From a candidate division CSSED10-310 bacterium (GTDB taxonomy: Bacteria; CSSED10-310), in contig PWNJ01000190.1 in NCBI GenBank assembly GCA_003558985.1, positions 1 through 35,584 on the forward strand: 35,584 nt of DNA. The letters run 5' to 3'. The position numbers and the translations under genes were made by a program. Below the pieces are notes generated by a model. That model did not search any database and was not told the origin of the DNA. It was given only the letters and a program-made list of their open reading frames with translations. This document shows positions 1 through 35,584 of the stretch, one piece after another; position 1 is the stretch's first letter; the number at the start of each line of letters is the position of its first letter.

Positions 1-1
1 A

Positions 2-1702
2 TCAAATTGTTTTAATTTTGTGAGCATAGTCAAGCTGCTGGTCTGTGATCGGCAATATTTTTATCTGCACAGGAGCGAGCCACATAGGGAATGCGCCGCC
101 AACATGCTCAATCAAACCCCCTATGAATCTCTCCATAGACCCCAAAACAGCTCTATGAATCATAATAACTTCATGTTCCTTGTTATCAGGTCCTATGTAA
201 GTCACATTAAACCGCTTCGGTAAATTCAGATCGACCTGAATTGTTGGTCCTTGCCATTCACGGCCAAGCGCGTCCTGAAGTTTGACATCAATTTTAGGTG
301 CATAGAATACTCCACCACCTTCATCAAGCTCATAGGGTTTTCCCCATCGCTCCAAAGCATTTCTTAATGCATCTGTGGCAACATTCCATTCTTCCTCTGA
401 ACCCAGCGCTTTTTCAGGGCGAGTTGCCAAAAATATGGTGTAAGTATATCCAAAAGCGGTCATCAGGGTATCCACCAGATCAATAATACCGTAGACTTCA
501 TCAGCTATCTGGTCCGGTGTGCAAAACACATGTGCATCATCCTGAGTAAACCCGCGCACTCTCAGCATGCCATGCAATGTACCACTGCGTTCATAACGAT
601 ATACCGTTCCCAATTCACAATAGCGGATCGGTAAATCCCGGTAACTGCGGCGACGGGTCTGATATATCTTTATGTGTCCCGGGCAATTCATCGGTTTAAG
701 ATAATATGGTTTCTCATCAATCAGCAATGGCGAATACATGTTCTCGGCATAGTTTTCAAGATGACCGGATGTTTTATAAACTACTTCTTGTGCAATATGA
801 GGTGTGTACACAAATCCATAACCACGTTTCAAATGCTCATCACGCCAGAATTCTTCAACAAGATGACGCACCATGGCCAGTTTGGGGTGCCAGAAGACCA
901 GTCCCGCTCCCACATCATCATGAACAGAATACAAATCAAGCTCTTTCGATAACCGCCGGTGATCTCTTTGCTTGATACGTTCCAGATTTTCAAGGTACTC
1001 ATCCAATTCCTCCGGCGTCCAGAAAGCCGTACCATAAAGCCTTTGCAAAACCGGATTTTTCTCGTTTCCCCGCCAATACGCCGCTGCAGTAGATAACAAC
1101 TTGAATGCTTTAACCTGACCGGTATGCCGAAGATGAGGTCCTCGGCATAAATCTTCAAACTTTCCACTTTGATAAATAGAAATTATATTTTCACCCTGCG
1201 CAGCAAGGTCCTGTATCAGCTCCACTTTAAAAATTTCACCTTTTTTTTCAAAATGTCGAATCGCTTCCTGGATAGGCATCTCTGATCGTTCAAATTTCAT
1301 GTTTGACGATACCAGTTTCTTCATGTTTTTTTCAATTTGAACAAGGTCTTCCGGCAACAAAGGACGAGGAAGCTGAAAATCATAGTAAAAACCTTCAGAT
1401 GTCGACGGACCAATGCCTAATACAGCATCCGGAAACAATTGCAATACCGCTTCCGCCATGACATGCGATGCACTGTGACGTAAAATTTCAAGAGCTTTTG
1501 GATCACCTGCAAAAAGTAATTCAAGTTTGCCCCCTTCAGTCACAGGCGCTCTTAAATCTATTACACTTCCATCAACAATCGCACCAATCACTTTCTTTTT
1601 CTGACGGGGCACAATACGTTCAATAAGTTCATCTATCGTAATACCCTTAGCGGCTTCAATATTGTTGCCATCCGGTAGTATGAAACGTATCATATCAGAC
1701 AT
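2..1702 (-). CDS. thrS: Threonyl-tRNA synthetase, C-terminus cut short
   Basis: Cytosolic class II aminoacyl-tRNA synthetase that charges tRNA-Thr. Seen in the 566-residue translation: an N-terminal TGS-like domain (about 1-65), the second additional editing domain with the HSASHVMAEAV motif (about residues 76-86), and the class II catalytic core including MNCPGHIKIY, RYERSGTLHG and RGFTQDDAHVFC. The ATG at 1702 follows GGGAG about 7 bases upstream. Family members are usually about 640 residues. Here an in-frame TGA at 2-4 ends the protein just inside the anticodon-binding domain (after ITDQQLDYAHKIKTI), so roughly 75-85 residues are missing. One extra T just before the stop would give Leu at the position where homologues have Leu, so a sequencing error or frameshift is plausible. 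Other genes here end in TGA, so recoding is unlikely. Function is certain; integrity is not. Confidence 0.93.
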   Translation of the reverse strand: MSDMIRFILPDGNNIEAAKGITIDELIERIVPRQKKKVIGAIVDGSVIDLRAPVTEGGKLELLFAGDPKALEILRHSASHVMAEAVLQLFPDAVLGIGPSTSEGFYYDFQLPRPLLPEDLVQIEKNMKKLVSSNMKFERSEMPIQEAIRHFEKKGEIFKVELIQDLAAQGENIISIYQSGKFEDLCRGPHLRHTGQVKAFKLLSTAAAYWRGNEKNPVLQRLYGTAFWTPEELDEYLENLERIKQRDHRRLSKELDLYSVHDDVGAGLVFWHPKLAMVRHLVEEFWRDEHLKRGYGFVYTPHIAQEVVYKTSGHLENYAENMYSPLLIDEKPYYLKPMNCPGHIKIYQTRRRSYRDLPIRYCELGTVYRYERSGTLHGMLRVRGFTQDDAHVFCTPDQIADEVYGIIDLVDTLMTAFGYTYTIFLATRPEKALGSEEEWNVATDALRNALERWGKPYELDEGGGVFYAPKIDVKLQDALGREWQGPTIQVDLNLPKRFNVTYIGPDNKEHEVIMIHRAVLGSMERFIGGLIEHVGGAFPMWLAPVQIKILPITDQQLDYAHKIKTI

Positions 1703-1756
1703 GTGTTTCTCCCAAAAAAACCATTCATCTCAAAAATCAAACCAAATAAGGGAATG

Positions 1757-1789
1757 AGCAATAACCCGGGTTTAACCCGGGTTATTGCT
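1757..1789 (-). terminator. Near-perfect 33-base palindrome between tRNA-Val and thrS
   Basis: Two 15-base arms, AGCAATAACCCGGGT and its exact complement, surround a 3-base loop. Flanking ATAAGG (1746-1751) and CCTTAT (1794-1799) extend the stem imperfectly. It lies just downstream of tRNA-Val and upstream of thrS on the same strand. There is no clean T-tract after the stem on the minus strand, so it may be a processing or attenuating hairpin rather than a full intrinsic terminator. Confidence 0.55.
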
Positions 1790-1802
1790 GTTTCCTTATG
1801 TA

Positions 1803-1874
1803 TAGGCGCGAGGGGTGTCGAACCCCTGACCCCTTCCGCGTCAGGGAAGTGCTCTCCCACTGAGCTACGCGCCT
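1803..1874 (-). tRNA. tRNA-Val (anticodon GAC)
   Basis: On the minus strand the acceptor arms AGGCGCG and CGCGCCT pair over 7 bases. The D-arm GCTC/GAGC, the anticodon stem CTTCC/GGAAG with loop CTGACGC, a 5-base variable region and the T-arm AGGGG-TTCGACA-CCCCT all form. The loop places GAC at 34-36, which reads valine GUC/GUU codons. The discriminator is A and the CCA end is not encoded, so a CCA-adding enzyme is needed. Confidence 0.96.
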
Positions 1875-1906
1875 TTGAAAACGCCTGAAAGGCCGACCGA
1901 TGCAAT

Positions 1907-1935
1907 TAGTTACACACCTTTAGACGAATTGTCAA
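1907..1935 (-). promoter_or_regulatory. Promoter of tRNA-Val
   Basis: On the minus strand a perfect TTGACA (1930-1935) is separated by 17 bases from TAACTA (1907-1912). Transcription would start near 1900, about 25 bases before the mature tRNA 5' end. The transcript could run on into thrS through the palindrome. Confidence 0.7.
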
Positions 1936-2009
1936 GAAAAAGTGGTCCACAAATCCAAAATTGACCCCCGTTTTGACGCAGCAATTTAAATTATTCATAT
2001 CCCGTAACA

Positions 2010-2927
2010 TCATTTTGTATCTTTATGTCTTCCCGATTTCAGAAAAACAAACACCAAAACCAGTATGATGACTAAAAATAATGCAGCAGGGAGTAAAGAA
2101 CTGCCGGTGTCCTGTTCCACATCAGAATGCTGTCCAGGGGCATATTGCGGATTCGCAAATCCTCTCCCGACCCGCGCCCGGCGCATCGGCTCACCACTTG
2201 AAACCAGGTTTTCAATATCTGAAACACTGTAAGACGGTGGACCCACTACCGAAGAACCCCAGAAAAGCTGATATGATTCACCTTCCAGTCCTTGATAAAT
2301 TAGCCTGTGCACTGGACCAGAATACTGGATAGAACCAATTTCCAACGGGGGCTGTTCTTCATTGTCAATTGTTATTCGGAAAATCATGCTCCGTTGTTCG
2401 TCAAATGATACTGACATTAAACTGTCAAGACCGTCTTCATTTGAACGATGATAGATATCTGAAGCAGCCAGGACTTCATACTCGTCAATACCTGGTATCA
2501 TCACTCTGACTGAGCGCTCAAAATCAACGCTGGGCGTGTCAAAGGTAAAACTGGTGACCGGTTCCCGATTCATCTCTATATCAATTATCGTCTGCCGACC
2601 CTGAACATCTTCAGAAATATTTACACCGGCTGGAACACGTCCGGTTTTATAATCAAACTCCTGAACAATACGGGGAATATCGTTACCATGTGAATCAAAA
2701 ATTCGGACATCCGAATAATCCGGTTCAGAAAACTTGTAGATTTCATGATCAAAGGTAATATACAAAAGATGTTCCCCACGAATACCCGGTGGCTGAACCA
2801 ATTTGAAATATTCAAGATCACTGGATCGAGTACGTGCCGTTATTCCCGGAATAAAAACCAGTATTGCCAACAAAATAACAAAACATGCAACTGTATTGCA
2901 CCACTTGATATTTTTGTAAACAGACAT
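2010..2927 (-). CDS. Membrane-anchored exported protein, DUF3999-like
   Basis: A 305-residue protein with an N-terminal hydrophobic signal or anchor (about residues 12-31), a long beta-rich extracytoplasmic region, and a C-terminal hydrophobic segment (about 277-297) followed by a basic tail (KSGRHKDTK). This is type I membrane topology. The segment VHRLIYQGLEGESYQLFWG resembles the conserved C-terminal part of DUF3999 proteins, which have the same architecture; this is recognition by eye. It starts 3 bases after the stop of the upstream DUF1579-like gene, so the two are probably co-transcribed, although no strong Shine-Dalgarno precedes this ATG. Molecular function is unknown. A general envelope protein with a membrane-proximal jelly-roll fold is the alternative. 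Confidence 0.7.
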   Translation of the reverse strand: MSVYKNIKWCNTVACFVILLAILVFIPGITARTRSSDLEYFKLVQPPGIRGEHLLYITFDHEIYKFSEPDYSDVRIFDSHGNDIPRIVQEFDYKTGRVPAGVNISEDVQGRQTIIDIEMNREPVTSFTFDTPSVDFERSVRVMIPGIDEYEVLAASDIYHRSNEDGLDSLMSVSFDEQRSMIFRITIDNEEQPPLEIGSIQYSGPVHRLIYQGLEGESYQLFWGSSVVGPPSYSVSDIENLVSSGEPMRRARVGRGFANPQYAPGQHSDVEQDTGSSLLPAALFLVIILVLVFVFLKSGRHKDTK

Positions 2928-2930
2928 GAT

Positions 2931-3392
2931 TTAATCGTTCACTTTGGATAATCTGACCTCAATAGCCAGTTGTTCTTTACCGGTTGGAATCACATTGTAA
3001 ACGATCAAATCAAGCGTTCTGTCATCCGGCTCGCGAATGATCATGCGGCATCCGGAATCAGGACCTTTGGAATCCGAGTAATGCCCCATAAGATCAATCG
3101 TATTGTTCGCAGTAAATTCACCTTTCAAAATCATAATTCCTGTTGATTTGTGAAATGAATCTACCCAGGCCGCCTGAACCGCACCTTTTCCAAAATCCGT
3201 TGTTAACAGCAAATGACCTTCCTGGCGCACTCCTTCAAGCAGCCATGAATACGCTATAACAGCGCTTCGACCCAAAACTGAATCTGTGACATTTGCTGTA
3301 ATTGAACATTCACACTTGGATTTGCCAGGGGCAAGCCACAGCTTCTTGGTACCTTCCCAATGACCTTTTGATCTGCTTAGCAGACTGTCCAT
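2931..3392 (-). CDS. DUF1579-like small protein
   Basis: A 153-residue soluble protein with no signal peptide. It begins with a GHWEGTKKLWLAPG block, followed by SVLGRSAVIAYSW, GAVQAAWVDSFHKSTG and a C-terminal repeated-strand region. This order (G-W-G near the N-terminus, a mid W-D-S, regularly spaced strands) matches DUF1579, small lipocalin-like beta-barrels without an assigned reaction. The ATG at 3392 has AGAGG 8 bases upstream. It is followed after 3 bases by the DUF3999-like membrane protein. The family call is from memory of the motif pattern, and the ligand is unknown. Confidence 0.72.
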   Translation of the reverse strand: MDSLLSRSKGHWEGTKKLWLAPGKSKCECSITANVTDSVLGRSAVIAYSWLLEGVRQEGHLLLTTDFGKGAVQAAWVDSFHKSTGIMILKGEFTANNTIDLMGHYSDSKGPDSGCRMIIREPDDRTLDLIVYNVIPTGKEQLAIEVRLSKVND

Positions 3393-3460
3393 ACAAGTAA
3401 CCTCTTTACTTTCCCTTGTTTAACCTAAAGACTATTCAGCATTCACTGAACCACGAAACA

Positions 3461-3488
3461 GTTTTATAAAAGATTCGATTATTGTCAA
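3461..3488 (-). promoter_or_regulatory. Possible promoter for the DUF1579/DUF3999 pair
   Basis: On the minus strand a perfect TTGACA (3483-3488) lies 16 bases before TAAAAC (3461-3466); TATAAA at 3463-3468 is a better hexamer but only 14 bases away. The spacing compromise makes this weak. The rest of 3393-3616 is AT-rich and I see no gene in it. Confidence 0.35.
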
Positions 3489-3616
3489 ATACTCAAGTGA
3501 TTTTTATACAATTTCTGTTTAATACCAAACCATTGATCAGACTACAAATTAGCTAAGTTTATCAACCAAATGATTATTATTGTTTTTCTATAAACATGTC
3601 ATTTGTTTAAAACAAC

Positions 3617-3650
3617 AAAACCTCGGAGAAAATGATTTCTCCGAGGTTTT
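3617..3650 (-). terminator. Intrinsic terminator of the secreted helical protein gene
   Basis: A perfect 15-base stem (AAAACCTCGGAGAAA and its complement) with a 4-base loop. On the minus strand it is followed by the T-rich run TTTTGTTGTTTT. It lies 27 bases past the stop of the gene at 3678-4385. Confidence 0.88.
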
Positions 3651-3677
3651 GCAACTTATTACAAAATCGAGCGTGTT

Positions 3678-4385
3678 TTAATCTCTATATCCGTTCCGAA
3701 TTGTTGAACGGGTAAAAAAGTCTGCTGAACTGTTGATCTGATTAAAAACACCTTCCTGCTCATCTGCGGGTGTATTCGACATCCATTCTGCAGCAACTCC
3801 TTTGGTAAAGGAAGCAGATGTCAGATTCCCGACAATATTCTGTCCATCCATTGCAGCCAGATATTCAACCTGCTGTAACGGGGTCATTGCCTGGAACTCC
3901 TCACTTGTTGCCAGATGTAACGCCAGAATTCCTTTAAGCACATCGGCAATCCCCGGCCATGAAAGAACACCCTGTTTGTGCAACTGATGAATAATTTTCG
4001 CTTTTCCTTTAATATCTGCTGCTTTGGCTTCCGGCGCTTCGGCGATATATTTCATTGCCAGATATTTTTCCAAATCATATGTATTCACCAGTTTTTCATA
4101 ATTTTTTCTGATTTCGCCATATTTATTCATCTGGGCCACTGCTGAATCTTCCTGCGCCAACACATCCATTATAAACCGTGTCATAACATCACCGCTGATG
4201 TTTCTGCTGGTCCACTCACCACTGTCAAGTTTCTGATTGATCCACGCCAGTCTGGCTTCAGCATCAGCAGATGCAAATTCGGGAATCTCCATCAGTTCGC
4301 TTGGTTTCTCAGCATAAACATTGCCTGTCAGACTCATCGCCAAAATCAGTGCAACACAAACAAAGAACAGTTTTTGAAATTTCAT
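3678..4385 (-). CDS. Secreted helical protein, function unknown
   Basis: A 235-residue protein that I do not recognise. Residues 1-25 form a clear Sec signal peptide (MKFQKLFFVCVALILAMSL, likely cleavage after VYA). The remainder is predicted by eye to be mostly alpha-helical, lacks cysteine in the mature part, has no membrane segment, and is rich in Ala, Glu, Lys and Met. It is a stand-alone unit: strong Shine-Dalgarno AGGAGG 8 bases before the ATG, its own promoter-like elements at 4450-4478, a palindrome in the 5' untranslated region, and a strong terminator at 3617-3650. This suggests a well-expressed exported protein. A periplasmic chaperone or stress protein is possible but is a guess. 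Confidence 0.82.
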   Translation of the reverse strand: MKFQKLFFVCVALILAMSLTGNVYAEKPSELMEIPEFASADAEARLAWINQKLDSGEWTSRNISGDVMTRFIMDVLAQEDSAVAQMNKYGEIRKNYEKLVNTYDLEKYLAMKYIAEAPEAKAADIKGKAKIIHQLHKQGVLSWPGIADVLKGILALHLATSEEFQAMTPLQQVEYLAAMDGQNIVGNLTSASFTKGVAAEWMSNTPADEQEGVFNQINSSADFFTRSTIRNGYRD

Positions 4386-4412
4386 GATTTAAACCTCCTA
4401 AAGTTAAAACAG

Positions 4413-4433
4413 AAGTAACGAAATTTGTTACTT
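4413..4433 (-). promoter_or_regulatory. Inverted repeat in the 5' untranslated region, possible operator
   Basis: AAGTAAC and GTTACTT are exact inverted repeats separated by 7 bases. They fall about 10-30 bases downstream of the predicted start site for the gene at 3678-4385. The site could be bound by a repressor as DNA, or form a weak 7-base RNA hairpin upstream of the Shine-Dalgarno. Confidence 0.4.
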
Positions 4434-4449
4434 TGAAACGAATGAAAGA

Positions 4450-4478
4450 ACATTACAGATTCGATAATTTGTTTTCAA
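4450..4478 (-). promoter_or_regulatory. Promoter of the secreted helical protein gene
   Basis: On the minus strand TTGAAA (4473-4478) is separated by 17 bases from TAATGT (4450-4455). It gives an untranslated leader of about 55-60 bases before the ATG at 4385. Confidence 0.5.
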
Positions 4479-4584
4479 GCTTTTTTGTTCAAGTACAGCG
4501 TTTGATGGTTACAAATCATACAATATCAGTGATTATGAAAACATAATCTAAAGGTTTCTTGTATTGGCTGCCTGTTTATCGATT

Positions 4585-5304
4585 TTAAGATTCGCAGGAT
4601 TCTCCGAATTCTTCATCCCACATCCGATTCACTCGATTCATGTATTCTTCATCACTGATTATTTCATTGTTAATTAATTCAACAACGTTTTGTGTCACTT
4701 TACCATGAGTTACAATCTGGCGTCCTGCCTGCTTTACAGCGCTCAAAAATACTTTAACTTGTTTAGCAACTTCAGAACCCGCCAGTTCAAGATGCGACAA
4801 TATCTCACCACAGTTTCTGTATATTTCCAGCACCGGATTTTGAGGTTTGTAATAACTTTTGAGCATCTCAAAATTGTGTTGTCCGGGAAAACCTGAATTT
4901 GCAACCACGATCAGGCCAGGAAATCTCCGAACCCTTCCATTGTGATAGAAAGCGCCGTCATCAGCTTTTCGAATGTGCGGCGTTGCCAGCGGTAAAAGCC
5001 GGTCTGTAAAGTTTTTCAGCAATCCGGTCATGAGCATTCCATACACTGGAGTTCCCAGGCACACAAAATCCGATTCTGTGAACAGATCCATTAAATGCTT
5101 CATGTCATCTTGCAAAACACAAACTCCTGGAGTGACGCTCCAGCAACTGAAACATCCGCGGCAATGTCTGATATTTTTTTCTACCAGATAGACGTGCAAA
5201 CAATCTGCTCCTGCTTCCTGTGCCCCTTCCAGCAAAGACTGCGCAATTATATTCGTATTACTATCACGACCTCTTGGACTACCATTAAAAACAGTGATTT
5301 TCAT
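4585..5304 (-). CDS. Iron-sulfur flavoprotein / NADPH-dependent FMN reductase family
   Basis: A 239-residue flavodoxin-fold protein. Residues 8-12 (GSPRG, inside VFNGSPRGRDSNT) form the FMN phosphate-binding loop. C48-x2-C51-x2-C54-x7-C62 matches the cluster-binding spacing of iron-sulfur flavoproteins (Isf family, CX2CX2CX4-7C), so it may carry FMN plus a [4Fe-4S] cluster and move electrons between ferredoxin or NAD(P)H and an unknown acceptor. GTPVYGMLMTGLLKNFTDR is the conserved second flavin-contact region. I chose the ATG at 5304 because AGGAG sits 6 bases upstream; an upstream TTG at 5310 would abut the Shine-Dalgarno. It lies 35 bases downstream of the outer-membrane protein gene, probably in one transcript. 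Confidence 0.85.
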   Translation of the reverse strand: MKITVFNGSPRGRDSNTNIIAQSLLEGAQEAGADCLHVYLVEKNIRHCRGCFSCWSVTPGVCVLQDDMKHLMDLFTESDFVCLGTPVYGMLMTGLLKNFTDRLLPLATPHIRKADDGAFYHNGRVRRFPGLIVVANSGFPGQHNFEMLKSYYKPQNPVLEIYRNCGEILSHLELAGSEVAKQVKVFLSAVKQAGRQIVTHGKVTQNVVELINNEIISDEEYMNRVNRMWDEEFGESCES

Positions 5305-5339
5305 AATCAACTCCTATTAAGACTTGCAAAGTGTCTTCG

Positions 5340-5921
5340 TTAAAAACGGTACCTGACACCTGCAGTAATGAAATTTGAACCTCCGGAATCACTGACAACA
5401 CCATAAGCGCCCGAACGATGGTGGATTCGCAAAAAAATCTCCCATGGGCTTCTGCAGGTTTCGGGCATACCAAACGTCAACTCAACCGGCATAAAAACCA
5501 GACAAAATGTTGGTCCTCGCCTTTCACGATCTTCTATTGGTGGTCTTTGAAAAGCCACGGAAGGCCCCAGACCATATGCAAGTGAGGTTTTGACCAAGTG
5601 ATTCCATGGGAATTTTTGCCACCTTAAAACACATGCCGCATTGATTTCCATATGTGACTGTAATCCCGAATGAAACGCGCTGTTAAACTCAACTTCAACA
5701 TCAAGGAAATCAGATAGTGACATTACTTTTCTAGAAACAGAAGCCGCCCAAACATATGATTTTTCAAAATTTGTTTGAAAAGACAAAATCTCGCCGATAC
5801 GATTATTGCTCCATTGTCCACCATAAACACAAATTCCCCACGGCCTCTCTGCGCTACGAACCTTAGAAAGACATAGGAAAAAGATCATCATCAAAAAAAC
5901 TGTTTTTCGAAAAAATGGCAA
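5340..5921 (-). CDS. Small outer-membrane beta-barrel, lipid A deacylase (PagL)-like
   Basis: About 193 residues: an N-terminal signal peptide (hydrophobic VFLMMIFFLCL after Arg-Lys), alternating beta-strand character, and a C-terminal Phe in GVRYRF, the usual insertion signal of outer-membrane barrels. The end (RIHHRSGAYG then GGSNFITAGVRYRF) resembles PagL-type acyloxyacyl hydrolases, where a His-x-Ser pair is catalytic; here His168 and Ser170 fit. The catalytic Glu of classical PagL is not evident (that region reads GGSN). If active it would trim the 3-O-acyl chain of lipid A. The start is uncertain: TTG at 5921 keeps the basic n-region but has only a weak CAGG upstream, and the next option is ATG at 5891. 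The open frame continues upstream to a TGA without another usual start. Confidence 0.65.
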   Translation of the reverse strand: MPFFRKTVFLMMIFFLCLSKVRSAERPWGICVYGGQWSNNRIGEILSFQTNFEKSYVWAASVSRKVMSLSDFLDVEVEFNSAFHSGLQSHMEINAACVLRWQKFPWNHLVKTSLAYGLGPSVAFQRPPIEDRERRGPTFCLVFMPVELTFGMPETCRSPWEIFLRIHHRSGAYGVVSDSGGSNFITAGVRYRF

Positions 5922-6128
5922 TGTTCGGCCTGCTGCTTTTTTATTCTTTGAGTTATTTCTTCTTTTCCAAAATCAAGATTTCCTGTCTCCTGTTTTCTTT
6001 TAAGCACATTTGACCATCAATCTGCAATTAAGAATGAATTTTTGCGGTCCAATGTAACCTTCATTCAGTCCTCAAGCAATTATTACAAATAGTTGAACGA
6101 TGATTTTCGGTCTGCTATTATCGCGCGG

Positions 6129-8192
6129 ATGATTTTGCGAAACTTAAAAATCACAACCTCAATATTTACATTACTCCTGGTATTAATACCTTCAGCTTTA
6201 TCTGAGTTTGATAGTGTTCCTGTGCATTTATCACGGCTTGGTTCCAGGTTCACAATAGTACCGGAACTTCATAATCAACGTATACGTGTCTTGCCTCTGG
6301 GTTATATGTTGCCTGAAGAAACCGGATTTACAGTGAGTGTTGATTCTTCAAGCGGTATCCTGCATTTTCCATCCGACATTGGCGATCAATCTGCTTTCCG
6401 AAAATATTTAACACCGACATCGGCAGAATTTACTGTTCCGGTTCCCGGAGCCGATGCATATATTCGTTATGAAATAGTCTCTCCGTTCACTCCATTATAC
6501 ACAGACTGGCGTCTTGCGCCGATAATGTTTGTTAACCTCACTCTGATCAATAATGATTCAAAAACGGTGACGTGTGATATCTCATTAAATGGTCTCCAGA
6601 CACTTCAACACACCACCACCCAGGATGATGAAATCGCGTCGTTTTCAGCCCCGTGGACCAAAACCGTATCACTTTATGAATTTTCATCTGATGTTAAAGG
6701 TATGTTCATGGCTGGAGGTTACACTGAAGATGGCTGGCGCGCAGAAATGATTGCCGATGAGGGACGACTGACAGCGACTGTTTCTGCTCAACCTGGTGAA
6801 TCACAACATCGGCATGCCGTCGTTTTGTTTCATACGGCTTCTCCGATTATGCTGGTGGATGGCAGAATGTCCCGGTTTGCTTACCTTCGAGATTTTCCCA
6901 ATCCGGGTTTTTTAATGAAACAGGCCTTGCAAAATCGCGATAGTTTGTTGAAACAAGATTTGCGAATACGGTCAACGATGCTTACGGAAGCCTCAACAGA
7001 ACAATACATAGCCCTGACTCATTCGGCTCTTCAAAGCTTTCTGGCGTCTTCCTGGTTGGTACGCAGCCCGGATGGTGCGCTTCGCTATAGTGAATGGGAG
7101 GGATTCCCACTGTTTATATCCACGATGGACGTTGTTTACAACACCAGTCTGTTTCATCTGGCGTATACACCAGACTTTTTGGCAAATATGCTGAAACATT
7201 GGCCCCGATATCATTTGAACGGCGATATGCCGCATGATATGGGCAAGGGATTGATTATTAGTGAAAACGCCTACAAGGTTCTAATGCTAACCGAAGAAAA
7301 CGCCAATTTTCTTTTACTTCACAGCATGTATGCCGCTCAAACCGGAGATACACGTTTGGCAGAGTCACAGAAACCCGTTATTGAACATATAATGAAGCGT
7401 CTGATTGAAATGGACACGGATGGTAATGGTTTGCCAAACTTGGGAGCTATTAATACCTTTGACGATGCCCCCCGTTCTATCAACATTTCTGAAAACCAGA
7501 TATATCTGGGTATAAAAAAAGCTGCCGCACTCCAGGCAGTGTCATCTTTATTTGAAGAGTTTCTTTCCGATCCCATTCGTTCGAAAGCGCTTGCACGGGC
7601 CGATACAATCTATCAATCCATTATCGACTCCTGGACAGGAACACATTTTCCAATAGCTCTGGCCAGTGAAACAGATGAAAAAAAAGATTCGCGTGTTGTC
7701 TCTCAAGTACTTTTGCCGCATGACGCTAATCATCCCATCAGGTCGGATGATCTGCTTGATGATGATCTGGATGGTTTTTCCAATTACGCAGCACATGGCC
7801 TTGTTGCGCTCTGGTTGAGTGGCTTGAATGCTCCCGGCGAATTGGAAGCATTAATGAAAAAACATCTGGAGATTGCTCATAAAAAAACAGCAACCGAATA
7901 TGGGGATGCGCATCGCGACGGTATAGAAAATGTATGGGTTTCACAAAACATGTGGCGCGACCTTGCAGCGTTATATCTTGATGCTGATCTTGACTTCGAT
8001 TTACTGCATCAACGATACCTTCGTCTTCAAAAAGAATCTGTCCCCAGACGCGACGGAACCGGACGATGGGAGGGATTCTGTGATAGTCCGGTAAACAGTT
8101 TCCTGACCGCATACAGTCGCGGAATTCCGATTATTGGCTTTCATTGGTTTTCACCTGGAAATGCCGCCATACCTGACATCACAAAGCCATGA
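6129..8192 (+). CDS. Secreted six-hairpin glycosidase-like protein (DUF4965/GtaA-like)
   Basis: A 687-residue exported protein. An N-terminal signal peptide ([20 protein letters not shown]) precedes a beta-sandwich-like half (to about residue 260) and a helical half resembling an (alpha/alpha)6 barrel. The segment [19 protein letters not shown] followed by [11 protein letters not shown] and then [10 protein letters not shown] is like the DUF4965/DUF1793 or GH52/GH116 group, whose members carry a P-H-D-x-G block and an E-[EN] pair at the active site. A role in glycan breakdown or modification outside the cytoplasm is inferred; the substrate is unknown. The ATG at 6129 fits the signal peptide; an in-frame TTG at 6093 is possible, and neither has a good Shine-Dalgarno. 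Its stop overlaps the next ATG (ATGA), implying translational coupling with the glycosyltransferase-like gene. Confidence 0.7.
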
Positions 8193-9742
8193 TTAAATTG
8201 CTTGCTGCGGCTTTATCCGTATTTTTTCTAGTGGTATTTCTGCATACTGCTGCTGTTATCTGTGTTAGCCATGAAACCAATGATGATGCATTCATCTCTT
8301 TCAGGTATGCACGAAATCTTGCTTCGGGTAATGGACTGGTTTTCAATCCGGGTGAACGCGTTGAGGGATATACCAATTTCCTGTGGGTTATGTTGATTGC
8401 AGTATCATACCCGTTCGTTGACCCACTTCTGGCGTCAAAAGGTCTCGGTCTGATCTGCACAATAATTCTGTTAATACATTTTTCTTTTTTCCTTTTCAGA
8501 CTTCACAAATCAGCGTGTCTGTTTCCGATTATATTTACAGCGCTGAATACATCGCTGATCATCTGGTCAATGAGAGGTCTTGAAACAAACATGTTTATAA
8601 TGTTTATGTGGCTGTCATACGCTTCTGCGGCAACAGCAACCCGCAATAGCGATGATCGCTTTTTTGTTTTCCACGGCCTTATGACAGCTCTGGCTGTATT
8701 GACCAGACCGGAAGGATTACTCGCTTTTATGTTTCTGCCGATAATGATTGGTATTAATCGAAAAGCATTGCTTAGCAGGCGCATTGTAATTTCAGCCGCT
8801 GCTGCGGCCTCTATGATCATACCTTATCTGATTTGGAAACAGATTTATTTCGGTACTGTCATTCCAAACACTTTTTACGTAAAAACAGGCGCATCCATAC
8901 CTGTTATCTGGCGAGGGCTGGCTTATATTATTCAGGGCTGGGGAATACCTGAAAGTCTGCTGCTAATACTTACATTTTCAGGATTATTCTTCTATAAAGA
9001 CCGATCATTACATGTTTATCGTATACATCTGGCGCTTTCTATGTTTGTTTTTATTTTTATGGTGTACATCCTTGCCGTTGGAGGCGACTCTTTGGGACCT
9101 GACAGGTTCCTGGCTCCATTAATTCCATTTATTTCTGCCGGAGCTTTCCTAGGCATTCTTCAAATCTGTCAAAGATTCAACAAATCATATGTGCTGGTTT
9201 TAGCTACAATGATCGGAGTTACTCTTGCTTTGTGGAACGCTACACCTATTCTGGATTTTTACCGATCTCCAGATATCTTTTCATTTGAAAAAGAAGCCCT
9301 TCATCGTGGAACCATTGTTGGCCGATGTCTGGCGGAACATACATCTCCGGATCAATCAATAGCAACATCAATTATCGGGCGCATCCCCTATTATTCAAAT
9401 CTTTATACAATGGATGTTTTTGGATTAATTGACCCTTATATCGCCCGTCAACACGTTCCCGGCATGGGAACCGGCGCCGCAGGCCATGAAAAATCGGATT
9501 GGGAATATACACTATCACGGAAACCTGACTTCATAACCGGACAGGAGCTAATCGCAGCTCCCCCCCCTGAACCGGACTGGCTTAGACGAATCAGAATATC
9601 GGTGCATGGTGAATCACCCCCCTTGAACGTCGGCATACCCCGACCACCATACCCCGGATATGCACGAATAGAGTTGGCATTCGAACCCCGCAGTATACGA
9701 ATATGGAAACGGCAAATGACAGATACACTGCAGCAGAAATAG
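8189..9742 (+). CDS. PMT/ArnT-like polytopic membrane glycosyltransferase
   Basis: A 517-residue integral membrane protein with about ten hydrophobic segments in the first 360 residues and a hydrophilic extracytoplasmic C-terminal part. The first loop contains [20 protein letters not shown] followed by [16 protein letters not shown]. The paired acidic residues and R-Y-A-x-N-L, then E-G-Y-T-N-x-L-W, are typical of GT-C fold enzymes related to GT39 (PMT/ArnT) and mycobacterial arabinofuranosyltransferases. Such enzymes move a sugar from a polyprenyl-phosphate donor onto lipid or protein at the outer face of the inner membrane. Donor and acceptor are unknown. Its start overlaps the stop of the six-hairpin protein by 4 bases. 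I see no clear terminator in the 52 bases before the convergent radical SAM gene. Confidence 0.78.
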
Positions 9743-9794
9743 GTACCTCATAACTAACTTGTTCGTCTACAAACCTGGCAATATTCGGAATGAT

Positions 9795-10751
9795 TCACTT
9801 GTTACAACATATATCAAATTCTTGATGACAGTGACCTCGAAGCCATTTCAAATTCTCAGATTTATGTCCGACAGCATCGGCGAAATCCCGTTTTGAAACA
9901 AAATAAACAAGTTTGTCTGGATGTGTGCTGTATTCTGCCTGAAAATAACGCCGCCATCGGCGTGATTTGACACACTGGCCAAAGGCCGGATGCCATGGGC
10001 CGGCACAGCATGCCTTCCAACGCACCGATTCGGGCAGATGAAATCCACATCGTGTAACCGGAATGCCGGCTTTTTCGTAGATTTCCCAAACATCAGCGCA
10101 TCGTTCAATGGCATCGTCCAGATTCAACGGTTTATACTTACCTGAGCGGTACATAGTTTCAAGCCCGGTATTTTTCAATACCAGCGTCGGATGTATTCGG
10201 ACAAAATCGGGTTTTAGACTGGCTATGCGTTGAGCGCTCAGCAAATCTTTTTTATGTGTCGTATTCGGCAATCCAATCATTGTCTGGCATCCGGTCACGA
10301 TATTCAGATTTTTCAGATAACGAACTGCCCTTGCGGCTGTTTCCGCATCATGACCTCGCTGAATAATTCGCAATATGCGATCATCCATAGAGGGTATCCC
10401 GAGTTCAATAACCGAGAATTGTTTCACATCGTCCGGATTGGACGCCAAAACGGTATCCGGGCGCAAGGATGTTCTTAAGCCATCCACTTTTCCAGCGCGA
10501 AGATATTTACGGCAAAGTGACAGGATCGGACGAATTTTTTCACCGGTCAGCGTAAACAGATCATTTCCATACAAAGCGATTTGCCGGTTTTTGTCTCTCG
10601 ATGGATTAGACAGCCATTTTTCGATATCTGATTGAAGAGATTCCAAACACGGTGGTTTTTTACAATTGACAGCCAGAGCTGCATTACAATAGATACAGCG
10701 TCCCTTACAAATATATCCGGATAAAAAAACAGGAAAAATAGAAAATTTCAT
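9795..10751 (-). CDS. Radical SAM protein, Elp3-like
   Basis: A 318-residue protein with C15-x3-C19-x2-C22 (ICKGRCIYCN), the [4Fe-4S]-SAM binding motif, followed by a TIM-barrel half containing LRTSLRPDTV, the IELGIPSMDDRILRIIQRGH block and QTMIGLPNTT, all familiar from Elp3/YhcC-like radical SAM proteins. There is no acetyltransferase domain, so it is not a full Elp3. The C-terminal GPWHPAFGQCVKSRRWR block is shared with uncharacterised Elp3-like proteins. The substrate is unknown; RNA modification is a guess by family. I place the start at ATG 10751. A GTG at 10769 would add six residues and has no better Shine-Dalgarno. It lies 38 bases after tRNA-Leu on the same strand and probably shares the gap-tpiA-secG transcript. 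Confidence 0.85.
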   Translation of the reverse strand: MKFSIFPVFLSGYICKGRCIYCNAALAVNCKKPPCLESLQSDIEKWLSNPSRDKNRQIALYGNDLFTLTGEKIRPILSLCRKYLRAGKVDGLRTSLRPDTVLASNPDDVKQFSVIELGIPSMDDRILRIIQRGHDAETAARAVRYLKNLNIVTGCQTMIGLPNTTHKKDLLSAQRIASLKPDFVRIHPTLVLKNTGLETMYRSGKYKPLNLDDAIERCADVWEIYEKAGIPVTRCGFHLPESVRWKACCAGPWHPAFGQCVKSRRWRRYFQAEYSTHPDKLVYFVSKRDFADAVGHKSENLKWLRGHCHQEFDICCNK

Positions 10752-10789
10752 GTCAAATAAAAAGGCCACCTTTCCGGCAGCCCAATATT

Positions 10790-10873
10790 TGCGGAAGGGG
10801 GGACTTGAACCCCCACGAAGTTTCCCTCACCAGGCCCTCAACCTGGCGCGTCTGCCTATTCCGCCACTTCCGC
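10790..10873 (-). tRNA. tRNA-Leu (anticodon GAG)
   Basis: On the minus strand the acceptor GCGGAAG/CTTCCGC, anticodon stem CCAGG/CCTGG with loop TTGAGGG (GAG at 34-36, reading CUC/CUU), a long class II variable arm, and the T-arm GGGGG-TTCAAGT-CCCCC all form. The discriminator is A and CCA is not encoded. It begins 28 bases after the secG stop with no obvious promoter of its own, so it is probably cut from the secG transcript. Confidence 0.96.
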
Positions 10874-10901
10874 AGTTATTCGCTATTGTGTCAAATCAAA
10901 A

Positions 10902-11408
10902 CTATTCAGTTTCAATTCTGTCGGAATCAACCTCTTCAGCATCATCGTCTGACTCTATCGTTTCGGCGAGTCCATTGCTGAGTTCAATATCAATATCTTC
11001 CGACATTGGTTCTGATTCCATCGATTCAGGTAATTGGATATCTTCTGACGATTCTGCTGCATCCGGATCATCGGCCATTTCAAAATCAATATCAAAATCT
11101 GCAGAATCCAGTTCGTCCGTTTCAACACCTGCAGCAGGTGCCGGTTCCGGTCTTTGATCGGGCATAACCGAACGAGTTCCTGTTCCGACATAAGCCAGAG
11201 AAATGGATGTAACCATAAATAACACGGCAACAGCCGTCGTCATTTTATTAAGGAAAGAGGTTGGTCCGGAGCCTCCGAATACCGCTCCAGCTCCACCACC
11301 GCCAAATGCACTGGCGAGATCCGACCCTTTGCCCGTCTGGAGCAAAACGATAAGTATCAGCGCCACTGAGAGAATAACATGTAAACCTAATAGTATGTAA
11401 GTAATCAC
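10902..11408 (-). CDS. secG: SecG translocase subunit with a long acidic C-terminal tail
   Basis: SecG assists the SecYEG protein-export channel in the inner membrane. Residues 1-85 look normal: a first transmembrane helix, the conserved VLLQTGKGSDLASAFGGG loop (about residues 21-38, with SGPTSFLNK following), and a second transmembrane helix. The protein then continues for about 80 residues beyond the usual length. The last 73 residues contain 32 Asp/Glu and one Arg, low complexity and probably disordered. I start at GTG 11408, about 10 bases after AGGAGG; a TTG at 11417 lies only one base from that Shine-Dalgarno. It is preceded by tpiA (93 bases) and followed by tRNA-Leu. The core assignment is firm; the tail function is unknown. 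Confidence 0.92.
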   Translation of the reverse strand: MITYILLGLHVILSVALILIVLLQTGKGSDLASAFGGGGAGAVFGGSGPTSFLNKMTTAVAVLFMVTSISLAYVGTGTRSVMPDQRPEPAPAAGVETDELDSADFDIDFEMADDPDAAESSEDIQLPESMESEPMSEDIDIELSNGLAETIESDDDAEEVDSDRIETE

Positions 11409-11501
11409 AAGCGTCAAGCCTCCTGATCAGCAAACGGAGCTTATAACAGATATGATTTCCGCTTGCAAGATCTTTTTATCCTGCAGCGATTAAACTGTCA
11501 A

Positions 11502-12260
11502 CTATTCCGTCGCGGCAATATTTACAAGTTCAATAAAAGAATCAGCCTTTAATGATGCTCCACCAACAAGAGCTCCATCAATATTTGGCTGAAGTAACAA
11601 GTCATGAGCATTATCGGGTTTTACAGAACCACCATACAGAATTGGAACAGACTGACTGGCATCTTTATACATTGCATAAAGAAGCTGTCTGATGAACTCA
11701 TGTGCATCGTGTGCCTGCTCCGGGGTCGCAGTCCGGCCGGTTCCTATTGCCCAAACAGGCTCATACGCTATCAACAGCGACTCAATGTTTGAGATATCAA
11801 CATCTTTTAAAGCTGTTTTCAACTGGCGTTCAATCACATTGTTGGTTAATCCTGTATCTCGTTCAGATTCCGTCTCTCCAACACACAGCACGGGCTTCAG
11901 ACCCTCACGAAACGCTGCGCTGACTTTCGTATTGATTTCCCAGTCCTGCTCCTTAAAAATATGGCGCCTTTCAGAATGTCCCAAAATCACATATTTACAA
12001 CCGGCAGATTTGAGCATTGCACCTGAGCACTCACCAGTATAAGCGCCATTTTCCTGGTAATGCATGTTCTGAGCTCCTAAAGATATTTCAGTTTCTTTTA
12101 TCTTTTCTGAAACAGAATTCAAAGCAATAAAAGCCGGACATATTATGATATCTACAACACGCGCTGATACATCGGTATTTTCAGCTATCGCACCCGCCAA
12201 TTGAACAGCTTCCGGAATGGTTTTATGCATTTTCCAGTTGCCAGCAATAATCTTTTTCAT
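11502..12260 (-). CDS. tpiA: Triosephosphate isomerase
   Basis: Interconverts dihydroxyacetone phosphate and glyceraldehyde 3-phosphate in the cytosol. The 252-residue length is normal. N8 and K10 in AGNWKMHKT, catalytic His95 in ILGHSERR, catalytic Glu167 in AYEPVWAIGTG, and the phosphate-binding YGGSV near the C-terminus are all present. The ATG at 12260 has GGAG 8 bases upstream; the frame extends 12 codons further upstream but into the end of gap without a better start. The gene lies 25 bases after gap and upstream of secG, the common arrangement except that pgk is missing. Confidence 0.98.
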   Translation of the reverse strand: MKKIIAGNWKMHKTIPEAVQLAGAIAENTDVSARVVDIIICPAFIALNSVSEKIKETEISLGAQNMHYQENGAYTGECSGAMLKSAGCKYVILGHSERRHIFKEQDWEINTKVSAAFREGLKPVLCVGETESERDTGLTNNVIERQLKTALKDVDISNIESLLIAYEPVWAIGTGRTATPEQAHDAHEFIRQLLYAMYKDASQSVPILYGGSVKPDNAHDLLLQPNIDGALVGGASLKADSFIELVNIAATE

Positions 12261-12285
12261 AACTGTGTCTCCACTCGAATATACA

Positions 12286-13293
12286 TCAACCGCCATTTCG
12301 ACTTATAAATGCCATCAAATCTTTCATGCGCATCGCATATCCAAACTCATTATCATACCATGCCAATACTTTAACAAGTCTTTTATCAATAACCATTGTT
12401 GATAGACCGTCAATAATGCTTGACAGCGGATTACCATTGAAATCAATAGATACCAGTGATTCATCCGCAAATCCCATGAATCCTTTCAGATTGCTTTCGG
12501 CTGCTGATTTTAAAGCTTCATTAACCGTTGAAACTGTTACATCAGATGAAAGGGAAACCACCAGATCAACCAAAGACACATTTGGAGTCGGAACACGAAC
12601 AGCCAGACCATTCAGTTTTCCTTGCAAATCAGGTAACACCTCGCCTACTGCAGCAGCAGCTCCAGTAGTTGTGGGTATCATTGACAGAGCAGCAGCGCGC
12701 GCTCTTCGCAAATCTTTATGCGGAAAATCCAGAAGCTGCTGGTCATTGGTATATGCATGAATCGTAGTCATCATGCCACTTTCAATACCGAAATTATCCA
12801 ATAAAACTTTCGCCGGTGGCGCCAGGCAATTAGTAGTACAGGATGCATTGCTGATGATCCTGTGTTTTTCCGAATCAAAATGAACATGGTTTACTCCCAT
12901 AACCACCGTCCAATCCGGATCTTTGGCAGGCGCGGAGATTATGACCCTTTCAGCTCCTGAGTTCAGATGTTTTGATGCCCCTTCGCGATCCCGAAAATAA
13001 CCGGTACATTCCGCAACATATCGAACATCCAAAGATGCCCAGGGAAGTTTTTCCGGATCCCTTTCGGCAAAAATCCGGATTTTTGTCCCATTAACCACCA
13101 GGTCACCTTTTTGGACTTCTACCGTGCCATTAAACCGGCCATGTGCAGAATCATATCGCAACAGATGTGCCAGAGTATCAATATCCGTCAAATCGTTAAT
13201 CGCTGCCACTTGTAGTGATTCATCGTCAATCATGGAACGAAGAACCAGTCTTCCAATTCGTCCAAAACCATTTATTGCCACATTTTTTTTCAT
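12286..13293 (-). CDS. gap: Glyceraldehyde-3-phosphate dehydrogenase, type I
   Basis: Oxidises and phosphorylates glyceraldehyde 3-phosphate with NAD+ in glycolysis (reversibly in gluconeogenesis). The 335 residues carry the Rossmann NGFGRIGRL start, an Asp at the end of the second strand (INDLTD) favouring NAD over NADP, the catalytic Cys in SNASCTTNCLAP, the active-site His in the following HAYTNDQ, and the C-terminal WYDNEFGYAMRM. The ATG has AGGAGG about 8 bases upstream. It is the first gene of the gap-tpiA-secG-tRNA-Leu unit, with a promoter at 13352-13380. Confidence 0.98.
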   Translation of the reverse strand: MKKNVAINGFGRIGRLVLRSMIDDESLQVAAINDLTDIDTLAHLLRYDSAHGRFNGTVEVQKGDLVVNGTKIRIFAERDPEKLPWASLDVRYVAECTGYFRDREGASKHLNSGAERVIISAPAKDPDWTVVMGVNHVHFDSEKHRIISNASCTTNCLAPPAKVLLDNFGIESGMMTTIHAYTNDQQLLDFPHKDLRRARAAALSMIPTTTGAAAAVGEVLPDLQGKLNGLAVRVPTPNVSLVDLVVSLSSDVTVSTVNEALKSAAESNLKGFMGFADESLVSIDFNGNPLSSIIDGLSTMVIDKRLVKVLAWYDNEFGYAMRMKDLMAFISRNGG

Positions 13294-13351
13294 CGAAAAC
13301 CTCCTGAATATTCAAAAACGGTGTTAGCTTATACACTAATTACACTATCCA

Positions 13352-13380
13352 ATTTTACCATACTTTTCAGTGTTTTGAAA
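13352..13380 (-). promoter_or_regulatory. Candidate promoter of the gap operon
   Basis: On the minus strand TTTCAA (13375-13380) is 17 bases from TAAAAT (13352-13357), directly downstream of the metH stop. A later TATAAG (13328-13333) is another -10 candidate but lacks a good partner hexamer. No terminator is visible between metH and gap, so readthrough from metH is also possible. Confidence 0.45.
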
Positions 13381-13386
13381 ACCGGG

Positions 13387-15813
13387 TCAATGTCCTGTCA
13401 GTTCAAGCGCCAACGTTCCCGCCGAAACAGCATCATCTGCATACCCGTCGGCCCCAATACTGTCAGCAAATTCACGAGTAACAACTGCACCACCAATTAT
13501 GATCCTGACATGCGGATTATGGCTGCGGAGTTTACTTACCGTACTTTTCATTGCTGGCATAGTCGTGGTCATTAATGCCGACAACGCTACTATAGGAGCT
13601 TGCAAATGATCTATGGCCTGCAAAAATTTTTCTGCTGCAACATTTTTACCCAGATCATGTACCTTGAAACCTCTGTTCTCAAGCACAACCGCTACGATAT
13701 TTTTTCCAATATCATGAATGTCACCTTCAACAGTGCCAATCACCAAAGGTGTTCCATGCAATGCTTTACCCGCGCCAGATGATAAAAGCGGCCGAATATG
13801 GTTCACTGCTTCACGCATGGCTTCACCCGCCAAAATCAATTGTGGTAAAAATATTGTGCCACAGCCATATAAATCACCAATCATTTGAATTGCAGGAGCC
13901 AGATCTTCTGAAAGAATTGTATCCGGTGGTCTGCCATTTGATATAAATTTGTCTATAACCGAAATCAATCCTTCCTTGTCCCCTTGCTGCATTTTTTTCA
14001 TCAAAATGTTGACTGGGGCTTCGGGCTCTGATGAAGAAGTTGCGGGTTTTGTTTCGATCCGAGTTTTGCTGCCTCTGGCTTCGACAACCGCTACGTACCT
14101 GGTAGCGCCCGCATCCCTGTTCAGAAGCAGTTCGGTCGCACGCAAGGTCTCAATAATTCTGTCTGACAGGGGATTGACAATACCAGCTGTCAAACCTGAG
14201 GCCATCGCCATTGCAAGAAATGACGAAGTTACAGCATCACGACCAGGTAAACCAAAGCTGACATTGGATACTCCCAGAATAGTGGCACATTCAAGTTCAT
14301 CACTGATTCGGCGCAATGCTTTCAGAGTTTCCAGGGGCTGATGCGGCTCTGAAGCCACGGTAAAAACCAGAGAATCCACAAGAACCCTATTGCGATCAAT
14401 GCCATATTGTTCAGCGTATTTAAGAATTCGTTTTATGATTTTTATACGGTCTTCAGCAGATTTTGGTATTCCTGTTTCGTCCATAGCCAAAGCTATAAAA
14501 TTAGCGCCGGTTTCAGCAATCAATGGAAGTAATACATCCAGACGTTCTTCTTCCCCATTGACAGAGTTTAACAACGGTCTTCCGGTTAAATGGTTTAATG
14601 CCGTTGCCATTACTTTGGGATCGTTGGAATCAATACATAACGGAATATTTGGCAAAATCTGCTGAATATTATCAATGACCTGCAACATTAAACCAGTTTC
14701 ATCTGTATCTGGAACACCAACATTTAAATCCAGCAGATTCGCACCATATTCAACCTGTTTTAAAGCATCACTCCGGACCCGACTAAAATCGCCTTGTTGC
14801 AACTGTTTGGTGAGCCGTTTTCTTCCAGTTGGATTAATACGTTCACCAATTATACAAAATGGTTTTCCTATTCCTGCCAGAGCACAGCCGGACCGTGCTG
14901 AAAACCGGACAGACACGTTTTTTTCACGACTTGGCAGCAAAATATCAAAGACGGCTTTTTTAAGCATTCGTATGTGCTCAGGTGTTGTGCCGCAACACCC
15001 TCCCAGAACAGAAGCTCCTGCTTTTACCAGCTCTGAAGACTGATCAGCAAAATCGTTCGGAGGAAGATCAAAAACAGTATCATTACCCTTAAGTTCGGGT
15101 AATCCGGCATTCGGTTGCGCCAGAATTGGAAGATGTGTTGATCTTGCATATTCTTTGATGCGTGTAACCATTTCAACCGGTCCAAGACCGCAATTTGCAC
15201 CAATTGCAAGCGGCTCATAAGGTTCCAAAGTAATCGCGGTCACCTCTGGAGTTGCCCCGGTCAATGAACGTCCATTGTCGTTGTAGGTCATACTTGCCAT
15301 AAATGGAAACTGCTCAAGCCAGCATGCTCTGGCTGCTGCCTGTAACTCGCCAATATCTGCCATTGTTTCCAGAACAGCGAAATCAGCTCCAGCCTCTTTC
15401 AAAATATGAATTTGTTCACGATAAATTGAAACCAACTCAGGCATTGTCAACCTGCCAGCTGGTTGCAGTAATTCACCGGTCGGTCCAACACACCCCGCAA
15501 CAAATGCCTTGTCTCCAATTGCGTTTCGGACAGCCTCAACAGCCAGATTGTTTATTAACTGAATCTGATCTGCAAGTTTGTATTGCTCAAGTTTCAGCCG
15601 GTTAGCGCCAAACGTATTCGTTGTCAGAACGTTAGCACCTGCTTCAAAATACTGTTTGTGAACCGTTTCAACCTCTTTCATGTTATTTAAAAGCATCAGT
15701 TCGGGAGGTTTTCCTGCCGGCAGCCCACGAGTCTGAAGTAATGTGCCAATCGCACCATCAACGATAATGACATGCTTTGAAATGATATCGTTAAACCGCT
15801 CACGTATAGTCAT
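13387..15813 (-). CDS. metH: Cobalamin-dependent methionine synthase, short form without reactivation domain
   Basis: Transfers a methyl group from 5-methyltetrahydrofolate via cobalamin to homocysteine. Domains in 808 residues: homocysteine-binding barrel (about 1-290) with zinc ligands Cys208, Cys273 and Cys274 (GGCCGTT); pterin-binding barrel (about 315-570, GERINPTGRKRL, LDLNVGVPDTDE); helical B12 cap (about 600-675); and Rossmann B12 domain with DIHDIG at 698-703, His700 being the expected cobalt ligand. Full-length MetH (about 1200 residues) has a C-terminal SAM-binding reactivation domain that is absent here, as in some thermophile enzymes. The ATG at 15813 has GGAGG 7 bases upstream. 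It overlaps the end of comF by 14 bases. Confidence 0.94.
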   Translation of the reverse strand: MTIRERFNDIISKHVIIVDGAIGTLLQTRGLPAGKPPELMLLNNMKEVETVHKQYFEAGANVLTTNTFGANRLKLEQYKLADQIQLINNLAVEAVRNAIGDKAFVAGCVGPTGELLQPAGRLTMPELVSIYREQIHILKEAGADFAVLETMADIGELQAAARACWLEQFPFMASMTYNDNGRSLTGATPEVTAITLEPYEPLAIGANCGLGPVEMVTRIKEYARSTHLPILAQPNAGLPELKGNDTVFDLPPNDFADQSSELVKAGASVLGGCCGTTPEHIRMLKKAVFDILLPSREKNVSVRFSARSGCALAGIGKPFCIIGERINPTGRKRLTKQLQQGDFSRVRSDALKQVEYGANLLDLNVGVPDTDETGLMLQVIDNIQQILPNIPLCIDSNDPKVMATALNHLTGRPLLNSVNGEEERLDVLLPLIAETGANFIALAMDETGIPKSAEDRIKIIKRILKYAEQYGIDRNRVLVDSLVFTVASEPHQPLETLKALRRISDELECATILGVSNVSFGLPGRDAVTSSFLAMAMASGLTAGIVNPLSDRIIETLRATELLLNRDAGATRYVAVVEARGSKTRIETKPATSSSEPEAPVNILMKKMQQGDKEGLISVIDKFISNGRPPDTILSEDLAPAIQMIGDLYGCGTIFLPQLILAGEAMREAVNHIRPLLSSGAGKALHGTPLVIGTVEGDIHDIGKNIVAVVLENRGFKVHDLGKNVAAEKFLQAIDHLQAPIVALSALMTTTMPAMKSTVSKLRSHNPHVRIIIGGAVVTREFADSIGADGYADDAVSAGTLALELTGH

Positions 15814-16615
15814 CGTCAGCCTCCGTTATGGATGAAACATTATCCGCTCGTTTGGAAATCGGAACCCATGCACAGGCAGCCACCAATACTTCGGATGCAC
15901 CGGCTTTGTAAAGCTCTGCTGCACATTCTGAAACAGTGGCTCCCGTCGTTACCACATCATCTACAAGAATGACAGCCGCATTTTTACAGATACCTCCCGC
16001 TGAAAAGGCGCCCTCAACATTGATTTGCCTGTCTGTCCGACCTCCCGATTGAGGAGCTGTTTTTCTGGAACGGGTTAACAGCCATTTATAAGCAGGTATA
16101 TTCATGTTATTCGCCAGATAAGCTGCCAGAAGAGCTGCCTGATTATATCCTCGACTCCACAATCGTGACCGGTGCAATGGAACCGCAACTGCAGCATGCC
16201 AGGTTTTTTCGGGAAAAACAGACGTTATTTTTTCTGCAAGCTGGTAACCGAATTCCCTTGCATACCAGGTTTTTCCGCCATGTTTAAGCTGAAGAATCAT
16301 CGAACCCAATTTTTTGTCGCTGTGATAATTTCCTAAAGCGACTATGCCACCCAATCGGAAATCACCTTTTGCGCAGCAATAACATTTGTCTGCCAGCAGC
16401 ATTGCTTCAGACGCCACAATCGATTGACACGTTTCACAAGTAATCGTATCGTTAATTGTTACAAGCTCACCTCTGCATTGATGACAAAAAACACCTGGAT
16501 TCTGATTTGAATCGATTACAACTTCACATTCCGGACAAGTGATCGGAAACAATGTGTCCATTGTCTGCTTTGCTATCCAGGTCAGATTAAGCTTCAGAAA
16601 GGCCATGACTTGCAT
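15800..16615 (-). CDS. comF: ComF-family phosphoribosyltransferase-like protein
   Basis: A 271-residue ComF homologue, related to the Gram-positive competence protein and GntX. The N-terminal part has zinc-ribbon-like Cys pairs (CPEC, CHQC, CETC, CYCC). The C-terminal half has the type I phosphoribosyltransferase fold with PLHRSRLWSRGYNQA and the PRPP-binding VILVDDVVTTGAT motif. A role in DNA uptake or processing is known for some relatives; the reaction is not settled. The start overlaps the end of the lpxH-like gene by 22 bases. ATG 16615 and ATG 16606 are both possible and neither has a clear Shine-Dalgarno, suggesting translation by coupling. It overlaps metH by 14 bases downstream. Confidence 0.9.
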   Translation of the reverse strand: MQVMAFLKLNLTWIAKQTMDTLFPITCPECEVVIDSNQNPGVFCHQCRGELVTINDTITCETCQSIVASEAMLLADKCYCCAKGDFRLGGIVALGNYHSDKKLGSMILQLKHGGKTWYAREFGYQLAEKITSVFPEKTWHAAVAVPLHRSRLWSRGYNQAALLAAYLANNMNIPAYKWLLTRSRKTAPQSGGRTDRQINVEGAFSAGGICKNAAVILVDDVVTTGATVSECAAELYKAGASEVLVAACAWVPISKRADNVSSITEADDDYT

Positions 16616-17346
16616 TCAAAATTGCCGTTTTTATACTCAACATAGTGACCACACTCTCCAAGCCAGTCACCCGTATCAATTAAACGAAGTGTTCCCGATT
16701 CCAATTGTACCACACGCTCACCAGGATCATGGTTGTGGCCATGAATCACAACCGTAACTCCAGCGCTGCGTTCGCGATTGCAAAAGCTTTTGAATACTTC
16801 TGATGGCACACGTTTTTGTCGTTTACCCGTATATTTTCTGCTGGTATCAGATAAAGCTCGGCCAATATGCCATGCCAGCGAAACAGGGATAAAATGCTGA
16901 AAAAGAAACTGTGCCCATTTGCTTCTGAAAATAGCTCGCGTCAACATATACGAACGATCAGCAGTATTAATCTCATCACCATGGCTAACATAAACACATT
17001 CATTGCCAATATTTATGCGTAAAGGTTCGGTACACACATTTACATTCAGAATATCCGTAAAAACATATCCCGGTTTGAAATCATGGTTACCAACAAGATA
17101 CGTCACCGAAATCCCGGAATCAGTAATCAGGGCAATTTTTGATACTGGTTTTAAGACCTGTGAAAACATTACATACCGATAGCCATACCAAAACTCAAAA
17201 ATATCTCCCATTAAAAATACGTGATCCGCACCACTATCGCATACCCAATCCATAAATTTGCAAAATGCTGCCTCCCTTTGCGGGTGACGATCGCTCAGAT
17301 GAACATCCCCAACAAATATTGCATGTGTGATTTCCTTGCTCTTCAT
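16594..17346 (-). CDS. lpxH: UDP-2,3-diacylglucosamine diphosphatase-like (LpxH family)
   Basis: A calcineurin-like metallophosphoesterase of 250 residues. All metal-site blocks are present: GDVHL (about 13-17), GDIFEFW, GNHD, SHGDE and GHNH near the C-terminus. The GDIFEFW variant and overall length match LpxH, which hydrolyses UDP-2,3-diacylglucosamine to lipid X in lipid A synthesis at the inner-membrane face. No other lipid A genes lie nearby, so a related phosphatase cannot be excluded. The ATG at 17346 has GGAG about 9 bases upstream. It is the first gene of an overlapping lpxH-comF-metH run. The 254 bases up to the divergent plus-strand gene hold presumed promoters that I could not define. 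Confidence 0.85.
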   Translation of the reverse strand: MKSKEITHAIFVGDVHLSDRHPQREAAFCKFMDWVCDSGADHVFLMGDIFEFWYGYRYVMFSQVLKPVSKIALITDSGISVTYLVGNHDFKPGYVFTDILNVNVCTEPLRINIGNECVYVSHGDEINTADRSYMLTRAIFRSKWAQFLFQHFIPVSLAWHIGRALSDTSRKYTGKRQKRVPSEVFKSFCNRERSAGVTVVIHGHNHDPGERVVQLESGTLRLIDTGDWLGECGHYVEYKNGNFECKSWPF

Positions 17347-17600
17347 TCCGGCATCTCCAAAAAAGGAATTGATAGTATCATACCAAATTTTATAACTGAA
17401 GCCTGTATTGTTCTTTTAAAGCCGACATCAGAAAGAAAAACTGCGCAAACCCTTCATCACCTTGAAAACATCAAGTCTGGCGGGAGTTAGTTAATAATCC
17501 CTGAGATTTTTCGGAGTTGTTATTCATTTACAGCGGGCTTGATCAGTTGTAGTATTGATCCACCTGTTTCGTTTATCCTGTTAGAAACGGAGTCTTATAA

Positions 17601-18755
17601 ATGAAAACAACGTTTAATCTTCAACAAATGCCTTTCACGCGATTTGGTTATCAGGTTATTCGTGAGATTGGCACAGATATTCAGGCAATTGGCAAAAGCA
17701 GCGTATTATTGATCGTGGACCGTGACATGAAAGATCTTGGTTTGACGACCATGATCGAAAACCTTGTTTCAGAATCATTCAATCAATCATTTACTCATGT
17801 AATTGAGGAAAAGATTCTGTCCTTCAAGAGTATTCAAAAAGCCCTGAATCGGATTGGAAATCGATTTTTTGATGCAATCATCGGCTATGGTGTCTGGCGC
17901 TGCACGGATTTGTCAAAGGTGTTAAGTATTGCTTTGACCAACCCTTTTTCGCGTGAGTCGGTTAAATCCGGGGAGCATTGTATAAATAAACATGGAGTTC
18001 CTGTGGTCAGTATCCCAACTACACCTCCCAATGGAGCTGAAATTGATGACAGTGTTTTGATTCGGGATGAAACAGTCAAGAAGATTTATGTTTTTCAGCA
18101 TCCTTTTATGATACCGCGTTTGACTGTCATTGATCCTGATCTGATGACCACCATTCCTCCGGATCTGACCGCATCAACAGGTCTTGATTCATTATCACAT
18201 GCAATTGACGCATTAGTATCTGTAAACGCATCACCATTTTCAGAAATGTACGCTCTTCAGGGATTTGCACTGTTACGTGAAAACCTTGTCACCGCCTTTC
18301 GGCAACCGGATAATATCAAAGCCCGCTATAATGTTGCGCTTGGAAGCCTTTATACAGCGCTGGCATTGAATATGACTGGGTCAGGAGTTGTGCACGCAAT
18401 GTCTTACCCGCTTTCAGCACGATACGACATATCACATCCGCAGGCCAGCGCACTGATACTCCCGTATGTTATGAAATACAATCTTCCGGTTGTACCCCAA
18501 ATTATGGTTCGTGTTGCCCGATATTTCGGTCAAAACGTCGGTGATACAGATGCCGATGCGGAAAAAGCCATTGAATCGTTGCTTGAACTGTATCGTCAAC
18601 TGGATCATCCGGTTAAACTGAGCGCTTACAATGTTCCTCGTATTGACCTGGATTTATTGATGGAATCAGTAATGACACATCAATCGTTCCTGGCTCGAAA
18701 TCCCCGGATAATTCAGGAAGATAATATTAAAGCCGTCTATGAAAATGCTTTATAA
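17601..18755 (+). CDS. Iron-type alcohol dehydrogenase homologue with altered cofactor motifs
   Basis: A 384-residue protein of normal length for group III alcohol dehydrogenases. By comparison with ZmADH2/FucO, the metal ligands are all present: Asp196 and His200 (TGLDSLSHAID), His265 and His279 (GVVHAMSYPLSARYDISH). The nucleotide-binding motifs are not: the usual GGGSxxD loop reads GYGVWRCTD (96-103), the usual GTGSE reads PPNGAE in SIPTTPPNGAEIDD, and the catalytic-site His of the HAxAH motif is Tyr269. The protein may use another cofactor or have lost dehydrogenase activity. The ATG has CGGAG 8 bases upstream. It stands alone between the divergent lpxH gene and the protease gene. Confidence 0.82.
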   Translation: MKTTFNLQQMPFTRFGYQVIREIGTDIQAIGKSSVLLIVDRDMKDLGLTTMIENLVSESFNQSFTHVIEEKILSFKSIQKALNRIGNRFFDAIIGYGVWRCTDLSKVLSIALTNPFSRESVKSGEHCINKHGVPVVSIPTTPPNGAEIDDSVLIRDETVKKIYVFQHPFMIPRLTVIDPDLMTTIPPDLTASTGLDSLSHAIDALVSVNASPFSEMYALQGFALLRENLVTAFRQPDNIKARYNVALGSLYTALALNMTGSGVVHAMSYPLSARYDISHPQASALILPYVMKYNLPVVPQIMVRVARYFGQNVGDTDADAEKAIESLLELYRQLDHPVKLSAYNVPRIDLDLLMESVMTHQSFLARNPRIIQEDNIKAVYENAL

Positions 18756-18768
18756 TTATGGAAGAATG

Positions 18769-18802
18769 GTGTTTTGGAAAACACTGTATTATTTGCTATA
18801 AG
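18769..18802 (+). promoter_or_regulatory. Promoter with overlapping palindrome upstream of the protease gene
   Basis: TTGGAA (18774-18779) lies 17 bases before TATAAG (18797-18802). The -35 element sits inside a perfect 16-base palindrome, GTGTTTTGGAAAACAC (18769-18784), which could be an operator. The palindrome is also just downstream of the alcohol-dehydrogenase-like gene, but no T-tract follows it. Confidence 0.5.
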
Positions 18803-18849
18803 TAGTTGGGGTGTATTTATTTGGATAACCCGAAATAATGGAGGATTAC

Positions 18850-21800
18850 ATGAAAAAACTGTTTGTATTACTGGTTGCATGTTTGGTTTTGCATGCAGTA
18901 CCTGGTGTTACCGCGGAGTCGGAATGGAATCCCGGTGACGTGCTTGTCAAAGTTTATCCTGAAGCTTTATCAGTCACAGAAAGTGGCCAGGTATTTTTGA
19001 CAATGCCAGTTGAAGAAGACTTGATTCAAATGGGAGCTGCATCCTGGGCTCCGGTATTCAGATTTATTGATGCCAATCATGACAGTGAGCTGTATAGATG
19101 GTTCAAAGTCAGGACTCAGGATCATATTTCCGAGGTTCAATTGCAGCAATCCATAGAACGTCTGGAGTATGTTGAACATACGGACCTGAATTACCTTCAG
19201 TTTCCTGACAGCGTGCCGAATGACCCGCATTTTCACCAGCAATACGCCTGGGAAATTATGGAAGCCACGGCTGCATGGGATATCGTTAAAGGCAGTCCGG
19301 ATGTTGTTGTTGCAATCATTGACAGTGGCACCGATCTTGAGCATGAAGACCTTGCGGATGCCATCTGGTACAATCCTGGTGAGACTCCCAATGGTCAGGA
19401 TTCCGACGGTAATGGTTATGTCGACGATTACCGGGGATGGGATTTCCGCAATAATGACAATGATCCCAGTCACGGTCATCCTGAAAACATGCATGGAACA
19501 CATGTAGGTGGTATTGTTGGAGCTGTCAGCGACAATGGAATTGGTATCGCCGGAGGTACATGGGGTTGTGAACTGATGATACTGAAAGTTTTTCCCGACA
19601 CTCCTGGCGGGGGAGCATGGGTATCCCACGTAGCAGAAGCAATAACATATGCTGCAGATAATGGAGCTTCGGTAATTAATCTCAGTCTGGGAAGTTCCAG
19701 TTATACCAGCATTCAGGCAGAAGCAGTATTGTATGCCTATAATGCAGGATTGACAGTTCTGGCGGCCGCAGGAAACGGCGGCGCAACAGGTATTGGCCAT
19801 ACAAACCCTCACTATCCGGCAGCACACATAGGAGCTTTTGGTGTTGGCGCGACAAATCGTTTTGACAATAAAGCCGGTATGTCCAATTACGGCGACTGGG
19901 TTTCGTTTTTTGCTCCAGGCGTGAATATTCGCTCATGCCTGCCCAATGACGAATACTCAAATGAATCAGGGACTTCAATGGCATCTCCAGCCGCTGCAGC
20001 GCTGGCCGCTTTAATAAAAACTCAAAACCCGCATTTCACTCCGGATCAAATTGCTGAACGGATGATACTGGGAGCGGAAAATATAGATGAACATAATCCA
20101 AGCTACCGCGGCGCTCTTAGCGCCGGAAGACTGAATTTTTATTTCAGTCTGGCAGATTCACCTGTTCTGAGACTCGACCGATGGGTTGTTGATGATTCAT
20201 CAGGTAACGGTAATTTTGAGGCTGATTATGGTGAAACGGTTAACCTTGATATCTGGCTGAAAAATCATTCATGGATGGACGGAACGGGAATAACCGCTGA
20301 AATTCATCCCGCTTCAGGTGTGACCATTGTTAATCCGACCGCCAATTATGGATCAATCTCCAGCAAAGCTACCGAGAAAAACATTACACCATTTACCCTG
20401 ACCGTAACCGAAACGAGTCATACCACTATTCCGATAACCATTACAATAACCGCCGACGGCGGATACACAAATACGGTGACACTGGACCTTTCAGTCAATA
20501 ATCCGGTGCCTCAGCTTCCAGGATTTCCGGTATACTCACATGATTCATTTTATTCATCCCCAAGAGTAGCGGATATCAGCAATGACGGGAATCTTGAAAT
20601 CATCACTGCATCACTTGATGGAACAATTCATGTTCTCAAAATGAATGGCACACCTTTGGATGGCTGGCCGCGCAATATTACAACCCGTAATGATATGCAC
20701 AGTTCACTGATTCTTCAAGCGCCAGCTATCGCTGATCTTAATGGTGACGGTTTTAAAGAAATTATAGTTGCAAACAGGTTGTATGAACATAATTTCAAAA
20801 ATCCGAATAATCCGCAGGCAGGAACAGAATTGCGTATGCCGGGTCGAGTCCATGTATTTCGGCATGATGGTTCGGATTTTGGAGGAGACTGGCCATTCAT
20901 AACCGATATTCCTGCAACTGATCCTGAGGATGCCATTGATGCAGGATTCAGATCAGCTCCAACTGTTGCAGATGTTACTGGAGACGGTCATCTTGAAATC
21001 ATCGTTGGAAACTATCTGAACAATGCGTTGGTACTTGATTATACCGGCAAAATTCTACCGGGCTGGCCAATCAATCTTGGAAAACATGTTTTTGCCAGCG
21101 CAGCAGTGTTTGACTATACAGGTGACGGTGTAAAAGAAATCGTCATCGTCACAAAAAATGACCAGGACCCACTCGATAAAGGTGATATCTTCATGTTCAA
21201 CGGCGCCGGACAATTAATGCCCGGTTTCCCCACTGTTGCCCCTAACCAGGTGTATTCCGCACCTGTTTTGGCAGATCTGACCGGAAATAATATTCCTGAA
21301 CTTGTATTCGGTTTTGGTGACTACTGGAATGAGTTGGGTCCCAAAGGCGTCATGGCGATGAATATGCGTTCCGGCATTCTTCATGGTTTTCCGGTTACAT
21401 TGCCTGATTCCATCTACGGCACACCTGCTTTGGGAGATCTTGACAATGACGGTTTCCCGGAAATTGTAGTCGGAACAATCGGTTCCGAAGTTTATGCAAT
21501 CAAACGCGATGGATCAATTATGCCCGGTTTTCCTGTAAAAGTTTCAACGCACGAAGATTCAACCATTCTATCATCGCCTGTGATCGCTGATCTGGACAAC
21601 AGCGGAACACCCGAGATACTTATATGCTCTGAAATTTCCTTCCGTGTTGATGCCTTTATGCACATTATCAAAGCTGATGGTTCTTTCATGGATATCTCAC
21701 CAATCCAGCTGGATCAAGTGGGGTTCCCAAGTCCAGTCATTGCTGATATTACTAAAAATGGAACACCTGAAATCGTCATGCTTGATTCGAATATTTCAGT

Positions 21801-22254
21801 TTTCAATCTTAATACGCAATATAATCCAGACAAAATGTATTGGACAACATTTCATCAAAACAACCATGCAACAGGCCTATATGGACACGAAACACATTTG
21901 GAAACGGGTATAAACCTTATGCTTACTGACAGAATGTTCCATGGAGGCAATTATTTTTCTCTTGACATGACTATGACCAATGCTGGTAATTCTCCATACC
22001 CAAATACTATGATATTCGCTATTTTGGATGTCTACGGTATGCACTGGTTCTTCCCTTCATGGAGTGAAGACGTTGACTGGCTTGACTACAGTCTGCTTGA
22101 ACCAGGCACAACTTTGATGAACATTCTAACGTTTGAATGGCCGGGCAATGTTCAGGGCGGAGCAGACAATCTGATTTTCTGGGGTGGCATGCTCGATCAA
22201 AACGGCGAATTACTGGGCAAAATCGACTACGTATTGTTTGGCTACGGTATGTAA
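18850..22254 (+). CDS. Secreted subtilisin-family (S8) protease with FG-GAP/VCBS-like repeats
   Basis: A 1134-residue exported protein. It has a signal peptide (MKKLFVLLVACLVLHAVPG), a propeptide-like region (about 30-120) and an S8 catalytic domain (about 125-420) with Asp158 (AIIDSGTD), His215 (MHGTHVGG), the oxyanion Asn in AAAGNGG, and Ser376 (GTSMASPAAA). A calcium-loop-like insert, DSDGNGYVDDYRGWDF, follows the Asp. Then come a beta-sandwich region and at least eight repeats of the type D-x-[NT]-x-[DN]-G-x-x-E-[IL] (for example LNGDGFKEI, DVTGDGHLEI, DLDNDGFPEI), expected to form a calcium-binding beta-propeller. A C-terminal Trp/Gly-rich beta domain of about 110 residues ends the protein. 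The ATG at 18850 follows TGGAGG by 5 bases; an upstream ATG at 18838 overlaps that Shine-Dalgarno. Confidence 0.92.
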   Translation: MKKLFVLLVACLVLHAVPGVTAESEWNPGDVLVKVYPEALSVTESGQVFLTMPVEEDLIQMGAASWAPVFRFIDANHDSELYRWFKVRTQDHISEVQLQQSIERLEYVEHTDLNYLQFPDSVPNDPHFHQQYAWEIMEATAAWDIVKGSPDVVVAIIDSGTDLEHEDLADAIWYNPGETPNGQDSDGNGYVDDYRGWDFRNNDNDPSHGHPENMHGTHVGGIVGAVSDNGIGIAGGTWGCELMILKVFPDTPGGGAWVSHVAEAITYAADNGASVINLSLGSSSYTSIQAEAVLYAYNAGLTVLAAAGNGGATGIGHTNPHYPAAHIGAFGVGATNRFDNKAGMSNYGDWVSFFAPGVNIRSCLPNDEYSNESGTSMASPAAAALAALIKTQNPHFTPDQIAERMILGAENIDEHNPSYRGALSAGRLNFYFSLADSPVLRLDRWVVDDSSGNGNFEADYGETVNLDIWLKNHSWMDGTGITAEIHPASGVTIVNPTANYGSISSKATEKNITPFTLTVTETSHTTIPITITITADGGYTNTVTLDLSVNNPVPQLPGFPVYSHDSFYSSPRVADISNDGNLEIITASLDGTIHVLKMNGTPLDGWPRNITTRNDMHSSLILQAPAIADLNGDGFKEIIVANRLYEHNFKNPNNPQAGTELRMPGRVHVFRHDGSDFGGDWPFITDIPATDPEDAIDAGFRSAPTVADVTGDGHLEIIVGNYLNNALVLDYTGKILPGWPINLGKHVFASAAVFDYTGDGVKEIVIVTKNDQDPLDKGDIFMFNGAGQLMPGFPTVAPNQVYSAPVLADLTGNNIPELVFGFGDYWNELGPKGVMAMNMRSGILHGFPVTLPDSIYGTPALGDLDNDGFPEIVVGTIGSEVYAIKRDGSIMPGFPVKVSTHEDSTILSSPVIADLDNSGTPEILICSEISFRVDAFMHIIKADGSFMDISPIQLDQVGFPSPVIADITKNGTPEIVMLDSNISVFNLNTQYNPDKMYWTTFHQNNHATGLYGHETHLETGINLMLTDRMFHGGNYFSLDMTMTNAGNSPYPNTMIFAILDVYGMHWFFPSWSEDVDWLDYSLLEPGTTLMNILTFEWPGNVQGGADNLIFWGGMLDQNGELLGKIDYVLFGYGM

Positions 22255-22273
22255 TAAATTCTTCTGAGCCTAT

Positions 22274-22305
22274 AAACCCTTCCTCATTACAGGAAGGGTT
22301 TTTTT
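22274..22305 (+). terminator. Intrinsic terminator of the S8 protease gene
   Basis: An 11-base perfect stem, AAACCCTTCCT and AGGAAGGGTTT, with a 6-base loop and a T-run to 22305. It starts 20 bases after the stop codon. The A-run before the stem lets it also work, more weakly, for the convergent TPR gene. Confidence 0.92.
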
Positions 22306-22330
22306 ATTGACTCCATGGGTGAGATTATTT

Positions 22331-24505
22331 TTATCTATCTATGCTACTCATAATTTGCCTGACACGCGGCTGGTTAGGCTCCAGCTCAAGCGATCGCCTC
22401 CAATACCGTCGAGCAAGTTCATATTTGTATTGCTGATAATAAAGAAATCCCAAATTGGTTAATGCTTTAAAATAATCCGGATCATATCGCAATGCTTCCT
22501 TGTAACTGACTTCTGCTGAAACCGTATCACCCATCCGAAACTGTGCAACACCTATTTGCCACCAAAGGTCAGAATCCGTAGAATCCAATTCCAATCCTTT
22601 ACGCCATACCATTATTGCTTCATTCAACCGTTCCATTCGATAATGCGATCGTCCCAAATTTCTATATGCTTCTACAGAAGGTTCTATCTTTATAATCTGG
22701 GAAAAGCTGTCTATTGCTGCACGAAAATCTCCTGCTTCATGCTGCATATTACCCAGAAATAAAAGGATCTCTGCAACATGTTTCGACAACTCAAGTGTTC
22801 TGGGAGTGTACCATTCAAGCAAAGATTCAAGGACTTCAATTCCCCTGTTAAATTGCTTTCGCTCCTGGTAAAACTCAGCTAATCTGGTGTATGCATCAAC
22901 GAACTGTGGGTTCAGGCGAATTGCTTCATTATAGGCTTCTATGGCTTCTGTAGCCATCTTCATTTCAACATAGCATTCCGCCAGATTGAAAAATGCTTCA
23001 GCGTTAGTCTCATCCAGTTCAATAACTTCGTGAAACAACTCTGATGCAGACTCATAGTGTCCTTGATTTTTATGAGCCATGGCAATATAAAATTTTGCAC
23101 TTATTCCAAACTTTGTATTGTCTGAGACTTTTTGCAGCGTTTCTTTTGCTAAACTCCATTCTTCAGCAGCATAATACGCAGCGCCAAGTGCATACAGAAT
23201 TTCATGATTCTCTGCTGTATCATACTTAATGGCTTCTTCGAAAATAGTTACTGCTCGTGCTGAATTACCGGTTTCCATCATAACATGTCCCAGAAGCATT
23301 AAAGCCTCGACAGAATCTGGCTGGATTTGCAATGCAGATTCAAGAAGAGGCTGTGCATTCGAATATGAACTTGATTCTATATACAGTTGCGCTTTTTCCA
23401 GAAAATCGTCGTATCTTGTGGCCGGCAAGACAGTAAAAAACCAAATACCTGATGCAATACCTGCCATGGCCGCAACAGCAACAGATATAAAAAACAGTTT
23501 TTTTCTGAAAGTGCCAGACGGAGGTATTGGTCTGCGCTGCACAGATTCTATTTTGTGTTTTTTGGTTGAATAATCCGTTGTTTTTGAATCAGTTTTTAAT
23601 TGAACTGTTTTCTTTTTACGATGCTTTTTGTCAGCGGATTCCAGCATTGATTGAGTCTTTTGCAGCATCATTTTCGCTTGAGTAAAATCAGGTCGGACAG
23701 CAAGGAGTTCTGAGAATATTTTCTGAGCTTCTACATAATTTTCATTATCCAGACAATCCATACCCTTTTTGAGCATTTCCTCAGTTGCAAACTGATTTTT
23801 TCGAATATCGTCCGTTTCGATTCGGCGATCAATAGCGGTTAGATAAAATTTAATCTGAGGATGATCAGAATATGATTCCTGTAAAGTTTCAAGAATCTTT
23901 TTGGCATCATTCAAGTTACCACTTTCATATAAGTTTAATGCCTGCTCCAGTCTGTTCTGAAATAATTCATCTGATTGATTTTCATTGTTAACATTCTTCT
24001 GTTTCACCGGTCTGAATACTTCCGTATCCTGGTTCTTATCAGGTGTACTAATCGCATTATCGGAAACCTCAAAGTTGTCTTTTTCCAACAACATTTCGTC
24101 TGGTCCCTGATTAACACCATTATCACCACTCACCAAACCCAGGTTTTTTTCTACTGTAGCCAGACATTCGATGGCTTCGCTATGGGCGCTATCAATATCC
24201 AGCACTGCCTGAAATTCTTCTCTGGCAGCAGCCCAATCATGGTGTTTCATCAACTCTTTACCCGTCATCATGAAATCAGCAATATGTTCTACATCTGCCA
24301 ACGCGGATCGAGCAATTGAATGCTTTTCATAAGCTGTCAGGTTATCCGGTTCAACGCGGAGGACTTTTTCGAACATTTTGACAGCTTCACGGTAATCCTT
24401 GTTTTGAAGTTTGGTCTCACCTTCAGCTATCCAAATGTCTATTTCATTGTTTTCAGGCTGGTAGGCTTTAAACTGATCAGTTTTTTGATCTTCCAAATTA
24501 CTCAT
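22331..24505 (-). CDS. Membrane-anchored TPR protein
   Basis: A 724-residue protein. About four tetratricopeptide-like units lie in the N-terminal part (around residues 25-60, 80-115, 185-220 and 245-280). A charged, Lys-rich linker (290-336) leads to a single membrane helix (about 337-358, FFISVAVAAMAGI...), and at least eight well-formed TPRs fill the C-terminal half (for example AEAFFNLAECYVEMKMATEA). Because of the Lys/Arg-rich segment before the helix, the N-terminal half is probably cytoplasmic and the C-terminal TPR array periplasmic. It is likely a scaffold for an envelope complex, with unknown partner. The ATG at 24505 has AGGA/GGAAG about 8 bases upstream. It is 64 bases downstream of the EamA transporter gene. 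Confidence 0.88.
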   Translation of the reverse strand: MSNLEDQKTDQFKAYQPENNEIDIWIAEGETKLQNKDYREAVKMFEKVLRVEPDNLTAYEKHSIARSALADVEHIADFMMTGKELMKHHDWAAAREEFQAVLDIDSAHSEAIECLATVEKNLGLVSGDNGVNQGPDEMLLEKDNFEVSDNAISTPDKNQDTEVFRPVKQKNVNNENQSDELFQNRLEQALNLYESGNLNDAKKILETLQESYSDHPQIKFYLTAIDRRIETDDIRKNQFATEEMLKKGMDCLDNENYVEAQKIFSELLAVRPDFTQAKMMLQKTQSMLESADKKHRKKKTVQLKTDSKTTDYSTKKHKIESVQRRPIPPSGTFRKKLFFISVAVAAMAGIASGIWFFTVLPATRYDDFLEKAQLYIESSSYSNAQPLLESALQIQPDSVEALMLLGHVMMETGNSARAVTIFEEAIKYDTAENHEILYALGAAYYAAEEWSLAKETLQKVSDNTKFGISAKFYIAMAHKNQGHYESASELFHEVIELDETNAEAFFNLAECYVEMKMATEAIEAYNEAIRLNPQFVDAYTRLAEFYQERKQFNRGIEVLESLLEWYTPRTLELSKHVAEILLFLGNMQHEAGDFRAAIDSFSQIIKIEPSVEAYRNLGRSHYRMERLNEAIMVWRKGLELDSTDSDLWWQIGVAQFRMGDTVSAEVSYKEALRYDPDYFKALTNLGFLYYQQYKYELARRYWRRSLELEPNQPRVRQIMSSIDR

Positions 24506-24569
24506 AATGTTCTTCCTGGGTTGTTCAATCTAGCGCTTCCTTAAAAATACCCGGGATTCTTATGCGGTG

Positions 24570-25457
24570 TCAACCAACTCTTTTTGCAAACGCCAGTGCA
24601 ACACCTGCCAGAATGAGCAAACCGCCGATAAATGAAAACACTGTAAATGTTTCACCTATAATAACATACGCCAGAAATGTTCCTGCCAGAGGTTCGATAA
24701 GGATTGCTGCTGCCAGATATGATGCATGAAGATATTTTAGTGTCCAGTTAATCAATGTATGGCCAATACTTTGCGGTACAAGAGCAATCAAAATTAAATA
24801 AACGATTGTTTGCAAGGAGTATCCTGTAAGTGGAACTCCGGCAACCAGGGTAGTGATTAACAACAGTGCTCCAGCTATAGTCGATACCCATGTAAGATAT
24901 GCCATCACATTGAAATTATGCTTAAACGTTCCGGATGAATAACGTCCGATCATAATATACATTGACATTGCTACTGCGCCACCAAGAGCAAGAAAGTTCC
25001 CTCGTAATGAACCTGTTATAACCAAACCTTCACCAACAACAAGAACAATACAGCCAATAATTGACAATGCCGTTCCCACAAGCAACGGTTTAGCAGGCGG
25101 GTCCTTCATAAAGAAAGTTGAACCAATTGCAACAATAACCGGATTCATAGTGACCAGCACGAGTGAACTGGCAACGGATGTGGAATCCAGGGATGTTATC
25201 CAGAAGGCAAAATGCAGGGCAAGAAAAAAACCCGCCCATGAAACAGCTTTCCAGTTGATAGATTTCAATTTCCAGGCTTTTGTTTTTGGAGCAAACACCC
25301 ACAACACAAGCGCCGACAAACTCATTCTGGCGGAAGCTACGGCAAGCGCTGGAGCATCTGCCAGTCGAATCATAACCGCTGCTGATGAAATAGCGATTAC
25401 ACTAATTATCAGAACTGCATACAGGATTTTTGTGGAAGGGACAGTGTTTGTATCCAT
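24570..25457 (-). CDS. EamA/DMT-family transporter
   Basis: A 295-residue polytopic inner-membrane protein with about ten hydrophobic helices in two homologous halves, as in the drug/metabolite transporter superfamily (EamA domains). The second half contains the typical LAYVIIGETFTVFSFIGGLLILAGV end: a helix, a G-E loop, then the final helix. Substrate cannot be told; relatives export amino acids and other metabolites. The ATG at 25457 has GAAGGA about 8 bases upstream, inside the 3' end of surE; the two genes overlap by 49 bases. It probably belongs to the rplU-rpmA-obgE-nadD-surE transcript. Confidence 0.88.
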   Translation of the reverse strand: MDTNTVPSTKILYAVLIISVIAISSAAVMIRLADAPALAVASARMSLSALVLWVFAPKTKAWKLKSINWKAVSWAGFFLALHFAFWITSLDSTSVASSLVLVTMNPVIVAIGSTFFMKDPPAKPLLVGTALSIIGCIVLVVGEGLVITGSLRGNFLALGGAVAMSMYIMIGRYSSGTFKHNFNVMAYLTWVSTIAGALLLITTLVAGVPLTGYSLQTIVYLILIALVPQSIGHTLINWTLKYLHASYLAAAILIEPLAGTFLAYVIIGETFTVFSFIGGLLILAGVALAFAKRVG

Positions 25458-26197
25458 TTTTCGAATCCTTCGGTTTTATCGACTCGAACATTAAAATCAG
25501 ATTTAAGTGGAGTAACAGATATCCATCCCTCTAAGAGCGCACCTTCGTCAAAGTCAACACTTGGCCGGATTGCAGGATAATCACCATTAAGCCAGTAATA
25601 CGATGTTCCTCCAGGCGATATCCGACTCTCATAGCAATCCTTAAACATGCTGAAACTCTGCCGCGTAATTCTGGCGCCCTTAATCTCTGACACTGGCAAA
25701 TTGGGAACATTAATGTTCAGCATTATGTGTTCTGGAAAACCTTTAATTTGAATTGATTTAATCAGTTTTGACACAAAACTGGCAGATACCCTGTAATCCC
25801 GGGGTTTAAACGAACTAACAGATACTGCAATTGCAGGAATACCGGCAAATGTTGCTTCCATCGCAGCAGCAACTGTCCCGGAGTAAAAAACGTTGATGCC
25901 TGTATTAGCTCCTTTGTTAATACCAGATACAACAATATCAGGACGTGAATTAACCAGTTTATCTATACCAAGCTTTACACAATCTGCTGGAGTGCCACTT
26001 ACAGAATAACCTTTAAGATTATTGATGTTTACTTCGTTAACAAACAGTGGATTATGTATCGTCAATCCGTGGCTTACCGCACTGCGTTCAACATCAGGCG
26101 CTATCACAGAAACATCATGATCAATACAAAGCATATCACATAATACCTTGATTCCCTGGGCCTGAATTCCATCATCGTTGGTAACTAAAACTTTCAT
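25409..26197 (-). CDS. surE: 5'/3'-nucleotidase SurE
   Basis: A metal-dependent nucleoside monophosphate phosphatase linked to stationary-phase survival. In 262 residues, VLVTNDDGIQA gives the Asp-Asp metal pair, PDVERSAVSHGLT gives the conserved Ser, and SGINKGANTGINVFYSGTVA the conserved Asn and substrate loop. I place the start at ATG 26197 with GAGG 9 bases upstream; an in-frame ATG at 26233 adds 12 residues that homologues lack and overlaps nadD. The gap to nadD is 16 bases. The 3' end overlaps the EamA gene by 49 bases. Confidence 0.96.
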   Translation of the reverse strand: MKVLVTNDDGIQAQGIKVLCDMLCIDHDVSVIAPDVERSAVSHGLTIHNPLFVNEVNINNLKGYSVSGTPADCVKLGIDKLVNSRPDIVVSGINKGANTGINVFYSGTVAAAMEATFAGIPAIAVSVSSFKPRDYRVSASFVSKLIKSIQIKGFPEHIMLNINVPNLPVSEIKGARITRQSFSMFKDCYESRISPGGTSYYWLNGDYPAIRPSVDFDEGALLEGWISVTPLKSDFNVRVDKTEGFEKWIQTLSLPQKSCMQF

Positions 26198-26213
26198 AAC
26201 ATTAACCTCAGAT

Positions 26214-26873
26214 CTAACCTTGGTACAGCTCATGTTTGTGAATATAATCCCAAACTCCCTCGGGAACCAGATATCGTATTGAGCGCCCAGACTTCACTCG
26301 CGTTCGAATATCAGATCCGGATATATGCATTCCGGGAATTTGTAAAAAGCATATCCGCCAATTTTCACTAAGCCTGACCAAGCTTAAATCATAAAAACCG
26401 CACCAAACCGATCTGGTGTTTATTAACTCCTGAAGAATACTGGAAAACCGTTTTTTTTCTATCTTTTCAGAATCTGGTCTGGTGACAACAACAACTCGAC
26501 ACCAACTGAACAGTTCCTGATATCTATACCAGGTTTCAAGTTCCAGAAAAGCATCCTGTCCCATAATAAAATAGAATTCTTTTTGGGGATTTTCTTTTTT
26601 TAACTTCTCCATTGTCTGCACAGTATAGGACAAACCGGATCGCTTAATTTCCATGTCATTCGTATCGAACTGGCTGTTGTTTCCAAGTGCGATCCGGAGC
26701 ATGTTCATTCGATGTAATGCATCTGTTATTACAGCATTGGTTTTATGAGGCGGACGTTTGGCAGGAATATAAATAACCCTTTCCAGTCCAAGAACATCTG
26801 CTGTTTCAGCGCCTGCAATCAAATGTCCATAATGAACAGGATCAAATGTTCCGCCGCACACCCCGATTCTCAT
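26214..26873 (-). CDS. nadD: Nicotinate-mononucleotide adenylyltransferase
   Basis: Joins nicotinate mononucleotide with ATP to make deamido-NAD in NAD biosynthesis. The 219 residues start with GVCGGTFDPVHYGHL, the nucleotidyltransferase (H-x-G-H) loop, followed by YIPAKRPPHK, IMGQDAFLEL and the C-terminal ISGSDIRTRV that replaces the usual ISSTxIR block. The ATG overlaps the obgE stop (ATGA), so translation is coupled. The partner gene rsfS, often next to nadD, is here on the other side of rplU on the opposite strand. Confidence 0.96.
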   Translation of the reverse strand: MRIGVCGGTFDPVHYGHLIAGAETADVLGLERVIYIPAKRPPHKTNAVITDALHRMNMLRIALGNNSQFDTNDMEIKRSGLSYTVQTMEKLKKENPQKEFYFIMGQDAFLELETWYRYQELFSWCRVVVVTRPDSEKIEKKRFSSILQELINTRSVWCGFYDLSLVRLSENWRICFLQIPGMHISGSDIRTRVKSGRSIRYLVPEGVWDYIHKHELYQG

Positions 26874-27910
26874 GCCTGATCACCTTCATTGGATGTATTA
26901 TGTTTACTTATAACAGTCTCTATATTGTTTAAAAGAGCTTCTATATTTTTGGATGTTACGGATGATATATCAAAAAAACTCCAATTGTTTTGATCTGCCA
27001 TTGCCCTAAGTGTCTGAATTCTGTTTTTACCAGTCAGATCAGAGGCCACATCAGTTTTAGTTGCAACCAGAGCAGAAATTCTGGGCAGCAAATCGGGATT
27101 GAATTTCTCCAGTTCATTAAGCAGCAAAGGTATGGCTTTTTCCGGTTCTGGTACTGCTTGTATTGATACATCAATCATGAGCAGAATAATTGCGGTTCGT
27201 TCAATATGTCTTAAAAACTGATCCCCAATGCCCTTGCCTTCATGCGAACCTTCAATAATTCCGGGTATATCGGCAATTATAAACTCTCGGCCATCTCCTC
27301 GGTGAACAACCCCCAAATTCGGTGTTAATGTGGTAAATGGATAATCAGCTATTTTTGGTTTTGCATTTGATACAACCGAAATAAATGTAGATTTCCCGGC
27401 ATTTGGAAAACCAGCCAGCCCAACATCGGCAATTAGCTTTAAATCCAGTCTCGATGTCATTGATTGACCAGATTCTCCCGGCTGCGCAAACCTGGGAGTC
27501 TGATGAGTTGCGGTTGCAAAATGAGCATTCCCCTTGCCTCCTCTGCCACCTTTGGCAAGTACATATGATTGTTCAGGTTTCGTTAGATCAACCAGCAGTT
27601 CACCAGTTTCATGATTAAACACCATAGTTCCGGCTGGCACGGGAATAAAACAGTTTTTACCATCAGCGCCTGTGCATTTGGCTTTTCCACCCGGCTTGCC
27701 ATTACCTGCTTTGAAAACCTTTTTATACCTGAAATCCAATAATGTCTTTTTCTGCCTGGAAACTTGAATAATTACATCGCCGCCCTTGCCGCCGTCACCT
27801 CCATCAGGACCTCCGCGAGGAATATACTTTTCGCGACGAAAACTTACACTTCCAGCTCCGCCTTTACCAGCGTAAACTTCAATGATTGCCTGATCTGCAA
27901 ACGTAATCAT
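26870..27910 (-). CDS. obgE: Obg-family GTPase, 50S ribosome assembly
   Basis: A 346-residue essential-type GTPase that binds the 50S subunit. The N-terminal glycine-rich Obg fold (1-158; GGPDGGDGGKGGDV, GNGKPGGKAKCTGADG) precedes the G domain: P-loop GFPNAGKST (G1), DYPFTTLTPNLG (switch I), DIPGIIEG (G3) and TKTD (G4). The domain order and length are normal for forms without a long C-terminal extension. The ATG at 27910 has AGGTGGGG upstream. It lies 50 bases after rpmA and overlaps nadD by 4 bases. Confidence 0.97.
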   Translation of the reverse strand: MITFADQAIIEVYAGKGGAGSVSFRREKYIPRGGPDGGDGGKGGDVIIQVSRQKKTLLDFRYKKVFKAGNGKPGGKAKCTGADGKNCFIPVPAGTMVFNHETGELLVDLTKPEQSYVLAKGGRGGKGNAHFATATHQTPRFAQPGESGQSMTSRLDLKLIADVGLAGFPNAGKSTFISVVSNAKPKIADYPFTTLTPNLGVVHRGDGREFIIADIPGIIEGSHEGKGIGDQFLRHIERTAIILLMIDVSIQAVPEPEKAIPLLLNELEKFNPDLLPRISALVATKTDVASDLTGKNRIQTLRAMADQNNWSFFDISSVTSKNIEALLNNIETVISKHNTSNEGDQA

Positions 27911-27960
27911 AACCCCACCTTGCCTGTGTCAGGGCTCTCGGAGGGGAAATACCGGTCGGA

Positions 27961-28218
27961 TCAGTCCTGAGCAGAAACAATATTTATGTATCTGCGACCT
28001 CTTCGCCTGATTATTTCGACTTTCCCCGTTTCCTTCGCAAACAGAGTATCATCACCGCCTCGACCAACATTAGTTCCTGGATGAAAACGTGTACCCCTTT
28101 GCCGAACAAGAATATTGCCTGCCAGAACATACTGACCGTCGCCACGTTTTAAACCCAAACGCTTACTGTGACTGTCACGGCCATTTCTGGAACTTCCACC
28201 ACCTTTTTTATGAGCCAT
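27961..28218 (-). CDS. rpmA: 50S ribosomal protein L27
   Basis: An 85-residue L27 beginning [16 protein letters not shown], the N-terminal tail that reaches toward the peptidyl-transferase centre. There is no N-terminal extension before AHKKG, so the Prp-cleaved form of Firmicutes does not apply. [18 protein letters not shown] and [17 protein letters not shown] are standard. The ATG has AAGGAGG 8 bases upstream. It follows rplU by 12 bases. Confidence 0.98.
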
Positions 28219-28230
28219 TGGAAGTCCTCC

Positions 28231-28545
28231 TTATTGATGAACAATATCGTCTATGCGGATTCGAGTGCAAAACTGACGATGACCCTGAAGCCGACGATAC
28301 CGTTTTTTTGGTTTCATTTTAAATACTCGTACCTTTTTATCGCGAAACTGATCCAGAATCGTAGCAGTTACCATTGCACCTTCAATATAAGGTTTTCCCG
28401 TGTTGATGTTATCGCCATCTGCAATCAGCAATACCCGGTCAAGATTAACCGTATCACCCGTTTGCTCAGGCAGTTTCTCAATTGAAAGAACAGTATTTTT
28501 TTCAACGCGATATTGTTTTCCACCAGTTTCAATAATAGCAAACAT
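28231..28545 (-). CDS. rplU: 50S ribosomal protein L21
   Basis: A 104-residue L21: MFAIIETGGKQYRVEKN at the start, a central LLIADGDNINTGKPYIEGA region and the C-terminal KPKKRYRRLQGHRQ rRNA-binding motif with FCTRIRIDDI. The start is the ATG at 28545, with GGAGG 8 bases upstream; an in-frame ATG at 28584 would add 13 residues absent from L21 proteins and lies in the leader. It is the first gene of the rplU-rpmA-obgE-nadD-surE unit. Confidence 0.98.
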   Translation of the reverse strand: MFAIIETGGKQYRVEKNTVLSIEKLPEQTGDTVNLDRVLLIADGDNINTGKPYIEGAMVTATILDQFRDKKVRVFKMKPKKRYRRLQGHRQFCTRIRIDDIVHQ

Positions 28546-28553
28546 TTTTTTAT

Positions 28554-28582
28554 CCTCCAGAGGCACATACAAGAGGAGCCTC
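28554..28582 (-). promoter_or_regulatory. rplU leader with alternative pairings around the Shine-Dalgarno
   Basis: On the minus strand GAGGC (28578-28582) can pair with GCCTC (28560-28564). Alternatively CTCC (28575-28578) can pair with GGAG of the Shine-Dalgarno (28554-28558). The two pairings share base 28578 and are mutually exclusive. The leader is about 40-45 bases long. Autoregulation by L21 is an inference. Confidence 0.35.
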
Positions 28583-28595
28583 AATGCAACCGCGT

Positions 28596-28624
28596 AGCAT
28601 AGGGCTTCATATAACAGTTGTCAA
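28596..28624 (-). promoter_or_regulatory. Promoter of the rplU-rpmA-obgE operon
   Basis: On the minus strand a perfect TTGACA (28619-28624) lies 17 bases from TATGCT (28596-28601). It predicts a start about 45 bases before the rplU ATG. Confidence 0.75.
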
Positions 28625-28724
28625 CGAAAATTCTTTCATAATTTAGTTTCCCAACTCATGTCAGAAATTTCAACAAGTTGAATAACACACTCAATTAAAC
28701 ACTTCAAGCAACTTCGCATATCGA

Positions 28725-28753
28725 TTGACATAAAACAATTGTAATGATAATAG
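28725..28753 (+). promoter_or_regulatory. Promoter of the rsfS operon
   Basis: A perfect TTGACA (28725-28730) is followed after 17 bases by TAATAG (28748-28753). Transcription would start near 28760, giving a leader of about 42 bases before the proposed rsfS AUU start. It is divergent from the rplU promoter, with about 100 AT-rich bases between. Confidence 0.75.
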
Positions 28754-28769
28754 TTTCTGGGCTAATAAC

Positions 28770-28844
28770 ATGGCTGTTGTCAAAGCTGTCTGGAGGCTGT
28801 TATTACATTTAAAGATAAAATTCATTTTCTTGTTACTGTATTAA
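28770..28844 (+). other. Possible 24-codon leader ORF overlapping the rsfS start
   Basis: An ATG about 10 bases after the predicted transcription start opens a short frame (24 codons ending in LLLY, TAA at 28842-28844). It runs out of frame across the rsfS start. It has only a weak GGG upstream. It may be chance, an attenuating leader, or the remains of a frameshifted rsfS start. Confidence 0.25.
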
Positions 28845-29185
28845 GAGAAAAAAATGCTGAAAACATTTCAGGTTTTGATTTAACGAAACTTGATGGTGTC
28901 ATTATTGACGGTTTCATTATTTGTTCCGGGCTGTCTGAAAGACATGTTGCATCTATTGCTGAACATGCAAAAACCAGGTTAAAAGAAGTCGGTGAGCCCA
29001 TCAGCCATATTGAGGGTGACAAGTTTAATCAATGGGTTCTGGTTGATTGCAGTGACATTGTTTTACATATTTTTCTTGATCAGATCAGAGAATTTTATCG
29101 GTTGGAAGATCTTTGGGCCCATGCAGAAACAATTGAAATTTCAGATGATGGAACACCCATAAAACCCCGGGTGGATGAAATGTGA
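28802..29185 (+). CDS. rsfS: Ribosomal silencing factor RsfS, apparent AUU start
   Basis: RsfS (YbeB/Iojap) binds L14 on the 50S subunit and blocks subunit joining. The 127 residues contain LREKNAENISGFDL, IICSGLSERHVASIAEHAK, the EGDKFNQWVLVDCSDIVLHIF block and REFYRLEDLW, all hallmarks of the family. The frame has no ATG, GTG or TTG between the upstream stop (28766) and this domain. GGAGG at 28792-28796 sits 5 bases before ATT 28802, and starting there gives 22 residues up to the conserved N-I/D-I point, the same as in E. coli RsfS. AUU is thus the likely start; CTG 28790 is less likely as it precedes the Shine-Dalgarno. The stop overlaps the next gene by 4 bases (GTGA). A sequence error (ATG to ATT) is possible. 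Confidence 0.9.
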   Translation: MTFKDKIHFLVTVLREKNAENISGFDLTKLDGVIIDGFIICSGLSERHVASIAEHAKTRLKEVGEPISHIEGDKFNQWVLVDCSDIVLHIFLDQIREFYRLEDLWAHAETIEISDDGTPIKPRVDEM

Positions 29186-30129
29186 AAAAGGCAAAACCGG
29201 ATTTTATAACTCAGGACCCGAATCTATTATCAATACTCAGTACAGCAAAACAAGTTGCGCCGTATAACACAAATGTCTTTTTAACCGGCGAAAGCGGCAC
29301 TGGCAAGGATCTGCTTGCACAATACATTCATGCCTGCAGTCCCAGATCTGTCCGGACTTTTGTAAAAATTGATCTTTCTGCTACACCTGAAACTCTGATT
29401 GAAAGTGAATTATTTGGCCACGTAAAAGGTGCATATTCCGGAGCACACCAGGATCGAGACGGCCGACTGAAAGCCGCTAATGGCGGCACGGTCTATCTGG
29501 ATCATATTAACGAACTGAATCAGCCTGTTCAGGCACGTTTGACCCGAGTATTGCAGGAACGTGAGTTTGAACCGCTCGGATCCAATATTCCGACAACCGT
29601 GGATATCCGGATTGTCGCTTCTTCAAGATATGATCTGGGAAGCTTGGTACAATTGGGCAAGTTTCGCGAAGATTTGTATTTTCGGTTAAGTGTCATGCCT
29701 ATCCATCTGCCACCACTAAGAAAACGTCCTGGAGATATACCATTATTGGCAAAGTATTTTCTGGAAAAGCATGCACAAATGTATGACAAGTCTGTACCTC
29801 GAATGGACACCGAAACAGTGGATCTGCTGTGTGCCTATCATTGGCCCGGCAATGTAAGAGAATTGCAAAATCAGATGGAACGCCTTGTAGTATCATCAAA
29901 TGACTCAGAAAATATCACTCCACAACAACTTCACCTCGAATTCGACTGTATCTCCGAATCGTCTCTGGAGATTCTTGCTGATCAAAATCTGAGTCTTGAT
30001 CAAATCGAAAAACTGTATATTCTTAAAGTACTTACGAAAACAAGAGGTAATAAATCAAAAGCAGCGCAAATTCTTGGAATAAACCGAAAAACTCTGCTCG
30101 AAAAAAGAAAAAAATTCAATCTGAAATAA
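29182..30129 (+). CDS. Stand-alone sigma-54-type AAA+ protein with Fis-like HTH, altered Walker B
   Basis: A 315-residue NtrC-family protein without any receiver, GAF or PAS domain. The AAA+ core has Walker A GESGTGKD (36-43), a sigma-54-contact loop GAYSGA (83-88) in place of GAFTGA, and Walker B GGTVYLDHI (101-109), in which the usual catalytic Glu after Asp107 is His108. FREDLYFRLSV and the arginine-finger region are normal, HWPGNVRELQN forms the sensor II block, and residues 291-315 form a Fis-type helix-turn-helix (KSKAAQILGINRKTLLEKRK). The GTG start overlaps the rsfS stop. It may activate sigma-54 promoters weakly, or act as a DNA-binding oligomer without normal ATP turnover. The likely target is unknown; a prepilin gene follows at 77 bases. 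Confidence 0.9.
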   Translation: MKKAKPDFITQDPNLLSILSTAKQVAPYNTNVFLTGESGTGKDLLAQYIHACSPRSVRTFVKIDLSATPETLIESELFGHVKGAYSGAHQDRDGRLKAANGGTVYLDHINELNQPVQARLTRVLQEREFEPLGSNIPTTVDIRIVASSRYDLGSLVQLGKFREDLYFRLSVMPIHLPPLRKRPGDIPLLAKYFLEKHAQMYDKSVPRMDTETVDLLCAYHWPGNVRELQNQMERLVVSSNDSENITPQQLHLEFDCISESSLEILADQNLSLDQIEKLYILKVLTKTRGNKSKAAQILGINRKTLLEKRKKFNLK

Positions 30130-30150
30130 TCTGTCATCGAGCTGGAAATC

Positions 30151-30179
30151 TTGACTTTTAAGTAAATTACTGCCATAAT
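30151..30179 (+). promoter_or_regulatory. Promoter of the prepilin gene
   Basis: TTGACT (30151-30156) is 17 bases from CATAAT (30174-30179), a sigma-70-type arrangement. I do not see a -24/-12 (GG-N10-GC) sigma-54 element in the 77 bases, so the adjacent AAA+ protein is not obviously the regulator of this gene. Confidence 0.55.
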
Positions 30180-30206
30180 TAACAAGACTGTTATGGAGGG
30201 CGCAAT

Positions 30207-30791
30207 ATGTTATCAAAACTCAAAAACAGACATGGTTTTACGCTTCTTGAACTTATGATTGCCATGTCAGTTCTTGCCGTTGCATTAATGGGCATATTAC
30301 CATTCTTCTTTTATGCACAAGCTCAAATTAAAGAGGCCACAATTACCAATATTGCCTTAAGCCTGATACAGCAAAAAATGGAACGTATCGGTCAATTGGA
30401 ATACGATATGATCCACTATATGGATGCTCCGTTTTATCCTGATACGGCAACTCAATATTCATATATCTTACCTGAACGAAATCAACCGCCCTGTACCTTG
30501 ATGACACCAAATCCGTGTGGTTTCCAGGAATGGTGTAACTGTCTTGTTGATATTATTGAAACGCACGGATACTATTTTACACGCCTGATAAATATTGATG
30601 ACCCCAGAAATTGGGCATCACTAAACTTTCCGGATGCGCTCTGTGAGGAGTGCGGCTACTCAACAGGCCTGTATCTACCCAATCTGGATACAAAAGGCGT
30701 AACTATTGAAGTCAGATGGAACACTCCACGAGGGGAGCAATTTGTTCGTTCACGGACAATGATCTATGACAACGCAGAGTTTGTCCTTTAG
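30207..30791 (+). CDS. Type IV prepilin-like protein (PilV/pseudopilin type)
   Basis: A 194-residue class III signal-peptide protein. Residues 1-10 (basic leader ending in Gly10) precede FTLLELMIAMSVLAVAL, with Glu15 at position +5 after the prepilin peptidase site; the hydrophobic helix then runs to about residue 37. The globular part has six Cys, clustered as PPC, NPC, WCNC and LCEEC, suggesting disulfides or a metal site, which is unusual for this family. It would be a minor pilin or pseudopilin of a type IV pilus or type II secretion system, but no other pilus gene is in the window. The ATG has GGAGGG about 7 bases upstream. It converges with the reductase gene (18 bases apart), and I see no terminator between them. 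Confidence 0.88.
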   Translation: MLSKLKNRHGFTLLELMIAMSVLAVALMGILPFFFYAQAQIKEATITNIALSLIQQKMERIGQLEYDMIHYMDAPFYPDTATQYSYILPERNQPPCTLMTPNPCGFQEWCNCLVDIIETHGYYFTRLINIDDPRNWASLNFPDALCEECGYSTGLYLPNLDTKGVTIEVRWNTPRGEQFVRSRTMIYDNAEFVL

Positions 30792-30808
30792 AGTTTCTTT
30801 ATAAGAAA

Positions 30809-31942
30809 TCAAACATTCCAGAAATAAAGACGCCATGGTATTGGCAAGTTCCTAACAAATGCAGTATATCCATCGGTTTGCGATAATGCGCGTGAAAACT
30901 CCTTTAAAATAAAAGGTTTCTTTTCAGCAAGATAAAACATCATTTGGCGCATACCATATACAATAGAGGCCAACCGTTTTGATATAATCAGTTCACGCCC
31001 GACTTTTTGCATCAGCTCTGTTCGATAATTTGAATAATCCGGGACATATTTGTGCGTGTTTACCACTACCCATTGTCCTGCAATCTCACCACTGACCAAA
31101 GCATAGTATAAACCTTCCCCCAAAAATGCATCCACCAAACCAGCCGCATCACCAGCCAGCAATACTCGATTACCCGATATATAATTACTAATAGTGAAAA
31201 GGGGCAATAAATGACCGCATTGCCTGGTAATTTGAAGTGTTTGAGTGTTCTTTGTCAAATGCATGAGCATCTTGTTGAATGCGTGGTCGATTTGCGCCCG
31301 GTTTACATAATTGCCGGCTACACCTACAGATATCGATTCTTTTTTCGGAAATATCCAGCCATATCCTTTATAAGAGCAACTCAGGTCAAAATGAACTGTC
31401 CGGGCTAATTCTTTATCGTCTGAATCCGGTATTTCAACTTCTGCTTCCCAGGCCGGTAACGAAGGTTGTCGGCGTGAATGCAATGCTTTTCTTGCAGTAC
31501 TATTCACACCATCACAACCAATAACAAAACGCGCCTTTAAATTTCCACGCGTCGTTCTAACAATGACACCACCCGACTCAACTTGCAAAGATTTCACCCG
31601 ACAATCTTCCATCACCTCTGTCCCAACCTGAATTGCCCGACGTAGCAAAGCTGTATCGAGTGTCTCACGTTTTGAAGTTATCATAACCGGTTCGGAATCC
31701 GTAAGATCTATGTGTTTATTCATTCCCATATAAATTCGTATTGAATGCACTTTCTGCTCCAGATACTCACTTTCATGCATTGGTAACAGTCTGCAAGCAC
31801 GCGCAGTTAAACCCGCTGCACATGGCTTGTGTCGCGGGAAAACGGCCTTGTCAATTCCCAAAACGTTCAAACCCTGCTCAGATGCAATTCGGGCCGCAGT
31901 GCTTCCAGCCGGACCCAATCCAATAACAATAACATCTCGCAT
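30809..31942 (-). CDS. Geranylgeranyl reductase family FAD-dependent oxidoreductase
   Basis: A 377-residue flavoprotein. It has a Rossmann VIGLGPAGSTAA FAD site (about 5-17), an FPRHKPCAAGLTARA block like the PCGGGL motif of the family, a central ARFVIGCDGVNSTARK and the second FAD motif VLLAGDAAGLVDAFLGEGLYYAL. Relatives saturate isoprenoid chains (archaeal lipids, chlorophyll phytyl, menaquinone tails) or act on other substrates; in this Gram-negative background a quinone side chain is a reasonable guess. I chose ATG 31942 because GGGAG lies 8 bases upstream; ATG 31948 is only 2 bases from it, and longer frames run into the ruvX leader. It is divergent from ruvX. Confidence 0.85.
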   Translation of the reverse strand: MRDVIVIGLGPAGSTAARIASEQGLNVLGIDKAVFPRHKPCAAGLTARACRLLPMHESEYLEQKVHSIRIYMGMNKHIDLTDSEPVMITSKRETLDTALLRRAIQVGTEVMEDCRVKSLQVESGGVIVRTTRGNLKARFVIGCDGVNSTARKALHSRRQPSLPAWEAEVEIPDSDDKELARTVHFDLSCSYKGYGWIFPKKESISVGVAGNYVNRAQIDHAFNKMLMHLTKNTQTLQITRQCGHLLPLFTISNYISGNRVLLAGDAAGLVDAFLGEGLYYALVSGEIAGQWVVVNTHKYVPDYSNYRTELMQKVGRELIISKRLASIVYGMRQMMFYLAEKKPFILKEFSRALSQTDGYTAFVRNLPIPWRLYFWNV

Positions 31943-31955
31943 ATTCATAACTCCC

Positions 31956-31983
31956 TTGCATATTCGCATTTTTACTATATGCT
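31956..31983 (+). promoter_or_regulatory. Promoter of the ruvX-mltG-tol cluster
   Basis: TTGCAT (31956-31961) lies 16 bases before TATGCT (31978-31983). GCATAT (31958-31963) and ATATGC (31977-31982) form an inverted repeat over the two hexamers, so a dimeric regulator could bind. It starts the transcript about 35 bases before ruvX. Confidence 0.5.
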
Positions 31984-32024
31984 TTCTCAGGGCATATTTG
32001 CCAGAAAAAAGACCTGGAGATGTC

Positions 32025-32441
32025 ATGACGCGGCTTATCGGCTTTGATTACGGAACACATCGAATTGGAATAGCTGTCAGTGATCCACTAAAGATAACTG
32101 CACAGCCTCTGCTTACTGTTAATGTGACAGTGAGTGATAAGCTTTCGGATGAGATAAAAAAAATACTTAAAGATATTGATTTTGATAAAATCATAGTGGG
32201 GTTGCCACTGAACATGAATGGAACTGAGGGTGATATAGCACACAAAGCTCGTCATTTTGCGCATCTTCTTGAGAACGAGTATGACGTACCGATTGTACTA
32301 TGGGATGAGCGCTTAAGCAGCCGTTCAGCAGACCGTGTTCTTCTGGAACATAATATGCGCCGCCGTAAACGCAAGCAAAATAAAGATGTTTTGTCAGCTG
32401 TCATAATTCTGCAAAATTATTTGGATTATCTTTCGGGTTGA
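32025..32441 (+). CDS. ruvX: RuvX/YqgF-family Holliday junction resolvase-like nuclease
   Basis: A 138-residue RNase-H-fold protein. GFDYGTHRIGIAVSD at the start carries the first catalytic Asp, IIVGLPLNMNGTEGD the second motif, and WDERLSSRSAD the Asp/Glu pair near the C-terminus. In bacteria YqgF is implicated in pre-16S rRNA maturation and resembles RuvC. The start is ATG 32025 with GGAG 6 bases upstream; the long upstream open frame is antisense to the reductase gene and is not coding. It is followed 5 bases later by mltG, the usual neighbour. Confidence 0.95.
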   Translation: MTRLIGFDYGTHRIGIAVSDPLKITAQPLLTVNVTVSDKLSDEIKKILKDIDFDKIIVGLPLNMNGTEGDIAHKARHFAHLLENEYDVPIVLWDERLSSRSADRVLLEHNMRRRKRKQNKDVLSAVIILQNYLDYLSG

Positions 32442-32446
32442 TCAAC

Positions 32447-33496
32447 ATGAAGCGGTCTGTAAGCTGTATCATCAAAATATTGCTTGTTTTCATTTTTTTC
32501 ATTGTTTTGGCTGGAATTGCTGCATTTTTTGTTTATCAGCAGTATCAGACTGAATTACATACGCCTGTTGATCCGGATGGTGAGTCCGTTGTGTTTATCG
32601 TACAAGATGGCTGGTCTTTAATAAAAACTGCCGTTGAACTGGAAAAAAACGGGTTGATAAATGATCATCGCGTTTTACAAGTGTATGCGCGTCTGGCGTC
32701 TGAACCCGTTGTTGTTAAAACAGGGGAATACATGCTTTCACCGTCTGAATCGCCACTGGCAATACTGAAGAAACTTGTATCGGGTGATGTGATAACCTAT
32801 TCGATAACATTTCCCGAGGGTCTGACAATTACAGAAATGGCTACTCGATGGGAATCGTCCGGATACGGTAGCAAAACCTCGTTTCTGGAAGCTGTATCGA
32901 ACTTTCGCCATCCACGAATCACATATCCCAAATCAGGATGGGAAGGATATCTGTTTCCCGACACATATGTTTTCAGCAAACCATTTAATGAAACACGTGT
33001 TGTTTCAATGATGATTGACCGGCTGGAAAATGTTCTTAGAAAAGAATGGCTGGCCGCAGCCGCGTCAGTTGATTTGAACTTGCATCAGATGCTCACTCTG
33101 GCATCACTAATCGAAAAAGAAACGCGTCACGATTCAGAAAAACCGCTGGTCTCATCCGTTTTCCATAATCGTCTCAAACGCGGCATGCTTCTTCAATGTG
33201 ATCCAACGGTAATTTATGCAATGGGAGATTTGTATCAGGGGCAATTGTTGCGTAAACATCTGTCATTTGACAGCCCCTATAATACTTACGTTTATCCGGG
33301 TTTACCTCCCGGTCCTATCGGAGCTCCGGGAGAAGTATCCATTAAAGCGGCGTGTTTCCCTGCAGAATCGAACTATTATTACTTTGTGGCTAATGCTGAG
33401 GGTGGTCACACATTCAGCCGCACATTGAGGGAACACAATCGAGCTGTTCGACGTTATCGAGAATGGTTGCATTCACAGCGAAGAACCGGTGGATAA
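32447..33496 (+). CDS. mltG: Endolytic murein transglycosylase MltG
   Basis: A 349-residue inner-membrane enzyme that cleaves nascent glycan strands in the periplasm. An N-terminal membrane helix (about 9-32) is followed by a LysM-like region and the YceG domain with the catalytic Glu in LASLIEKETRHDSEKP, then HNRLKRGMLLQCDPTVIYA and YNTYVYPGLPPGPIGAPGE. The ATG at 32447 follows the ruvX stop by 5 bases; a TTG at 32438 would overlap ruvX. The Shine-Dalgarno is weak, so coupling to ruvX is likely. 47 bases separate it from tolQ. Confidence 0.96.
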   Translation: MKRSVSCIIKILLVFIFFIVLAGIAAFFVYQQYQTELHTPVDPDGESVVFIVQDGWSLIKTAVELEKNGLINDHRVLQVYARLASEPVVVKTGEYMLSPSESPLAILKKLVSGDVITYSITFPEGLTITEMATRWESSGYGSKTSFLEAVSNFRHPRITYPKSGWEGYLFPDTYVFSKPFNETRVVSMMIDRLENVLRKEWLAAAASVDLNLHQMLTLASLIEKETRHDSEKPLVSSVFHNRLKRGMLLQCDPTVIYAMGDLYQGQLLRKHLSFDSPYNTYVYPGLPPGPIGAPGEVSIKAACFPAESNYYYFVANAEGGHTFSRTLREHNRAVRRYREWLHSQRRTGG

Positions 33497-33543
33497 AATA
33501 GTTCAAAAATGCAATTATACGATGATGTGTGAGGTAATTGATC

Positions 33544-34236
33544 GTGATTGAATCCATAACTTTAGGTAATAGTGTTCCAATGGGGCACAGCGTTGTCAAT
33601 CTGGTTGTCAATGCTGGTCCTTTGGCAAAAGTGGTATTGGTATTATTGCTTTTGTTTTCGCTCGGCTCCTGGGGAATAATGCTGGACAAATATCTGCAAT
33701 TTTCAAGACTGAAAAAAAACTCCTTCGAGTTTCTACGCTTGTTCAAACGTGCTGACAATCTGGAAGATCTCGCCTTCAGATTAAAAAAAACAAAATCCAG
33801 TCCCCTGAAAAGAATATTTTTAGCTGGTTATCGGCACATTCATCAAAAACCTGGCACTGATCCTGCGACCCCTGTTTTTACTCCCGAAAATCCAGCACGA
33901 ATGGATCTGGCTCTGGATGATGCGATCTTGACTGAGATACAGTTTCTTGAACAGCGTGTCACTTTTCTGGGCACCTGCGGAAGTATAACACCGTTTCTGG
34001 GACTCTTTGGAACAGTTTGGGGGATTATGACAGCCTTTCGTGGGATCGGAGTTGTCGGTTCAGCCAGCATAGCAGCGGTTGCACCGGGAATTGCTGAAGC
34101 TTTAATTACAACAGCAGCAGGTCTGGCGGCAGCAATTCCGGCAGTGATGGCTTATAACTATTTCCTGAATAAAATCAGATCTGCAAATATTATGTTTGAA
34201 AGATTTCGATCAAGTTTTCTTGCTCTTCTGGAGTAA
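33544..34236 (+). CDS. tolQ: TolQ/ExbB-family proton channel subunit
   Basis: A 230-residue inner-membrane protein of the proton-driven Tol (or ExbB) motor. Three hydrophobic helices are visible: about 24-50, then FLGTCGSITPFLGLFGTVWG and ITTAAGLAAAIPAVMAYNYF in the MotA/TolQ/ExbB domain. A large cytoplasmic loop lies between the first two. I start at GTG 33544, 9 bases after GAGG; a TTG at 33538 is too close to it. TolQ rather than ExbB is favoured because TolR, a TolA/TonB-like protein and a probable tolB start follow directly, but sequence alone cannot separate these paralogues. Confidence 0.9.
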   Translation: MIESITLGNSVPMGHSVVNLVVNAGPLAKVVLVLLLLFSLGSWGIMLDKYLQFSRLKKNSFEFLRLFKRADNLEDLAFRLKKTKSSPLKRIFLAGYRHIHQKPGTDPATPVFTPENPARMDLALDDAILTEIQFLEQRVTFLGTCGSITPFLGLFGTVWGIMTAFRGIGVVGSASIAAVAPGIAEALITTAAGLAAAIPAVMAYNYFLNKIRSANIMFERFRSSFLALLE

Positions 34237-34242
34237 CAGACG

Positions 34243-34776
34243 ATGAATGATCAAGATGACATTATGAATCAAACCTCCGAGAACAATACCACTTTAGACG
34301 ATTCGAACTCACAGATTATGAGTTATGGCGCAACATCAACTCGCCGTCAACGAAAATCAAAAATACCACCATTGGGAACAGGTCTGACTGAAATTAATTT
34401 GACACCTTTTGTTGATGTTGCTTTTGTATTGCTTATTATTTTCATGGTGACAGCTCCCATGCTAAAACAAGGTCTGGATATTGCCCTTCCACAGGCATCA
34501 GAACGGCTTTTTCCACAAGAAACTGAAAACCGGTTTGTTCTTTCAATGGATAGTCAGGGACTTTTATATCTGGACAACCGTAGAATTCCAAAGGAACATC
34601 TTGAATTAAGGCTTCGCCAGTTGAACGAGAGTACACGCATTGATGCACTGTTTTTGGAAGCAGATCAAAGTCTGCCTTATGGTGATGTCATAGCAGTAAT
34701 GGACATTATAAAAAATGCTGGAATTCGAACTCTGGGAATGGTTACAGTTCAAAAGGATATAAGTCCGAAAAACTGA
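34243..34776 (+). CDS. tolR: TolR/ExbD-family motor subunit
   Basis: A 177-residue single-span inner-membrane protein. An unusually long, polar cytoplasmic N-terminus (about 48 residues, with an Arg/Lys cluster STRRQRKSK) precedes the helix [19 protein letters not shown]. In it Asp58 is the conserved proton-carrying residue. The periplasmic domain follows (about 77-170, with [16 protein letters not shown]). The ATG is 6 bases after the tolQ stop, with GGAG about 10 bases upstream. With TolQ it forms the channel that energises the next protein. Confidence 0.92.
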
Positions 34777-34782
34777 TATGTT

Positions 34783-35496
34783 ATGGAATATTTCTCTGAC
34801 CCGGATATAAATAAATCAAAGCAATCACTCTATTCGGTGCTGATATCCGCATGTGTGCATCTTTTGATAATAATAATCACAATGTCACTCCCGTTTTTTG
34901 TGACTCGTTCTTCAGCGCCTGTCAATTTTGTTGATGTAATGCTTTTTGAGACTGTTGGTCCAGAAATTACTTCAGACCCCGGTTCAGAACAAAAAGATAT
35001 CAGCAAACCGGAAGCAAAACCGACGCCCGTCCCTCAACGACAGGAACTGACTGATCCATCCGAAGCAGAACTGGACAGAATGCGTCGAAGACAAGCAACA
35101 CCTACACCAGCGCCACGAACATCGCATTCTGACGAGTTTGACATTGAATCGTCTCATGTGCCTGTAAATGCGGGTCGAGCAAGCGGATCAATGCAGGTGG
35201 ACGTTAAAAACTTTCCTTATCACTATTATCTGACAATGCTCAGATCTCGAGTTAGTGAAAACTGGATACCTCCTTTTGGTATTTTTGAAGAAGATCAAAA
35301 ACGCGTTGTAGTGGCTTTTCGCATAGATAGGCAAGGGAATCAGCACGCTGTCAGAATAGAAGAATCATCCGGGGATCCCTTGCTGGACCAATCCGCTCTG
35401 CGTGCTGTCACAGTCAGTTCACCATTTCCACCACTACCAGAAAGTTTTACCGGAGCTTCTCTGGGCGTATTTTTTGGTTTTTCGGTTCAATTATAG
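34783..35496 (+). CDS. TolA/TonB-like energy transducer
   Basis: A 237-residue protein. One N-terminal membrane helix (about 18-41) precedes a Pro/Glu/Arg-rich linker (about 55-125, with PTPVPQ and TPTPAPR) and a C-terminal TonB-like domain (about 145-237) with FPYHYYLTMLRSRVSENWIP, VVVAFRIDRQG, SSGDPLLDQSALRAV and a final FSVQL. It would link the TolQR motor to outer-membrane partners. The linker is much shorter than in E. coli TolA and the C-terminal domain is of TonB type, so I give no fixed gene name. It starts 6 bases after tolR with only a weak Shine-Dalgarno, suggesting coupling. Confidence 0.85.
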   Translation: MEYFSDPDINKSKQSLYSVLISACVHLLIIIITMSLPFFVTRSSAPVNFVDVMLFETVGPEITSDPGSEQKDISKPEAKPTPVPQRQELTDPSEAELDRMRRRQATPTPAPRTSHSDEFDIESSHVPVNAGRASGSMQVDVKNFPYHYYLTMLRSRVSENWIPPFGIFEEDQKRVVVAFRIDRQGNQHAVRIEESSGDPLLDQSALRAVTVSSPFPPLPESFTGASLGVFFGFSVQL

Positions 35497-35506
35497 GAGA
35501 TTAAAA

Positions 35507-35584
35507 GTGCGATTAAAATGGTTTCGTAATATTATGACAATCCTGATAGTCTTTGGGGTTGTTTTTCCCTCTGTCTGCAAAGGC
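35507..35584 (+). CDS. Start of an exported protein, probably TolB (partial)
   Basis: Only 26 codons are in the window. GTG at 35507 follows AGGAG by 7 bases, 10 bases after the previous stop. The visible sequence is a signal peptide: basic RLKWFRN, then a hydrophobic MTILIVFGVVF and a small-residue end. The position after tolQ-tolR-tolA/tonB suggests the periplasmic beta-propeller protein TolB, but no TolB-specific residue is visible. Confidence 0.6.
   Translation, partial: MRLKWFRNIMTILIVFGVVFPSVCKG

Follow-up and report, generated by a model that had tools for sequence, protein, structure and literature searches.

In a bacterium of the candidate phylum CSSED10-310, the gene of the ribosome-silencing factor RsfS very probably starts at an AUU codon. 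On comparison of genomes, this putative start is one case of a recurrent pattern and not a lone odd gene, and rny has it in the clade too. As an RsfS protein, the product would be expected to bind uL14 and to block the joining of 30S and 50S subunits.

The rsfS frame and its start in the window

The window, i.e. the whole stretch of 35,584 nucleotides that was analysed, has the following features around rsfS.

28231–28545, minus strand: rplU, the first gene of a divergent rplU-rpmA-obgE-nadD cluster, which lies opposite rsfS in the relatives too
28725–28751, plus strand: probable sigma-70-type promoter (TTGACA at 28725–28730, GATAAT at 28746–28751), with ATTGACA and ATGATAA blocks identical in three genomes of the family
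28770–28844, plus strand: out-of-frame ATG with a short ORF (24 codons and a stop), probably unused
28792–28796, plus strand: Shine-Dalgarno (SD) sequence GGAGG, followed by 5 nt (CTGTT) and then by the ATT at 28802
28802–28804, plus strand: putative rsfS start codon ATT (AUU), which corresponds to residue 1 of solved RsfS; the frame offers no canonical start, and four relatives have ATT or ATA here
28802–29185, plus strand: rsfS coding sequence, 127 codons and TGA (29183–29185); TIGR00090 E 9.9e-29, PF02410 E 2.2e-27
29182–30129, plus strand: sigma-54-dependent regulator with no receiver domain, whose GTG start overlaps the end of rsfS

The identity of the product is given by TIGR00090, which scored 99.4 bits against a cut-off of 56.9 over residues 8–105 and covered the whole domain, and by PF02410 (96.5 bits, cut-off 21.6). 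After the TAA at 28766–28768 the frame reads CAT GGC TGT TGT CAA AGC TGT CTG GAG GCT GTT ATT ACA TTT AAA GAT AAA, and no ATG, GTG or TTG occurs in it from the stop at 28766 to the conserved fold. When the protein was numbered with ATT as residue 1, it had zero offset against five solved RsfS chains, the paired residues being 7-7 (2o5a), 14-14 (2id1), 9-9 (9q40), 13-13 (6sj6) and 15-15 with the 105-residue chain 30qz/7bl2. An earlier sequence-only reading had described a frame lacking ATG, GTG and TTG between the stop and the conserved domain, had placed GGAGG 5 bases before the ATT, and had noted that starting there gives the N-terminal length of E. coli RsfS. On re-reading, the frame and the coordinates of GGAGG were as described. 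Only the context of the comparison needed correction, as E. coli rsfS starts with TTG (L099) and not with ATG.

The promoter scan found TTGACA, with a match count near the shuffle expectation and a short spacer of 15 nt. In the leader alignment of three family members ATTGACA, ATGATAA and TATTAC were kept and little else. The length of the rsfS leader is inferred to be about 40–45 nt, and folding of the leaders of three genomes gave no significant structure and none in common. The sigma-54-dependent regulator also adjoins rsfS in three of the relatives (G001, G002 and G003, defined below), and this activator is possibly co-transcribed or co-expressed with rsfS.

Elsewhere in the window, secG (10905–11426, minus strand) starts with GTG, separated from AGGAGG by a long spacer of 10 nt, and G002 is arranged alike. 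It was rejected as a near-cognate candidate, as the aligned codon of G002 is GTG too.

Starts of rsfS in the CSSED10-310 order

The order was compared in five genomes, all of them draft assemblies: the window genome (G000), two other genera of the same family (G001 and G002) and two from the sister family (G003 and G004). The RsfS proteins of the four relatives are 41–60% identical to the window protein, therefore these are distant and independent genomes, and the frame is intact in all five. The start regions of the relatives are as follows.

G002: TGA AAA AAG GAG GTT GTT ATT ACT TTT GAA GAC AAA; ATT start
G001: caaAGGAGGatcgct ATT ACT TTC GAA GAA AAG; ATT start (shorter excerpt AAAGGAGGatcgctATT)
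G003: TGA AGC AGA TTC AGG AGG TTG CTT ATA AAT CTT GAT; ATA start
G004: TGA GGA GAA GAA AAA ATA AAT TTT CAC GAA AAG; ATA start

The aligned start codon is ATT in three genera and ATA in two, and each stands behind an SD sequence, the counterparts of GGAGG being AAAGGAGG in G002 and G001, AGGAGG in G003 and GAGGAGAA in G004. Throughout the order the putative near-cognate start of rsfS is thus either AUU or AUA. Alignment of relatives was the check proposed in the sequence-only reading, in which ATT or another non-ATG codon behind a conserved SD would speak for the AUU start, and its outcome was positive. The same reading had named an ATG at 28802, or a joining of the ATG at 28770 to the rsfS frame, as the findings that would speak against it; neither was found in the relatives. 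The AUU start that it proposed is therefore well supported by the relatives together with the zero offset to the solved chains.

The genome containing the window is a draft of 259 contigs that is 60% complete, so a sequencing or assembly error could in principle have turned a true ATG into ATT, or introduced an indel separating the ATG at 28770 from the frame. We regard such an error as highly improbable, as the same codon, again behind an SD sequence, is ATT or ATA in independent genomes, and the ATG at 28770 has no equivalent in any relative; the relatives make a chance finding unlikely too. Even less probable is that rsfS is a decaying pseudogene which has lost its start codon. It has no canonical start, as such a gene might, but the frame is intact in all five genomes at this level of protein divergence; the SD sequence, the promoter blocks and the synteny are conserved, and no frame-breaking change was seen in the close relatives.

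Initiation at another codon was also considered, and appears unlikely. The codon CTG at 28790 is in frame, but it overlaps the SD sequence and is not conserved. Initiation at a downstream codon, for which a GTG 12 codons after the ATT in G002 could be cited, would delete the first conserved segment of the protein. In G002, G003 and G004 in-frame stops lie 4–8 codons before the AUN codon, so upstream starts are excluded in these genomes save for a TTG of G003 that is in frame upstream of ATA and fused to the SD sequence. The other exception is G001, where in-frame ATGs occur 19–20 codons upstream of the ATT. The absence of a canonical start before the conserved core, in the terms of the survey below, was found also in G002 and G004. 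The ATG at 28770 lies near the inferred 5′ end and could serve with a frameshift, but no equivalent ATG-led ORF runs across the start in G002, G001, G003 or G004, and this reading was rejected.

Near-cognate starts of rsfS across bacteria and of rny in the clade

The survey of starts covered 149 distinct rsfS genes, drawn from many families of bacteria, and a gene was counted as having no canonical start when its frame held no ATG, GTG or TTG as far as 13 codons ahead of the conserved aspartate. The best in-frame start was ATG in 72 genes, TTG in 42 and GTG in 17, and 18 genes spanning about 14 lineages had none. Among the controls a canonical start was missing in 0/30 RRF genes and 0/30 nadD genes (0/60 together). 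In infC, which is known for near-cognate starts, it was missing in 11/30 genes. The difference of rsfS from the controls (p 0.002) and the rate of 12% are both nominal, as related genomes are counted and the sampling was partly selected: 40 of the 149 loci were taken mostly because their open frames are short, and three because they are sisters of positive cases. Outside the selected sets, 8 of 78 loci had no canonical start, and the order of the window genome contributed two of these 8.

An SD-backed ATT, ATC or ATA was found near the expected start in 15 of the 18 genes, the next codon box reached 6, and CTG adds two. Most of the SD-backed AUN codons fall at the alignment column of the ATT at 28802. 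Seven more rsfS genes do have a canonical codon, yet the SD sequence before an AUN or CUG codon is much better. The finding was repeated in sister genomes, with ATT in G027, G312 and G174, ATC in G365 and G098, ATC/ATT in G120 and G257, ATC in G178 and G031, and ATC in G067 against ATA in its congener G208. The third base of the start thus drifts among sister genomes and never to the G of ATG. The rsfS genes of other lineages that have ATT, ATC, ATA or CTG and no canonical start include fourteen loci (L068, L228, L010, L257, L281, L252, L271, L270, L273, L277, L233, L267, L049 and L280). As judged from these alignments, rsfS recurrently uses putative near-cognate AUU, AUC, AUA or CUG starts in unrelated bacteria, as infC does. 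No earlier description of near-cognate rsfS starts was found in the open-access literature searched, outside which most subscription journals lie.

AUU starts elsewhere in the clade were sought in about 1.9 Mb of G002 (about three quarters of the genome; 1,599 ORFs by longest-ORF selection), with candidates ranked by a near-cognate codon with a strong SD sequence and no nearby canonical rival. Among the SD-backed AUN candidates rny, the gene of RNase Y, came first and rsfS second, both with ATT, and the lower-ranked candidates look like chance matches inside frames. Since only these two stand out in the scan, AUU is no general habit of the clade, and it marks at least these two genes. Each of the five genomes of the order has ATT at the start of rny, and the phylum outgroups G005 and G007 have ATG. 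The sequences upstream of this ATT are gggaggtgagagca (G000), gggaggtgagagcc (G002), ggggggtgagagcc (G001), aaggaggtgagtccg (G003) and aaggaggtgagtgca (G004), so that it stands behind GGAGGTGA or GGGGTGA (L142 on contig C225 of G000, L144 in G002, L145 in G001, L141 in G003 and L143 in G004).

Proposed throttling of RsfS synthesis and possible dependence on IF3

We propose that rsfS would be initiated at AUU 28802 behind the strong GGAGG, on a short leader made from its own promoter. The start codon would have been selected to be weak, and the anti-association factor RsfS would consequently be made at a low, throttled rate. The strong SD sequence would secure binding while codon recognition would remain limiting. 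The rate of RsfS synthesis would then depend on the stringency of the 30S initiation complex against non-AUG codons, chiefly on the activity of IF3 relative to 30S subunits, and RNase Y in the clade would be under the same kind of start. That the AUU start serves to throttle expression is quite likely on the comparative evidence, and AUU initiation and throttling are likely also when taken jointly. That AUU is in addition a regulated, IF3-dependent switch is put forward tentatively, at somewhat less than an even chance.

Near-cognate starts with strong SD sequences are known from Staphylococcus aureus, where AUU and AUA give about 10% of AUG expression (PMC13009471). These are the conserved AUN starts of ccpN (AUA) and cvfC1 (AUU), which are unrelated genes and, in contrast to rsfS, were mapped by retapamulin profiling. 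IF3 represses non-canonical starts, as shown for infC and for the GTC of Streptomyces sigR (PMC5472188), and as it does so wherever studied, a coupling of RsfS synthesis to the IF3 level or to the state of the ribosome, as put forward in the sequence-only reading, is plausible. Like rsfS, sigR has a conserved non-canonical start, which holds a stress regulator low; however, it is a sigma factor gene whose IF3 dependence is experimental, whereas the rsfS case is known here from sequence. Furthermore, RsfS and IF3 are both anti-association checkpoints, and they rise together in a strain of E. coli whose 30S assembly is defective (PMC13246957).

A close parallel is infC itself, the IF3 gene with AUU, AUC or AUA and autocontrol by IF3, which shares with rsfS an SD-backed AUN start, recurrence across bacteria and a product that keeps the subunits from associating. 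The binding site of RsfS, however, is on the 50S subunit, and RsfS itself does not judge start codons; it would thus have no direct autoregulation. The apparent start of infC in G000 and G002 is ATG (GGGAGGtctATG). The family of the window genome thus shows no sign of the classic IF3 feedback loop, a finding that bears on the loop and not on the repression of rsfS. In other members of the phylum the start of infC looks like TTG, CTG or ACG.

Among single infC loci, the apparent start is CTG in G005 (L094, AGGAGGtgttgtCTG) and ACG in G007 (L095, AGGAGGtgttccACG). In G001 two contigs each have an infC copy (L096 and L098); the copies differ, and one of them is divergent and may be contamination. 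L096, on contig C29, has an apparent ATT start (GGAGGgaccgccATT).

The AUU could equally be real and yet a fixed low-output start, which keeps RsfS scarce and does not respond to IF3 or to the state of the ribosome; we give this about an even chance. Weak rsfS starts of any kind are common, with ATG in less than half of the surveyed genes, and the apparent ATG of infC in the family also speaks for it. The same gene has the non-AUG start UUG in E. coli (PMC10917681), UUG being a standard alternative start, which AUU and AUA are not. In PMC1780047 E. coli pcnB, the gene of poly(A) polymerase, is cited as a known AUU start that merely limits the expression of an RNA-decay enzyme; it is a different gene, which the ATT of rny in the clade parallels. 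Against a fixed start, IF3 has disfavoured such codons in every case tested, and some dependence would therefore be hard to avoid, and AUU, AUC and AUA are stronger measures than low output alone would need, since UUG or a weaker SD sequence would do. A static throttle and IF3-dependent regulation explain the same data equally well.

In its widest form the proposal would place rsfS beside infC as a second widespread gene of a translation factor in which many bacterial lineages repeatedly hold the start at AUU, AUC or AUA (or CUG). The codon stringency imposed by the 30S-side anti-association factor IF3 would set the level of its 50S-side counterpart RsfS. CSSED10-310 would then have a two-gene AUU group of rsfS for ribosome silencing and rny for mRNA decay, comparable to infC and pcnB of E. 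coli. This full form is possible but rather doubtful.

Near-cognate starts are regarded as exceedingly rare and are passed over by gene finders. Genes with such starts are therefore truncated or missed in annotation, and rsfS annotation would have to be corrected in many genomes if the pattern holds. We consider rsfS as a recurrent near-cognate gene, with rny as its companion in the clade, a more interesting result than a single AUU start. If rsfS regularly starts with AUU, AUC or AUA, the initiation machinery would control ribosome silencing at the step of codon recognition, and RsfS and IF3, two proteins that keep the ribosomal subunits apart, would be linked. These findings suggest that many bacteria make RsfS from a deliberately weak start signal.
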